From Cercospora beticola (taxonomy: Eukaryota > Ascomycota > Dothideomycetes > Mycosphaerellales > Mycosphaerellaceae): a stretch of DNA of 64,000 nucleotides. The stretch spans positions 3,286,001 to 3,350,000 of the forward strand of contig NC_088938.1 of NCBI RefSeq assembly GCF_033473495.1, given 5' to 3'. The translations under genes were made by a program, and so were the position numbers. Under the pieces are notes generated by a model, which saw only the letters and a program-made list of their open reading frames with translations, did no database searches and had not been told where the DNA came from. This document shows, in pieces, positions 1-64,000 of the stretch; the stretch's first letter is position 1; each line of letters begins with the position of its first letter.

Positions 1-17
1 CTCATGTAGCTGTATTG

Positions 18-470
18 TCAACTGGATATGGTACGGGACAATGACCTGCTCAGGAATAGCGGGTTATGATGCGACCAGATCTTGGCAACCAGAGCGCTTG
101 GTATGAGCTCAAGCAGTAAGGAAAACCGAGCGATTAGGTCAATCGGCTCAAAGAGGCCAGATTTTGGATACTCCTCATGAAGCAGTCCAAATTCAAGTGG
201 GGTCCTCATCCTGCTCGCATCTGTGAGCCAGATCTCTCGCATCGGAATCGGCGTCTCATGACGCAGGACGACGGGTTGCTTTCGCTGCAAACTGCAACAA
301 TAGCAGATGGCTGTGAGCCGCCGTGTTGCGACGTTATCTTGTTCGAGGCTTACATGGTCGAAGTCAAGTTGCGAGGTGGCACAGAAAGTGCACAGGCCGC
401 CTGGCTCGCGGTCGCCGACCTTTTGGCTTTCTACTCCGCCTCTTCTTCGTCTTCGGTCCTCCTCAGCGCT
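18..470 (-). CDS. possible 3' part of an unrecognised gene at the left edge
   Basis: An open minus-strand frame runs from about 470 down to a stop at 18, roughly 150 codons, with no clear ATG. The C-terminal 80 residues look protein-like (for example LIARFSLLLELIPSALVAKIW split around the LLLEL core), and a Cys-containing stretch (LCTFCAT, CYCC) lies upstream. I recognise no family. A plus-strand frame is also open over 177-596, so coding is uncertain. If real, it is a last exon whose earlier exons lie beyond about 470 behind an intron. Confidence 0.25.
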   Translation of the reverse strand, partial: SAEEDRRRRRGGVESQKVGDREPGGLCTFCATSQLDFDHVSLEQDNVATRRLTAICYCCSLQRKQPVVLRHETPIPMREIWLTDASRMRTPLEFGLLHEEYPKSGLFEPIDLIARFSLLLELIPSALVAKIWSHHNPLFLSRSLSRTISS

Positions 471-1115
471 TCAACGGCAAACCTTCACGAGATCTCAAAG
501 TCTTCCGCGTATGATCGCGGGCTAGACCGTCAGCGTGCCAGAGAGCAGCTGCCACCCGTCACACGTCCAGACTGCCTCCGATTACTACTGACATGACGAT
601 GTGGCTCAGCAGGGGCCCGGCATTCAATGGCAAATGCCATCCGATGCGAATCACCAAACGCCGTCTTCGTCAACTGCACAGTACGCACAAACAGAAAGAG
701 AAAGTGTACTATTCTAAGCATCTATAAGACATTCATGCATCAGCCAAGACGCGAAGCTTTCTCTCCGTTCTGGAAAACAGCCACATGGTGTGGCAAAGGT
801 ATCAAAATAGGTGACCGGGATGCGCCATTTGCAGCGTCATGAATGGCCCGGCCGGCCGGTGCCTCGTATTGGTTTCGACTAGACACTGAAGAGAACCAGG
901 ACCAGGACATGGTATTGCCTGATACATGGTGGCAGCATCACTCCTATAAGATTTGCTGGTTTCCGCTTTCTTCTGTATTACCAGAAATCTCATCTCATTC
1001 CCATTTCAGCATCACTGACATTCGCTGCGTCTCATCGGCGCCGGACTCTCGTTGAACGACATCGCCAACAACATCACTAGTCACCAAGATCAACACCTAA
1101 TACAATACCACAACC
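471..1115. other. intergenic, upstream of the GPI-protein gene
   Basis: Short random frames only. The last 100 bases are A/C-rich with CAACACC and CACAACC just before the ATG at 1116, typical of a fungal 5' leader. I see no RNA gene or repeat. Confidence 0.5.
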
Positions 1116-1907
1116 ATGCGTTCCACCCTCATCCTCCTCGCCGCAGCAATTGCCGCTGTCTACGCCGAAGAAGACTGTCAAGAAACCTACAAAAAATGCA
1201 TCGCAGCAGGCACAGCCGAAGTAGTCTGCCAATGCGACCTCACAACCTGCAGCGGTGAAGACGCCGCTCGTATCCGTGATTTCTGCGCAACAGCGACCGC
1301 AGGCCTCACGAAACCCACCTCAACAACTCCTCCACCATCCGGCACAACTTCCATCTTCTCCGGCACAATCATCCAACCTCCAGGCGTAACCCAAATCAAC
1401 GCCCCAGCAGGTTCAATTCCTTTGGGAAAACCATGCGGAGCCTCGGAACAATGCGTCAATGGAGCGCAATGTTGGGCGATTACGAATCTGAGTATTCGTG
1501 TTTGCGGAAACTTTCAAGCGAGTTGTACTTCGGATAGTCAATGCGCGTACAACAGCTGCAATGGTGGTCTTTGCAATGGGTTCCTGGCATCGTCTGATTA
1601 CCCTGCCAACAAGCAGACTTCTACTGGTACGGTGTCCGCTTCTGGCGCAGCGACTTCCGCTCCAGCTTCTTCGAGCGCTGCTTTGACTTATGCTATTGGA
1701 TCGCCAACTTCTGGAAATGCTCCTCCGGTTTATCAGCCTGCTCCTACTGCAACTGCAAGCCTTGTTCCTGTCATCGGTGGCGGCAATGGTACGAATGCCA
1801 CTACGCCTGGTTCGGGCCCGACTCCGTACACTGGAGGTGCGGCTCCAGAGTCCGCTTTCGCTGGGTTCGCGGCTGTTGTCGCTGGTATTGCTGCTTGGGT
1901 CATGTAA
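1116..1907 (+). CDS. secreted, Cys-rich, probably GPI-anchored cell-surface protein (263 aa)
   Basis: Residues 1-17 form a signal peptide (MRSTLILLAAAIAAVYA). A first Cys cluster follows (CQETYKKC, CQCDLTTC), then a Thr/Pro-rich linker. A second Cys-rich part spans about residues 105-155 (PCGASEQC, CWA, CGNF, CTSDSQC, CNGGLC). The C-terminal third is Ser/Ala/Thr-rich and ends in a hydrophobic tail (AFAGFAAVVAGIAAWVM) with no charged residues after it, the usual GPI-attachment pattern. Intronless, ATG at 1116 in an A/C-rich context. Fungal proteins of this layout sit in the wall or plasma membrane; the exact role is unknown, and it could also be an effector-like protein. Confidence 0.85.
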   Translation: MRSTLILLAAAIAAVYAEEDCQETYKKCIAAGTAEVVCQCDLTTCSGEDAARIRDFCATATAGLTKPTSTTPPPSGTTSIFSGTIIQPPGVTQINAPAGSIPLGKPCGASEQCVNGAQCWAITNLSIRVCGNFQASCTSDSQCAYNSCNGGLCNGFLASSDYPANKQTSTGTVSASGAATSAPASSSAALTYAIGSPTSGNAPPVYQPAPTATASLVPVIGGGNGTNATTPGSGPTPYTGGAAPESAFAGFAAVVAGIAAWVM

Positions 1908-2010
1908 ATATACTCTATCAGCGCGGATATAACTATATAATGTTAGAGCGACTTGTACAAGAGATACCCTATTCATTGAATGAATTGAAGCGAAGATAAG
2001 ATTCTTCCAT

Positions 2011-2792
2011 TTAGTTTTCGGAACATGCATCGAGTTGAATCAAATCAGTCATTTGACAGATCAGTTCAACATCAACTGTAATCATGATCAATGACTTCGG
2101 TGCCTCTGTGTCTGAAAACCTAAACTTCAGCATTGGAAGTAGTGGAAATGTGCTAGTCGCGTCTGGTGAGACACCTTTCATTAAAGGGCTGGCTATTCTC
2201 AGGTTAAATATCGTTATAGTAGAAGCAAGCCACATCTGAACCTTGAATTCTTGAGACCGGTTCGTGTGGGCGTGGCGGTGGCATGATGCCCTTGCCGTGG
2301 CTGGTCGCACATAATCATGACGCTGCTCTGTATTCTCGTCGACGCTTAATTCAATGGTGACCCGGTGCACCAGATCGATTTGGAGTTCACAGCCATGGGC
2401 GAGTGGCGGCAAGGGCATTGCTCCTGAGAAACCGAGAGGCTGTGCAGATTGTTGCAATTCTCCAGTAAAATGATAGCCGGGCGGAACGCGGAGAGAGCTG
2501 GATCGCAAGAGCCTCTCGCCTGCAGTGCTCCACGCCTGTAGATAACTCAGACTATGCGCGATGGCGTGAGTGCCATGGCAATGTGTGCCTCGCGAAGTCG
2601 TGTAGAAGTGGGTAAACCGAGAAGCGTTGTGCGCGGAGCTCGAATGGAAGGAGACTGGTGTTGGGCAAGCGTTGCCAGGTCTGGTGAGTGCATGGGCATA
2701 TAATCGTCGTTGAATTCGTCAAGTCGTTGGAGCAGTATTACTACTGTCCGCTCAATTGCTCCGCGCTCTTCGTCTCCTGAAAGGACTGACAT
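2011..2792 (-). pseudogene. hypothetical minus-strand gene, probably frame-broken
   Basis: An ATG at 2792 opens a frame (MSVLSGDEERGAIERT) that stops at 2547. A second frame is open from about 2600 down to 2011 and covers the more protein-like part (residues such as SLRVPPGYHFTGEL and alternating hydrophobic segments near the end). The two overlap around 2547-2600 in different frames, and I find no GT-AG pair of normal length to connect them. Either a one-base lesion or two unrelated chance frames. No family recognised. Confidence 0.3.
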
Positions 2793-2864
2793 CTCTTATT
2801 CACATCCGTCCCAGCAGCCAATGTGTTACCTGTCGTTCCTCTTTGCTTTGCCGCACAGTATGTT

Positions 2865-3434
2865 TCAACGCGAACTTCTAACCAGACTTAATCGTCCCTT
2901 CCTATCCTTTTGCACGCGCACCACATTGCGCTGAGGGCTTCTCGCTCGCTCATAGACAACTTCTCTTGGCCCATACCGTTCACGATCGTACAAGACCAAT
3001 TCCTCAGGAGGTCTACTCCTCTCTCGTCGATATTCTTCATGGACGTACTCTTTCGCTGGCAGACGACGGAAGTCCTCTTCAATGATGAGATCTCTTTCGC
3101 TGCCGTATCGTGATCGAGGAGATTCGCTCGATGCTCGTTCTCGAAATTTGTATGCAAGATCGCGCTCTTCGCTCGCTCGGGATTCGTATCGGTAGGCTTG
3201 CTTCTCGGCTTCGAGAGCGCGAATCTCGTTGTTGATGTCATCTACAGATCGATCGGCGCCGGGACGAGCGAGAACCAGAGAACCAGCGTGCGAGTGTCGT
3301 CTTGATCGCTTTTCGTGTTCGAGGTCGTTCAGTCGTTCAATCAGGTCGGCTGCTCGTCGCGATGGTCGGCTGTGGGAGCGCGAGCTGTAGCTGCTCGCGA
3401 GCGATGGCTCGACAGTCATTATTTTGGCTGCCAT
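2865..3434 (-). CDS. hypothetical charged, low-complexity protein (189 aa)
   Basis: Single exon with ATG at 3434 in good context (CACCATGG). The product is Arg/Glu/Ser-rich. Residues 20-50 contain a Ser/Arg stretch followed by LIERLNDLEHEKRSRR, and residues 65-85 contain DDINNEIRALEAEKQAYR, both likely helical or coiled-coil. Dense RE, RERS and RYG motifs follow, ending KDRKGRLSLVRSSR. This composition is common in fungal proteins of unknown function. It resembles no enzyme; an RNA- or scaffold-binding role would be a guess. Confidence 0.65.
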   Translation of the reverse strand: MAAKIMTVEPSLASSYSSRSHSRPSRRAADLIERLNDLEHEKRSRRHSHAGSLVLARPGADRSVDDINNEIRALEAEKQAYRYESRASEERDLAYKFRERASSESPRSRYGSERDLIIEEDFRRLPAKEYVHEEYRRERSRPPEELVLYDRERYGPREVVYERARSPQRNVVRVQKDRKGRLSLVRSSR

Positions 3435-4319
3435 GGTGAATAGATATCGTTCAAGTCGTGTGTCTGTACTGTGAGTGTCTGAAAGGCTGATTTACAGGAG
3501 AGGAGAGCATGATGGCTACAGGGTTGTCGGAGGGGCATTAATTACATGTATGTGCAGTCCTGTCAAGCCGTTCACGTCATCGTTGCAAGGGGTCCTCCAA
3601 GGCAAGAAGGCTGGCGTTGGAGAAGCGAAACCCTTCGGCGTCGTTCGCTCACGCTTGGCTGACCGCTTCTGACAGCCAGGTTGGCTGGGCCAGTGACGTT
3701 CTAGCCGCGGAGCTAGCGACACCAGTATGGTCTCCACGACTCATCTCCATAGCTCTTGCTCGATCGTACAGACCTCCAGAAGATGCACTGTTCGTTGCAC
3801 CTTCGCGAGTGGAGGGTAGGTCGTCGTATGCGGCCCATTCTTGATCTCCGGCGGCTCGGCGGGAAGTTCGCATACGACTCGTGGCAGTAAGCTCCGGCGC
3901 TGGAACCCACACACTCTTCCCCGATGCAGTCTGTCGGTGACGAATGTCAGATAAGGTCGTGGAGGAGTGATGAGACGAAGGAGTGTGGAGTTTTGGGGAG
4001 GAGGCCGGTTATAGATGGAGTTCAAGTCGTGGTTGGCGGTAAAAGCGTGTCGTCAAGCCATTGGCTTCTTTCCAGCCTGGTGCCCAATGGGAGAAGGAGC
4101 GTCCCAGAACGCGAGCCATGCACCTTTTGCTGGTAACTCCAACGTTCACCACTGCATGAGTGCCATGTGACAACTTCTTTCAAAGATGCACTGCTGCAGT
4201 GTGATGCCAGTCGGCCGCCTCGCGATCGTTTATCAAACACCAAACAAATATTGACACGGCTGACTCATCCTTCAATACTTTTGCCCTTGCGCTGCAACTT
4301 CTGACTGCACTTCATCAAC
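3435..4319. other. intergenic, with one possible small minus-strand exon
   Basis: Between 3649 and about 3930 a minus frame reads TASGKSVWVPAPELT and onward, preceded by a plausible acceptor (CTGAC then ACCGACAG). It could be a small gene or a leader exon of the gene ending at 2865. I cannot connect it to an ATG with confidence. The rest shows nothing clear. LTO1 starts at 4320. Confidence 0.3.
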
Positions 4320-4904
4320 ATGACAACTCCAACGAACACAGACGTCTTTGAAGATGTCTTGAATCTAGAAGACCGGTACTGTCAGGAAGGCTACGATCTC
4401 GGCGTCGCAGATGGCGCCAAATCCGGACGAATCGAAGGCCGTACTTTCGGCCTCGAGAAAGGTTTCGAAAAGTTCCTCGAGATGGGCAAGCTGAATGGGA
4501 GAGCCGCTGTCTGGGAAGCGAGATTATCGTCTTCAAGGAAACCAGACGATACTTCGGCGTCTTCGAAAAATTCGGTCATGCCGCCACTCAACGGTAACGA
4601 GCGATTGCGAAAGCATGTCGAGAGACTTGCGGCGCTCAGTGATCCGAATGGCTTGAGCACGAAGAATGATGAGAATGATGTTAGCGAGTTCGACGATCGC
4701 CTGAAGGACGCAAAGGCGAAGGCAACTCTGATTGCCCGTATTGTGGGTGAAGATGATGCTGTCCCAAGGGACACAGAGGAGGTTCAAGGCAGTACTTCGA
4801 GAGGGAAAGCACTAAGAGTTAGGCGAAATGTGAATGAGGATGGTGTTGCCGGGAGGAGGACAGGAGAGATGGAGGATTTCATGGGGCTACCCAGCAGAAC
4901 GTGA
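4320..4904 (+). CDS. LTO1: LTO1/Yae1-family protein (194 aa)
   Basis: Residues 8-60 read DVFEDVLNLEDRYCQEG, then GVADGAKSGRIEGRTFGLEKG, the deca-GX3 repeat (Gly every fourth residue) that defines the Yae1/Lto1 N-terminal domain. In yeast, Lto1 and Yae1 form an adaptor complex that delivers the cytosolic Fe-S assembly machinery to the ABC protein Rli1/ABCE1, needed for ribosome biogenesis and recycling. The rest is charged and poorly conserved, as in other fungal members, and the length fits. Single exon, ATG at 4320. No lesion seen. Confidence 0.88.
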   Translation: MTTPTNTDVFEDVLNLEDRYCQEGYDLGVADGAKSGRIEGRTFGLEKGFEKFLEMGKLNGRAAVWEARLSSSRKPDDTSASSKNSVMPPLNGNERLRKHVERLAALSDPNGLSTKNDENDVSEFDDRLKDAKAKATLIARIVGEDDAVPRDTEEVQGSTSRGKALRVRRNVNEDGVAGRRTGEMEDFMGLPSRT

Positions 4905-5327
4905 GAGAATCGGGATCGCTGGCAGGCCTTTCGTGAACGCCGACTTGACGATGAATTCTCCAGGCACAACTAGTGCTATCAAGTTCGCAAGAAATCGTTT
5001 TGGCAAGAGGTCTTCTCCCTTGACTGTTACGAGGCATGGGTGACAGAACTCTTCGCCTTCACAGAATCACGACAGTAAACGCTTTGCAGAAAAACGAGTG
5101 GCCATAAACCCCCAAGGCTAAGCCTTCTAGCATCAATCTGTCAAACTACAATACAAAATCGAAGACGCAGTTCACGAAAACAACAATGCATCACGACCAT
5201 CTCAAACACAGAGGCAAAAGACCACCCCCAACGCCGACATCGGCTCCACCCCAACATCAAACCATCATATACGTTTCACAAGCTCAAACCTCATCACGTG
5301 ATACACCTTTCATGGGTTCTATGATGT

Positions 5328-5385
5328 GTAAGCCAGTTAACCGAACCAAATAATTTCGTGTTCGACCCCCTGACTTGTGATCCAG
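5328..5385 (+). other. GT-AG intron-like insertion in the D arm of tRNA-Gln (58 nt)
   Basis: Starts GTAAGCC, carries CTGAC at 5370-5374, and ends TCCAG. These are donor, branch site and acceptor as in the mRNA introns of neighbouring genes. It lies between tRNA positions 13 and 14. Removing it restores the D stem and the loop AGTGGTTA exactly, and it interrupts the A box. Confidence 0.85.
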
Positions 5386-5458
5386 AGTGGTTATCATTCC
5401 AGATTTTGAGAAGGACTGCTCTGTCTGTCCGATATTGAAAGCTTCTGGCAACCCCGGT

Positions 5459-5510
5459 GTAAGGCTTCCTGATATCCTTGTGTCTTGTTTCCAAGCTAAC
5501 GGTGTTGTAG
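5459..5510 (+). other. GT-AG intron-like insertion in the T loop of tRNA-Gln (52 nt)
   Basis: Starts GTAAGGC, has a perfect CTAAC branch site at 5496-5500, and ends GTTGTAG. It separates T54 from T55. Excision restores TTCGAAT closed by CCCGG/CCGGG, and the insertion splits the B box. Confidence 0.85.
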
Positions 5511-5543
5511 TCGAATCCGGGTAGGACCTCATTCGTTGCATGA

Positions 5544-5557
5544 TTTTTTTGTTTTTT
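5544..5557 (+). terminator. Pol III-type T-run terminator of tRNA-Gln
   Basis: Seven Ts at 5544-5550, then G and six Ts at 5552-5557, 15 bases after the discriminator. This is a strong Pol III terminator on the plus strand and supports a Pol III origin for the locus. Confidence 0.7.
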
Positions 5558-5857
5558 GGCAGGTAAGTTGGACGGACAGGAAGCTCAACCAACGGCTTTG
5601 TGTATCTTTTTGCTTAGTCTTGTTCACTTTATTCGATTGGGGTTGGCTTAGGGCATGGACCTCCTTCAGATCCTTGAGCCCATTCATGCGGCCTATTTTG
5701 GAAGAATGGCTTGAGTCCACATGTAGGCAACGTACACTGGGTTTGATTTCATCTTGCCATCGTGACAAGCGTTGGCCTTGCTGGGTTGCAAACGAGGTCA
5801 ATCCTCAAAGTCAGCATGCCATGAAAGGGAAGCTTTTGTCAAGGGACAGGATGCTGT

Positions 5858-7670
5858 TCAACAAATGATCACTTCTTCGAACAAATCAAGTACGGCTTGC
5901 TTCCCTAACTCCTGTAAAGTCTCCGAACAGCTTCCGAGTCCTGCTCGTCTAACCAGAAAGTCGCTGGTCGCGATTTCGTGTTCCAGTTTGTACTTCCCAT
6001 CGATTGGATCAGGATCAAAGGGCAGCAGGACACATGGGGAGCGTAGGGCGAATGCTTCCTTGTCGCCGATCCTTTGACGCATCGCCGTGAATGGCGCGCC
6101 AGCACCGGCAAGCATCAGTAACTTGTCGTCGGCCTCAACTCGACCTTTTGGCACTTGACCAACGTGACCTTGGGCAGTCAAGAGAACATCATAATTCTCC
6201 AAGGTCTCGGTACAGAGCATGACAAATTTTTCGGCAGTCGCATCTTCAACAGTGTTGTCATTTTGCATTATTCTCAGGCATAGCTCAGCATCCGATTCGT
6301 TGAAGCGCCTGTGACCTTGGAGCGAGATCGAGTTTGTAATGGCGTTCCAAAATGTACCGCTGAGCTGTCGTTCGGTATATGGGCCAGGGAACCGCGCAGC
6401 ACCCTCATCAAATAAGGGGCGCTATCTGGACAAATGAGCCCGAAGGTCGTGTCCATCTACGATTTTGTGGACGCCACGCTCGACGCGCTCCACGACATCG
6501 ATAATCGAACCCCTCGTTCTCAAAAGATTACCGTCCTCCACGTTAATATCAGCCGCGAGGCCAGCAGATGCTCTGCTTCCTTTCACCTTGTCTACGAACG
6601 CTTCTGGGAATTGTCTGTGAATGCGAAGATCTGGAACCCAGCTGGGTAGATCGGCACTGCCAGAACAAGCGACATGCAGAATTTCCAAGTCTTGCGTTGC
6701 CTTGATCAGCTCAACAGTAAGATCAGTGTAGACTTCAGACACAGGTTTCGTGTAATCTGGGGACAAATCCAAACTGCCCGGAAGCAGACCCAACATGCCA
6801 TATACTTTATCTCTGGGGTCTGTCGCTCGGAGAGGTCTATAGCTCAAGAAGATGCCCGTAATGAGCCTTGCGTAAGAGGGTTCGTGCGCGAATTGCCGGA
6901 TCTTTGCAACGAAGCCTGTCGTTGCGACCTGGTAGAGCAACTCTCTGAGAGAATCGCGCATGGAGCGTATCTCGCGAGATCGACATCCCGTAAGCTCTAG
7001 CTGGCGATAGACGTCGAAGAAAGGCAGGGTGCCGTGTGAAGGGATTCCGTCTAACCGCACCATCATGCCACTGCCGTGAATCACACAGCACAACGCGAAC
7101 GCAATCTCCTGCTGAACCCAAGCGCGTGTCCAGTAAGCATTCTGGATAAGAGCTAGCAGATCTCGGAAACTTCTGCACAGAGTTCGAGTCCTCTTTGCTT
7201 ATCCAATGCTCTGCATCATATTGCAGCATGTACTCAGACAGCTCCGCAAGTGCTTGCATACTTGCTCGCGGCACAGCAGATTCATCGCTGAGCCAAACGT
7301 GTACTTTCCTCGCTTGTTGGTACAGTGAGCCCATAAGCTGAACTTGAGATCCACGCTCTGTGTTATCAGCTTGATTTATACAGATGGCATCGATCCAGAT
7401 AGGCACGTCAGAGCTAACGCCAGACTGTCGAAAATGGAAAAGAGCCGTGGCCAAATTTGCAGTTACCATCAACTGTGTTCCGTTGACGATGATGCGTGTG
7501 TCTTTCACTGGATTTCCCCAACAGTAAGAGAGGGCATCAAACGCCTGTTCTCCCAGCTTTGCCATCTGCATGGTGCAGGATACTGTCGCCTCGTGCTCAA
7601 CAGGATCTATCACCAGTAGCCGTATCTGGGACTCTGCAGCGTTCAGCGGCATATATAAGGTTTCTGCCAT
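5858..7670 (-). pseudogene. HET-domain (heterokaryon incompatibility) gene with an in-frame stop
   Basis: The N-terminus (ATG at 7670) has the HET signature: FDALSYCWGNP, then VPIWIDAICINQADNTER, then VHVWLSDES. The next block, DLLALIQNAYWTRAWVQQE, is in another frame. It joins cleanly if 7173-7233 is a 61-nt GTACAT...CAG intron, otherwise there is a one-base shift. The frame then runs to a TAG at 6422-6424 but continues open for about 188 more codons of clear HET-protein sequence (PGPYTERQLSGTFWNAI) to a stop at 5858. No splice pair removes the TAG. CAG to TAG is the simplest origin, a change RIP could make. HET proteins act in non-self recognition and programmed cell death. Probably inactive or truncated. 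Confidence 0.7.
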
Positions 7671-8371
7671 GATGCCGAGAGCCCTTGGGACTGTATCGTA
7701 GTTGTACGACGAGTCTGGCCATTCTTGAGATCACGTCGTTCGATCGTGGCTTCTTCAGGTCATCAATGCTGTTGCCCTTCTTGCTTCGTACGGACCCAGC
7801 CTACGCATGGGAACCAAGTCTATGGCAAAAATCAGCCTGAGGCCGCCAATTGATACTGGTCAGCTGGTGACCAGAATTGCATTCGGAACTTGCATCTTGC
7901 ATAACGTTTGGGGGTCTCCAAGTTGGCAAGGATGCCCAGATGTTTGCTGCTCCGACGCCAAGAAGACGAGGTGAGGCGCCAATCACATGCAAAGGAAAGC
8001 AGCCGATAGCCGGAAGCGCGGCGGAGAAACAGGCCGTGCGCGAGAATAATTCGGCTGGGGGTCGAGAACTTCCATCTGGCCAGGGAATATTCACATTTCG
8101 AGACCTTTCGACCCACATCCATCTTCATCACCCAGCGCTGACACTCGCCTGTCACCCACTGTCTTTCCAGCAGACGCACCGACGACCTCACGACTCTCAA
8201 CGACCCGCCGACGCTCAGCCAACGCACGTTTCCAACGCGCCTTTGTTTCGCCTCACCCTGTCATCAGAAAAGACGCGAGATAAGACCTAGTCCCAAAAAC
8301 GCCGGCTGCCCGGCCAGAGGCACACCCACCGAATATCGAGCGTCTCGTCCTCGAACGCGTGGACAACGACA
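7671..8371. other. intergenic
   Basis: Divergent upstream region shared by the HET gene and the PRELI-family gene. Frames are open on both strands but have random composition. A CACC/CATC-rich stretch at 8100-8370 looks like a promoter and leader. No RNA gene seen. Confidence 0.5.
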
Positions 8372-8938
8372 ATGAAGATCTTCAGCAGCTCCCACTCCTA
8401 CTCGTACTCCTGGGACGAGGTCAGCACATGCAACTGGCGGAAATACTGTCCCTGGAACGACAAATCCACGCATGTAACAGCAGTCGACACGCTCTCACGG
8501 ACACTCGACCCTAGCACCGGCATTCTACGCACCGAACGACTCATCACCTGCAAACAGTCAGCGCCACAATGGCTCAAGTCATTCCTCGGCAGCGGCGACA
8601 CGAGTCAAGTGTACGAAGTCAGCTACGTGGACCCCAAAGCGAAGAAGGTTACAATGTGCAGTCAGAACCTGACGTGGAGTGAATTGATCAACGTGCACGA
8701 GAAGGTTGTATACCGACCTGATCCGACACAAAGCGGGAAGACCATTTTCGAGCAAGAAGCACGGATAGTGGCGCTATGTGGCGGATGGCAGAAAATCAAG
8801 AGCGCGATCGAGGACATCAGTGTGGAGCGCTTCAAGGAGAACGCTATCAAGGGGCGAGAAGGATTCGAGAGGGTACTGGCAATCAGCAGGGAGGTCTTTG
8901 CCGAAGAGAGGAAGAAGAGGCAGCTCACGGCCATGTGA
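8372..8938 (+). CDS. PRELI/MSF1-family mitochondrial lipid-transfer protein, UPS2-like (188 aa)
   Basis: The whole protein is one PRELI/MSF1 domain: YSWDEVSTCNWRKY at the start, THVTAVDTLSR, then the family hallmark ILRTERLITCKQ near residues 50-65. YEVSYVDPKAKKVTMCSQNLTW follows, and a C-terminal helix with IEDISVERFKENAIKGREGF. Ups proteins with the partner Mdm35 shuttle phosphatidic acid or phosphatidylserine across the mitochondrial intermembrane space, feeding cardiolipin and PE synthesis. Length matches family members (about 175-230 aa). Single exon, ATG at 8372. Ups2/Ups3-like fits better than Ups1 by eye, but I cannot settle the paralog. Confidence 0.9.
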   Translation: MKIFSSSHSYSYSWDEVSTCNWRKYCPWNDKSTHVTAVDTLSRTLDPSTGILRTERLITCKQSAPQWLKSFLGSGDTSQVYEVSYVDPKAKKVTMCSQNLTWSELINVHEKVVYRPDPTQSGKTIFEQEARIVALCGGWQKIKSAIEDISVERFKENAIKGREGFERVLAISREVFAEERKKRQLTAM

Positions 8939-10150
8939 GCGGTTCAACACAAGAGATGAAGAGAGCGGAAGATGCATGGAGGAAGGTCGCAACACCCGAC
9001 TCAACTGGTTAATTACCGACGTCTATGATTGCGTTCAAGCGAATGGGAATGGTGTTCTTCACGGCCGGACTTTGGAATACGGGACACTTTCCAAAAAGAG
9101 AGCAAAAGCATTTGACGACGAAAGACTTTGCATTTGAAAGCGCGGAATAGGATACCCGGCTGCGATGAGCTTGTGTTACAATTATACAACGCGCGCGAGC
9201 GTGTATATATTATAGACAGTAGATGGCGTATCCCATCTGATAAACGATTCATCTCTCACATGCATCTCGTTGACCAACGTGGCACGTTCCAAGGTGCACA
9301 ACTTGACTGTGGGTTTCTGACAACGAGCCAGAGGCAGCGATGGATATGCCATCGAGATACAATGAACACAAAGGCTGTGAAACCAAGACCAACGTCCAGT
9401 GGCAGAAGAAGAGCAGCCGCCTGAAGTGGACCTCACCGCGTGAGATGTAATGGCTCTACTTCTGCTCCTCTGTTTGTATGAGGATTTCGAATTCAAGCTA
9501 TTGGCGAATATAGAGTCTACTCACTGCTGCTTTGGAAACGGGAGAGGCCCATCGCAGTCCTGCGAGGATGCGGAACTACTAGTCAGATCACTCTGGCGCA
9601 CAAGGCGTGTGAGCACTCTGCAGACTTCTAGAATCCAGTCATTACTAGTAGACATCTGCTGTTCCTGGTGCAAACCGTTGTAGTGGCTGAATCTCGCATG
9701 AGACCGTTGTTTGTTTCAGAAGCCAGATCTTCCTACTCAGACTGCCGAACCACACTGGCGGTACAGTATGGTGTGACATGCATTTCTCAATGGAGTTCCT
9801 CCATTGAGCTTAGGCATGCGGTGATATGAGCAGATTTCTGGCGTCATTCGAGCGACGGCGTCGGTATGCAACTTTGGAGGCAGGTACGGGAAGCTTACGT
9901 CGACTTCACCTCCTCCTTTGCATCAGCACTTGCACGAATTCAGCATCATCGGACGACCGTCTCGAGCAGATGCGTAAGGCTGATGAGTGACAAGATCTTG
10001 TCTCGGATTTGGCCGACAGCACTGAGGGAAGCATGACAGCACAGCATTGGCAGCGGATTGAATCGACCCGCGCGTTCACTGTGGATGATGCAAAATTAAG
10101 GTTTATATTGCACGTAAAATCAGCATCTACCATCTCACAGCGAGAAACTA
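8939..10150. other. gene-poor region
   Basis: No convincing protein frame. A TTTATATT motif near 10103-10110 lies about 40-50 bases before the tRNA-Phe gene and may act as an upstream TATA-like element. Confidence 0.5.
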
Positions 10151-10307
10151 GTCGCTTTAGCTCACTTGGGAGAGCGCCAGACTGAAGTCTACTTCGGTCG
10201 TCTGCACTGTGCGGTATCTGGAGGTACTGTGGTAAGCATCAACTGGTTGTCCAAATCTTTGAGTGCAGCAATCTAACAGTGTAACAGTTCGATCCACAGA
10301 AGCGACA
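10151..10307 (+). tRNA. tRNA-Phe(GAA) interrupted by two intervening sequences
   Basis: Exonic pieces are 10151-10187, 10216-10231 and 10288-10307. Joined they give exactly 73 nt. The acceptor GTCGCTT pairs perfectly with AAGCGAC over 7 bp. D arm is GCTC/GAGC with loop ACTTGGGA, anticodon stem CCAGA/TCTGG with loop CTGAAGA, anticodon GAA at 10184-10186, T stem CTGTG/CACAG with loop TTCGATC, discriminator A. Apart from the acceptor stem it is nearly identical to yeast tRNA-Phe. The first intron (10188-10215, 28 nt) is at the canonical site after position 37 and contains TTC that can pair with the anticodon. The second insertion (10232-10287, 56 nt) has GT-AG ends and sits between positions 53 and 54. 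A T4 tract follows at 10312. Confidence 0.9.
10232..10287 (+). other. GT-AG intron-like insertion in the T arm of tRNA-Phe (56 nt)
   Basis: Starts GTAAGC, contains CTAAC at 10273-10277, ends AACAG. Removal restores the perfect T arm CTGTG/CACAG. The last G of the insertion recreates GTTCGATCC, so a B-box-like string survives at the 3' junction although the 5' half of the arm is 56 nt away. Confidence 0.87.
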
Positions 10308-10311
10308 AATC

Positions 10312-10315
10312 TTTT
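10312..10315 (+). terminator. short Pol III-type T-run after tRNA-Phe
   Basis: TTTT five bases after the discriminator base. Minimal but position-appropriate Pol III termination signal. Confidence 0.5.
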
Positions 10316-12825
10316 GCCAAATATCACTCGTTTTTGCCTGAGCACAGCACAGCACCCAGCCTGGAACAAGGTCGGCCGGACGCGGCAATTTTTGTCGTGG
10401 GTTGCCAAGAATCTATCACCTGGCAATGCCTGCTCTGCTGACCCGCATGAGAAATCTGTCCAACTTCTCTACTTTCCTGCCCGCCGGGTGAACATCTTGC
10501 ATGTTGCTCAACGTTGCTCTAGGTTCTTGCAAGCCGCAACCCAGGAATCCATTGTTCTCGCACCCGGTTTGAGAGCTACCATTTAAGACGACGAGATTGT
10601 GCATATGGAGCAGAATCCGTGGCACCTTAACATTCATCGATGCCGTTTAATCCGAACAAGGTAACATCTGCTTGGACGATGGATTGCTCGCGATCAATCT
10701 ATGACTGGCGTGGGATAGGGTACAACTTCGCATGGTTGATGTCGTCAAATTTTTCAATCATAGCCTTCGCAGCCGACGATACGGTGCAATACGACCTTCG
10801 TGCAGATGGCTTGAGGATGCCTTAGCCGTACTCTGGTAACCACCGGATGTTTCGAATCGCATGTCCAATACTTGGCACCCATGGAGCTCGCATCTTTTTT
10901 AGAACCGAAGCTGCTCGTATTACCATCCTGAATTTCTGAGGAGCACACTGCACAGCTTGGCGGTCCGTGTGATGGCGCTCGTCAGCCCATCGACTACAAG
11001 CGATATGCTTGCAGGATACGACTACGAAATGTGATGATCCTACAATGCTGCGTGAGCGGCTGGGCAAGAATAAGAGAATTGGTACGGCTTGCGCGTCACG
11101 CGAGAGGGCTGAGCACTTGTCTGCTCCTGACCAGGGCGAGATAAGCGATGGCTTTGAGGCGCTCTGCGATTCGTGTCTGATGGATGGCGTGTTCATATGA
11201 GAACTCACCGTGCAAAGCACATGTTGGGAGCCGGGTGACAACAGAGAATTCGAGCGCTGCTGGCCGGCGTTCATATGTGCTGTTCACAGCACACCGTCGT
11301 GGAACTTATTTTACCGTTGTCAGACAAGGCCTAGAACTTACAGGGTTCATTTGGTTGTGCCCGTTGCGTACATCATGCGACATATGCCCTGTGCTTATCA
11401 TCAAAACCAGCAACTTGGCAGCAGGCGATCTCAAGGATATCGTCAGCACTCAATTGACACGTCGACTGTGTATGGACCGACGACAGCAACTGGCGGTCAA
11501 AGAGTCGATAGTACCTTGATGCTGCGCGACCACGATCGCTTGCACAACATCTGTGTCCACACTGATGACCTCGTTTTCAGAGCCGTACCTTGCAGTACAA
11601 AGTAGCACCGCTGCTGCTTAGCTGCAGGCGGACAGCTAAACCCCTGCTTATCGATTCCACCCACAGCACCCAAAACAAAAGATCTTCGGCGCGGGGGCTC
11701 TATTTCGGGCGGACACATCGTGTTCTCAACCAGCTCGGCCCAATAGTTCGGTGTGTAGCAACTGCACGCCGACCACGAGACTCGGATACATCTGCATCCA
11801 GGATTTCAGCGACTCATTTTGAACATGTCATCGTACATGTAGCGTGCCGTGATGCCGTGCAATCGAGCAGCTCATTGTGAGCTCATGCGAGGATTTCCCC
11901 AGCCATGTAAGCGACATCCTGCGAGGCCATCAAATCTTCCGGACTGTGCGCTGTATATGCGAGACGGCAAACATGTGCAAGGGTCAGAGCATCAACAACT
12001 TCCTGATCAGTGACTGTCGACTCCCTGGACGCGCTGCTGACACTGTTCCTTCGGTGGACAATTCGTTCTCCTGCGTTGTGCGCTTTCGCTCTGGAGCTCG
12101 GCAAAGCAGGAAGGGGAGGCGAAAGTTTCTTCACGAGCGAGCAATTGCGACAAGCTTTTCGAGGCTGACAAGGTTTCGATCTAAAAGTCTCTTTCCGGTA
12201 ACGCTCTGCACGTGTCCAATTTCACAGTGCATTGCATCCAACCAAGACTGCCGAGCTGTCAAACCTGAGTGGTCTGCCTCAGCATCGAGACTGGGAAGAC
12301 ATGCTCACCACCATACAGATGACCCCCGACCAATAGCATAGGTTTGTGACCGCTCTCTCGCGAGGACTCTGCCTAAACCGACCGGAGACACGTCGCCGTC
12401 ATCCGTGGCGACTGGCTGCTGACTGGCGCAGATGCTCCGCTCGGAGCGTCGTGACTAGCGACGAGCTTGACTAAACTATGCCCCTATTCCAAGAAACGGG
12501 CCCCCGAACACGAAGTTAGCCACAGCGCTGGCGCATGGCAAGCCCATCCTACGGACGCGCTGCACCACAACGTCCGTGAGCCCGGCCAAGCGAGACTACT
12601 CTCGCGTGTGATGGGCCCCAGTGCTCCATCTGACTTCTGCTATGCAACGGTAGCGAACGCCTCCCGTCGCTGTTAGTTCTAGCAATCTCCTTTCATATAC
12701 CCGTCTGTCCCTCTTGTTCCTGACCTTCTTTCTGTCAGGCATGCTTGGGTGTGGTTGCATACACACTCGTTTCTAACAATCATCCATTGAATTTTCCTAT
12801 TACATCCTTGCATTGCATTTTCATT
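10316..12825. other. 2.5 kb stretch without a recognisable gene
   Basis: Frames of 60-154 codons occur on both strands (for example 11877-12341 plus and 10822-11274 minus), but none has domain-like sequence or codon pattern I trust. Base composition is not obviously AT-biased, so this is not a strongly RIP-mutated transposon. The last 150 bases before 12826 are T/C-rich and look like the tyrosinase promoter and leader. Confidence 0.5.
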
Positions 12826-14727
12826 ATGAAGTTCTCTTTATTTTCTATCTTGGCACTTGCCACCACTTCCGTTCTCGCACACCCCGTTAGCCACGATGCC
12901 GAGCACAGCAACATCGAAGCTCGACAAAGCGGTCCTGTGCGGCTTATGGGCGGCGTGGATCCAGCAGATGTCAGACCACGACTCGAGGTCAGACAATTGA
13001 GGAATTCGCAGCCCGACCAATGGACCATTTTCCTCGTCGCGTTGAACCGGTGGATGACCACACCGAAAGAACAATCGGGCGACAGGAGCTTCTTCAACAT
13101 TGCATCCATCCACGGTGTGCCAAGACAGAACTATGCTGACGTTCCACAATGCGCCAATTGTCAAGGTACGGATGGCTACTGTTTCCACGACTCGGTTCTT
13201 TTCCCAGGATGGCACCGTGCATACATGGCTCTTTTCGAGCAAGAATTCCTCAAGATCGCTCGTGCAGTGGCCCAAGAATATCCGACGTCAAGCCGACAAC
13301 GATTTGTCAATGCTGCGAACGACCTGCGCTTTCCCTACTTCGACTGGGCTGCGAGACCCCCAAGCGGTAGCCGCGCACTTCCAGATGAGATTACAACTTC
13401 CAGTGTCACCGTTCAAGGTCCAAGAGGACAGCAATCTTTCAGGAATCCTCTGTACGGATACGTCTTCTTGAACGGCGAACAACGAGGTCTTGTCTACAGC
13501 ACCCTCAACTCTTGGCCAAAGACTCTCCGATACCCAACCAGCAACGCGCAAAATGCCGAGAACAACTCACCCGCCGCAAGGAACGCGTTCGAGGGTTCCC
13601 GTCAAAGTTTGCAGGATCAGCTATACCAGCTCTTCACGCAGTGCGACGACTTTGGCGCGTTCAGCAATGACGACTCCAGCACTAGCAATGCTCGTTGCGC
13701 AAACAGCCTGGAGCAGATTCACAACACCGTTCACAACAATGCTGGTGGCTTGGGTGGCAATGGAGTGTCTGGAGGACATATGACCTACCTCTCCACGGCC
13801 TCCTTCGATCCCATCTTCTTCCTCCACCACTGCAACGTTGATCGTATCTTTGCCATGTGGCAGACTATCCACAGCTCGTACGGCGCAGTTCAGCCGCAGC
13901 CACACTCCACTTGGACAAACGCGCGAGGTACCACGTCGCGCGCTAATACCGGCCTCCGTCCTTTCAGGAATCCCTCTGGGGATGCTTTCTGGACTACCAA
14001 CTCGGTCAGGGACTGGACGCAATTTGGCTACACCTACCCCGAGTTCTCTAACAGCGATGGCAGCCGCAATGCCATCAGCGGCTATGTGAACAGACTTTAC
14101 GGACCTAACCCATCTGCGTCCGCCGGCTCTTCCAAACGTCAAGCTGACCCTCAGGCTCTGGCGGCCTTGGGCGATATCCTTTCCACCGACCCATTGAAAG
14201 CATCAAACGGTTCCCTGTACCAATACAACGCAAATGTCCAGACCCCACGTTACTCTCTGGGTGGCTCCTACACGGTCTTTCTTTTCGACGGCAAGCCAGC
14301 AAGCGAGGACCCAGCCACATGGGCATCGGCCGAAAATCTTTATGGACCGATGGGTGTGTTGGCCCAGGACCAGATGGAGGGCGGCGGCATGAATATGTCT
14401 ATCTTGACTACGGCGTCAATCCCTCTTACCAACAAGTTGACCTCGCTCTTCGATAACAAACTCCTGGGAAGTCTTTCTGAGTTGATTGTCGCACCTTATC
14501 TTCAGAAGAACCTCGAATGGCGCATTGCCAAAGATGGCCAAAGTGTCGACCCTGCTACCGTTCCAGGATTCGTTGTATCTGTCCTGACTTCTAGCGCCCA
14601 GCCTGCTGCTGACGAGAACTCTTTCCCCGTATACTCTGAATTTATCGAACTCTTGGGTGTGACGAAGGGCCAAGCTGGTGGAGCCAACACGACCACGTTC
14701 ACAGACATCCTGAGCAACCTTTTGTAA
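12826..14727 (+). CDS. secreted tyrosinase (polyphenol oxidase, 633 aa)
   Basis: Signal peptide MKFSLFSILALATTSVLA, then a short propeptide containing dibasic sites. The CuA site is formed by histidines in IHGVPRQNY, CFHDSVLFPGWHRAYM (H in CFH and GWHR). The CuB site is IHNTVHNNAGG followed by FDPIFFLHHCNVDRIFAMW, the classic tyrosinase signature 2. The C-terminal domain (from about residue 430, after a KR pair) is typical of fungal tyrosinases that are cleaved to activate the enzyme. The type-3 copper enzyme oxidises phenols to quinones (melanin, phenolic detoxification). A TTG-initiated extension upstream was ignored; ATG 12826 gives the signal peptide. Intronless. Confidence 0.92.
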   Translation: MKFSLFSILALATTSVLAHPVSHDAEHSNIEARQSGPVRLMGGVDPADVRPRLEVRQLRNSQPDQWTIFLVALNRWMTTPKEQSGDRSFFNIASIHGVPRQNYADVPQCANCQGTDGYCFHDSVLFPGWHRAYMALFEQEFLKIARAVAQEYPTSSRQRFVNAANDLRFPYFDWAARPPSGSRALPDEITTSSVTVQGPRGQQSFRNPLYGYVFLNGEQRGLVYSTLNSWPKTLRYPTSNAQNAENNSPAARNAFEGSRQSLQDQLYQLFTQCDDFGAFSNDDSSTSNARCANSLEQIHNTVHNNAGGLGGNGVSGGHMTYLSTASFDPIFFLHHCNVDRIFAMWQTIHSSYGAVQPQPHSTWTNARGTTSRANTGLRPFRNPSGDAFWTTNSVRDWTQFGYTYPEFSNSDGSRNAISGYVNRLYGPNPSASAGSSKRQADPQALAALGDILSTDPLKASNGSLYQYNANVQTPRYSLGGSYTVFLFDGKPASEDPATWASAENLYGPMGVLAQDQMEGGGMNMSILTTASIPLTNKLTSLFDNKLLGSLSELIVAPYLQKNLEWRIAKDGQSVDPATVPGFVVSVLTSSAQPAADENSFPVYSEFIELLGVTKGQAGGANTTTFTDILSNLL

Positions 14728-16205
14728 AGACATTGCGACCAGAAGTGCGTAATTATCTGCTTGTTTGAAGTTTGTACATAGGATTGGAGACATTGCCCGG
14801 GCAAAGGGTTGCACAGATAATCAGACCCAGATTGCTCCCCAAGACCATAAGGCGTTCGATTCTCCGGCGAACGATGATTGACGACATACCAACCACAGTA
14901 TCGACAGATATTATACCCCAATAGCTGGCAGTAATAGCTACAGTTAATCAGAAATCTTCATCGAAAGCTACAATGTTAAAGTTCTCTTCTGCTTCACGAG
15001 TTGTCTCTGCTTCCAGAACGATCCGCCGTGAAAGCTTTGCGCTCTGTCAGAGTATGATACGATTGAAATCATGTTCATTACTCGACTATGCTTTCCCATG
15101 TGTCAACCTTCAGTCCTCTGAACCTCCATCACGTCACTCAAGCATGAGACATGGGTGTGCATCACTCCATGCGCGCAGTCTCTGCTCGTCCAAAGAGTCC
15201 CATGGGCGATAAATGGAACATCGCCTGGACGCGTGCGCACTCCTTCTTCCCCACGGCCTCACAACGAAAAGCCGCGTCTTCGCAGATTGGATCGGCCAAC
15301 CGGGCGTCGTAATCACACATGATGAGCCGTTGCCGATCAACACAAGCAACTGCCCAGCAATGTCCGTTCCGCATTGGGTTCTGTTGATTGCGCGCGCGCT
15401 TGCTCGAACGGGCTGGTGAAAGTCCCCGGTGGAAATTTGGAGGGATTGCGGAGTTGGGACGTGCACCACTGGCTGTCAGTTTGTATCAGCCACAAAGTTA
15501 AGCTTGGTAGCGACTCCGAGTGAGCTTATAATCACCTTCGAGAGCGAGGAGAATAGATCCAGTTGTTGAACGCAAAGCCACGAGGGAGACACGAATAATG
15601 TTCCAAAGGTCGGTACGACGTTTGCGACACGTGGAAGCGCACCACGGTTGCTCTAGTGTTGTTGATGCCATGGCTGCTTACGATGTTGAGACCACTGGAT
15701 CAGAGGCAGCGCGAAGGGCTGCATGTGCCCAAATACCAGCAAAGCTAGTAAAGTCGCGCTGCGTTGACAACAGGCAATGGTATACTTCGATGGTGGCAGA
15801 TTGCATAGAAAGTACTGCTAATTCCAACAGTCCGACGAGCTGCGATCGCGATCATTTCGCGACCCGTAAATCCTCATGCTTGCGACGTGCCGTGCAACCG
15901 GATAAAGTTCGAGCTGAAGAGACATCACGCATGGGAATTCCGACAGCTGATCTTCGGGGACGCCCAACAGCACTTTCCAAAGATTCTTCTCATCTCGTTG
16001 GTCTGGATATGTGACTTTCTGCGCTTACTGTACTTTCACTGGCAGACCGAATACTCTTATTATCATTGATCAGATCCCATTTGCAGCTAGCAAATCTAGC
16101 AAACGGACCATTGCGTGATGAGAACATCCCTTGTTGCCGGTGTCAACAGATCAGCGGTCGGGGCCACCAGATTGCGCATCGTGTGTGGATATCAGAAATT
16201 GTCCA
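14728..16205. other. intergenic
   Basis: No convincing gene. A 138-codon plus frame (15598-16014) lacks any recognisable sequence. No tRNA-like arms, no repeats seen. Confidence 0.5.
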
Positions 16206-18101
16206 TCAAGCTGTATCGCGAGGCCTGGCCCTTAGCTTCAGTGAACCACTTGTCGCTCTCATGGCCATCTCAAATGCCTTTGCATGTTGCTCCATATCCT
16301 CGCCGGTCCGACCATGCCCGGAGATGCTTTGAGCCGTACTTTCGTCAACACCGTAGACCAGGGAGGGCATACTGTTACTCTTCCATAACGGAATTTCCTT
16401 CTCCACGCTCTGTGCGACGGTGAGTGCTACGAAGGCAAGAGTTAATATAAGCAACGAGACGGGCAGAATGATCCATTCCCATTGCACAGACACAAACGTC
16501 TGTGCAGCGTATGCCACGCCGTGCGCAGATTGCTGATCTGAAGCTTGACTGCGAATGTGTCGAGTCATGCTGTCAGCCACGTCTGACCACAAAGCAGCAG
16601 GACCAGGCATCTTGGCTATCGCTGCGACTGCTGCAGACGTGTCTTCCGGTGGTACTGTAGCCCTCGAGGGACCTGTGTAGGCGTTGTACATTACTTGGGT
16701 CACGTCAGACGTGAAGTCCTGATCGGCTGTCGACACCTGCCAATTATCTGTGAGCCAGTTGCGCAAACCAAACATTGTCAGCCAGCTGATGTGGTAGACT
16801 TGGCCTTCCACCTGGGGTGATGTCAAAGTTATCTCCGCTTCAGTAATATTATCAGGCGCGTGTTGCCACCACATAGTCCTGCTGTCCGTGGCGCTGCGGT
16901 GAATCATCTCGCGCAGCAGCCTAAATCCCCACTGGTCCGTGATGCTCTCTGGCAAGGGCTGTAGCGGGTCCGGCCACTGGCTGATGAGCGACTCAGAGAA
17001 AGTGCCGTCCGTAACGCTTGCGTTATAAGTCCGCAGACAGAAGTGCAATATGCACTCTGAGGCGTGCGGAGGTGAACTGATGTTTCCAACGGTGGGCAGT
17101 GCGATACTGCCCGGAACCGGCCCATTAGCGACGCGATCACCAGCAGTCAGCGGCGCCCAATACCAGCTCTGGGCCGTAAACAGAGTGAAATTCTGCATGT
17201 GGCTGTAGGCGATGGTCCAATTGCCAAAGTCCTGACCGCCATTGTTACTTTCCGTGGACGCAGCATTGTCCTGAACCATATAACTACCACTGACACCGTA
17301 TCGCCTGGCACCGTTTGGTAACTCCCAACCGTCCGTGTTATCAAATCCATCAGTGCCACGGGGTATCTCTCGCAGCATATCTGTAAGATTCGTGCACGCG
17401 CTGCAAACAGCTAAAGACGTATATGGAGACCAGGTGCAGTTTCCAGTGGGACACGATGGGTCGATCTTCTTATTTCTAGATGAACCAAACAATCCGTCGT
17501 ATGTAGCGCCCTTCAGACCTTGGCCTGCTGTGACAGTGTTGAAGTTGACCGGATCGCGTTCAATTTCGGTGAAGGATGAAGCGACTGGAACGGTCGCAAG
17601 ACCGCTGGCAGTTGGCACCATCCTGACTGGATACGACGGCACTAGTTGGAAGAATGGTTCTATCGCAAGTGCGACAACAGTCAAGATGGCACCAAGTGAC
17701 GATAGATGCGCCAAACGCGGCCGAGCCAGTAGACAAAGACTGCCCCAAGGTCCCCGCGAGGCGCTGTCGTAGATCTGAAAGTCTGATATGGGCCGAGGGC
17801 GATCGAGATTCCAGAACCATTGCCACTTGAGTTGACTTATAGCTTCAGATATGGGCAAAATCAACGCGGCTTTGGAGATACCAGCCAGAGTGGACACGAT
17901 ACCGTTCAGTGTCAAGAAACCCATGTTCGGAAGCGGCTTGTTGTTCAAATTGGCAAGTAGGATCACAATCGCACCCATGCAGAGAAAACTGACTGAGAAG
18001 CTAAGGACTTCCCATATCCACGAGGAGCATCCGGGCCGTTCTTGTCTTGTGCATTGTGAAGACTTGTCTCGCAATGAATACACCGAGGATTTTGTCGACA
18101 T
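16206..18101 (-). CDS. DUF3176-type fungal integral membrane protein (631 aa)
   Basis: Residues 28-50 (VLSFSVSFLCMGAIVILLANL) and a following segment around SKAALILPISEAISQLKW match the DUF3176 family, as does DFQIYDSASRGPWGSL just after. A further membrane segment (SLGAILTVVALAIEPFFQ) precedes a large, probably extracytoplasmic region with N-glycosylation sites and Cys-rich NCTWSPYTSLAVCSAC. A last membrane helix (IILPVSLLILTLAFVALTVA) lies near residue 555 before a short tail. Single exon with ATG at 18101. Members are widespread in Pezizomycotina; their function is unknown. Confidence 0.88.
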   Translation of the reverse strand: MSTKSSVYSLRDKSSQCTRQERPGCSSWIWEVLSFSVSFLCMGAIVILLANLNNKPLPNMGFLTLNGIVSTLAGISKAALILPISEAISQLKWQWFWNLDRPRPISDFQIYDSASRGPWGSLCLLARPRLAHLSSLGAILTVVALAIEPFFQLVPSYPVRMVPTASGLATVPVASSFTEIERDPVNFNTVTAGQGLKGATYDGLFGSSRNKKIDPSCPTGNCTWSPYTSLAVCSACTNLTDMLREIPRGTDGFDNTDGWELPNGARRYGVSGSYMVQDNAASTESNNGGQDFGNWTIAYSHMQNFTLFTAQSWYWAPLTAGDRVANGPVPGSIALPTVGNISSPPHASECILHFCLRTYNASVTDGTFSESLISQWPDPLQPLPESITDQWGFRLLREMIHRSATDSRTMWWQHAPDNITEAEITLTSPQVEGQVYHISWLTMFGLRNWLTDNWQVSTADQDFTSDVTQVMYNAYTGPSRATVPPEDTSAAVAAIAKMPGPAALWSDVADSMTRHIRSQASDQQSAHGVAYAAQTFVSVQWEWIILPVSLLILTLAFVALTVAQSVEKEIPLWKSNSMPSLVYGVDESTAQSISGHGRTGEDMEQHAKAFEMAMRATSGSLKLRARPRDTA

Positions 18102-18953
18102 GTTGTAGAGTGGACAGAGCCGCCCGGACGAGCTCCAGCCTGCGTGTGCTACTCAGCTGCACGCAGGCTTACCATGCTGATATATGGCAATACTGTGCCT
18201 CACGATCTGCGACATGGGGTCTGCAGGACCTGCAGCTCGAATGCCTAAAAAGTCGTCATCAAGCAGCATGTTGGCTCACCTTTCCAAAGACAGACTGGCA
18301 CTTGTGTCTCCAATGTGCATTCGGCGTCTATTCAATCTTTTTTGGAGCTGGATACATGGTCACCACCAATGAAGTCTCATTGTAAGTTTCAGGTCGGGCG
18401 GCTACAACGTGCCAAGCACAGAAGTGTCCACTTCGGCGGGAGATGCTGCGATGCGGCGCATAGTGAACTCTGCAACTTTGCTGGGTTTGTGATCGCATTC
18501 TGGAGACGGGTCAAGATGGAGGCGAACCACAGTGCGGGAGAGTTCATAACGCCGTAGAGAAGGATCGCAGAGGGGGTAGTAAGAAGCAGACGCATGAGAA
18601 GATGACATGAGACGGCCGGATCGGATCGGCCTGGACCGCTCGGGAGGACGTCCCCATTTGGCTAGCTCATCCGTTTATGTTCTTTTCTTGCCGCGCTTTG
18701 CTGGGCACGGGCACGGGCACGGCGCTTCCAGCCAGCACACCGCTGCCATGATGCAGATCGCCTTCGGCATAGATGTTCTCACAATGCCTTTGTATCCTTT
18801 GCAATAACCGCTAGCAGAAATTTCTCGCACCAGCTTAAAGCAAGAGAAAAGTGAACAGTACGCAGCCGTTGTTGAAAAGGGGTGACCCGCTGGCTTGCTG
18901 CTATCCGTCTTCCACAGACGTTCTGTCCTCGCATGGCACATACATCCAAAGTC
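18102..18953. other. intergenic
   Basis: No gene seen. A small GGGCAC x3 tandem repeat lies at about 18703-18721. Confidence 0.5.
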
Positions 18954-19604
18954 CTACTTTTTCCGCAGAACGACGACCTTGGCTGTCACTCCAGCACCTT
19001 TTCGGTAATCCATGCTATCAGTGCTAACAACCTGCACTAGTCCTTCACGCTCCAGGCGTTGCACTTCAGCTTCAAATCCGTGAGAAGTCCAGATATCATC
19101 CAGCACCGTCCCAGCGATGATTCCGCCTTGCTTGGTCACCCTCACGAACTCTGCGAAGGAAGGTATGGGCCCAACATGACCATGAGTCCAGGTCCCGATA
19201 CAGAAGATGATGTCGTATTGGCTGTCCTCCTTTTGCACGGGCTTCGACAGATCGGCGGTTTGAAGGTCACGATATACACCAGTCTTCCTGGCTACTTTCA
19301 GCATGCCCGGTGAGATATCAAGACCATCTATTGTCTTCACGCCAACTTGGCTCAAAGCCACACCGGACAAGCCAGTCCCGCAGCCAGCATCCAATGCCAC
19401 ACCATCTATCTTCCCGCCAGCTTGTACGACTGCCTGTGCTGCTAGGGCTGGAGCGACATATTTCTGAGCTTCACCCAACACATCGGCATCGAAGCTTTCC
19501 GCCCAATCGTCGTAGAGGGCGACAAGATCGTCGTTGTTCTTGCAGTTGTAGACGCGAGTCAAAAACTCGTTCCCGCCGGTGTTTGTGGTAACGGTATGGG
19601 ACAT
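18954..19604 (-). CDS. class I SAM-dependent methyltransferase (216 aa)
   Basis: Motif I is GVALDAGCGTGLSG (about residues 68-81), followed by DGLDISPGMLKVARKTG (motif post-I), a DIIFCIGTWTHGHVG block (motif II) and FVRVTKQGGIIAGTV. The N-terminus VYNCKNNDDLVALYDDWAES is characteristic of the METTL27/Williams-Beuren-region group. The substrate is unknown. Single exon, ATG at 19604. It is divergently transcribed from the acetoacetyl-CoA synthetase gene about 400 bases away. Confidence 0.85.
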   Translation of the reverse strand: MSHTVTTNTGGNEFLTRVYNCKNNDDLVALYDDWAESFDADVLGEAQKYVAPALAAQAVVQAGGKIDGVALDAGCGTGLSGVALSQVGVKTIDGLDISPGMLKVARKTGVYRDLQTADLSKPVQKEDSQYDIIFCIGTWTHGHVGPIPSFAEFVRVTKQGGIIAGTVLDDIWTSHGFEAEVQRLEREGLVQVVSTDSMDYRKGAGVTAKVVVLRKK

Positions 19605-20000
19605 ATTGGGTATTCGTCGGTCGCTTTTCGTGGTCAGAATTTCCTGTTATGGTCAAGCAATGCGATGTTCAGCCTCAGAGTGAACGAACTCAGAGCTGTG
19701 TACCCCTCACCTCTCGGCCGATTTCGGTTGAGGGGTGGGTCAAGACATCATGCCCGAAATCAACCGCTACATCACGACACGTCCCTGCTCGCTTATTCAC
19801 TCAGCGTGAGGTCGGGTCAATACGCATGAAAGCTGTTGCGTATTGCGTTGAAACAGTTCGGTCGATCAGCCGCTGATGATCTGAGTCTTGGCACATCACT
19901 CACTAAACATAAACTTGACGAGACTTAGCCAACTGCTCACTCGTATCGAGGCACAGTTAAATCCAGCTAGCTGTGCGACGCACAATATTGCTCCACGGAT

Positions 20001-22027
20001 ATGACGCCAAAGCCAGCTTACGTTCCGCCTGCTGGCATTAGAACTCCGCTCGAAGACTTCACGGAACATATAGAGCGACACTATGGAATCAAGATCTCTA
20101 GCTACCATGACCTACACAATTTCTCGGTCAATCGCATGAATGAGTTTTGGTTGTCATTCTGGAATTTCGCTGGCATCAAAGCTTCTCGACATCCTACAAC
20201 TGCTGTCGACGAAAAGTTGCGCATCGATCAATTTCCACGTTTTTTCGAACATGCAAGACTCAACTTTGCTGAGATTTGCTCTCTGGTAACGACGATGATC
20301 TTGCTATCATCAGCATCAACGAAAGGACTCTCGACTCCCCTGAAAGGTATACGTGGAAGGATATGCGAGAGATGACAGCAAAATTCGCTGCAGCTTTGAC
20401 GGCCATCGGTGTGGGTCGAGGCGATTATATGGTGTCCATTGGAAGTAATTGTGCCCGATCGTTGGGAATATTGCTTGCTGCTGCATCCATTGGGGCAGTC
20501 ATCGCCAACTTTGCAACGGATATTGGTGAAAAGGCATTGAACGATAGACTCGAGCAGCTTCGACCGAAGCTCATCATCGCCGAGACGGAATACGCATACA
20601 ACGGAAAGGCTCACAACATCGAAGACAAGATTACCATGTGCTATCTGACATCCTCCAAGAGGCAGTCATGTGAACTCATCACGATCGGAACGGACACAAA
20701 TATTGCATGCCAGCACCGCAACTTCGTAGACTTCGACGCGCTCGGAGCCAACGCAAAGCTGATATTTGCCCAGCTTCCTTTCAACACCCCATTCCTCATA
20801 ATGTTCTCCTCCGGAACGACCGGTCCTTCAAAGGGCATTGTCCATGGCCACGGCGGTCTGGTCCTGAATGGTGCCAAAGAATTTCTCCTGCACCACGGGT
20901 TTGGCCCTCGGGATCTCTATATCCACTTTAGCAACATTGGCTGGACTCTGTGGAACATTTCCATCGGGGCATTGTTCTGTCGTACACCTATGATTCTATA
21001 CGATGGATCACCTTTCTACCCCAACCCCGACACTCTCCTTCGCAAGTTATTCTCGCACGGCATAACAGGTTTCGGCGCGGGACCAAGATATTATGCCGAA
21101 CTTCAGAAGCACAACGTCCAAGTGAAAGACCACGCGACGAAGTTGCATTCGATCTACTCCACTGGTGCAGTCCTGACGTCCTCCCTAGCAACCTGGCTCA
21201 TCGAATGCTTCGGCCCCAACATCTGCCAAATACAATTCTCTGGCGGGACTGAACTCTGCGGGTCTTTCTTCTATGGGACACGGTCTCTTCCCTCTTATCC
21301 CGGCGAATGTGCAGTCAAAGCCTTAGGAATGGATATGGATACCTTCGACCCAGCAGGACAGCCTGCCAAACCTGGTGAACGCGGAGAGCTGGTCTGCAAG
21401 AAACCTTTTCCGAACATGCCGGTAATGTTTTTGAATGATCCAGACAAGAAGAGATACCATGCGGCATACTTTGAAGGATTCGAACACGTCTGGACACATG
21501 GAGATTTCGTGAGAATGAATCCGGAAACTGGAGGAACGTACGTGCTGGGCAGGAGTGATGGCGTGTTGAATCCTAGCGGAATAAGATTCGGGAGCGCAGA
21601 AATCTATGCTGTACTGGAGAGCGAGGAAGTGAAGAGCATTGGAATAGTCGATGCTTTGGTCGTGGGACAACAAAGATCGGATGGGAAATATCAGGACGAC
21701 ACAGAGAAGGTTTTGTTATTCCTGAAGTGTACGGAAGAGGCACAATCGGGGACAATACATTCATCTGCGAAGGTGACGGAGGTTGTCACCAAGAAAATCG
21801 CGAGCGATCTGAGCAGAAGACATGTTCCACATTTCATCTTCGAGATGGACGAGATTCCTTACAACGTCAATGGCAAGAAGCTTGAAGTCCTGGTCAAGAA
21901 AGTTATCAACGGTGGCCCAGATACCCTCGCGAAGCTAAAGATGACGGACGACGAGGCGAGGATGATGCAGAAGTATGTTGCATTCTACGATATCGACACA
22001 GTGGAGAGGACTCGATCGAAGCTGTGA
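20001..22027 (+). pseudogene. acetoacetyl-CoA synthetase-like gene with a one-base frameshift
   Basis: ATG at 20001 opens a frame with the family N-terminus (ISSYHDLHNFSVN, FFEHARLNFAE). At 20271-20278 the DNA reads GAGATTTG where the conserved AENLLSG needs GAGAATTTG. From 20276 the next frame continues for 583 codons: AMP-binding motif SSGTTGPSKGIVHGHGG (about residue 270), YSTGAVLTSS, SGGTELCGSF, the GVLNPSGIRFGSAEIY hinge region, and the catalytic-Lys region NVNGKKLEV. Together about 675 aa, the normal length. No intron can fix the shift without deleting conserved residues. The intact enzyme activates acetoacetate to acetoacetyl-CoA in the cytosol. Either a recent pseudogene or a consensus error in an AA dinucleotide; the otherwise clean sequence argues the lesion is young. 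Confidence 0.85.
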
Positions 22028-22496
22028 GAGACTAGGGACACATCGGGATAACACAGTCCTATCTACAATATGCGGGCCAAGAGTCTAAGAGAGCTATGAG
22101 TGGGCTACAACCAAGGAGGAATCTCTCGTACCTGAGCACGTGCTACTGCTCCGTCGCATGTTATGACGCACAATCGAAGGCATGCTCCTCGACAGCAAGC
22201 CACGTCAGTAACGGGCTCGCCGGCCGGCCTCCCCGAGCTGCATCTTGTCATGCATGCCGAAAGTCTATTTGAGAGCTGTCGACTTTTGTGGCCGTGGAAG
22301 CTTTGACCGACTAGCATGTATAAATGAACAGCTAATTCCGAGCTCAGGCTGTCCGATTGAACTGATTTTCTACACTTCACAAGTCCCAAGATCTACAGCC
22401 CGCTTCTTCGTCACCCAGCTTAGCAATTGCGTTAAGTCTTCCAAGTAGGCGCTGCCGTCCAGCTCACGGACTGGAGAACAGTAACTCCAAAACACC
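22028..22496. other. intergenic
   Basis: Nothing recognised; TATAAA at about 22319 may belong to the cofilin-like gene promoter. Confidence 0.4.
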
Positions 22497-23061
22497 ATGC
22501 CTGAGTGAGCAAAGTCTTAAAACTCGTACCATTTGATCTCTTCCTAATAACTCGTTCTCAAACAGCTTCTTCCTTGGACCGGAAAATGAAGGCTTAATTT
22601 ACAATTTCAAATCGAAAGCATTACCTGTTAAATACATCGTCTTCACGATCAGCGATACTTACGACGTCGTACTCGACACAATGGGTCCTGATGATGTCTC
22701 AATGTCCCAACTCGTTTGAGAACTCCCCTGGGAAGAGTGCCGTTACATTCTCTACCACTATTCGGATGAGAGCTCCGAGGGCGGCGACAAAGATTTTCTC
22801 ATCACCTATATTCCTTATCAAGCCAGCGACAAGGTACGTGGTGACCGATAGCAGCTCCTATATATCTGCTCGGTCTATGTGCTGGCGTGGTCGATCCGAA
22901 AAGCTGACCATGATGGCTTGTTGTCGAGTTTATAGGATAGATCGAGTTATGAGGCTGGCAGCTCGGATTTCGCAAAAGCGACATTGGGGGAAAATTATGG
23001 TTCTTTCAGTGCTAACAACAAGAATGAGATTGACGTGTACAATTTTCAGGACAATATGTAA
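22497..23061 (+). pseudogene. ADF/cofilin-like gene with an in-frame TGA
   Basis: Three exons: 22497-22504, 22566-22833, 22936-23061. Introns of 61 and 102 nt have GT-AG ends and branch sites. The product begins MPDFFLGPENEGLIYNF and has ADF-H features: KYIVFTISDTYDVVLDT, then ELPWEECRYILYHYSDES, then DKDFLITYIPYQASDK joined to SSYEAGSSDFAKATLG. The last blocks align with the cofilin strand-helix FITWSP...VYASSKDALR. A TGA at 22717-22719 sits between SQLV and ELPWEE with the frame intact on both sides; CGA to TGA is the simplest change. An active product would bind actin. The divergence suggests a paralog rather than the essential cofilin. Translational readthrough is a less likely alternative. 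Confidence 0.6.
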
Positions 23062-23260
23062 AATAATGAGCTGAACACTCTTTGCAGTTGTCGTGCGGAG
23101 AAGCAAGGACACGGACCAATTATGAAGATCTGCGAATGGGAGAATCTATGAGGCACCGCTCAGCCAACAATCAAACGGTCCTCCTCCCATTTGCAAATCG
23201 ACGCCTCAAATGTTCCTGCGGATTGCTGCGCCACCTCAGAATATCATCAAACGCAATTCT

Positions 23261-24181
23261 CTATAAGTCCTCATCATCGTCGTCTCCTTCTCCCTGGTAG
23301 TCTCTCGCCTCCTGATCGATACGCTCCTGCAGGGCCCTAGCTCTCCACTTACACAACTCCTTCTCTTCTTCAGTGTCATGCTCGTGATAATCGCACCACA
23401 TCGAGACCCCGTCCGAAATCGCGTCCTCCCTCGTATGCTTTTTCGACTCGCATTCATGGTCGCAAGGAGTGTGAGGAGAACAGTGGTAGCACGTCAAAGC
23501 GGAGATGTGCTTGCTGGCTCGCAATTGCATCTCTGCCACGAACTTCATCGGAGGAGGCTCATCGCCATAGAACCTGACAGGGTCCGAGCTCGGAACGTCA
23601 CGCGAAACCGCGGTATCGACGATGAGTCTGCGGAGTTGGGAGTTCTCTGGGGTCTTTTCGTAGGCTTCTCGAATCTCGGCGCCCGAAGGCATCCTTCCGT
23701 GATCGATGAACTTGATCTGAATTGTTTCGAAGATGCGCTGTCGAAACCCTCGAGCGCCGATGTAATCTGCAAGGAAATAGCAACCGAAAAGCATGTCGAA
23801 TCCCCGTGTTGTTGGCTCATAAGGGTTAAAGGATGTCATGCCAGTGCTCGGCCAGGAGAGAGCGATCTTGCAGGTATTGATGAAGGTCAGGAAGATGGCG
23901 AAAGATCGTGGGTTGAAGTCCTCGAGCTTGACCGTTTTCTCTTTGCCCTCTCTGAAGTCTCTTTTCAACGCGCCTGCGAGGTAGTTCGAGTGCGCACAGA
24001 CTTGCTCGCGCGGCACTGTGAAGGTCTTGATGCCGGACTTCTCATTGCCGACGATGATCTTGACAAGTGTGGTATCATAGATCTCGTCCATATCGAACTT
24101 TGGAAGAGGATCGTGTATGTGCCCCTCGAGGGCAGCTGTGCTTGTCCTCAGCTTCTTTGCTGGTGGTGTCGGACTCGACAT
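23261..24181 (-). CDS. BTB/POZ-domain protein (306 aa)
   Basis: Residues about 32-110 form a BTB domain: YDTTLVKIIVGNEKSG, FTVPREQVCAHSNYLAGALKRDF, VKLEDFNPRSFAIFLTFINT. The central part (FDMLFGCYFLADYIGARGFRQRIF) matches the BACK-like helix usual after fungal BTB domains. The C-terminal part contains a His/Cys group (CYHCSPHTPCDHEC) that might bind a metal, and an acidic tail. Fungal BTB proteins of this class are often Cullin-3 adaptors, but that is not demonstrated here. Single exon, ATG at 24181. Confidence 0.85.
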   Translation of the reverse strand: MSSPTPPAKKLRTSTAALEGHIHDPLPKFDMDEIYDTTLVKIIVGNEKSGIKTFTVPREQVCAHSNYLAGALKRDFREGKEKTVKLEDFNPRSFAIFLTFINTCKIALSWPSTGMTSFNPYEPTTRGFDMLFGCYFLADYIGARGFRQRIFETIQIKFIDHGRMPSGAEIREAYEKTPENSQLRRLIVDTAVSRDVPSSDPVRFYGDEPPPMKFVAEMQLRASKHISALTCYHCSPHTPCDHECESKKHTREDAISDGVSMWCDYHEHDTEEEKELCKWRARALQERIDQEARDYQGEGDDDDEDL

Positions 24182-24862
24182 TGTTTTTGGAAGGCCGTCT
24201 GTGGTTCCAGTGTTTGGATGTGATTCTGGACTATCGAGCTTTGCGTGATGTAGTCTGCGGAAAGTTGGCTTCGTGTTTGTGTAGATTGATGAGAGATCCA
24301 GAGGGGAGAAGGACAGCAGTACTTGTATCCTTCAATGTGGAGAGCAGACAGTAACAAGAGCACATAGTGCTTGTGTGGAAGGTGAACAACCACTCTGATG
24401 CACAAGACGTGGAAAGACACGATTCACAATTTTATGCACGAGCCCCGAGAGCACATCACTTGCGAGCAGGGCCAGACAAAGCCCTTGTGCACCGCCAACT
24501 AAATGTGTCAAGCAAGTAACAAGTCTCATGTTCCTCGGCGCCATAAGGCAGACAAAGGGAATGGTCTCGTGCGCTAGTAACTTGTCCTTGCGCTGGACAC
24601 GCGATGCTGCGATGTCCCATGTGTCTCGTTTCGCGATTGTGCAATAGTGACTTGCTCCGAGCTGAAGCGTACTCCATCCACACTGCCCACAAAAGGAGAT
24701 TGCCGAAGCGGCTGAGAAGAGGTAAAAATGTGCATAATCGACACCAAAACTGGTGATCATCCCTACGGAAAGCCCAAGAAACGCTTCAACGCAGCAGCAC
24801 AGAAGAGCAAGTCATATACAATTGAGCTTTGCCAGTGCAACCTAATTCAATGCAAGTCATCA
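24182..24862. other. intergenic between two convergently unrelated minus-strand genes
   Basis: Contains the promoter of the BTB gene and the 3' flank of nothing obvious. Frames present are random. Confidence 0.4.
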
Positions 24863-25927
24863 TTAATACCTGTTGGGCAACCGATATCCATGCCCCTCCA
24901 ATCTTCTACAACTGGGCATTTCCATCTTCTTCGCCCTATCCAATTTGACCTGGTCGGTGTAGAAGAAGCCCATAGCCTCGTTCGCTAACCGCTGACGTTG
25001 ACTCTGCTCCCACTCGCACTCCGCGTTCAAGTTGATGATGTATTTCCTCTCGGCCTGCTCGTCCAAGTTTTTCCATTTCTTCACAGTAAAATCTCGCACT
25101 TCGGTCGGGTTCACCCAATACGGCACTTTCAACTTTCCGCTTGTGTGTTGTTCGGTGTGAGGGGGAACTGCTGCGTCAAACCGCATTGATGGTCCACTCG
25201 GTTGCCCTGACCCGGAGAAAAAGCTGCTGATCAAGGGCAAGATAAAAAGCAGTAGAAGTGGTAATAGTCCTTGCAATGCCTGAAACATGCTCGTCGGCCC
25301 TTGCTGCGCCTCTTCATGATTATGCGGTCTCCTTCGGGGCCGATTCCCTCCAAATTGGTGTACACGTATCCCAGGCCCGCCTCCGACATAAAAAACGAAT
25401 CCCGGCCCTCCAAAGCCTCCGCCAAAAGGTCCCCCACCACCAAACGCGCCTCCGCCGCCAAAGAATTGTCGAAACAGCTCCTCGGGACTGATTTCCTCTT
25501 CAAACATGGGACCCCTCCTCTGCTGCGCGAACCCACTGAACGGACTAGCACCACTCGATGATGCTCCGCCCCCTCCGGCGCCCATTCTCGACTCAGGATC
25601 CCCTCCGAATCGATCATATTTCGCCTTCTTGTCCGCATCGCTCAAGATCTGGAAAGCGCGGCTGACCATCTTGAACGCTTCATCTGCGCCAGGGTAGCCA
25701 TTTTTGTCCGGATGCGTGAGAAGTGATAATTTGCGATAAGCCTTTTTGATCTCGCTGTCGGTTGCCGTGGCTCGCGAGGCTTCAAGGCCGAGAATATCGT
25801 AGAAGTCTGTGGGGCCGCAGCGTTTCACTCGGATCACTGCGGCTTTCTGTTCAACGGTGTAGGCGCGGGAGGAGGAGCCATCGTTATGTGTGTGATGGCC
25901 GTTGGCTTGCGCCTTCTTCTCGGACAT
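24863..25927 (-). CDS. ER-membrane J-domain protein, HLJ1/DNAJB12-like (354 aa)
   Basis: A J domain spans residues 40-108 with the HPD motif at 72-74 (LTHPDKN). A Gly/Phe-rich region follows (FGGGGAFGGGGPFGGG, about 155-185). A single membrane helix (LQGLLPLLLLFILPLISSFF) lies at about 217-238. The C-terminal domain (PYWVNPTEVRDF, YIINLNAECEWEQSQRQRL) matches DUF1977 of DNAJB12/14. Such proteins anchor on the ER with the J domain in the cytosol and recruit Hsp70 for quality control of membrane proteins (ERAD). Single exon, ATG at 25927. Confidence 0.92.
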   Translation of the reverse strand: MSEKKAQANGHHTHNDGSSSRAYTVEQKAAVIRVKRCGPTDFYDILGLEASRATATDSEIKKAYRKLSLLTHPDKNGYPGADEAFKMVSRAFQILSDADKKAKYDRFGGDPESRMGAGGGGASSSGASPFSGFAQQRRGPMFEEEISPEELFRQFFGGGGAFGGGGPFGGGFGGPGFVFYVGGGPGIRVHQFGGNRPRRRPHNHEEAQQGPTSMFQALQGLLPLLLLFILPLISSFFSGSGQPSGPSMRFDAAVPPHTEQHTSGKLKVPYWVNPTEVRDFTVKKWKNLDEQAERKYIINLNAECEWEQSQRQRLANEAMGFFYTDQVKLDRAKKMEMPSCRRLEGHGYRLPNRY

Positions 25928-26311
25928 GTTGGTATTGCGGCGGTAGTCGTGGGCGCAAGGGCGCCGGCGGTGCTGGAGGTCGTGCCACGGAGAGGAGTTA
26001 GGTCATGGGTTGGTGGTAGGTTGGTCCGGGTGTCGTTCTGAAATTCTGATGTTTGTTGGTGAAGGCGGGCGAATGTTGTTGACAGATCAGCCAGAAAGTC
26101 GAGAGGGTCCATCGCTTCCGCGGAAGGTGGGCCTTGATCTCGTCGGCGTATCATTGTTCCGGCGCATAGCATGACATCAACAACCACTTTCCTTCACTTC
26201 ATCCCGGACATCCACTTTGCATGTGAAAGCCTGCTGTTTCAAGCTGAACCCATTGGACCGCAGAAGTCGCGTTGGTATCCGAAAACCACCCAAACTACCC
26301 CGACGTACACA
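25928..26311. other. short divergent promoter region
   Basis: Shared upstream region of the J-protein (minus) and AIM19 (plus). A minus frame reading through it has no ATG in a useful place and looks like leader sequence. Confidence 0.5.
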
Positions 26312-26791
26312 ATGCCGATGCCCGGCGAGCTACCGAAAGATGCCGAAGAGGCCAAACAAGGTCTCTTCAGCTATGCCAAAGCATGGGGTGGTATGTCCAT
26401 AACGATCTTGTAGCACATTATCCATCGCGCATATGTTGACCCATATCCAGAGAACCCGCTTCCTCCGACCCTTCTCGCAACTCTCATAACCGCCCAACAC
26501 CTTCGACCCTTCCAACCACTCCCCATGCTCTTCCCACCGATCCTACTCTTCTCCTCCTACCTCAACGTACAAGGCTTCAAAAAGGACAGCGCTGGACTGA
26601 TGGGTGCGTGGTCAATGGCATACTTTGTTCTCGCGAGAAGGAGACAAGTCAAGTTGAGCCAGAAAATCACTGCGAGAGGAGTAACCAGAGGCGTGACGAT
26701 GGGCTTCTGCGCGATAAACGCTATTGCTGGAGGTTGGGCGTACTGGAAAGGGAATCGTGATGAGAGGAAGCCGCTTGTTGGGGGAGAGTAA
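26312..26791 (+). CDS. AIM19: AIM19 family mitochondrial protein (139 aa, two exons)
   Basis: Exons 26312-26390 and 26451-26791, joined by a 60-nt GTATGT...CCAG intron with TTGAC branch. The product contains MLFPPILLFSSYLNVQGFKK, DSAGLMGAWSMAYFVLARRR, then ARGVTRGVTMGFCAINAIAGG, the pattern of Aim19. It is a small multi-span protein whose yeast homolog influences mitochondrial inheritance; molecular role unknown. The start MPMPGELPKDAEEAKQ is chosen because the exon ends in frame (GG|GAG). Confidence 0.85.
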
Positions 26792-27387
26792 ATCATCTGG
26801 GCTTTCGAAGGCCGTGTGTGAGGTGGAGCTAATGTCCTGGACAAAGGAGAAAGCTTTGCAGGAGCGTCAAGACCGAGGTCAACAGCACATGATTGCCGGC
26901 GGGACGAGATATTCCACGGATTGCGTGCCAATAAAGCTCGTGTACAGTATGTATGTTAATGTAAAAGTGATTGCTGACTAACGAAAGGCTCGACTTGCAG
27001 GTGTGCACCTCAAGTCATCCGAAATCTTGCACAATGGCTTTGTGTCTCATCACGCTTTGTCCATACGTTGGTGCCTAGGCTATAGCCCTATGCTTGGCTG
27101 TTCGCTTTTCACTACTATGCCATTATGCAAGTTGCCTTTCCTCGGATCTGCACAATTCACACAATGCTCAGCTATGCATATACTTCAGGACTTTAGGCTG
27201 CCTCCAACGCGAGCACCTTCTCAAACTAAATCAAGCAGACAGTCCACTTCGAGTATCGATTGCTCAACTTACCACCACGAGACTCAACAGCCCTTCTGCA
27301 CGAAACCCCACAAACTCGATAACATAGCTGCCGGACAGCTTCAGAACCACAGCCCGACTGAACGTGAACACCGGCACAGTTGCCATC
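26792..27387. other. intergenic
   Basis: No gene. The last 150 bases share sequence (AAATCAAGCA then ACAG) with the leader of the second F-box-like paralog, indicating that the duplication includes upstream DNA. Confidence 0.4.
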
Positions 27388-28590
27388 ATGCCACGCAGTT
27401 GGATCAACGTGAAAGCGCTGACTAAGAAGTTAGCACCCACTCCTTCAAATCGTTTCCAAGCACTCGCCAACTGCAACGATCCATGGCAGAATGGTGGCCG
27501 CAAGTTCTGCGAAACCTGCCGCACTACTGGCCACACAGAAGAGGCACACGCCGCCATACCTGACCCCGACGCAAAAACGAGCATTCAAACCCTTCCAGCA
27601 GAGCTACGGCTTGACATTCTGTCCATGCTTTCTCCGACTGAAATCCAGCGCTTCCGTGGCGTATCCAAGGACAGCCAAGAGCTCGTCGATGCACCGGACA
27701 ACAAAACCGCTCTCTTTCCAACTCGAGAGAAGTTTGAGCAGCAATATCTTGCGGACAGTAGCTACTTCCTTGGCTCCCCTGAAGAACCCAGTCTGCTTCG
27801 TTTCCTCTTCACCTTTTTGTCTCGAAGAGGCCTCTGGAACGACTGTCAGCACACAAGCCTATTGATCCGAACAGCGGTCATTCAGTGGACCGCTAATCAT
27901 TGCTCCCGCAAGGCTAAGAAATTGCTAGGCGATGGCCGCCAAATCTGGCCTATGCCAATCTACCGCTATTTGACAAAGATCGGAGAGTGTCTAGTTCAGG
28001 CGTACATTGACGAACATTACCCCGGCCTCTCAGCTCCCAAGCGCAGCGGCTGGACACGGAAGATGCGTGACGTCTACAATCACCACGCCTTCATCGCACA
28101 TATCGACACGCCCGAAGATTTCGCCAGTCTGCAATACCTGACCTCGGTGTTCGGCTTACCACTAAGCCGCGAGCAACTATTCCAGTGGTACATGGACATT
28201 AAAGCGCGCAAGGAACCCGCACTCCCGGCTTGGCCTCCATCCGTCAGAGACAAAAGCGACAGCAATGGTCTTCTACGAATTCCATTTTCCGGCGATCCAT
28301 GCCTTGAGAAGCCCGAGTTCCCCATTACCTCTCTTATGTATTGGAACCAGAACCCTGAAAGTCAATCTCCCGGCCGCGATGAATGGCTCAAGAGTGTTGG
28401 TGGTCGCTGCAGCACGTGGAAGTTGTCTCATATCCTAGGAGAGAACTTCCCCAAGCTGTTTCGTGGTGTGGGAATTTGTGTAAGGACGAAATGGGCTTAC
28501 GATCTGATTAAGAAGGCAAAGCACAACAAGAAGATTCCTCTGACAGACTGGCAGAGAGCTGCTATACTCGAGCAGCTGTACTTGTGGTAA
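27388..28590 (+). CDS. F-box-like protein, tandem paralog 1 (400 aa)
   Basis: ATG at 27388 (an upstream GTG frame was ignored). Residues 55-75 hold a small Cys/His motif (CETCRTTGHTEEAH). An F-box-like segment follows: IQTLPAELRLDILSMLSPTEIQRFRGVSKDSQELV. The remainder is alpha-rich and ends RTKWAYDLIKKAKHNKK...WQRAAILEQLYLW. The order of blocks is identical to the gene at 29153-30361, so they are duplicates that have diverged. F-box proteins can link substrates to SCF ubiquitin ligases, but this family's targets are unknown. Single exon. Confidence 0.8.
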   Translation: MPRSWINVKALTKKLAPTPSNRFQALANCNDPWQNGGRKFCETCRTTGHTEEAHAAIPDPDAKTSIQTLPAELRLDILSMLSPTEIQRFRGVSKDSQELVDAPDNKTALFPTREKFEQQYLADSSYFLGSPEEPSLLRFLFTFLSRRGLWNDCQHTSLLIRTAVIQWTANHCSRKAKKLLGDGRQIWPMPIYRYLTKIGECLVQAYIDEHYPGLSAPKRSGWTRKMRDVYNHHAFIAHIDTPEDFASLQYLTSVFGLPLSREQLFQWYMDIKARKEPALPAWPPSVRDKSDSNGLLRIPFSGDPCLEKPEFPITSLMYWNQNPESQSPGRDEWLKSVGGRCSTWKLSHILGENFPKLFRGVGICVRTKWAYDLIKKAKHNKKIPLTDWQRAAILEQLYLW

Positions 28591-29152
28591 GCTTGCAACG
28601 TACTGATTGGAGCGATCAGAGATCATAAGGAATAGACTGTAACATAGAATGGCTTAGAGCTCATTTGTTTGGATAGGATCGAAACGAAACATTCGCGCTT
28701 CAACTTCACACAATCTCTGCATCCCGTATTTGTACCTCTAGATTTGTCCCCGCAGCAACTTACGCTTACTCTACGCATTTGTGCCCAAGTTATCTTCCCG
28801 TATAACTGACCAGTCAACCTTGTATGGGCGACATTGTTTATGTCTCCTTTGTGCCTGAGCTGTGTCCGCGTATACCTGGATTGTTCATCTTGCATCAAAG
28901 GTACTGTGTAGCTTTTCCTTTGTATAGACCTGTGCTGTTCACAAAAGCCTTACATATATTAGACCTCTCGTAACGTTGCAATTGAAGCTCCGTCTGAACA
29001 TAAATCAAGCACACAGACAGCCCCGAACGTTCTTGCACTCAGAACGAGCTTCTGCGTCAACACTGCAACGCAACAAGGCGGCGCTGGACCGCTTCAGTAA
29101 CCTCAACGCAACCTCACTCCGAGTCACTCGGAGCATCCACGAAATTCCAACG
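28591..29152. repeat. spacer of the duplicated pair with a degenerate ~70 bp tandem repeat
   Basis: TTTGTGCC-type unit starts recur at about 28778, 28848 and 28919 with a spacing of 70-71 bases. Units share GTGCCYRAGYT and CCGCGTATA/CCCGTATA segments, weakly conserved. It lies upstream of paralog 2; no gene seen. Confidence 0.45.
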
Positions 29153-30361
29153 ATGGAGTTCATCCCACGTAACCTGTGGGATCTACTCCCCTTTTCTGGA
29201 AACCTAGAACAAGAGGCTGACCCACTGATCTGCCAGAGTTGTGGCGATACTAGCCATACAGAGGAAGAGCACGCTGCATTTCCTAAGGCAGGTGCAATAA
29301 CCACCATCGAACCCCTCCCTGCCGAACTGAAGCTCGACATCCTGTCCCGCCTTGGACCCAGAGATATCATGCGCTGCCGTGACGTGTCTACAAACTTTCG
29401 CGAGCTGGTGAACGCCCCTGAGAACGACAGAGCGCTCTTGCGGAAGGTTCAAGAACGCGAAAACAGTCTTGTGGACGCCCATTACTTTGCCGGCACGCCA
29501 GAGGAACCAAGTATGCCTGCCTTCGTTTTCGCTTACCTTGCCCGGCGTGGCCTTTGGAAAGCTCTGAGTCATACGCGGATCAACATCGATGTCGCAGTCA
29601 CGCAATGGGCTTCAAACCATTCTCCTGCCGTGCGGAGAATGGAACGCCTGTTAAAAGAAAGGAGGACCAACGACCAGATTGTCATCACACAAAATAGCTA
29701 TCTGCCAATGATAGAGTGGCTCGACAACGTTGCCAATGCGTTGGTACAGGCCTACATGGACACACACTGTCCGACTTTGACAATTGGTCCGCACAACCGT
29801 GTGCTCAAGGATCAGTATGGCCATGAATATCCGACAGCATTCCGCGAAGTCGACACGGTCCAGCAGTTCCTCGAGGTCGTCGATACTCCTATATGGTTTG
29901 TCTCGGACACGGACGCCGAACTCAAAAGATGGGGCTTGAAAATCGACCGTGACGAACTCCGTCAGTACTACCTTGACATCAAGGCACGCAAGGAGCCTAA
30001 GCTTCCTCCACGTTCATCGAACATCAACAAGAGCGACAGCAGTGGCCTTCTTCGCATTCCATTGTCCGGGGACGCATGTCTCGAAACGCCAAAACTCCAC
30101 GTCACTCGAATTGAGCATTGGCAACAGGATCCTGAGATTATGGCCGGCCTCCCAAACGGCTTCCTATTCGAAAAGGATGGTTGGTTCCGCCATGAGGAAC
30201 TGGAAAAAGCCCTGGGTGTAACGCTTCCAGAGCTTGGACCGGATGGAGCTTACTGTATCCGTACGACATGGGCTGTCGACACCCTCCGCAAAGCCAAGAA
30301 AGGGAAGGCTCTGTCGAAGTGGGCGAGATCTGCTCTGTTGGACGAATTATGGTTGTTCTAA
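29153..30361 (+). CDS. F-box-like protein, tandem paralog 2 (402 aa)
   Basis: ATG at 29153 (MEFIPRNLWDLLPF) gives 402 aa, matching its neighbour's 400. It has the same Cys/His motif (CQSCGDTSHTEEEH), the F-box-like segment (IEPLPAELKLDILSRLGPRDIMRCRDVSTNFRELV cut at the Cys-less core), a shared IKARKEPxLP block and KSDSxGLLRIPxSGDxCLE. It ends RTTWAVDTLRKAKKGK...RSALLDELWLF. Sequence identity to paralog 1 is clear but moderate, so the duplication is not recent. Single exon. Confidence 0.8.
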   Translation: MEFIPRNLWDLLPFSGNLEQEADPLICQSCGDTSHTEEEHAAFPKAGAITTIEPLPAELKLDILSRLGPRDIMRCRDVSTNFRELVNAPENDRALLRKVQERENSLVDAHYFAGTPEEPSMPAFVFAYLARRGLWKALSHTRINIDVAVTQWASNHSPAVRRMERLLKERRTNDQIVITQNSYLPMIEWLDNVANALVQAYMDTHCPTLTIGPHNRVLKDQYGHEYPTAFREVDTVQQFLEVVDTPIWFVSDTDAELKRWGLKIDRDELRQYYLDIKARKEPKLPPRSSNINKSDSSGLLRIPLSGDACLETPKLHVTRIEHWQQDPEIMAGLPNGFLFEKDGWFRHEELEKALGVTLPELGPDGAYCIRTTWAVDTLRKAKKGKALSKWARSALLDELWLF

Positions 30362-30624
30362 GAGGACACGAGACCGGACGATCGCGTGAGCAAATCTTTT
30401 GACATAGCCGGCCGTGCTTCGATGATCGAGCCCGCTTCGGCCCAAACGCAACAAGGGTACGGGTAGCGACTTGAGAATTTGAAAAAGAGCTTGCCAAACG
30501 ACTGTATGTATGATTAGTCTCATTGTAGAATGCCACATTACCTAGCACAGTCATTGTACCCAGCTCCAAAATTTCCGCTCGCGGCCGTTCATGCATTCGA
30601 ACCCTTTACCTCAAAGTCATATCC

Positions 30625-32833
30625 TCAATGTCCATTGATTCCATTCGTGATCTGTTCCGGAACCTTCTTCACCTTGTCCCAACCCACATTGTCCAACTCA
30701 CTCTCAAACTCCTCCTGAATAGTGATGACCTGCTGCAACTTCTCGCGATCCAACTTCTCGCCCTTGAACTGTGCCAGACTCTTGGCTGTGCGGATGACAT
30801 TCTTGATTTGGCGGCCGTTGATGTCAGCTTGTGCCAAGGCTCTGCAGCCCTCGTCGTCTATGGCGTTTTCTTCTCTTAGGAAATGCTTCCAGATCTTCGT
30901 GCGGCTGTCGACAGTAAGGTCGTTGTACTTCAGTGGAACGTGGATGCGGGATTTGAACGCGTCGTCGAATGTGTTGACTCGGTTGGAGGTGAGGAACAGA
31001 ATCCCTTCGTAGTACTCGAGGACGCGGAGGAAGATGGAGACGAGGCTGTTGCGTTCCATGTCGTGGAGGGAGCGGCGCTCGAGGAAGACGTCTGCTTCGT
31101 CGACGAGGAGGACGGCTTTCCAGGTTGAAGCCATGTCGAGGGTCTTGGTTAGACGCTCGTCGAGGCGTTCAGAGTCGGTGCCGAGATCACCAGAAGAGAC
31201 CATGTACAGTGGTCTCTTGCAGAACTCCGCGACTTTTCCAAGTCAGTATAATGTAAATGAATGGATGGGATGGGGAAAGGGGGAAACTTGCCTGTTTCAG
31301 CCGTCAATGTTTTGCCCACCCCCGGAGGGCCATGAAGAACAAGAATGAGTCCTTTGCCTTTGCCTTTGACGATGTCATCAAAGTCGCTGCGTTGCTGGAC
31401 ATGGTTGGCCACGAGAGCTTGGACGAGGTCCTTTTGTGCTGAAGGAAGGACGAGTTGATCGAAGCAGTTGGTGTTCCAGGCTGGTGGCAACAGCTTATCG
31501 ACGAAGAACTCGAACCAGCGTTTCTCAGTGAAAGAGAAGCCACGAACCATGGCGTTGGCGAGGAGACATTGATCGTCGGTCATAGGGTCAACATCGAGCA
31601 CATCGATTGGCACGAGCTCGGTACCAACATCCTCGTTGCCATCGTCGTAGTCGTCGTAGTCGTAATTGTAGTCATTGTTGTTTGCACGACGCCTCTTCTT
31701 GCGCTTGTCTTCGGCCGATTTGAACGCGTTCACAGTGAACGCGCGATTAGCATTCAGACGGTGATATGTCTTGACATCGACCACGACTCGGCCGTCCACG
31801 TTGTACCGACTGAGTCCGCAAGGCGTGTGCTCGAGAGCAATGCTGGCGTAGCGCTTGAAGTGCATTCCAGCAAGCTCTTCGAAGCGTCTGCCTCGAGCCA
31901 CGAGCTGTTTCTGAACATCCTCAGGTGCACTGTGGTACTTCATCGGAAAAGCTTCCAGTCCATCGATGCGCTGGGCTCCGCCGAAAGCAGCAACAAACTG
32001 TGCGCCGTCCCGGGTTCCGAAGTCTTCTCCGTCAAAGTCGACGAATTCGGTGCTCAATTGCAGACCTGGGAAATTGCCGCAAACGTACTGGTAGCTGTTC
32101 AGACGGAACGCTCGTGGTTGGCCGAGCACCGTGCCATAAATAAGGTCACCAGGGCGGAAGATTGTCCAGAGATGCTCATAAGACATCAAGCCTTGCTCAC
32201 GCAAGTTATCGCTCTCTTCGATGGCATCCTTGAACTCCTCATGAATGAACTCGAGCAGTAGATCAAGGTGAGCAATGGCATCCTCATCTTCGAGCTTCTC
32301 CCCAGCTGCTTCCAGCTCATCTTTGTAGTGAAACAGGACCCGGTAAGGAGCATCGATGGTGATCTCTTTGGTGTGGAAGGAGATGCCTGGAAAGCTGTCG
32401 ATAGTGTCTCGAAGAATGTCCTTTAGGTGTTGTGAGTTGACTTGCAGACTGGTCTTCTGGACGTATCTATTGTCGTGACTCATGTGACGGACGAGACAGA
32501 GCGCAAATTGACTCCACCAGTTGACTTGGTCTGGCACTTCTTCATCGACCGTCTCGGTGTAGAAGACCTTGCCCTGCTCGGTGTGCTTCTTGTCGATATG
32601 CCTTCGACGAGTCAGTATTGGGTATCGCACAGTGAATAGAAGACCTACTTCAACGAGGCTTGCATCTCGCCCTCCTCGATCTCTTTGAGCTTCTGTTGCT
32701 CTTCTTCGTTCAAGTCGGGATTGTCGACAATGGCTCCATCTGCAGTACGTCGGCCACAAGAACTAGCGGAAAGGACTTTGCGAGGGGCTTTACCACCAGT
32801 GCTCTTGCGAGCGGTCTGCTTAGTCCGCGCCAT
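30625..32833 (-). CDS. AAA+ ATPase with an N-terminal histone H3-tail mimic (700 aa, three exons)
   Basis: Exons (minus) are 32649-32833, 31292-32601 and 30625-31232. The first 19 residues, MARTKQTARKSTGGKAPRK, equal histone H3 through K18; then VLSASSCGRR and an acidic helix (NEEEQQKLKEIEEGE). The middle matches fungal DUF7025-type ATPases (SYEHLWTIFRPGDLIYG, NVDGRVVVDVKTYHR). A basic KRKKRRR patch and an Asp/Tyr run lie near residue 395. Walker A GPPGVGKT is at about 485, Walker B VLLVDEADVF at about 540, and a sensor-like LFLTSNRVNTFDDAFKSRI follows. Intron 1 (47 nt) is GT-AG; intron 2 (59 nt, 31233-31291) is GC-AG. The substrate is unknown. The H3-like end carries the K4, K9, S10, K14 and K18 equivalents. 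Confidence 0.9.
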
Positions 32834-33752
32834 GTCTTAACGGTGAGTATCAATGGCGGTCTCTGTAGGGAATTTGTGGTAAAAGGAGATCGTCGATGCC
32901 CTTTGTCAGCTCGATTGAAGCAAGGGGGATATGAACAAACAGAGGTAGTCGAAGTGAACAACGGGTTATACTTATATGTGAGCGTATGTGATGTGAGGTA
33001 GTGGCACGGGCTGAGCAGCAAGGCAACAGAGGTCCGGCTCGATGCATGTGAAGCACCCAATGAATGGTTTCAATTTATGGCACACGCTCCACTTTGTGCC
33101 TGGGAGATGTGGCGAGCCAGTTGAGTATTGTGAGTCGAACGTGAGCTAGCCAACCAGAGCGAGAAGGAACCGTCCCAGGCAGCGGATGTGCTGCAAGCTT
33201 GAATTGGAGGGCGTACACTGCAAACAGACACCGGTCTAAAGCTTATCGATAAGGAGTGAGGACTCCAGGCAGGCGATGGTGCCTGAGAAGGATCACCGCT
33301 GCACGTGCGTCGCCGGTCTTAGCGCCAGGTGAATGGTCGAAGGAAGGCATGCAGGCTGGTTCGTCTGCTTTGCCATCATCACTGCCATTGCTTGTTTCTG
33401 ATTCTTATGCAACAAGTCGTGTTACGCCAGGCTTGGGATGATGAAATCGATGATGTCGAACTGAATGCAGCAAAGAGGATGGAGTCCACGTAGGACGCAG
33501 GCAGCAAAGAGCTGAAAAGGTGAAGCTTATTTAGCGTTTTTGCCTCAGGCAACAATATGAAGACCCACCTTTAACGCTTCACTTCCTCTCTTCTACTTCA
33601 CGCTCTACGACACTATATAAAGTATTGACACCATTGTGACTCATGGAATAGCAGAACTACCCTGAAAATCCTCCATGTTCAATATGCAATTTGCTGCCAG
33701 CCATCGGATCCTCTTACTTATGCCAGCGCAAAAATACCAGGAATTGCTCCTC
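32834..33752. other. intergenic
   Basis: Promoter of the ATPase gene on the minus strand and 3' flank of hexokinase. A TATATAA at about 33614 and no further gene. Confidence 0.4.
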
Positions 33753-35393
33753 TCACGTGTTCGCTTGCGACAGTCCCCTTGTATTTATATCCTGGATACC
33801 AACAACATCACCTCTCTTGGCTCGAGCATCTGTCATCGCTGCAATAATAGCCGCCCCAATCCCAGATCCATCCTCAGCGCTTGTAATAGTGATTGGGTCT
33901 TCCTTGCGGTCTTCAGGCCAGTCAAGAACTTCTGCCATTGCTTGAGCCCATCGAGCTTTGAACTTTGGATCTGTCACGAAGTCAGCAGAATGACTCATAT
34001 ATGAGGATATCGATGCACTTACGCTTGTTTGCCACGCTCCCATCGGCAGCAATGTGCCCGGAAGTAATGCCTTTCTTACGACAGATCGCGGCAACGCCGC
34101 AGCTACATAACCTGGCTCCTCGAGTAGCAATTACTTCGGCTAGGCGTCTGGCGAGGTTGAGCTCATCGTCCGAAATGTTAATATCGAGTTGCTTTTGAAA
34201 TGCTTGCCGTGTCTCTGCGCGTTCACTGGAGTCGTCATCCTCGATGAGAGAAAGGAAGCCAGTATCGAGCACATATGGTTCTTTAATCTTGTCGCCGTCT
34301 TGGCCCGTGAACAGTAGGCCTTGCTCATATAGGTCAAGAATGGCGAGCCTGAACATTTCACCCATGTAGTGCCCTGCACTGAGCTTCTCGAATGTCTGCT
34401 CTCCTGGCCTGGGTGAAGCCTCGTCGATCTGGAGATCATACTTGTTCCGTGGCAGAATATGGTGGCCGTTATCGAATGCCCCATACTCACAATTGATAGC
34501 CATTTGGCCATCGGCAGGTAGATCGGTCCTTTTGAGTTTCGGTATTGATCCAACGTCTTCCATGTACGCGGCATTGCATCCCGTACCAAAGATGGCCCCA
34601 ATCCTGGTCTCCGAATCGTGATATGATGACGCGATCATTGCTCCTGTGGTGTCGTTGATGAGCGCAACCAGCCGTATGGGCAAGTCTCTTTTCTTAAGAG
34701 CTTGTTTTAGCTGAGCGGCCACATCTTCTCCCTCGACACCAGAAATATCAAGGCCTTTGGTCCATGTTTGAAGGATGCCGTGATCGACATACTGCTGGGA
34801 AGCCGGATATGAGAATTTGAAGCCAAACGGAATGGGCTCCTTATTGGAACTGCCAAGCTCGTGCTTGTCAATGAATTTCGCCAAGCAGTCAGCGATGTAA
34901 GACCATAACTGTTCAGCGTTGCCACTTTTGATATCGTCGGAAATTTTGTACTGGTCCTGAGTGACATCGACGTCATGCTCGCGTCCATGAAGCTCGTTCC
35001 AGCAGACTCGTAAATTCGTGCCACCGAGGTCCAAAGTGAGGTACGATCCAGTCTCCTGCCCCGTTGGCCATCCCATGACCCAGGTAACATTCATGGGCTG
35101 TATTATCGATCAACTTCATGATGTATCAGCTTTGCTTATTCGGCGTACAATGTTCTGTTCATCTCGTTGTAGTCCTGCTATGTTTCAGCTTAGGGAAGAA
35201 AGTCGTCGTCTTGCTGACCCTTACCATCTTCGAGTTCCTCCTGGAACCTCGCCACTATCTGCTTCAATCTTGATGCATCAATGATAAAGTCACTCTCGAT
35301 CCGCCTCAAGTTTTGTTCGAGCTCATCTACTTGCGCACCTCGAGGTGTGGTCGTTTCAGCCGTGCGGCCATGCACTAGGGTGTCAAATGACAT
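33753..35393 (-). CDS. hexokinase family sugar kinase (495 aa, four exons)
   Basis: Exons (minus) are 35225-35393, 35149-35174 (only 26 nt), 34023-35097 and 33753-33970. Introns are 50, 51 and 52 nt with GT-AG ends. The splice gives EELEDGLQRDEQNIPMNVTW, the expected hexokinase N-terminus. Key motifs: LDLGGTNLRVCW (phosphate loop), FGFKFSYPASQ, ALINDTTGAMIASSYHD (catalytic Asp in NDTTG), IGAIFGTGCNAAYME, INCEYGAFDN, and EDGSGIGAAIIAAM near the C-terminus. The enzyme phosphorylates glucose or related hexoses using ATP in the cytosol. It could be a hexokinase, a glucokinase or a regulatory paralog; all catalytic motifs are present. Confidence 0.92.
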
Positions 35394-38300
35394 CCTGAGT
35401 GCAGCGAAATGAGATGCAGGAACGAGGACGAATGCAAAGCTGTCTCACTCCAAGATAAAAACCTACCTTTATCCGAGCGCTTCTCAAAAGCATTGACAAA
35501 ACCGGCTGCCTCGCGGCCACATACTGCGGCACGCTCACATTTATTGTTGTTTGACGTCACTATTCGAGCTCCCCGGTTCAGGATGAGCAGAGACCGAAGG
35601 TGATTGTCGTAAGGTCAGCCCACGTCTTCACGAGCTTCTACGATATCGAAAACCTGGCTCCACTAGGAATTGTCTGCCATGACCAGAGACTTGGTCACAG
35701 GCCGAGTTGTTGACAAACCCTGGAAAGTCTTGGCTGGATTGGCAGCAATCATGCATCCCGCATGTCTCTGATTGAGAACTTGCGTGAAAGCAGAAGTGTT
35801 CGGAGACGCGTCCGCTGAGCGATTCGAGGTCGAAATGAGCAGGTGTAGCCATTGCAGCGGTGGTCGCCAGCCTTGGTCAACCTCGTGACTGCTGACATTC
35901 TAGGGGCACTTCTGTTCATCCGACGATGACGAACCCTATTTGGAAGTCTTCTGAAATTGAGCGGTGCCCAGAGGCATCTTCGGAGATACGGTATGAAGAC
36001 TCGGACAGGCTGTGAAGGACTGTTGTTCAAGTACGGAAGCAGGTGCAGGCGCAGGTGAAGGACGGAGGACGGAGAACGGGAAGACGGGATTAGTCAGCAC
36101 GCTAACTTCGCTGTTGCCAAAATCTTCTCCTGCAAAAATCCTTCCAATGTCCTACACACCACCACGACAACGAAATTTTCCTGCTGCGTCCGGCCGGCAT
36201 CTCGCCTGAGCAAGCGACATCCGAAGGATGGTTTGCGGACGGCAGATCGGAGTGCTTGCCAATTGCTAGGCAGTAGGATGGACCAAGAAGGTGAGCATGC
36301 AAACTTTCACCCACCAGCACCATAAACCATCACATCACATGATGATTTCCATACAATTTTTTACTATTTCTGGTACCTCTAATGTTCAAAGCCTTCTGGG
36401 CTTAATGCATTCAACGGACTTCTGATCACATCGATTCCTCCTGCACACTCTGGACGAGCATGGCTCAAGTGAAAGCACGAGAAGCTGACTGGCGTCGCTC
36501 TAGATCTCCGCTAGATTCGGCATCCAATGACAAGTGGTATGCACGATCTTTCATCTCGTCGTTGCAAGGCAATGCCGCGGAGAAAGCTCGTGTCTTCCTC
36601 GTATCTGCGAAGAAGTAACCAGGGCTTCCTCATGTCTGAGGATGATTACTACTATCACGAGAGCTCATTCAGTAATCAACCTTGGCGGTAGTGCACTGCA
36701 CTGAGCTCGAATCAGGCATATTGAGAAGCGTATGCACGGAGGACTACACGCAGTTTACCTGCTCTCACATTCACGACTGGGCCGCGTCGAGACACGCTAC
36801 GTCGATGGCGCGCGACCCGCATTGCATGGCATGAGTTGTATCAGGTCAGATTGCAACAAGCGCCTGCTGTAAAGCGTCGCAGAGTCTCCTTTGCATCGGA
36901 CAGCATGAGCCGTACGAGTATGAGCACGTCGCTGCATTTGGATAACGCATACATGTTTCACCGCTGACGTACAGCTACAGCTTCGCATGCCTTCGCGATG
37001 CCTGGCCCACGTGTGAGGGTGGAAGTCAGAAGCGTGAGTGTCTCTTGATTGTCGGACACATTTAGCGCCCGCGTCACGTGAACTTGGCGACTTGCAGTTT
37101 CGATGAACAACTTCGAAATCGCTACGTTTGAGCTAGAAACTCGGGAAAACTGATGCAGAGTGATTAGGAACCCTCAAAAGCAGTGCCAAAATCCCCACCC
37201 CCCTGCAGAGGTTTCCTGTAGGTGCAGAAAGGAAGTAACCATCAACTTGAGGTTTAAGATTTTGTGGCGTCACTTCCCGTGTCCGACAATCAAGACAAAC
37301 TGAAGCGTGAACCCATGGCCATCCTCATTTCGGAGGATAAAGATCCCCATGGCGCTACGGTTGTCGGCACTCCATCACAGGCGACGCTTCCGGGCTGCGT
37401 GGTCGCGATTTGCTGTGGACAGCGTCGAATTATGATGGTACGCGCGGCGTCTCAGCAACGCAGCGTTTATCGCATTGTGAGTCTGCTTTAGCGCCGGTCA
37501 CGTATGCAGTGAGGATGCAATGGAAGGTGAAGCAAAGAGTCAAGGCCGGCATGCCGGTGGAGGAGGCGGGAGAGAATCGGAATGTTCGAGCCCGCCGCTT
37601 ACCCGCAGAACAAAGAAATGCACCAGCATTGATCTTGGCCATCTCTTGTGCAGCTGCCATCGCACGACATGCACGACATGCGATCGCAACTGTGCCATAC
37701 CACGGCCTTGCGCTTTGGCGCCGTTGGCAGAAGCGTCGGCGTCAAAGTGGACACGCGCTCTGCGATCTGCAGCTAAATGCGGAAGAAAACAGACAAGCTC
37801 TCGACTTGGAACTTGGCTCTCACGGCAAGGCTTCGCACGAATCAATCTAGACGCAGACCTGCGGAGTCGATGGCCGTGCTGCTCTGCTCTTTGCATTCCA
37901 CATCGGCTCGGCCAGTACACAATGTCGCCGCCCGCCACACCGCAGGCCCCGGTCACGCGCGCGGCGTGCAGGCGACACATGCCAGCGACGGCGACGACGG
38001 TGAACAAGTACACGTAGACGTCCCACATGGTCGTGGACGAACAATTGCCTCGCTACGCCAGTTTCTGCAAAGCGCAGGCGAGACGACCAGCGCCCAGCGA
38101 TCAGCCTTTGTGTCGCGCAGGTCCAGCCCGTTGCGCACCGTTGTGCAATTTCTTGGATCCACTTGATTGGGCGTACCTCTTATTAGTCGTTTCAGCCTCC
38201 CTCTCCTCGCGGACCCCCCGTTCACTCCAACGACCCATCCGGAGACACCACACATTATACGTTGCTGTCCTGCAGTGACGCTCACGCTCGTTCACCTGCA

Positions 38301-38559
38301 CTGCATTCTCACCACAGTCACTCATTGCAAGAAAGCAGCAGTCACGCGCCGCCTTCACGAGCGTTTGCACGGCAACCGGCTTTTGTGAACAGCCAACCCA
38401 GGGGTTCGACAATAGCTTCACCCACGACAATCAGACAATCAGACGTCACAATAGTTGCGCCAGTACGCCTCTGCCGCGCACGACTTCCGAATCAAATCTC
38501 TCCGATACCACAATTCAAAAGTCTCACATCGACCCTCTCACCTGTCAACAAACGCCAAC
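35394..38559. other. 3.2 kb gene-poor region upstream of TOS1
   Basis: No convincing gene. Long overlapping frames on both strands between 37410 and 38166 reflect GC-rich sequence, with no recognised domain. A TTTACG/CACGTG-like element occurs near 37073-37081. The final 300 bases before 38560 are C/A-rich, a typical leader. Confidence 0.45.
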
Positions 38560-39978
38560 ATGCGATATTCTTTGGGAGCCGCAGCGCTCTTCGCAGCGAC
38601 AGTTACCGCCGACTTCTGCTCCGAGGGCAGCGTTGACGATGGTGGCAATTACTATTGCAAGTGTGTCAAGGCCATCACATACACTGGTGTGGGTGGCGCG
38701 GGTTCCTACAACAAGATCACGAACATGGACGGCTCGTCTGGCGCATGCTCCAGCTCTCCAAATGGATACTCCGGAACTCTTGCTCCATTCGACGAGGAGG
38801 TCTCGCTCCATCTCCGTGGACCACTTATACTGAAGCAGCTTGCAGTATACACCCCGAGCTCTTCCTCCTCATCTCCCACCAGCTATTCGCGACGAGCAGT
38901 CCATGAGCGCCGTCACATTGGTGGTGCACATGGACACGGACATCATGCCCACCTTCACAAGAAACGGGATGCCGCGCTGGGCGATGTCGTCAATGCCATC
39001 ATTGATGGCAAGACGGTCTCATGGCTGAACAACTACTCTGGAGAGCCTGCCGCGAGTTCGGGTTCTTCTGCCGCTAGCCCGCAAGTGAACAACGCGCCTG
39101 CCGCCAACAGCGCGAGCACCAATTCTGCTCCAGCCACTGGCGCCAGCAGGGCGAAGTCCAGCTCATCGAGCAGCTCGAGCAGCAGCAGCAGCGATGACGA
39201 CGACGACGACGAAACCTCGACTGGCGAGGGCTGGAATCGTGTCGCCTACTACAATGCAGAGAAGCAGACCGCTGATGGTCTCGTGTTTCTTAACCACGAG
39301 GGTGGCACTGCCGGCTCCGGCATCTTCGACTACAGCTTCGGTAACTCGCTGTCGTACGCCAGTGCCGATGGCTGCAGCGGTGCAGGCTCACCACAAATTC
39401 TAAAGGATTGTACCATCCCATCCAAGAACGAGGTGGTTGTCATGAGTGACAAGAAATGCTCCGAGGGCGACGACGGATGTGGCTACTACCGTAACGGTAC
39501 TGTCGCATACCACGGTTTCGACGGACCCAGCAAGGCTTTCTTCTTCGAGTTCGGCATGCCGGATGACGGAACCACCACTGCTGACATCTACAGCCCGACC
39601 AACATGCCCGCCATCTGGATGCTCAACGCTCAAATCCCACGTACTCTGCAGTACGGAAAGCCAGAATGCTCCTGCTGGACCAGCGGCTGCGGTGAATTCG
39701 ACATCTTCGAGGTCCTCGCTCCTGGTGACAAGCGCTGCAAGTCGACCCTGCACGGAAACATTGCCGGCGGCAGCAGCGATTACTTCGAACGCCCAACCAG
39801 CGGCACCATTAAGGCTGCGCTCCTCCTTTACAAGGACAACATCCACGTCAAGATCCTCGACAACAACACTGACTGCTTCGGCAAGACCATGGGCAACACA
39901 TTTGTCGATGAGATGGTCCAGTCCACCGCTGCCCAAGATCTACAGAACCTGGTCTCCCTCTTCCAGCTCAGCGGTTGA
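38560..39978 (+). CDS. TOS1: TOS1-like cell-wall glucanase (472 aa)
   Basis: Signal peptide MRYSLGAAALFAATVTA, then the Cys-containing, Gly-rich N-terminal domain (DUF2403: FCSEGSVDDGGNYYCKCVKAI split at the YYC). A His-rich linker with KKR (possible kexin site), and a Ser run followed by an Asp run near residue 205-225, precede the DUF2401 domain (about 235-470). The latter contains GCGEFDIFEVL, an ExDxxE arrangement like the GH16 catalytic centre, and conserved CSCWTSGCGE. Tos1-type proteins are covalently linked wall proteins that act on beta-1,3-glucan. Start chosen at 38560 because it gives the signal peptide. Single exon. Confidence 0.9.
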   Translation: MRYSLGAAALFAATVTADFCSEGSVDDGGNYYCKCVKAITYTGVGGAGSYNKITNMDGSSGACSSSPNGYSGTLAPFDEEVSLHLRGPLILKQLAVYTPSSSSSSPTSYSRRAVHERRHIGGAHGHGHHAHLHKKRDAALGDVVNAIIDGKTVSWLNNYSGEPAASSGSSAASPQVNNAPAANSASTNSAPATGASRAKSSSSSSSSSSSSDDDDDDETSTGEGWNRVAYYNAEKQTADGLVFLNHEGGTAGSGIFDYSFGNSLSYASADGCSGAGSPQILKDCTIPSKNEVVVMSDKKCSEGDDGCGYYRNGTVAYHGFDGPSKAFFFEFGMPDDGTTTADIYSPTNMPAIWMLNAQIPRTLQYGKPECSCWTSGCGEFDIFEVLAPGDKRCKSTLHGNIAGGSSDYFERPTSGTIKAALLLYKDNIHVKILDNNTDCFGKTMGNTFVDEMVQSTAAQDLQNLVSLFQLSG

Positions 39979-40845
39979 GCGGACAAGAGTGTTCATTTTG
40001 TGATATGCTCTTCGAACGCATCATCAGCATGCAATCATGATAGGGAAACCAGCGGGAGTTTTTGACGGCGTGTCCTTCATATTTTGAATGAAAGCCTCTT
40101 TGGCTACGGCTTGATTCGTGGAATTGCACGGACTTGATTGACTTCGGGTGGGCTGTTCATTGTCAGGCATGTACAGATGCTCCTGGCTATGCTTGTGCTC
40201 TCGTGAGTGAAAGTAGTGCGACGGGTCTACAATGTTTAGTATAGATCAGCCTCGGCGCTGTACCTTGGGCAGGACACAGATAGCCTGGTACAGATGATTG
40301 ATTTTTGTTCTTCAACGTGCTCGGCGTCTTTGTTCGTTGATACCTGTTCATCGCGTAGTCCGCGGCTTGACAACATTGTCAGCCATGCTCGAATGTGTGA
40401 TGATAGTGGATGGCTGAATGGCGTGGTCGGTGCGAGCATACGGCCGATGCACCTTGGCCGCAAACAGTGCCTCGGCATCGAGAGTAATCTGCTGCCGTGG
40501 CTGTGATGGCAGTCTGGCTCATCCTGCAGTCCCTTCACAACACTCGCCCGTGGTTTCCCTCGCACTTCTTTCACTATCCTTCAGATACAACACCGCATTG
40601 AAACGCAGATTTGGCCCAATACTGCAGGTCGCAAATTCGTGAAAGAAACATTGTCCGGATCGCACAGACGTCGATTCGTGAGATCCCTGTCGCTTCTCCG
40701 CACAAACGACGCCATCCGTTCAGCGACATGCGCTGATAGCGCCGCTGTGACACCGCCGCCCACAGTACAGCGAGCAGCCTAGACACCGTCACTCGAGGGC
40801 GCACACGGCAGACGGCGTGAAGGAGAGGTCAGAACGGCGCGCGAC
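39979..40845. other. intergenic
   Basis: Nothing recognised; 3' flank of TOS1 and promoter of PEX13. Confidence 0.5.
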
Positions 40846-42303
40846 ATGTCTGGTGCCTCTCCGCCGAAGCCCTGGGAGCGAGCGGGCGCCGGCGGCTCTT
40901 CTGGTAGGTCGCAACACTTCGGGAACAAGTCTCACGGACTGCAATCTGACTCTTGTGTAGCCGCAATACCCAGCTCAATGACTTCGACAGCGGCGACACC
41001 GACAGCGACGACGACGGCCGCATCTTCTGCTGCGGCACCCGCATTACCTGCGCGAACAGACGCACTCAGCACCGTCGCAAACCGAACAGCGGCGAATTAC
41101 TCCACAATGAATAGAGCGTCACCTTATTCATCACCTTATGGCATGGGAGGAATGGGTACCATGGGAGGGTATGGCGGTTATGGATCTTCATACAGCTCGC
41201 CGTACAGCCGTTTCGGCGGCATGGGCGGTATGGGAAGCATGTACGGCGGAGGCATGTATGGAGGTATGGGCGGATACGGCGGCTACGGCATGAACGGCGG
41301 CATGTATGGACAACCTGGACAGATTGGACCCGACGGCCAGCCGATAAGCTTGACGCAAGCATACAGCAACAGCACACAAGCCACATTCCAGATGATCGAG
41401 AGCATAGTCGGGGCCTTTGGAGGATTTGCACAAATGCTGGAGAGCACATATATGGCCACGCATTCGTCCTTCTTCGCCATGGTCAGTGTGGCAGAGCAGT
41501 TCGGAAACCTCAAGCAGACGCTTGGCTCTGTTTTGGGCATCTTCACAATCATGCGGTGGATACGAACAGCCATCGCCAAGTTGACCGGCCGACCGCCTCC
41601 GGCATCATCGAAAGAGCTGACGCCAGCCAACTTCGCACAATTTAGCGGCCAGCCTGGTCCAGACGGCCAACCGGTCGCGAAACCAAGCCGAAAACCCTTC
41701 GTCTTCTTCATCGTAGCCGTCTTCGGCCTCCCTTGGCTCATGGGAAAACTCATCCGAGCCCTGGCAGCCTCACAGGAGGCGCAACAACAACAAATGATGC
41801 CACTCGACGCGAATGGCCAACCCACACAACCCATCGATCCCTCGAAACTCGACTTCTGCCGAGTTCTGTACGATTACACCCCACAGGCCCAACCCGGCCA
41901 AGCCTTCCAAGAAGGCATCGACCTCGCGGTCAAGAAAGGCGATCTCGTCGCTGTCCTCAGCAAGACCGATCCCATGGGCCAACCATCCGAATGGTGGCGC
42001 TGCCGAGCCCGAGACGGCGGCGTCGGTTACCTCCCATCACCTTATCTAGAGACCATCCAACGCAAGCCACAGCAACAGGCTATTATGGCCAAGGGCTCGC
42101 AAAGTCAACCAGGCAGCGAGACGAACTCGCGAGTTAATACGATGACTTCTCACAGTGTGGGCAGCCGAGCGAATTCGATGAAGATTACAGATCGCGAAAA
42201 GGCGGAGGTGCAGAATGTCAGCAAGGATTTGCCTCCGGCGATCAAGGGCAAGCCGGGAGATATGGGAATTGAGAGCTTTCAGAAGGGCGCTTTTAATTCG
42301 TGA
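40846..42303 (+). CDS. PEX13: peroxin 13, peroxisomal import docking protein (466 aa, two exons)
   Basis: Exons 40846-40903 and 40961-42303. The 57-nt intron (GTAGGT...TGTGTAG, branch CTGAC) is a multiple of three without stop, so the unspliced frame also reads through; splicing gives the usual start SPPKPWERAG...AAIPSS. Then a Gly/Tyr/Met-rich region (about 85-150), a hydrophobic core (TFQMIESIVGAFGGFAQMLES, about 165-185; FVFFIVAVFGLPWLMGKLI, about 265-285), and a C-terminal SH3 domain (FCRVLYDYTP...GDLVAVLSK...EWWRCRARDGGVGYLPSPYL, about 316-390). Pex13 with Pex14 docks receptor Pex5 at the peroxisome membrane. Confidence 0.94.
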   Translation: MSGASPPKPWERAGAGGSSGRSQHFGNKSHGLQSDSCVAAIPSSMTSTAATPTATTTAASSAAAPALPARTDALSTVANRTAANYSTMNRASPYSSPYGMGGMGTMGGYGGYGSSYSSPYSRFGGMGGMGSMYGGGMYGGMGGYGGYGMNGGMYGQPGQIGPDGQPISLTQAYSNSTQATFQMIESIVGAFGGFAQMLESTYMATHSSFFAMVSVAEQFGNLKQTLGSVLGIFTIMRWIRTAIAKLTGRPPPASSKELTPANFAQFSGQPGPDGQPVAKPSRKPFVFFIVAVFGLPWLMGKLIRALAASQEAQQQQMMPLDANGQPTQPIDPSKLDFCRVLYDYTPQAQPGQAFQEGIDLAVKKGDLVAVLSKTDPMGQPSEWWRCRARDGGVGYLPSPYLETIQRKPQQQAIMAKGSQSQPGSETNSRVNTMTSHSVGSRANSMKITDREKAEVQNVSKDLPPAIKGKPGDMGIESFQKGAFNS

Positions 42304-42623
42304 AAGAATTTCTCTAGATTGATTGGATGATTGTATGAGCGAGCGTCGAATTTTTATGTATTCATTTGAGGGACAATGGTCTTTCGTGTATAGGTTATGG
42401 CATTTCTTTCTGGTTCTTCATAAAAGATGGATTTGAGGATTGCATTACTTTTTAGCCAGATGTGCCGCAATAGGATGACGATTTTTCCCGTGCATTTAAT
42501 CAAGCAGCTGAAAAGTGATTAAACTTCACAGGCACAAATTCTCATTGCAGAAGAACGAATATCTTCGTGCCTGCTACATATCTCGACCTACCTGCAGACC
42601 CATTTCCTGATATAGTCACGAGA
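42304..42623. other. short convergent intergenic region
   Basis: 3' flanks of PEX13 and the GPALPP-type gene; no feature seen. Confidence 0.5.
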
Positions 42624-43597
42624 TCACAAATACGACCCTCCAGAAAACTTCCCAGCGAAGCCTTGAGCTTTATTCAACATTTCTCTGCGCTGTGTTGCCG
42701 AGATCACGCCTCCGCCTATATCTTTTTCTCGGTCAAAGGCGCGTTTGCTTGGGTCGTCTTCTAATTTCTCTGTAGAGCCATTTGCTTTGGATTTCTGAGA
42801 ATGTTGTTCTAATAGTGAGGGGCCGCATTTTTCCTGCATTCGAGGTTAGTAATGCGATGGTTCAAGACTTTTGTTATAGTCAAACTTACATTCACGATTC
42901 TGTGCGCTTCTTCATCTTTCCGTGCTTTGGCACTTTGTGCTGCGGAAGTTTTGTTCGTGGCAGCGCTGGTGGTCTTGTTGGTATTGCTACTACTGCTTAT
43001 GCCCATCATTTCGTCTTGCAATCGCTTTTGTTTTTGTTCGGGTGTTTCGTGCCATGTGGAATTGTCTGTTTCGCCCTTGTGGGCTCCTTTGCCGGCGAAT
43101 TTGGTTGGGCGGGCTTTGAGAGGGTCGAGACGTGCGGCGAGGTCGTCTTGTTTGGGGGGCATCATCATCCAGTCGTCGCGTTTGGGTTTGCTAGAGGTGA
43201 GCTCGTCGTTGTGGTCTCCATGGTAAGAACCTTGTGAGAGTGCTGTGCTTGGTGTTGGGTCGGCCGCGCTGGGTAGGGCTGGGCCATATCCGTCGTCGCT
43301 GTCATCGCTGCTGTCGTCTGCTTGTTGGTTTGGTGGTGGCCCGGGAGGTCGCTCGTCGAGAGGTGCTGGAGGGGGAGCTGGACCAGCTACTCTTCGAGGA
43401 GTCGAGCCCTGTGACTCCGGCTCTTCTTGTGCTGCAGGCAGTGCAGGTCCAATCTTTCTTCGCTTTTCTGGCTCTTCTGGACTTGCAGCCCGTTTTGCGC
43501 CGGAGGTCGTGGCAGCTTGTTCTCCCGCTTCCTCCTCCTGCTGTCTTTTTCTCTTGGCCAGTAAGTGCGGCGGCAGGTCTGGAGTCATGTCCGACAT
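42624..43597 (-). CDS. GPALPP-motif (DUF3752) protein (305 aa, two exons)
   Basis: Exons (minus) are 42890-43597 and 42624-42833, joined by a 56-nt GTAAGT...TGCAG intron with a CTAAC branch. Start MSDMTPDLPPHLLAKRKRQQ. GPALP repeats occur twice (KIGPALPAAQ, YGPALPSAA). Then KRDDWMMMPPKQDDLAARLDPLKARP, the DUF3752 core, and after the intron a C-terminal DPSKRAFDREKDIGGG...RREMLNKAQGFAGKFSGG. Proteins of this family are nuclear and associate with splicing or RNA processing factors; the exact role is unclear. An upstream TTG-initiated extension was ignored. Confidence 0.88.
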
Positions 43598-44016
43598 CGT
43601 GGTCGTTTGTTGCACGGTAACTTTGGCGAGGATGGTGGTTGTGGTGAAGTGCGCATGTGAAGGTGGAGCTGTCGTCAGCGGAGGCAAGCCCGCCCACGCT
43701 GCTCGACCACCTCAGAGCTCGCGACTTTCACTGCCAACCCATTGCGTCGCACGACATTGGCAAAGCGTTTTATTGACTCGGTGAGGGACTGGAGACGGAG
43801 TCCAGATTGAATAACGACCAGACGAACCGTCTCGACGACTGTGCCGCACGTGGGAAGCGATTACGACAACTTGATCCTTCCGCATATCCACCCACCTCCA
43901 TATATGCTGTCGAGACTCTCTTTGGTGGCACGCGGTCTGGCTAGAAAGGAGCGGCGAATTTCTTTCACCTCTGAATTGCACAACGACAAAGCAATGCGCG
44001 ACCAACGAGAAGACCT
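43598..44016. other. divergent promoter of the GPALPP gene and VPS8
   Basis: Shared 420-base upstream region, no gene seen. Confidence 0.5.
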
Positions 44017-47000
44017 ATGAGCTCCGTGATTGGAGACGCCCACGAAGGTGGCAGCAATGAGGATGTGGAAGCGGACGAGTCGACCAGAGACGCCGAGGCA
44101 AGGATAGAGACCGGCCAAGAGGAGGATAACGAAGACGTGGAGTATGGAGACTTCGAAGAGCCTTTGCCGCGTGAAGAGGTCCTAGCAGTAGAAGAAGGTG
44201 TGCTGCCAGAGCCTGGGGATGAACATGCGGACGCGGACACTACGGGAGCTGTGGACGATGCTGGAGATCAAGACTATGCGCAGCTGGAGAATGGACAGGA
44301 CAGCAGTGTTGCAGGAGAGGATGCAGATGCTGGTCCAAGCACACCAATAGCGAAGGGGAGTCCGTTGGGCAGCCCTCTCGACTCTGGGTCGATACCCGAT
44401 GATACTCCTTCGCGAGCTGGCTCAGTTGCTTCTACCGCACGCGATGCGTCGCCAATGCCACGACGGCCGTCGCAGCGCAAAGTCGTGCCAAGGACCCCTT
44501 CAGGCGCGTTGCAACCATTCGAGAGACGATTCGAGACCAGGCTATCGTCAGCACCTGCTTCGCCAAGAGCACAGTCCCCAGCATTCTTGAGCCCACATTC
44601 GCGGCAGATCTCCATTTCGTCTCAGCTCTCTGGTATCTCTTCGGATGCTGGTGATTCTGCTACTGACACTCCACAAGCGCCATGGGATGTGATACGATGG
44701 ACGAAGCTGCGCAAACTTACGGGCCAAGCCTTCTCTGAAAGTGGCAAGCGAAGTTTTGGACGTCCGACGTGTTCGGCTGTGTCGGCTCTGATTGCTGTAG
44801 GCACTTCTAAGGGTCTGGTTCTGGGTTTCGACTATCATCAGACTCTCAAAATCATTATTGGTCCTGGCACTAAGGCAACGGAATGTGGCTCTGTCACATC
44901 TCTGGCAATAGCTGCAGACTATTCGACGATCGCGAGTGGCCATGCGAACGGGTCTATCTTCACTTGGGAGGTTAGCAGACCTTCGAGGCCGTTTCTCCAT
45001 GTACCACCTCTCGATAGGAGCGTCCTCCGGGAGCGGGCCCATCCCGATGGACACTTAGAGGATTCTGCCATCTTGCACGTAGGCTTCCTCGGCACTCGCC
45101 ATACTGCGCTTGCCTCTGCCGATGCGGGCGGCATGGCCTTCTCTCATCTGGCCACAAGAGGACTTGGTGCAGTAACTAGATCGATCAAAACGACGCGGCT
45201 CCTAGGACGTTATCCTCCAGCTAGCCCACAGGAGGAACGAACGCGAAAACCTAGTTCCGTTCTCGCCTTCTCGCCTCTGCCGCTCGGTAATATCGAGCAG
45301 GCTACCGATTCTATGGGTCTGACGGCGCTTCTCACACCCTATCTGCTTGTCATTGTATCGACTACGCCGATTGCTCAGACCCAGCACAAATCTCCCAGAC
45401 CAAAGGACGTCACTCCACACAGCACTTTGAGCGGCTGTCTAGCCTGGTTTCCAGCCGTCAAGCTCAAAAGCTCCAGTGCCGACGCAGAGAAAGGCACATC
45501 GGACACTAAGCTAGTATATTGCTGGTCGAATGTGTTGACGGTTCTGGACGTCAAAATCGTGGAAGCCAAGGAGGAGGACAAACAAAAACCTCCGACGCTC
45601 GAGTTCCATGCTAGAAGTCGGTGGCGAGCGGATGAAGCCATTGTCGCTGTTCAATGGCTAAGTCGTTCCGTGCTCGGAGTATTAACCATAAGCCAGAGAC
45701 TGCTCATTGTTGAAGATGGCACTTTGCAAGTCACGGACTCCATCGATCTGCTCCACAGGCATATCTATCACCAAGACTTATTCTCACATCAGCTACAGAG
45801 TGTGGTAGAACGACTCGACTCAGAAGACCCGTCACTCCACGGGGTCATTGCGGATGCATTCTACATGAGCTTCAAGGCCTACAAAGGGCGCACTTTCCTT
45901 CTTGGCTTCAATGATCTCACTGTAGGCACACTTTCGAATTGGGCCGACAGACTAATGGCTCTCATGGAAAACGGCGACCACATCAATGCTATTCGACTCG
46001 CGACAGAATACTATACCGGAGGAGCCAACAATGTCGTTATCGGTCTGCCAGAGGCCGACGCTGCCAGACATGAAGTCGTCAGAGAGCGCTTATTGGCAAT
46101 GATATCCGCGTCGCTTAATTACACTTTTGCGCAACAAGATGAAGACAGGAATATCAGGCTGAAGGAGTTGGCTGAGGTGTGTTTTGAGGCATGCGTGGCC
46201 ATGAAGGAGCTGGACTATCTCTGCGCCACGGTATTTGAGATCTTCGAGGAGTCAGATGAAGAAGACGTCTTTATTGCAACGCTCGAGCCATATGTGCTCG
46301 ACGGTGAGCTAACCGGCCTTCCGCCAGCCGTCGTTGCTGCAACAGTCACATACTTCATCGGCGAAAATCAGGCAGCACGTTTGGAGGAGCTGCTCATCCG
46401 ATTGGACCCGCATTCTTTCGACCTGGACCAAGTCACGATGCTATGTCGACAGCACAGCCTGTACGATGCATTGATCTACGTATGGACACAAGCGATTCGG
46501 GACTATGTTTCGCCATTGATCGACTTGTTGTCGCTTATGATGATGATCCAAGAAGGGGATGAAGAGGAAGTGCGCCTCGACCACCCTTTCTATGCCCCAG
46601 CGATGAAGACATACGCATATTTGGCGTACTCCCTGACAGGGCGACGCTATCCGAGTGGCGATTTCATGGACGATGACGAAGCCTACCGCGCGAGGATGGA
46701 CTTGTATGAGTATCTTTTTTCTGGGACAGCTGTGGCGTGGCCACCAGGAACCAAGAAGATCCTTCACACCACGCAAAACAGATCCGAGGAGCCAGCGTTT
46801 CCATACCTGGATCTGCTTCTGCAATTCGACGCTGCTAGCTTCATGAGCATGCTGAATGAGGCATTTGAGGATCCTTTTCTGAATGAGAACGACGAGGAAG
46901 CCGCTGTGAATGGAACGAATCATTCAAATGGCGTTTTGAGCAAGAAGAAAAGCAGACAGCAAATCATTGAAATCATGCTGGACGTGATGCGACAAGGTGA

Positions 47001-48918
47001 ATTCGATCCCGAGCAAGTCGTGTACTTGGACATGTTTGTCGCACGAAGCATGTCGAAGTATCCAGGTCAGCTCATTCTGACTGGCACTTTGCTCAACGGC
47101 ACACTACAACGCTTGTGCCGGCCACCTCTTGAGTCACTGCGTGATGATTGTCAGCTCAGTGTGGAGTACTTGTTGTCGGTATATCACCCAGCGAATACTG
47201 CAGCTCTCATCGAAGCATTGCGGCACGCGAAATTCTTTCGCGTGTTGAAGACGGTCTATCGTGGAGAGAGGATGCTGACCGAGCTGTTATCAACTTACTT
47301 CGAGGATCCGGAAGACAAGGAGCATGTGTTCGATTGCATCACTTTCTGCCTTCGAGAAGTTCCCGGCTTGACACCGAAAGAGAGCGCTGCAATCAAAGGG
47401 CTCATCGCTGAGCACGTGCAAGACCTAGCAGACATCGATATCGTGGCGGCATCGCGCACTTTAGCAACAACCGCCGCGGATCTGCTGCAAACGAGTGTAG
47501 ATACTCTGTCCGACTCGTATCAGCAGTTCTTGTTTCTGCGAACCCTTTTGGAGCCTGCATTGCAAAGAGACCAGCGTGTGACCACATCGCCGTTGGCTCA
47601 GGACCGGCAAGCTGCTTTTACTGAGCAGTATGTACGCCTCATGTGTCAGCACGAGCCGCTACATGTAGCCGATTACATCAAAACCTTATCGACGAGCGAT
47701 CTCCGCCTCGAGCAGGTTCTACCAGCAATGGAGAAGTTGGGTGTCATTGATGCCGCGGTAGCTTTGCTCGCACGGGATGGTCTTGCACGAGATGCCATGG
47801 ACCGACTCGTTTCCCACATGCAAAGTTTGCAGCATGCTTTGGCAAGTTTGCTCCACTCAGCAGCCACGAATGTACAGATCACTCCGGCACAAGACACATG
47901 CGACGAACTTGTGGAGGACCTCGAAAAGTACACCAAAGTGGGCATTTGGTTATGCCAAGGGCAAAAATCGACCGCGATCCGTACGCCACGTCCGAGAACC
48001 AATTTGGCCTGGGAAATCGACGAAAACGACCTTGACATGGACGAGTTCTTGTGGTTGAACCTTGTCGATGCCATCGTGCAAGTGAGCCAGAATGTAGGCG
48101 CTGCCGCAAGCCATTACAATCGCCATCCTGCCGCACATGAGCCGGATAGCTTCGACACGAACAAACTTGCATCATCACTACGATCGAATGTGCAGCGGAC
48201 CTTCACAGCTCTGTTAGCTGCCACTGCAACACCGGATGTCCGAACAGGCTCCAACACCATTACCTCAACCAAGCAGTCCGCCCCAAATCACCTCAGCTTT
48301 CTTCGTATTCTCCGCGCCTTCCTCAGCCGCGCCTCCAGATTCGCACCGTCGCTGTCCGAACTTCGCGCCGTTCTCGCCGACATCTTCTCTGCCTACACAT
48401 TTGAACAGAGCGTCCTCGAACTTGCACACGGCCTCCTGGGCGCAGACGTTTTCGCCGAAATCGACGAAGTTGTTACGCTCCGCCAACGCGGGTGGCGGCC
48501 TCGCACCCAAGTCTGCGAACATTGTAAGCGTCGCGCTTGGGGTCCCGGATCAGGCGAGATCGTTTGGGATGAGTGGGTGCTGAAGGAACAGGAACGAGAA
48601 GTGGAGAAAGCGAGAAAGGTCCTGGAACGAGGCGGTGGAGAACAGGCGAGAAGGCTGTCGAGAGGGAAAAGGAAGATGTCAGTGCCTACCACGCCTGGGG
48701 TTGGACCTGTTCCGGACGAGGAGGAAAGGAAGAAGCTGAGTTTGGTGGTCTTCGCCTGCAGGCATGTTTTTCATCGGGTCTGTCTCGATGGAGAGGGGAG
48801 AGAAGGTGGCGCAGGATTCCTGGCGGCAGGCAGTGGCGGGGGAAGATTGGGACTTACAGCTGCGGCAACGGTGGGAAGAAGAGAGATGTATAAATGCCCG
48901 ATTTGTGTAGAATCGTAG
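44017..48918 (+). CDS. VPS8: VPS8, CORVET tethering complex subunit (1633 aa)
   Basis: An acidic N-terminus (about 1-120) precedes a beta-propeller beginning near residue 250 (GTSKGLVLGFDYHQTL, IIGPGTKATECGSVTSLA, YSTIASGHANGSIFTWE), typical of Vps8. A long alpha-solenoid with clathrin-heavy-chain-like repeats follows. The C-terminal RING-type domain has CEHCKRRAW (about 1499), FACRHVFHRVC (about 1580) and CPICVES (about 1626). Vps8 is the Rab5/Vps21-binding subunit of CORVET, which tethers early endosomes. Single uninterrupted exon. Its last 49 bases recur at 53002-53050 beyond the CorA/HET genes. Confidence 0.94.
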   Translation: MSSVIGDAHEGGSNEDVEADESTRDAEARIETGQEEDNEDVEYGDFEEPLPREEVLAVEEGVLPEPGDEHADADTTGAVDDAGDQDYAQLENGQDSSVAGEDADAGPSTPIAKGSPLGSPLDSGSIPDDTPSRAGSVASTARDASPMPRRPSQRKVVPRTPSGALQPFERRFETRLSSAPASPRAQSPAFLSPHSRQISISSQLSGISSDAGDSATDTPQAPWDVIRWTKLRKLTGQAFSESGKRSFGRPTCSAVSALIAVGTSKGLVLGFDYHQTLKIIIGPGTKATECGSVTSLAIAADYSTIASGHANGSIFTWEVSRPSRPFLHVPPLDRSVLRERAHPDGHLEDSAILHVGFLGTRHTALASADAGGMAFSHLATRGLGAVTRSIKTTRLLGRYPPASPQEERTRKPSSVLAFSPLPLGNIEQATDSMGLTALLTPYLLVIVSTTPIAQTQHKSPRPKDVTPHSTLSGCLAWFPAVKLKSSSADAEKGTSDTKLVYCWSNVLTVLDVKIVEAKEEDKQKPPTLEFHARSRWRADEAIVAVQWLSRSVLGVLTISQRLLIVEDGTLQVTDSIDLLHRHIYHQDLFSHQLQSVVERLDSEDPSLHGVIADAFYMSFKAYKGRTFLLGFNDLTVGTLSNWADRLMALMENGDHINAIRLATEYYTGGANNVVIGLPEADAARHEVVRERLLAMISASLNYTFAQQDEDRNIRLKELAEVCFEACVAMKELDYLCATVFEIFEESDEEDVFIATLEPYVLDGELTGLPPAVVAATVTYFIGENQAARLEELLIRLDPHSFDLDQVTMLCRQHSLYDALIYVWTQAIRDYVSPLIDLLSLMMMIQEGDEEEVRLDHPFYAPAMKTYAYLAYSLTGRRYPSGDFMDDDEAYRARMDLYEYLFSGTAVAWPPGTKKILHTTQNRSEEPAFPYLDLLLQFDAASFMSMLNEAFEDPFLNENDEEAAVNGTNHSNGVLSKKKSRQQIIEIMLDVMRQGEFDPEQVVYLDMFVARSMSKYPGQLILTGTLLNGTLQRLCRPPLESLRDDCQLSVEYLLSVYHPANTAALIEALRHAKFFRVLKTVYRGERMLTELLSTYFEDPEDKEHVFDCITFCLREVPGLTPKESAAIKGLIAEHVQDLADIDIVAASRTLATTAADLLQTSVDTLSDSYQQFLFLRTLLEPALQRDQRVTTSPLAQDRQAAFTEQYVRLMCQHEPLHVADYIKTLSTSDLRLEQVLPAMEKLGVIDAAVALLARDGLARDAMDRLVSHMQSLQHALASLLHSAATNVQITPAQDTCDELVEDLEKYTKVGIWLCQGQKSTAIRTPRPRTNLAWEIDENDLDMDEFLWLNLVDAIVQVSQNVGAAASHYNRHPAAHEPDSFDTNKLASSLRSNVQRTFTALLAATATPDVRTGSNTITSTKQSAPNHLSFLRILRAFLSRASRFAPSLSELRAVLADIFSAYTFEQSVLELAHGLLGADVFAEIDEVVTLRQRGWRPRTQVCEHCKRRAWGPGSGEIVWDEWVLKEQEREVEKARKVLERGGGEQARRLSRGKRKMSVPTTPGVGPVPDEEERKKLSLVVFACRHVFHRVCLDGEGREGGAGFLAAGSGGGRLGLTAAATVGRREMYKCPICVES
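48870..48918 (+). repeat. left copy of a 49 bp direct repeat (3' end of VPS8)
   Basis: Covers the last 16 codons of VPS8 including the stop. The partner at 53002-53050 matches at 46 of 49 positions. Confidence 0.9.
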
Positions 48919-49221
48919 TAGGGACAATGTGAACAGAAGTATTGCCATTCCGCAGCACCTCCATGGACCGCTAATATTTGACGCTTGCAGTGCCAATATT
49001 TGACTGGGCTCGGGCGGGTTTTTCGAAGAGGGCAGGAGGCCGCGGGGAAACATGTCCGCAATCAATCCTTCATGCAGGCGAAGCACAGTGTGGCGGCCTA
49101 GCTACCCAGCCTACCCAGCCGCATCGCTGCTCGGCCGTGGACGACATGTGCAGGCTGGAGGAACTTCACCGCATCATGTTGGATAATCTTTGAGCCTCAT
49201 CATCAAGAAGTCTTCCCTCAC
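48919..49221. other. intergenic
   Basis: 3' flank of VPS8 and promoter of the CorA-like gene; no feature seen. Confidence 0.5.
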
Positions 49222-50703
49222 ATGGCTCCTTCGTCCCGGCCCAGCAGGTCCGACCATCACGACGATGCTCGGGAGTTCTCCAGCGAGGCTGCACAGACGG
49301 ACTGGGAGTTCCCTAAATTTCGTACAGAACTGCGCAACGACCGTCTTCGGCGCCCCAGAATCGCAAATTTGGTATACGGCGAAGACGGTTGTGCATCTAG
49401 GACTGAGTACTCTGACCCGGGCGCGCTGTGGCAAGCGTTAGCTGAAAGGCCAGACCAACGTTCATCTGAAGTGCGACTGGCGATCTGTGAGGATGTCTCT
49501 CCGGATCTTCTTGCAATGCTGGGAAACTCCTACAATGTTGACCCGGAATTCTTCCAAGCCCACATGGATGCGAGCGTGTCACGGTTTTCGAAACTCTTCC
49601 CCAATCCACCATTGCCAGTCTCGGAGAATCTCGAATCGTCTGCCCATCTTACGCTGCACTATCCTCGGGCACGCTACTTTGCAACGCCGGCAGATTTCGC
49701 GGAAGCAAAGCGAGAAATGGAACAGTTCACGATAATGAGGCCAATGTTGGGGGACAAAGTTTGGCAACCCACAGACTGGCTGAGTACAGAGTCTCAAGTA
49801 TCGATCATTCTCGCGAAGACTTCATTATGGGTCGACAAGCTGGACAATGGAGCTATGACAGGTATTCGACTACGCACGACTTCGTCCTCAGTCTAGCTAA
49901 TTGACTTAGGGATCCTCCTCCTGGACCCTGCTCTCGAATCGGGTTCTGAACTGCGGGCGGATTATCAGCCGTTCACCAGCTCGTCTGGGAAATTGCACCG
50001 GGTGAACATCGAGACGTCGAAAGAGAGAGCTCAGAAAGGCTCACTTTTCGACAAAATTGTGGACGCCTGCTCTAGCTTCGGCGCGGAGGACCTTTCGCGT
50101 ATCCACAGGGACCCCAGATGCATCGCCATGCCAATGTATCATCAAGTGATCGCCGATTGGTTCCAGGTCTTAAATTGGTTGATGGGAGTATTAAGTGCTC
50201 TCGAGTGGCAATTCGAGAAACCCTCGTGGGGTGAAAAGCCAGAGGATCTCAACAACATACTGAGACAGCTTTTGCCATGGCGCCGGACCGCAACCGATTG
50301 TCTCTCGATGATCGACGACAATATTGCCAATCTCTTCCCAAGCACGACCTCAAAATCGCACCAGAAGCAGTCTGACATATTCGAGCTGTGGACCGATTTC
50401 AGGACTCTGCGACAACAGGCCAATGAGGTCAATGCTCGGATCGGAAGTATCGAAAGTGTTATATTCAACACTATTGCGCTTCAAGAAAGTCGAACGTCCC
50501 TAAGGCAGGCCAGACAAGTTCAGTGGCTCACCTACCTTGCCTTTCTTTTCATCCCAGCCAGCTTCGCGGCAAGCTTCTTCGGTATGAGTATAGGCGAGCC
50601 TGAGAACTCCAAGGTCTTTACTTCCATCATAATCGCAACCTCCATACCATTGGCACTTTCTGGCTTGGTAGCCTACATTTGGCATTTACGGGAGCGCTCA
50701 TAA
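49222..50703 (+). CDS. CorA-like divalent-cation transporter homolog (477 aa, two exons)
   Basis: Exons 49222-49861 and 49910-50703, joined by a 48-nt GTATTC...TTAG intron. The N-terminal cytosolic part ends in a long helix (about 380-400, LRQQANEVNARIGSIESV). It is followed by two membrane helices, WLTYLAFLFIPASFAASFFGM and FTSIIIATSIPLALSGLVAYIW, the CorA topology. The conserved GMN at the end of the first helix is GMS here (FFGMSIGE), so Mg2+ selectivity is doubtful. Such divergent CorA homologs are frequent in Pezizomycotina accessory regions. It sits with the HET gene inside the segment bounded by VPS8 3' ends. Confidence 0.85.
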
Positions 50704-51258
50704 GGCTTTTGCTCGTCTTCGATTCTGTAGGACGAGGCGAGAGGTCAGACGACGAAGGGCTCAAGGTTCTTTCTGGGAATGCAGAGCTGCGAAACTACAT
50801 CCAAACGTGGCAGCTATTCTCAAGGCATCGTGGCCTCGTATCAGGTCAAAGGCACAAGCTTTGTGGCATCCCGAAGAAGAAGACGAAGGTAGCAGAACAC
50901 GAAGCATCTTGCACAGCGTTGCACACGACTACATTGAGAGCCGCAGTTATCGGCCCCATGTCGCTGGGCCAGCCACATCACTGTAGTCGCATATACTAGA
51001 GCCTACAAGGATCAGAGTCGCTGTACTGCGCTCAGACGAGTATGCACAAGATCCGGGCTGAAGACGCGAAAGCAATGGCCGCATCCTTCATGCACGCACA
51101 GCGCCACAGCTCACTCTGCCCCGCATATCGCCCACCTGCCACCTCACCAGCTTTTCTCAGCTCCATTGCGCTGGGAACAGGCTGTCTAAAGCTAGGCCTG
51201 ATGTCACGCAGATTATCGTGAGGATTACAGCGCCCGCGGGCTCCAGCTTTCGATCTGG
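50704..51258. other. intergenic
   Basis: No gene seen; promoter of the HET gene. Confidence 0.5.
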
Positions 51259-52926
51259 ATGATGAGGCTTCTGAACACATACACGCAGGCCTTCGAGGAA
51301 TTCTTTGGCTCACGCCTACCTCACTACGCCATACTGTCCCACGTCTGGTCCCCAAGCGAGGCCTCGCACGAAGCATTTCGTAACACACATTTGACTCGGT
51401 CGCCTGGCCATATCAAAATTCAGAGGCTGTGTGAAATCGCGAGTGCCGGATTGCAAGGATGGTTTTTCCCTCTGCAATACGTATGGATTGACACAATCTG
51501 TATCGACAAGCGCAGCTCGGCCGAGCTGTCAGAAGCGATCAACAAGATGTATGGATACTACGATCGTGCGGAAGTCTGTCTGGTCTTCCTCCCGGACGTT
51601 GATCCAGTCTCGCTGAGGCCTGGCGCACGAGATGCGTCTGACATGGAAGGCATCCGACAAATAGATGGCTTCGCGCCTTTTCTTGAAGAACAATTCATTC
51701 ACACGAGGTGGTTTAAGCGTGGCTGGACATTGCAGGAGCTCCTGGCTCCGGAGAAGCTACTCTTCTTCAACTCTCGATTTGAGCCTTTGGGCGGCCGCAT
51801 CCTTTGCGACAGCAGCGAGAAGGCACAAATGGCGACATTCAGGATGATTGAAGGAGTACCTCACAGCATCAGGAATGGTCCAACTATCAGCAATTTGATC
51901 ATGAAAGGGACCGGTATCGACGAGGATGTTCTTGCCTCCGGATTACGAATCGCTAAGCCTTGTATCGCCAAACGTATGAGCTGGGCAGCCCACCGCACCA
52001 CCACGCGAGACGAAGACATTGCATACTGCTTATTGGGAATCTTTGACGTCAACATGCCCCTGCTGTACGGCGAAGGTGCCGTGAAGGCTTTCACGCGTCT
52101 CCAGATGAAGATCCTCGCCACCTCTACAGACGAGTCGATATTTGCATGGAAGCTTGCAGACCATTTACAAGCCTGGAGTGGCCTCCTGGCTCCCAGCCCA
52201 AAGGCGTTTGCGGGCTGCCAGAATATGTCTGAGATCCCATACGATACCGCTGCAGAGACTCGCGGGCTGAAATCCTTTTACTACAAAACTAAAGAAGGAC
52301 TTGAACTTGCCCTAAGCCTTCCAAGATCCTTGACGCCGTTCAACGACAGACGCTGGATACACCCATTACGATGCGGTTTTCTGCTCGAGAAAGGTAAAAT
52401 CCGAAGATGCTCTCTACAAGTGAGGACCAAGCCACGTCAAGCAGGTAGATCCGCGGATCACCCGCTCACCGCACAGCGCTGGCGTGCGAGTATCTTCTAC
52501 CTCGACGGAGCCGATGAATACCAGGCGTTGAAGCAAGCACTAGGCTGGGGCAGACCACATTTACTCGCTGAGAGCTCTGATCAGGTGATTACAGCCCAAA
52601 ATGAACTCATCGGGCATCTTTCCTCAGCCCTTTCTGGTTACGAAATCCTTCTGCAGGGTGCTCATATGACCTGGAGAGAATGGATGCCAGGTTTGACCGC
52701 ACAGTCTAACGTCGTTAGATTGGTCTTTCCGTATTATACGTTACGCAGCGAACCAAATTTAGGAGCTCTGATGCCAGAAGATCGAGGCATGGTCAATGCG
52801 ATGACATTGCGCAGATACACTGTAAAATCTCAAACAAGCGCAGCAGCTCATTTTCAATCTTCTGAAACTGTTTTTGTGACGGGCGTACAAGGCTCATTCC
52901 GACATAGACGACCAGTTGGATCTTGA
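51259..52926 (+). CDS. HET-domain protein, DUF8212 class (555 aa)
   Basis: Starts MMRLLNTYTQAFEEFFG, then the HET motifs HYAILSHVW, YVWIDTICIDKRSSAELSEAI, RAEVCLVFLPDV and FKRGWTLQELLAPEKLLFF (about residues 22-175). The block MSWAAHRTTTRDEDIAYCLLG, with MPLLYGEG after it (about 233-275), identifies the class that joins HET to DUF8212. A variable C-terminal half (about 300-555) has no recognised domain. HET proteins trigger incompatibility or cell death on non-self recognition and are often under balancing selection. Single intact exon, in contrast to the broken HET gene at 5858-7670. Confidence 0.92.
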   Translation: MMRLLNTYTQAFEEFFGSRLPHYAILSHVWSPSEASHEAFRNTHLTRSPGHIKIQRLCEIASAGLQGWFFPLQYVWIDTICIDKRSSAELSEAINKMYGYYDRAEVCLVFLPDVDPVSLRPGARDASDMEGIRQIDGFAPFLEEQFIHTRWFKRGWTLQELLAPEKLLFFNSRFEPLGGRILCDSSEKAQMATFRMIEGVPHSIRNGPTISNLIMKGTGIDEDVLASGLRIAKPCIAKRMSWAAHRTTTRDEDIAYCLLGIFDVNMPLLYGEGAVKAFTRLQMKILATSTDESIFAWKLADHLQAWSGLLAPSPKAFAGCQNMSEIPYDTAAETRGLKSFYYKTKEGLELALSLPRSLTPFNDRRWIHPLRCGFLLEKGKIRRCSLQVRTKPRQAGRSADHPLTAQRWRASIFYLDGADEYQALKQALGWGRPHLLAESSDQVITAQNELIGHLSSALSGYEILLQGAHMTWREWMPGLTAQSNVVRLVFPYYTLRSEPNLGALMPEDRGMVNAMTLRRYTVKSQTSAAAHFQSSETVFVTGVQGSFRHRRPVGS

Positions 52927-53527
52927 AACGAGCACTGTTTAGCCGATGATAATCACAAGGTGTCTAGCTGAAGGTCGAATAGACAACTGTGCCTGTAGGG
53001 TGGTGGGAAGAAGGGAGATGTACAAATGTCCGATTTGTGTAGAATCGTAGGAAATGAGAAGCATGTGAAGTGTCAATTATGAATCCAATGTGTTCTGCTA
53101 TTTCCTGCTATCACGTTCAAGACTTTCTATGCCTTCGGGGGTCGTTAATGATTAAACATTGGCGCTTTGGTCATCCACGTACCCCCAGAGCTTGTGCAAG
53201 CAGTGTTGTAAATCACGAGCACTTGACACGTTCTTTTGTCTTCAATTGAATATCATGCCATCTGGTACTATGCTCGATGGACTCTTACCTAATTTCAATC
53301 TCTACATTGTACATGAGATCGAACGACAATGGTATATTCTCTCGAGAAAAGTTGGCCTTGTTGTATTGTACCTGAAGTCTCGCTCGGAATGTGCTGGTAC
53401 TAAGCACATGGAAAGCTGTTCCAGCATATGAATCTGTCGTCGAACGAATATTTGAACAGTGCTTTTGCATTTGCGCAAATGGTCGCATCCTCGCAACATT
53501 GTCCTAAAACGATGTCCCCATTGCCTC
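52927..53527. other. intergenic with a VPS8 3'-end relic
   Basis: Holds the right copy of the 49 bp repeat. The rest, AT-rich at 53050-53480, shows no gene. Confidence 0.6.
53002..53050 (+). repeat. right copy of the 49 bp repeat: relic of a VPS8 3' end
   Basis: Reads VGRREMYKCPICVES then TAG, identical in protein to the VPS8 C-terminus. Differences from 48870-48918 are A to G, T to C and C to T, each at a synonymous third position (AGA/AGG, TAT/TAC, TGC/TGT). Upstream sequence is unrelated; downstream only loosely similar. Confidence 0.9.
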
Positions 53528-54982
53528 TCAACGCGCGCAAGAACGGTTCACGCAACTGGCTGAATCTCTGGTGCCACTGACTCTTCCTGAACCAGGAGCG
53601 GCCACTTTGTTACCGCCTGCGGGAGTTGCGTAGAGGTTGCACGACTCAGCGTTGTTTGGGTTGTAGTCGAAGCGGAAGCAATCAACGTATTGGTCGCATT
53701 CTGAAGCGCATGCTTCGTAGCTGGCGCTCATGAAGGGAAAGGGGTCGACATCGGAGAGGGCCGTGTCGCATTCGATGGTATATGAACAGTCACAAGTGCG
53801 CGGGGGTGGGTCCAGTGACCCGTTTGTGCATGTTGGAGCTACGCCCGTCTACAGAGAAGTGTTAGCCCGTTCATACATACAATGGGCATCAGACGACGGC
53901 CACGGATGCACGACAATGAGCAGGGTAAAGTTCGACAGCGCGGAGCTTTCTAGCACAAGATAGTGACGAAACACTTACTGTAGTAGTAGTTGAGCTCGAT
54001 GTGGAGGAAGTCTCACTAGTGGTGGACGTAGTCGTAGAAGTTTCGGTAGTTGTAGAGGTCTCGGTAGTTGTAGAGGTCTCGCTAGTGGTGGAGGTAGTCT
54101 CACTAGTCGAAGTCGTTGTCGAAGTAGTCGATGTGGTGGTGGTCGTGCTCGAAGACGGGGACGTTGTGGTGCTTGTATCAGTGGTGGTCGTATTCGAAGA
54201 TGGGGACGTTGTAGTCTGCCTTGTGTTAGCCAAATGCCATTTGCCACAGATAAGCGCTGCGATCCGTACGGTACTCGTCTGGGTGCCGGTCAGTATTCGC
54301 CGTACGCCAAATGAAATGAAGAAATTCGTACCGTGGTATCCCTAGAAGTGGTAGTACCGATCGATGTAGTAGTAGTGCTGCTGGTAGTAGTTTCGCGTGA
54401 CTCAGTGGTGCTGCGTGTTGTCTTCGTGGTCTGACTCCAATTAGTAAGACCGTCGCCCCAGGCTTGAAACAGTACTCACAGTAGCCTTTGTTGTGCATTT
54501 CCTGCGGAGATACAAGTCAGCACAACATCACATCGAAGGTTGTGTGCGCTCCAGACTCACGTAGTTGTCTTTGTTGTGGGATAAACGGTCCTGGTCACAG
54601 TTTTCTGTGGAACGAAGCAAGAGCATACCATCTTGGCAGTGCTGTTAGGGCCAGCCTTAACAGAAGAGAGAAGGCAGTCCTTCTTGCTGCCATAACACTT
54701 GGTTGGCTTGGGAGATGCGTAGTTGGCGGGCGTCTGTCGGTATGGTTCCGGCTCTGCAGTCCTCTTGTAGTAACGAGGCTTTGCGGTCACAGTGACTGTG
54801 GATGGGAACTTGCTTTTACAGTATGCTTTCGCGGGGCCATAAGACGACAGCTCTTGGTATTTGGCGTACTGGTTCGATTTGCACACATTCTGCTTATTGT
54901 AGTGAGGGTCAGCGATAGCGCTGCCGCTGACCCACTGAAGGGCTCCGAAGAGAAGAACGAAGGACGAAGTCAACCGAACCAT
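53528..54982 (-). CDS. secreted Thr/Ser-rich protein with Cys-rich ends, PAN-like C-terminus (369 aa, six exons)
   Basis: Exons (minus) are 54561-54982, 54480-54501, 54332-54430, 54270-54278 (9 nt), 53979-54215 and 53528-53848. All five introns (59, 49, 53, 54, 130 nt) are GT-AG. Signal peptide MVRLTSSFVLLFGALQWVSG, a Cys-rich N-terminal part (CKSNQYAK, CYGSKKDCLL, CSCF), then about 120 Thr/Ser residues with Glu punctuations (ETSTTT repeats). The C-terminal domain (CTNGSLDPPPRTCDCSY..., ACASECDQYVDCFRFDYN, ESCNLYA) resembles PAN/Apple modules that bind carbohydrate or protein. Likely a heavily O-glycosylated surface or wall protein. All intron positions in the repeat are phase 0 between Thr codons. 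Exon 4 could be skipped without changing the frame. Confidence 0.8.
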
Positions 54983-55728
54983 GATAGTCCGATTTCGAAG
55001 CGATAAAAGTTGAAGTGAGCGAATGTAGCCTGTCGAGGATGGAGACGGAAGTCGACAGTGTGCGCATAGGAAATGAGACCAGAAGAAGCGCTACGCCTCG
55101 TGGTATGTACCGGCATAGTTTGGAGCTACTGAGACATGTGGCCTTTAGTTATAGATCAAAACGCTGTAAAGGTTAAATGAGATATCAGTACAGACTGCAG
55201 ATTTGAGGAATCTCGCTCCAAATGAGCAGCGTACAGTGTGAGCTTTACAGCAGAGACAACTGGGACCATCTCATCAGCGACCTCTCCGAGGACTGTATAC
55301 GCTCAAGATGATCATTCGGGCGGGCATCCATTTTGCCGAGGAATGATCAATCCCAGAAGAGCTGGCCGTGCTGCTCGAATAGAACGGCACGATCATGTGG
55401 CGTCCAGTCATAAATTTGAGTCGGCGTTTTCTAGCAAAGCATGTGCTCGATTCGGACGTGGCACATGTGAGGGGGAGGTGCATTCGTCTTTTTTCTCAAT
55501 CTAGACCAAAGGGGGTTCTGGTCTGTGTTAGTGGCTGAACCTTATTTGCCGCCTCCATTAAGTTCCGTCTATTCTTTAAGGATTGTTGTTCGTGGTCTAC
55601 ATGACCCAAGAGTCACCAGGCCTTCGACTCTCCCCAGTATGCCATCCAATGCTCGTTCCTCATGCGGGACCACAGCCCGATTCAGCAAGACCTTCCCCCG
55701 AGGAGACCAAAGCGCGCTGCCAAAGTGC
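54983..55728. other. intergenic
   Basis: Promoter of the secreted-protein gene; no further gene seen. Confidence 0.4.
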
Positions 55729-55876
55729 TAACCGTGGCTACCTCTGAATGCAACTACCTCTGAGTGCAACCGCAGGTCGCTAAGCCAATCAGGAAAGCTT
55801 TTCATGGATCGAGAGCCAATCTAGCCAGGCGCTTGTTGCACTCAGAGGTTGTTGCATTCAGAGGCATCCACGGTTA
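55729..55876. mobile_element. 148 bp foldback element (MITE-like)
   Basis: Arms 55729-55770 and 55835-55876 are inverted copies of each other, 42 bases with 3 mismatches, around a 64-base spacer. Each arm itself holds two direct copies of CCTCTGARTGCAAC. Ends read TAACCGTGG. No coding capacity. Consistent with a non-autonomous DNA transposon or a structured hairpin. Confidence 0.7.
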
Positions 55877-56053
55877 TGGTAAGTTCGTATTCCATAGAGT
55901 CGCAGAGCATGGCGCATTCGATTACAGGTTCAGAAGCCAGACCTTGCAACGTGAGTTGTTTCAGTCGGTGACTGACGTCCATCAAGGATAGTGCTGCAGG
56001 AATTCTGGATGTATCTAAGAGTGCGCGCATCGTTCCATCTCATAATGCATCCC
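55877..56053. other. 3' flank of the F-box-like gene
   Basis: No feature seen. Confidence 0.3.
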
Positions 56054-56877
56054 TCAGTGAGTGTCATCACGCTCGCTTGGGATACTCATCCAGCCATCTT
56101 CCCGTGTCCAGGTTGCCCAAAGGTCATCCAGATCAGTCTCCTCCGTCACACTCCAGATGCTCGGGCCCCACGGCGAACTGCGCATCGCACTCCATATCGG
56201 CGCAGTATACTTGAATACCTCGACACGTGAGACACGATTGATGCCAGTGAGCACATCCATCCACTCTTGCATTCCTTGATTGACATGCGTGCAATTTGGC
56301 CATACTGCAGCAACTGCGTCTCGCCACATCCCTATACACACAGAGATTGGAGTCGACTGCGGCAGTTGTTTGGCGAGGGCTTCAACAGTGTCTACCATGC
56401 GGTCCAATTCGTAGAGCAGAATGCAATGATTCTCAACGCAATCGGTTTCCTCGCCTACACAGCGATCTTTGTTGCAGCGATTGAGCATGACAATCTTGCA
56501 GCGCTGAGCAGCCTGAACATTCTTTATTCTGAACAAGAACGGGTATTCCCTGTGATACAGTGGCGTATCCGAAAGCACCAGCGTGGTCGGCTTGAGTGCG
56601 GCGATCGTTGACTGTATTCGTCTGCAATTTGTCGGCACGTACAGAGTAGGCTCGTAAGGGCTGCTTTCTCCACCTTGATTCCCATGTAATCGTCAATGTC
56701 CCATTGGAACTCCCTTTGGGGCTTCAGAGCTATATCGTCTGCGCAAACCAGGTCGTAGACAGCATCGCGGAGTTCACGTGGTAGATCCAGAAATTGGAAA
56801 ACGTCGGTGTCACCGTCGCTGTGGCTTGGTGTTGTGCTCGTGGGCGCGTCGTTTCCGTTTGATGGTAATTCGGCCAT
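56054..56877 (-). pseudogene. F-box-like fungal protein with a frameshift
   Basis: ATG at 56877 (MAELPSNGNDAPTS). Frame 1 contains FQFLDLPRELRDAVYDLVC (F-box-like start) and ALTSLLCTCRQIADEYSQ. The natural continuation STIAALKPTTLVLSDTPLYH is one base out of register in frame 2, which runs to a stop at 56054 with coherent sequence (VQAAQRCKIVMLN, VWPNCTHVNQGMQEWMDVL). The break lies near 56595-56620 and no intron fits. These fungal F-box-like proteins (LPRELRxxVYxL ... LLxTCRQI) form large accessory families. Degenerate copy or a sequence error. Confidence 0.7.
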
Positions 56878-56952
56878 GTCGTCAAAAGTGCCGAGGGAGG
56901 CTGTCTTGTTCGATGAGGGTGAAGTTGGGGGATCAGTGAGAGAAGTGTGCAC

Positions 56953-57379
56953 CTGCTATTTATTCGATGCGAGAGAATGGTAGCACTTTCCATTCTCACT
57001 CACCTTCATGTCCCGATTGGAATCGCTCGGGAAGCTATATGCATGTTCGCTGAATGAGTGAGGGCGTTTGCTACTGACAGTTAGAAGTTGCGAATAACAG
57101 TTACCGCCGTGTTAATTCGTTCGTTCAGACACGATGCGATATTCTTGAATCTCCATTGATCTGTCTGTGTGTGCCGTTGGATGTGAAGCAAAAGCGTGAC
57201 GCACGTGCCAAGGATCCAATTAAGCTTTGTGTCTTGCAAGGATGGCACAGACTTCCTCACACGACACCGCGATTTTCTTTAGGTCTCCGCTCTCCGCCTT
57301 TGCCTTCACCTTCACCGCCGACGGCCGATCTCGATCCTCCACCGCCGCTACCCTCCATGCCCACCGGAGACGCTTCAAC
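56953..57379. other. divergent promoter region
   Basis: Between the F-box-like gene and RRN3. An in-frame ATG at 57242 upstream of the chosen RRN3 start would add 46 residues of Ser/Ala/Phe-rich sequence; judged leader. Confidence 0.4.
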
Positions 57380-59443
57380 ATGGTCTCTCTTGCGGCTCCC
57401 GCCGGCGCTATGCCGCCGCCACCTACTCCGCTCGCCAAGCGCCCTACGATGGGTCTGAAACGCGACTCTTCTTACCTGGACACAGACGACGAGGCTGGCC
57501 TCTCACAAACAACGAAACGGCTCAAAGTCGAATTCAGCGACGATGTGGAGGTGAGGATCATTGGCGCAGACACGGAGAAGACCTTCGCATGGGTCAAGGA
57601 GAAAGTGCGCGCAGCAATTCATGGCCACCTCGCACCTGGTGACGCCCAAGACGATGCCGAATATGCGAAACTACTGGAACTGCTGGGGGAAGATGCGTAC
57701 TCGGATGATGCCCCGACTTCTAATCTCCTCAAGAAGTACGTTCTGGCCATTGGCTCGCATGTGACAGTCCTCGGGCAATGCAGCAAGCTGGTCCTCGCTG
57801 TGCTTGACCTCTCGTGGCTCGGACGAGACGAGGAATTCGTGCGCATCTACGAAGAGTTCCTGCGCGTGCTCGCTACTACACATGGCAAATTCACGTTTCC
57901 CTTGATGGAGAGACTTGTTGCGAACTTCGAAAGGCTGCCAGCTTCGATGGGCAGACTGCCAGGAGACGATATCATTCACCGAGCGACAATGTTTGACCGA
58001 CTGCATAGTGTCATCGAGACTATCATATCGCACGTCCCTCCAGCCAGTAGTGCACTACTGCGCACGCTACGACATCAGTTCCCCAACGACCTCTCTACTG
58101 CGAAAGGCTACCTCCAATACCAACGACATATGCTCCGATTGGCCGAGGCGACACCGGAGATCAAAAGCGAGATCATGTCCTTGATTATACAGCGCTTGGT
58201 CGATATAGATGTTCAGATCCAGCAAGATCTCGAGGATTTGGAGGACGAAGCGGAGGAGAGCTTACTCCAGCGCGACCCAAGACTGCCGGGCGGGGAGCAA
58301 GAGGATGATGAGGACAGCGACGACGAATCCGTGTCTGAATCGGAAATGACCACAACCGACGAGGAGATGAGGTTGAAAGAGCTTCGGTTGAAAGTCGCAA
58401 AGATGGATGGCACTCAGGATCTGCTGTTTGAGCACTACCAATCGGCCTTCACGCCCAATTCTAGCCCGCGGACCAATGAGGCATACCAGGAGCTACTGTC
58501 GCATTTCAACAACTTCATCATGCCACATCGATCGAGACACGCGCAGTTCCTTTTGTTTCACTTCTCGCAGTACTCGTCAGCATACTCGGAAGACTTCATC
58601 GACCGGTTCATCAGGCGCACTACCGCTCGAGATGTCGCAGCCCCGCTGCGCTTGCAGGCATGTGCTTATGTGGCAAGCTTCACCGCGCGTGCTTCGAATT
58701 TACCAACGCATTTGGTTCAGAGAGTCGTGAGCGAGCTTGGCTACGTTATGGACGAACTGCGATACATCTACGAACCGCATAGTCAAGGTCCGGACAGAAA
58801 GATGTATGGCATGTATTATGCTATCGCTCAAGCATTGCTTTACATCTTCTGCTTCCGCTGGCGTGACTTGATTGATCGCACCAAGCTGGGAGACATGACC
58901 GAGGAGGATATGATTGCCGAACAGCGAGATCTGCCGTGGATACCTGGTGTCAAGGAGACTTTCAACCGCAACATCACATCAATCCTCAACCCACTGAAGG
59001 TCTGCTCGCCAGCAATCGTGAGCGAATTCGCTAAGATCGCATGGCATTTGCGATTCCTGTACGTCTTCTCTTTGATTGAGCGTAATAAGCGCATTCGACT
59101 GGGTCAAGCACCTCAACTTTACAGTCTTACTGGAGGCATCGAAATTGGCCGAAGAGAAACTGCTTGGGATCGCAAGACTGGCGATTCGCATCATCAACTT
59201 GAAGCGTACTTTCCATTCGACCCATACCACCTTCCCCAAAGTAAGAGATGGATAGAAGGGGAGTTCAACGAATGGGAGCTTCCGCAAGGACTGAAGAATG
59301 ACGAAGAAGACGAGGACGAAGCCAGCGATGAAGAGGAAGATCAGGCAGCTGAGGAGTATGAAAGTGACGACGATTCAATACCGGAAGAGAATTTTGCGGT
59401 GCCCCCGCTTTCCTCGCCAGGAGTTACATTGATTAGCGGATAA
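57380..59443 (+). CDS. RRN3: RRN3, RNA polymerase I transcription initiation factor (687 aa)
   Basis: Starts MVSLAAPAGAMPPPPTPL and LKRDSSYLDTDDE. The body is the HEAT-like Rrn3 fold: LAIGSHVTVLGQCSKLVLAVLDLSWLGR (broken at VLG), YLQYQRHMLRLAEATPEI, an acidic stretch (about 345-375), NNFIMPHRSRHAQFLLFHFSQ, ALLYIFCFRWRDL, and NPLKVCSPAIVSEFAKIAWHLRFLYVFSL near residue 600. An acidic C-terminus follows. Rrn3/TIF-IA binds Pol I and the core factor and couples rRNA synthesis to growth. Single exon, no lesion. Confidence 0.94.
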   Translation: MVSLAAPAGAMPPPPTPLAKRPTMGLKRDSSYLDTDDEAGLSQTTKRLKVEFSDDVEVRIIGADTEKTFAWVKEKVRAAIHGHLAPGDAQDDAEYAKLLELLGEDAYSDDAPTSNLLKKYVLAIGSHVTVLGQCSKLVLAVLDLSWLGRDEEFVRIYEEFLRVLATTHGKFTFPLMERLVANFERLPASMGRLPGDDIIHRATMFDRLHSVIETIISHVPPASSALLRTLRHQFPNDLSTAKGYLQYQRHMLRLAEATPEIKSEIMSLIIQRLVDIDVQIQQDLEDLEDEAEESLLQRDPRLPGGEQEDDEDSDDESVSESEMTTTDEEMRLKELRLKVAKMDGTQDLLFEHYQSAFTPNSSPRTNEAYQELLSHFNNFIMPHRSRHAQFLLFHFSQYSSAYSEDFIDRFIRRTTARDVAAPLRLQACAYVASFTARASNLPTHLVQRVVSELGYVMDELRYIYEPHSQGPDRKMYGMYYAIAQALLYIFCFRWRDLIDRTKLGDMTEEDMIAEQRDLPWIPGVKETFNRNITSILNPLKVCSPAIVSEFAKIAWHLRFLYVFSLIERNKRIRLGQAPQLYSLTGGIEIGRRETAWDRKTGDSHHQLEAYFPFDPYHLPQSKRWIEGEFNEWELPQGLKNDEEDEDEASDEEEDQAAEEYESDDDSIPEENFAVPPLSSPGVTLISG

Positions 59444-59748
59444 ATTACGGACGACAGGACGAAAAAGTGCAGCGTTTTAGCGATGGAGTTTTGGTCCTGG
59501 ACATATTTGCATAGCGTGGGGTTCAGGGATGACTGGACGCTTTGATGACAGCAGCGTCTTGACTTGAGCATCAGCGTAGCACTTTGAGATATAGCGAAAT
59601 GAAAGACTCTGGCATACATGGCGACATGGGCTCATCATTCCAAACTGTCGTACATTTATCAAGTTCCGCAAACGCCCGCCATTTCCGATTTCCCGTGTGT
59701 ACTGTGCTCCTCTCATAATCGTGACATTTCAATCTTGCTGTTCATCAA
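59444..59748. other. convergent intergenic
   Basis: 3' flanks of RRN3 and the following minus-strand gene; nothing seen. Confidence 0.4.
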
Positions 59749-60315
59749 TCACAAACCCAACGGATTTGCTCCGGATACCTTCTTGTTCACCTGCTGCGGT
59801 GCAGCACCACTCTTCTTCACAACCCCTCCTTTATTGTTCGCTCCTACGCCCGCCAGACCTAGCGGGTTCCCTGCAGTAGAGACCCTCTTCCCTCCAACTC
59901 CCACCTGATCTTTAATTTCATTCCCGTAGCCCGCAACACCTTGTCCCCATCCTCGCGTCGTGTTGGAAATACTGTTGTTGATGCCTTGGCCGATGGAATT
60001 GACTCCGTTGCCGACGCTGTTGATGTAGCCGCTTACGTAGTTGCCATAGCCGGCGACGTAGGACTGTACAGTGCGATTGATCCAGTTCTGTGCGCGGGGT
60101 TGCTGTTGGGCTTGGGAAGCGGGTGGATTCAGAGATGGGGTCGGTTTGAGGGCGTTTGGGCGAGGGGTGGGTTTCGAGGGGGCGGAGCGGGATCGGGGGG
60201 CTGGTTTGACTGCTGGTGGCGCTTTGTTGGCGGGATTTTTGTAAGTCGGGGCTTTGACTGGTGGCGATTTCTTGTTGTTGAGCGTTGTTGCCGGCTTCGC
60301 TCGTGGGTTGGACAT
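59749..60315 (-). CDS. hypothetical Pro/Lys-rich protein with amphipathic Gly/Asn repeats (188 aa)
   Basis: The N-terminal 75 residues are Pro/Lys/Ala-rich and disordered (KPATTLNNKKSPPVKAP). Residues 80-130 contain a periodic segment WINRTVQSYVAGYGNYVSGY then INSVGNGVNSIGQGINNSI, an 11-residue-like amphipathic repeat that could bind lipid. The C-terminus is Gly/Lys-rich. I recognise no named family. Single exon, ATG at 60315. Confidence 0.65.
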   Translation of the reverse strand: MSNPRAKPATTLNNKKSPPVKAPTYKNPANKAPPAVKPAPRSRSAPSKPTPRPNALKPTPSLNPPASQAQQQPRAQNWINRTVQSYVAGYGNYVSGYINSVGNGVNSIGQGINNSISNTTRGWGQGVAGYGNEIKDQVGVGGKRVSTAGNPLGLAGVGANNKGGVVKKSGAAPQQVNKKVSGANPLGL

Positions 60316-60989
60316 CTTGGTGCTGTGAAATTGTGCGGAAGATTGTGGTGTCAGTAGAGAGGAAGTTCTCTTGACCTACGATTGCAATGCAGTGGTTCTT
60401 GCTGCTTCTATCGTCTGGGTATCATTACGATCCAGTGACCATTTCTGTGGTACGTTGGCCCATAATTCAGGTTTCACGCGAGAGCACATACGTCAAAGCG
60501 ACAAGGATTCAAGGTGAAGTGTGGGAGCGAGAGATGACTGCCTAAGGCAATCACGCTAGCGCCAAAGGGTCCAGGGTCGCGACTTCCCCATGTGTGCCAG
60601 CGGGACGACATGTTATCGCTCACACCGTCTCTTTTTTCTGTATACGCCACACTCTTCGCTGTGGTGAGATTTGGGGTTCTTAATGTATTATTCGGCGTCT
60701 GGAGTGTATACGATCCTCTTCACAAGCATGACATCCACGAATTGAGCATCCGTTCACGAATCAAAACAAGAACTATCACGACGCTAAAGTGCATAGCGGC
60801 AAAACTTCACCTGCGCTTCACTTTGCATACCAAACGGTCGTGCTGTGCATAGCTGTCACGGACGATTCAGAGACGCTGTAATTGACTGAGGTGAGCTTTC
60901 GTATCGATGCCATATCGCATCATGGCTGTTCCGCCCTCTCTCTTCGCCTTGGTCGATCGACCGCGGCAACCACGATCAGGACGACCAGC
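60316..60989. other. divergent promoter region
   Basis: Between the hypothetical protein and the kinase gene; no gene seen. Confidence 0.4.
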
Positions 60990-63900
60990 ATGGCCGATGG
61001 TCGATCACGGGCAGAAAGTGACTCGCCAGCACCAAAGCTGACACGCCCGACAGGAAGGTCTCGCGCAGCAACCGCGCTTGAGAGTAAGTGCTTTTCTCCC
61101 TTTTTGGTCTTTTCGTTCGATGGCGGCGGTGGCAAGCATCTCTGCGGAAAGGGTTGGGTCTACGGCAATCAGCGTGGTTTTATGTCAGGCTGCACTAGTA
61201 GCATGCTAGAGGATTGGATCGCATTCGGTCTCGAGGAATCGGTACACTCTGCCAGTCTGTGGACCATGGCTACAAGTAAAGACAAGGCGTCATGGTATTG
61301 CGGAACGACTCAAGAAGAGGCTATTCCATTTCCGGTCTCCATAGGCATGATTACAGCCACGGCACGAAGGGACAACCAGCGGCGCAGCGACGGCCTGCCT
61401 TCACACGGAGAAAACCACGAAACTGCGAGGCTCTCCAATGAGAAGATCGACACCAAGACATCGCGACAATGTACCAATTCGGACGACATCAACCACGCGA
61501 GCGGAAGCAGCTGCACGTGTACAATCTTTTTCCGACTTTCGATGGCATGTCCCGTATCGCTTCGAGAACTCACGACCGGACTGTGCACCAGCTGCAATGT
61601 ACTTGCGGGCCTACATTTGCAAGTTGCAGCATGCTGTTCCACTGCGATTGCGCGCTGCTATTCTAGAGCTTCCTTTCGCAAGTGAGATGTCGAGTCGAGG
61701 CCGCTGTGATGAAAGACGTGCTCCAGGACGTCCGCACGTCAACATTCCTGCCAAGCTTTCGTCTGCAGAGGCATGCTGCAACGCATGGTGTCTGGTGGCG
61801 CAGTACTACTATCCAATGCTCAGGATCTCACGAGTCCCGCGAAAGAGGCTGGGAAGGGAAGGGAAGGAAAGACAGCTATTGCGGGAGCAGCCGCATGAGA
61901 GGAGGAAGCAGCGAACTGAAGCTGCGTTGAACCTTATTTGACTTGCTAACACTAACACCGACGTCCAGGAGTCACCAACTTCTTCGCACCATCTGAAGAG
62001 CGGCCAACAGTCGCACATCTTGGCCCGCGCACTGAGCACGACGCATTACGCGTGTCGTCTGGGCGCAAGCCTCGCGCGGATAGCATAATGGACGACTCAC
62101 GCCTTGCGCCAGTCGGACGCAGCATCGCGGAGCAACATGATCGCGACAGAAGAGTTAAAGAAGCAAAGAGCATGACTCAGACGCTCTTGCGCCACGCCGA
62201 GCGACAAGGCACAACACCTCCGCCATATGAGTTTCTGGAGTTGATCGGAAAAGGAGCATTCGGTCGCGTCTTCAAATGCTTAGACAAGCAGACAAACAAC
62301 CTTGTGGCGGTGAAGATAATCAGTATTGATGAGTCCGATTGGTCAAACTCCATGAATGGCGATCCTACACAGACCATTAGCGAATTCAAGAAGGAGGTCA
62401 GCACTCTGCGGCAGTTGAAGGACAACAATGCTAAGAACGTCAATGTCATTCACGATGCTTTCGACTGGCACTCACAACTCTGGATAGTATCCGATTACTG
62501 TACTGGTGGCAGTGTGCGAACGCTGATGCGGCCCTTTGAGAAGAATGGCAAGCCCATTGGTCTGCCCGAACATTACATCATCCCCATTGCTCGGGAGCTT
62601 GCTATTGGCATCAAGTCAATGCACGAGCTGCAAATCATACATCGCGATATCAAGTGCGCAAACGTCTATATTACTGAGACCGGAGATATCCAGCTCGGAG
62701 ATTTTGGCATCGTAGGAGTCATCGATCACGACAATCAGAAACGCAGGACGGTGATAGGAACGCCGCACTGGATGCCCCATGAGTTGGTCGGACGTTTGGA
62801 ACATGGGAGTATAGATGAGAACGAGGAGGGCTATGGCGCCGAGATCGATGTCTGGTCTTACGGCGTCACGATTTATGAGATGGCTACTGGTTCACCACCT
62901 TACGCTACCACCGCACTTCACTTTCTGCCTGAAATGATCAAGAAAGCACCTCCACGCCTCGAAGGGGATGACTACTCGCCAGAGCTGCGTGACTTCGTTG
63001 CATTCTGCCTGAACACGGACAAGGAGGCTCGTCCGAGCGCAGCGGCATTGCTGAATCATCCGTACATCAGAGATACCAGCAGGATCTATCCTACGCGCAA
63101 TCTAGTCAGACTGATCGAGAGATTCAAGATCTGGGAGCATGGTGGAGGCTCCCGTGCTTCCTTGTGGATGGGGGCTCCGTCTGACTCTCATGCTTCTCGT
63201 CGCGGTGACGATGGCCAGGAAGAGGAAGAGGATGATCTTGAGGACTGGAACTTCAGCACCTCTGAAAACTTCGATCAAGAATTAGGACGACGTCTCAGTC
63301 AATTGCCGCCTGGAGCCATGTTTGATGATTGGAACTTTGACACTCCGACCGGTTCGAGTCTACCGCCTTTGCAGACTAAGAACCTCACAGTGGCCGAGCG
63401 CATCAAGCAAGAGCACATTGAGAAAGCGGCAAATCGTGGCGAGAGATTGCTCAATAAAGTCTTTGACACGAATGATCCCGAGGGCTACCAGCTCGAGAAG
63501 CCTCCCGAGGAGCCGATGCCCCCCATGCCGCCTCCATCCGACCTGCCATTACGAGCGTATGAACAGAGTACCAACAGCAGAGAGAGTGTTCTAGTGATGG
63601 TGGACCTAGACGAAGCTGTGACACCAGGCACCACATCTCTGGATCTGCGGATGGCGGCTATCAATGAGGACACCATCAGGCCTGCAGCTCGAAAGCTGCG
63701 GCATGATGACGATGATGAAGAAGACAGATACCAGTACGGTCAGCACGACGATGACGAGCGGCGCAAAACCATGGAGTGGAACTTTGCGACCGCTATGCCA
63801 CGCAAACAACGTGATACGAGGGACTGGAAGTTCGAAACAGCCGAGCCTATTCATCCAGCCATGCGCGCGCAGACCACAAAGGCAAGACCAGAGACCATGG

Positions 63901-64000
63901 CGTGGTCGTTTGCGAATGCAGGACCGGCAGCTGTCGATGATGGCGAGGACATCGTCACAGCTAGTAGCGACAGCGCACTGGAGCCAGGCTTTCGTCCGCA
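60990..64000 (+). CDS. Ste20/GCK-type Ser/Thr protein kinase, Nak1/Kic1-like, truncated by the window edge
   Basis: Exon 1 (60990-61083, MADGRSRAESDSPAPKLTRP) joins exon 2 (from 61969) across an 885-nt GTAAGT...CCAG intron with CTAAC branch. At least 708 residues are visible and the frame is open at 64000. The kinase domain (about 118-390) has GKGAFGRV, VAVKII, IIHRDIKCANV (about 255), GDFGIVG (about 275), and GTPHWMPHE where GTPxWMAPE is usual. DVWSYGVTIYEMATGSPPYA follows. The C-terminal region holds repeated W-F boxes (EDWNFST, DDWNFDT, MEWNFAT, RDWKFET, MAWSFAN), typical of fungal Nak1/Kic1 kinases in the RAM polarity and septation pathway. Function assigned from kinase class and these repeats. 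Confidence 0.88.

Follow-up and report, generated by a model that had tools for sequence, protein, structure and literature searches.

The tRNA-Gln(UUG) gene described here is most probably (roughly nine chances in ten) a functional nuclear gene that carries two putative U2-type spliceosomal introns together with one classical tRNA intron, and it would be one of at least 27 such genes in the genome of Cercospora beticola. The gene lies in the window, i.e., the whole stretch of DNA analysed (64,000 nt), which is bases 3286001–3350000 of contig 4 in an assembly of 36.07 Mb and 10 contigs. Its parts and those of a second split gene of the window, tRNA-Phe(GAA), are listed in Table 1.

Table 1. 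Parts of the two split tRNA genes of the window and flanking elements of the tRNA-Gln gene (positions within the window).
Feature	Location	Strand	Basis
TATA-like element (ATATA), about 44 nt upstream of the Gln gene	5267..5271	+	
tRNA-Gln(TTG) exon 1 (positions 1–13)	5315..5327	+	ARAGORN on joined exons, split-gene finder
tRNA-Gln GT-AG intron 1, 58 nt, at positions 13/14, inside the A box	5328..5385	+	motifs and motif-free fit
tRNA-Gln exon 2 (positions 14–37, anticodon TTG), 24 nt	5386..5409	+	ARAGORN, exon search
tRNA-Gln canonical anticodon-loop intron, 33 nt, at 37/38	5410..5442	+	ends not GT-AG
tRNA-Gln exon 3	5443..5458	+	ARAGORN on joined exons
tRNA-Gln GT-AG intron, 52 nt, at positions 54/55, inside the B box	5459..5510	+	motifs; site common to the second Gln(TTG) gene
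tRNA-Gln exon 4, discriminator T	5511..5529	+	ARAGORN on joined exons
T7 G T6 run, pol III-type terminator, after the Gln gene	5544..5557	+	
tRNA-Phe(GAA) exon 1 (second split tRNA gene of the window, 10151–10307)	10151..10187	+	split-gene finder
tRNA-Phe anticodon intron, 28 nt	10188..10215	+	split-gene finder
tRNA-Phe exon 2	10216..10231	+	split-gene finder
tRNA-Phe GT-AG intron, 56 nt, directly before the T loop (B box); GTAAGC..CTAAC..ACAG	10232..10287	+	
tRNA-Phe exon 3	10288..10307	+	split-gene finder

Structure and copies of the split tRNA-Gln gene

An earlier note on this DNA had claimed that four exonic pieces within 5315–5529 yield a 72-nt tRNA-Gln(TTG) once three insertions are removed, two of them of mRNA type. 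The coordinates, lengths, and GT-AG motifs turned out to be exactly so, and ARAGORN calls the joined 72-mer, which forms a complete cloverleaf, tRNA-Gln(ttg). The 33-nt middle insertion does occupy the canonical tRNA intron site after position 37, and the two GT-AG introns at 13/14 and 54/55 do interrupt the A and B boxes. The branch motifs CTGAC and CTAAC that had been noticed near the AG are present as well. The first intron reads GTAAGC..CTGAC..CCAG, with the presumed branch A at 5373 followed by 12 nt, and the last one reads GTAAGG..GCTAAC..GTAG, with the presumed branch A at 5499 followed by 11 nt.

A standard tRNA call on the whole window gives nothing, and ARAGORN makes no call on the unspliced 415 nt around it, even when introns are allowed. 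If only the anticodon intron is kept, ARAGORN gives a different, mis-set tRNA-Ser(tga). We used a split-gene finder, which removes 0–2 introns of the form GT[AG]NG..branch..[ACT]AG (intron length of 42–120 nt, branch distance of 7–20) and an optional anticodon intron and then scores the cloverleaf. It reports the Gln locus when both GT-AG introns are removed and does not report it when none or one is removed.

Uninterrupted functional Gln(TTG) copies elsewhere in the genome, together with an absence of spliced reads from this locus, had been named beforehand as what would make the gene a disrupted relic. A search of the whole assembly with exon 2 (24 nt, ≤3 mismatches) gave two matches, the window gene itself and C5:42090–42113. 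In the second Gln gene (locus L116), GT-AG introns interrupt position 4/5 (52 nt) and the T-loop site that is split in the window gene (54 nt); it also contains a 29-nt anticodon intron, and its spliced sequence is a complete tRNA-Gln(TTG). Thus, no uninterrupted Gln(UUG) gene was found in the assembly by the exon pattern at ≤3 mismatches, a pattern that finds itself and is blind to copies with more mismatches or with an intron within that exon. The mature 72-mer used as a DNA query gave no match in a search that had no positive control and missed even the exact 24-nt exon. A pattern of the split T loop matched the two Gln genes and nothing else (one match in the reversed control). The second gene, with its own pair of GT-AG introns and an anticodon intron, supports at the level of sequence the earlier proposal that one transcript would need both the spliceosome and the tRNA endonuclease.

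The exon searches for uninterrupted copies covered Gln(UUG), Phe, and Cys. The Phe and Cys exon patterns (≤3 mismatches) found two genes each, and all of these are split. When spliced, the window Phe gene is identical to the other Phe gene (L066). All six genes (two Gln(UUG), two Phe, and two Cys) read as also having an anticodon intron. There was no match to 5.8S rRNA in the assembly, so the assembly may lack some genes; the rDNA may have been left out.

Split tRNA genes across the genome

We applied the split-gene finder to both strands of the window and 60 loci (494,130 nt), and every place it flagged reads as a tRNA gene. The window flags are the Gln and Phe genes. Besides the tRNA matches and pattern matches for which the loci had been chosen, the flags are these two, L004 938–1033, L048 841–996, L033, and L038, all of which read as tRNAs; the flagged loci L033 and L038 contain the B-box match that brought them in. 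In 640,000 nt (one strand) of sequence obtained by Markov shuffling of the window, there were 0 flags. The Rfam tRNA model gave 44 matches at E up to 10, three of which form a mitochondrial-like cluster. When the 41 nuclear matches were read, 15 of them were seen to have GT-AG introns, and the other 26 showed none. A further 12 split and 4 unsplit genes came from the finder, the patterns, and the exon searches. The totals are 27 split nuclear tRNA genes with 34 GT-AG introns (30 of them in 26 genes; the other four are one additional intron in each of the two Ile(AAT) copies and a pair in the second Cys gene) and 30 unsplit genes. With 27 split genes found, the idea of the Gln gene as a lone oddity was ruled out.

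The split genes present in several copies are those of Gln(TTG), Phe, Cys, Ile(AAT), and iMet (two each) and of Thr(AGT) and Val(AAC) (three each). Single split genes were found for Leu(CAG), Leu(CAA), Ser(AGA), Ser(TGA), Ala(AGC), Ala(TGC), Arg(CCT), Arg(TCT), and Asp. The remaining two, L030 and L073, belong to one family whose anticodon is not assigned and whose long anticodon-loop introns are nearly identical between the two genes. Seven genes carry two GT-AG introns: both Gln genes, Arg(TCT), both Ile(AAT) copies, the second Cys gene, and L073. The introns interrupt the acceptor arm, the D arm, and the T arm, and they also occur in the variable region and at the anticodon-arm base. Copies without GT-AG introns exist for Val(AAC), Ser(AGA), Ala(AGC), and Asp, so splicing need not be obligatory for these tRNAs. 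A third iMet copy (L004 938–1033) has an anticodon intron only and no GT-AG intron.

Several tRNA-like loci deserve separate mention. The third iMet gene is adjoined by a tRNA with the anticodon GAT (Ile) at L004 1501–1572; this anticodon is unusual for a eukaryotic nucleus. L018 and L080 contain tRNA-like genes whose anticodon loop seems to be without T33. The mitochondrial-like, A/T-rich tRNA cluster (L013, L021, and L024; G000 C2:3502591–3503121) lies within a chromosome-size contig and may be a mitochondrial insertion or an assembly join.

The 27 split and 30 unsplit genes are a biased sample. Only 62 of 905 candidates were scored in the tRNA family search, which overlooks some tRNAs that have an anticodon intron only (L047, L103, and L115); thus, the census is incomplete. 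The finder misses several unsplit tRNAs; Ala(TGC), Cys, Asp (L094), and the L030/L073 family also escaped it and were joined by eye. Three further B-box loci (two in L080 and one in L113) were kept out of the counts. The B-box pattern is not enriched relative to the reversed control (190 versus 201), so most B-box matches are due to chance; 100 of them are listed, and the DNA was read around 30 of them and in 37 further stretches. Among the 41 stretches L075–L115, the finder recognised 6 tRNAs.

Probable spliceosomal nature of the introns

All 34 introns have GT..AG ends and a length of 51–61 nt; 32 of them begin with GT[AG], and two begin with GTT. For the 30 introns of 26 genes, the mean length is 54.5 nt, the acceptors are CAG (23), TAG (4), and AAG (3), and a branch-like motif with 10–14 nt after its A is present in 29, where CTCAT was put on the motif list after the Asp intron had been seen. 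Part of this motif signal comes from the finder itself, which takes no introns other than GT[AG]NG..branch..[ACT]AG; it does not demand the narrow length and branch distance.

For ten introns, we used a motif-free fit, which determines what has to be cut out of a split gene to match a copy uninterrupted at that position. GT..AG was among the 1 to 5 best placements in seven of them (window Gln 13/14, Ala, Asp, Ser, the second Cys gene, L073, and Val L074), and it was the only best placement for window Gln 13/14 and Ala(AGC). The borders of this Gln intron are unique in the fit against the second Gln gene, which is contiguous there (2 mismatches). GT..AG was not the best placement in the other three. 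Two of these are Val introns, which are one base off with 1 mismatch relative to the unsplit Val gene. The third is the 4/5 intron of L116, which otherwise fits its 13-nt reference in a way that would leave a C5–C68 mismatch.

The tRNA introns had also been likened to spliceosomal introns nearby, and one confirmed coding intron of the window, that of hexokinase (33971–34022), bears this out. It is 52 nt long, begins with GTAAGT, contains CTGAC with 11 nt after the A, and ends with CAG. Once this intron is removed, the C-terminal part of the protein is recovered, and this part can be aligned with solved hexokinases as far as residue 417. The coding-intron search of the window gave 14 raw candidates versus 5 in the reversed control; the hexokinase intron was confirmed, and the other 9 are candidates only. 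Thus, the tRNA introns show what is expected of the U2 type, namely a GT 5′ splice site, a branch-like motif, AG, and a host-typical length, with the host form represented by one coding intron. The intron of Ser(AGA) L022 is less certain than the others, because the Rfam model also matches this gene unspliced (50.8 bits) and the acceptor end is weaker.

As for the rest of the window, an Rfam scan finds a C/D box snoRNA of the family Afu_264 at 36335–36427, and the RRN3 protein encoded at 57380–59440 shares 99% identity with its Cercospora berteroae counterpart and 86% with the one from Septoria linicola, which places the DNA in Cercospora (Mycosphaerellaceae, Dothideomycetes). Viral and prokaryote collections gave no match, as expected for a fungus.

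Introns of 52–58 nt are too short to be group I or II self-splicing introns, and an Rfam scan of the window at gathering thresholds found none. It could be supposed that all the extra introns are ectopic bulge-helix-bulge (BHB) introns and thus substrates of the tRNA endonuclease, like those of Crenarchaeota or Cyanidioschyzon, where the intron positions are scattered over the arms in a similar way, according to the available part of PMC4090602. This seems highly improbable. In a simplified test without a positive control, the central 4-bp helix with an outer 3-bp helix was found at 0 of 30 junctions, and the central helix by itself was found at 1 of 30 at the strict offset (about 0.6 expected) and at 2 of 30 over all offsets tried. 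Neither the GT..branch..AG motifs nor the narrow length of 51–61 nt is explained by the endonuclease. Introner-like elements are multiplying spliceosomal introns of fungi, including Mycosphaerellaceae, as described in the available part of PMC4457414. In contrast, the tRNA introns of Cercospora do not form such a family: when all pairs of the 30 introns were compared, the best identity between introns of different tRNAs was 0.69, and near-identical copies at unrelated sites were not found.

Function, transcription, and known systems

Once spliced, the split copies of Phe agree fully in sequence, as do those of Val and those of Thr. Among ten intron pairs compared, the interiors of most are near the shuffled level (0.49–0.57 versus 0.48–0.52); the exceptions are Ile (0.58) and one Val pair (0.77). 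Seven double changes that preserve base pairing are present in three pairs of split copies with differing mature sequences. In iMet, all 8 differences make up four of them, in Cys 4 of 5 differences make up two, and in Gln, with 6 differences along the 72 mature positions, 2 of them make up one. The Gln change, C5–G68 versus G5–C68, affects the acceptor pair that brackets all the introns of the window gene; this change, like its Cys counterpart at that pair, relies on an exon-border base placed by the AG rule. Taken together, the seven double changes point to selection on the spliced product, and for Gln itself this sign consists of that one change. In Ser(AGA), Ala(AGC), and Asp, the mature sequence is the same with and without the intron, so the gain or loss was exact (Ser L022 is the weakest case).

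Such data bear on whether the split genes are dead relics, i.e., old tRNA genes disrupted by intron-like sequence that give no spliced product. A few tRNA-like loci are indeed odd (L004 with its GAT anticodon, L018, and L080). However, all Gln(UUG), Phe, and Cys genes found by the exon searches are split, and the split copies either keep an identical mature sequence or change in compensating pairs, which makes the relic explanation barely credible.

The flanks of the split genes look like those of unsplit tRNA genes. Of the 26 split genes sampled, some with flanks cut short, 18 have TATA or ATAT at −60..−20 and 18 have a run of five or more T within 60 nt downstream. Of the 22 genes taken from the 30 unsplit ones, 16 and 18 do, respectively (background of 10.8% for TATA or ATAT and of 2.9% for the T-run). 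The Gln gene has a T-run and a TATA-like element, as unsplit genes do. It does not have the uninterrupted A and B boxes of a type 2 pol III gene, since introns break them at 13/14 and 54/55; thus, the textbook route fails to explain how pol III is recruited.

The broken boxes, together with the usual occurrence of spliceosomal introns in pol II transcripts, would fit a scheme that differs in the polymerase only: pol II makes long precursors, the spliceosome splices them, and the tRNA is then cut out. We regard this as unlikely, because the TATA-like element and the T-run are about as frequent as in unsplit tRNA genes, and U6 of S. pombe, according to the available part of PMC10484740, is a pol III transcript able to carry an mRNA-type intron. 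Most likely, then, pol III transcribes the Gln gene from the upstream TATA-like element to the T-run. The spliceosome would remove both GT-AG introns, closing the D arm and the T arm. The folded pre-tRNA would then lose its anticodon intron through the endonuclease/ligase pathway, presumably in this order.

tRNA introns are generally regarded as substrates of the tRNA endonuclease or as self-splicing, and the spliceosome as acting mainly on pol II transcripts. In their available text, reviews of tRNA introns describe endonuclease or self-splicing introns, and words starting with "spliceosom" are absent from that text of both (PMC4090602, PMC4390854). According to the same parts of these sources, archaea, Cyanidioschyzon, and nucleomorphs have tRNA introns outside 37/38, up to three per gene, which standard finders miss. 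The presence of several introns per gene outside position 37/38 is shared with Cercospora. However, their introns are of the endonuclease type with BHB junctions, whereas those of Cercospora have GT-AG and branch motifs and showed no BHB in the simplified test. tRNAscan-SE 2.0, in the part of its description at hand, deals with noncanonical introns for archaea (PMC8450103).

Closer parallels exist among fungi. The fission yeast U6 snRNA gene has an mRNA-type intron, which the available text of PMC10484740 attributes to reverse splicing near the catalytic nucleotides; there, one snRNA gene is concerned, whereas in Cercospora it is 27 tRNA genes. The sole U6 match of the Cercospora genome is uninterrupted. 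Lichen-forming fungi have ectopic spliceosomal introns in rDNA (PMC8527467, available part). The likeness lies in short spliceosomal introns in fungal transcripts that are not made by pol II, and the difference is that there the host is pol I rRNA and in Cercospora it is tRNA. Among the matches listed for open-licence literature without preprints, none was found to report that nuclear tRNA genes contain spliceosomal introns, which agrees with the earlier statement that no described case was known to its author; this is not proof of novelty.

To judge from the genes compared here, it is likely that the spliceosome is obligatory for a part of the tRNA set (Phe, Cys, and Gln(UUG)), that two unrelated splicing machines act on one RNA, and that these introns, as an undescribed class of tRNA introns, have spread to a large share of the nuclear tRNA genes, reaching most regions of the cloverleaf. 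Translation would thereby be tied to spliceosome activity. If this is true, essential tRNAs that depend on the spliceosome break the rules both on the removal of tRNA introns and on the substrates of the spliceosome, and spliceosomal introns are able to settle inside pol III promoters. It would also account for the fact that essential tRNAs can escape tRNA finders in genomes of this kind. Finally, these genes would offer a clean system for studying intron gain, with no reading-frame constraint and with copies with and without an intron in one genome.
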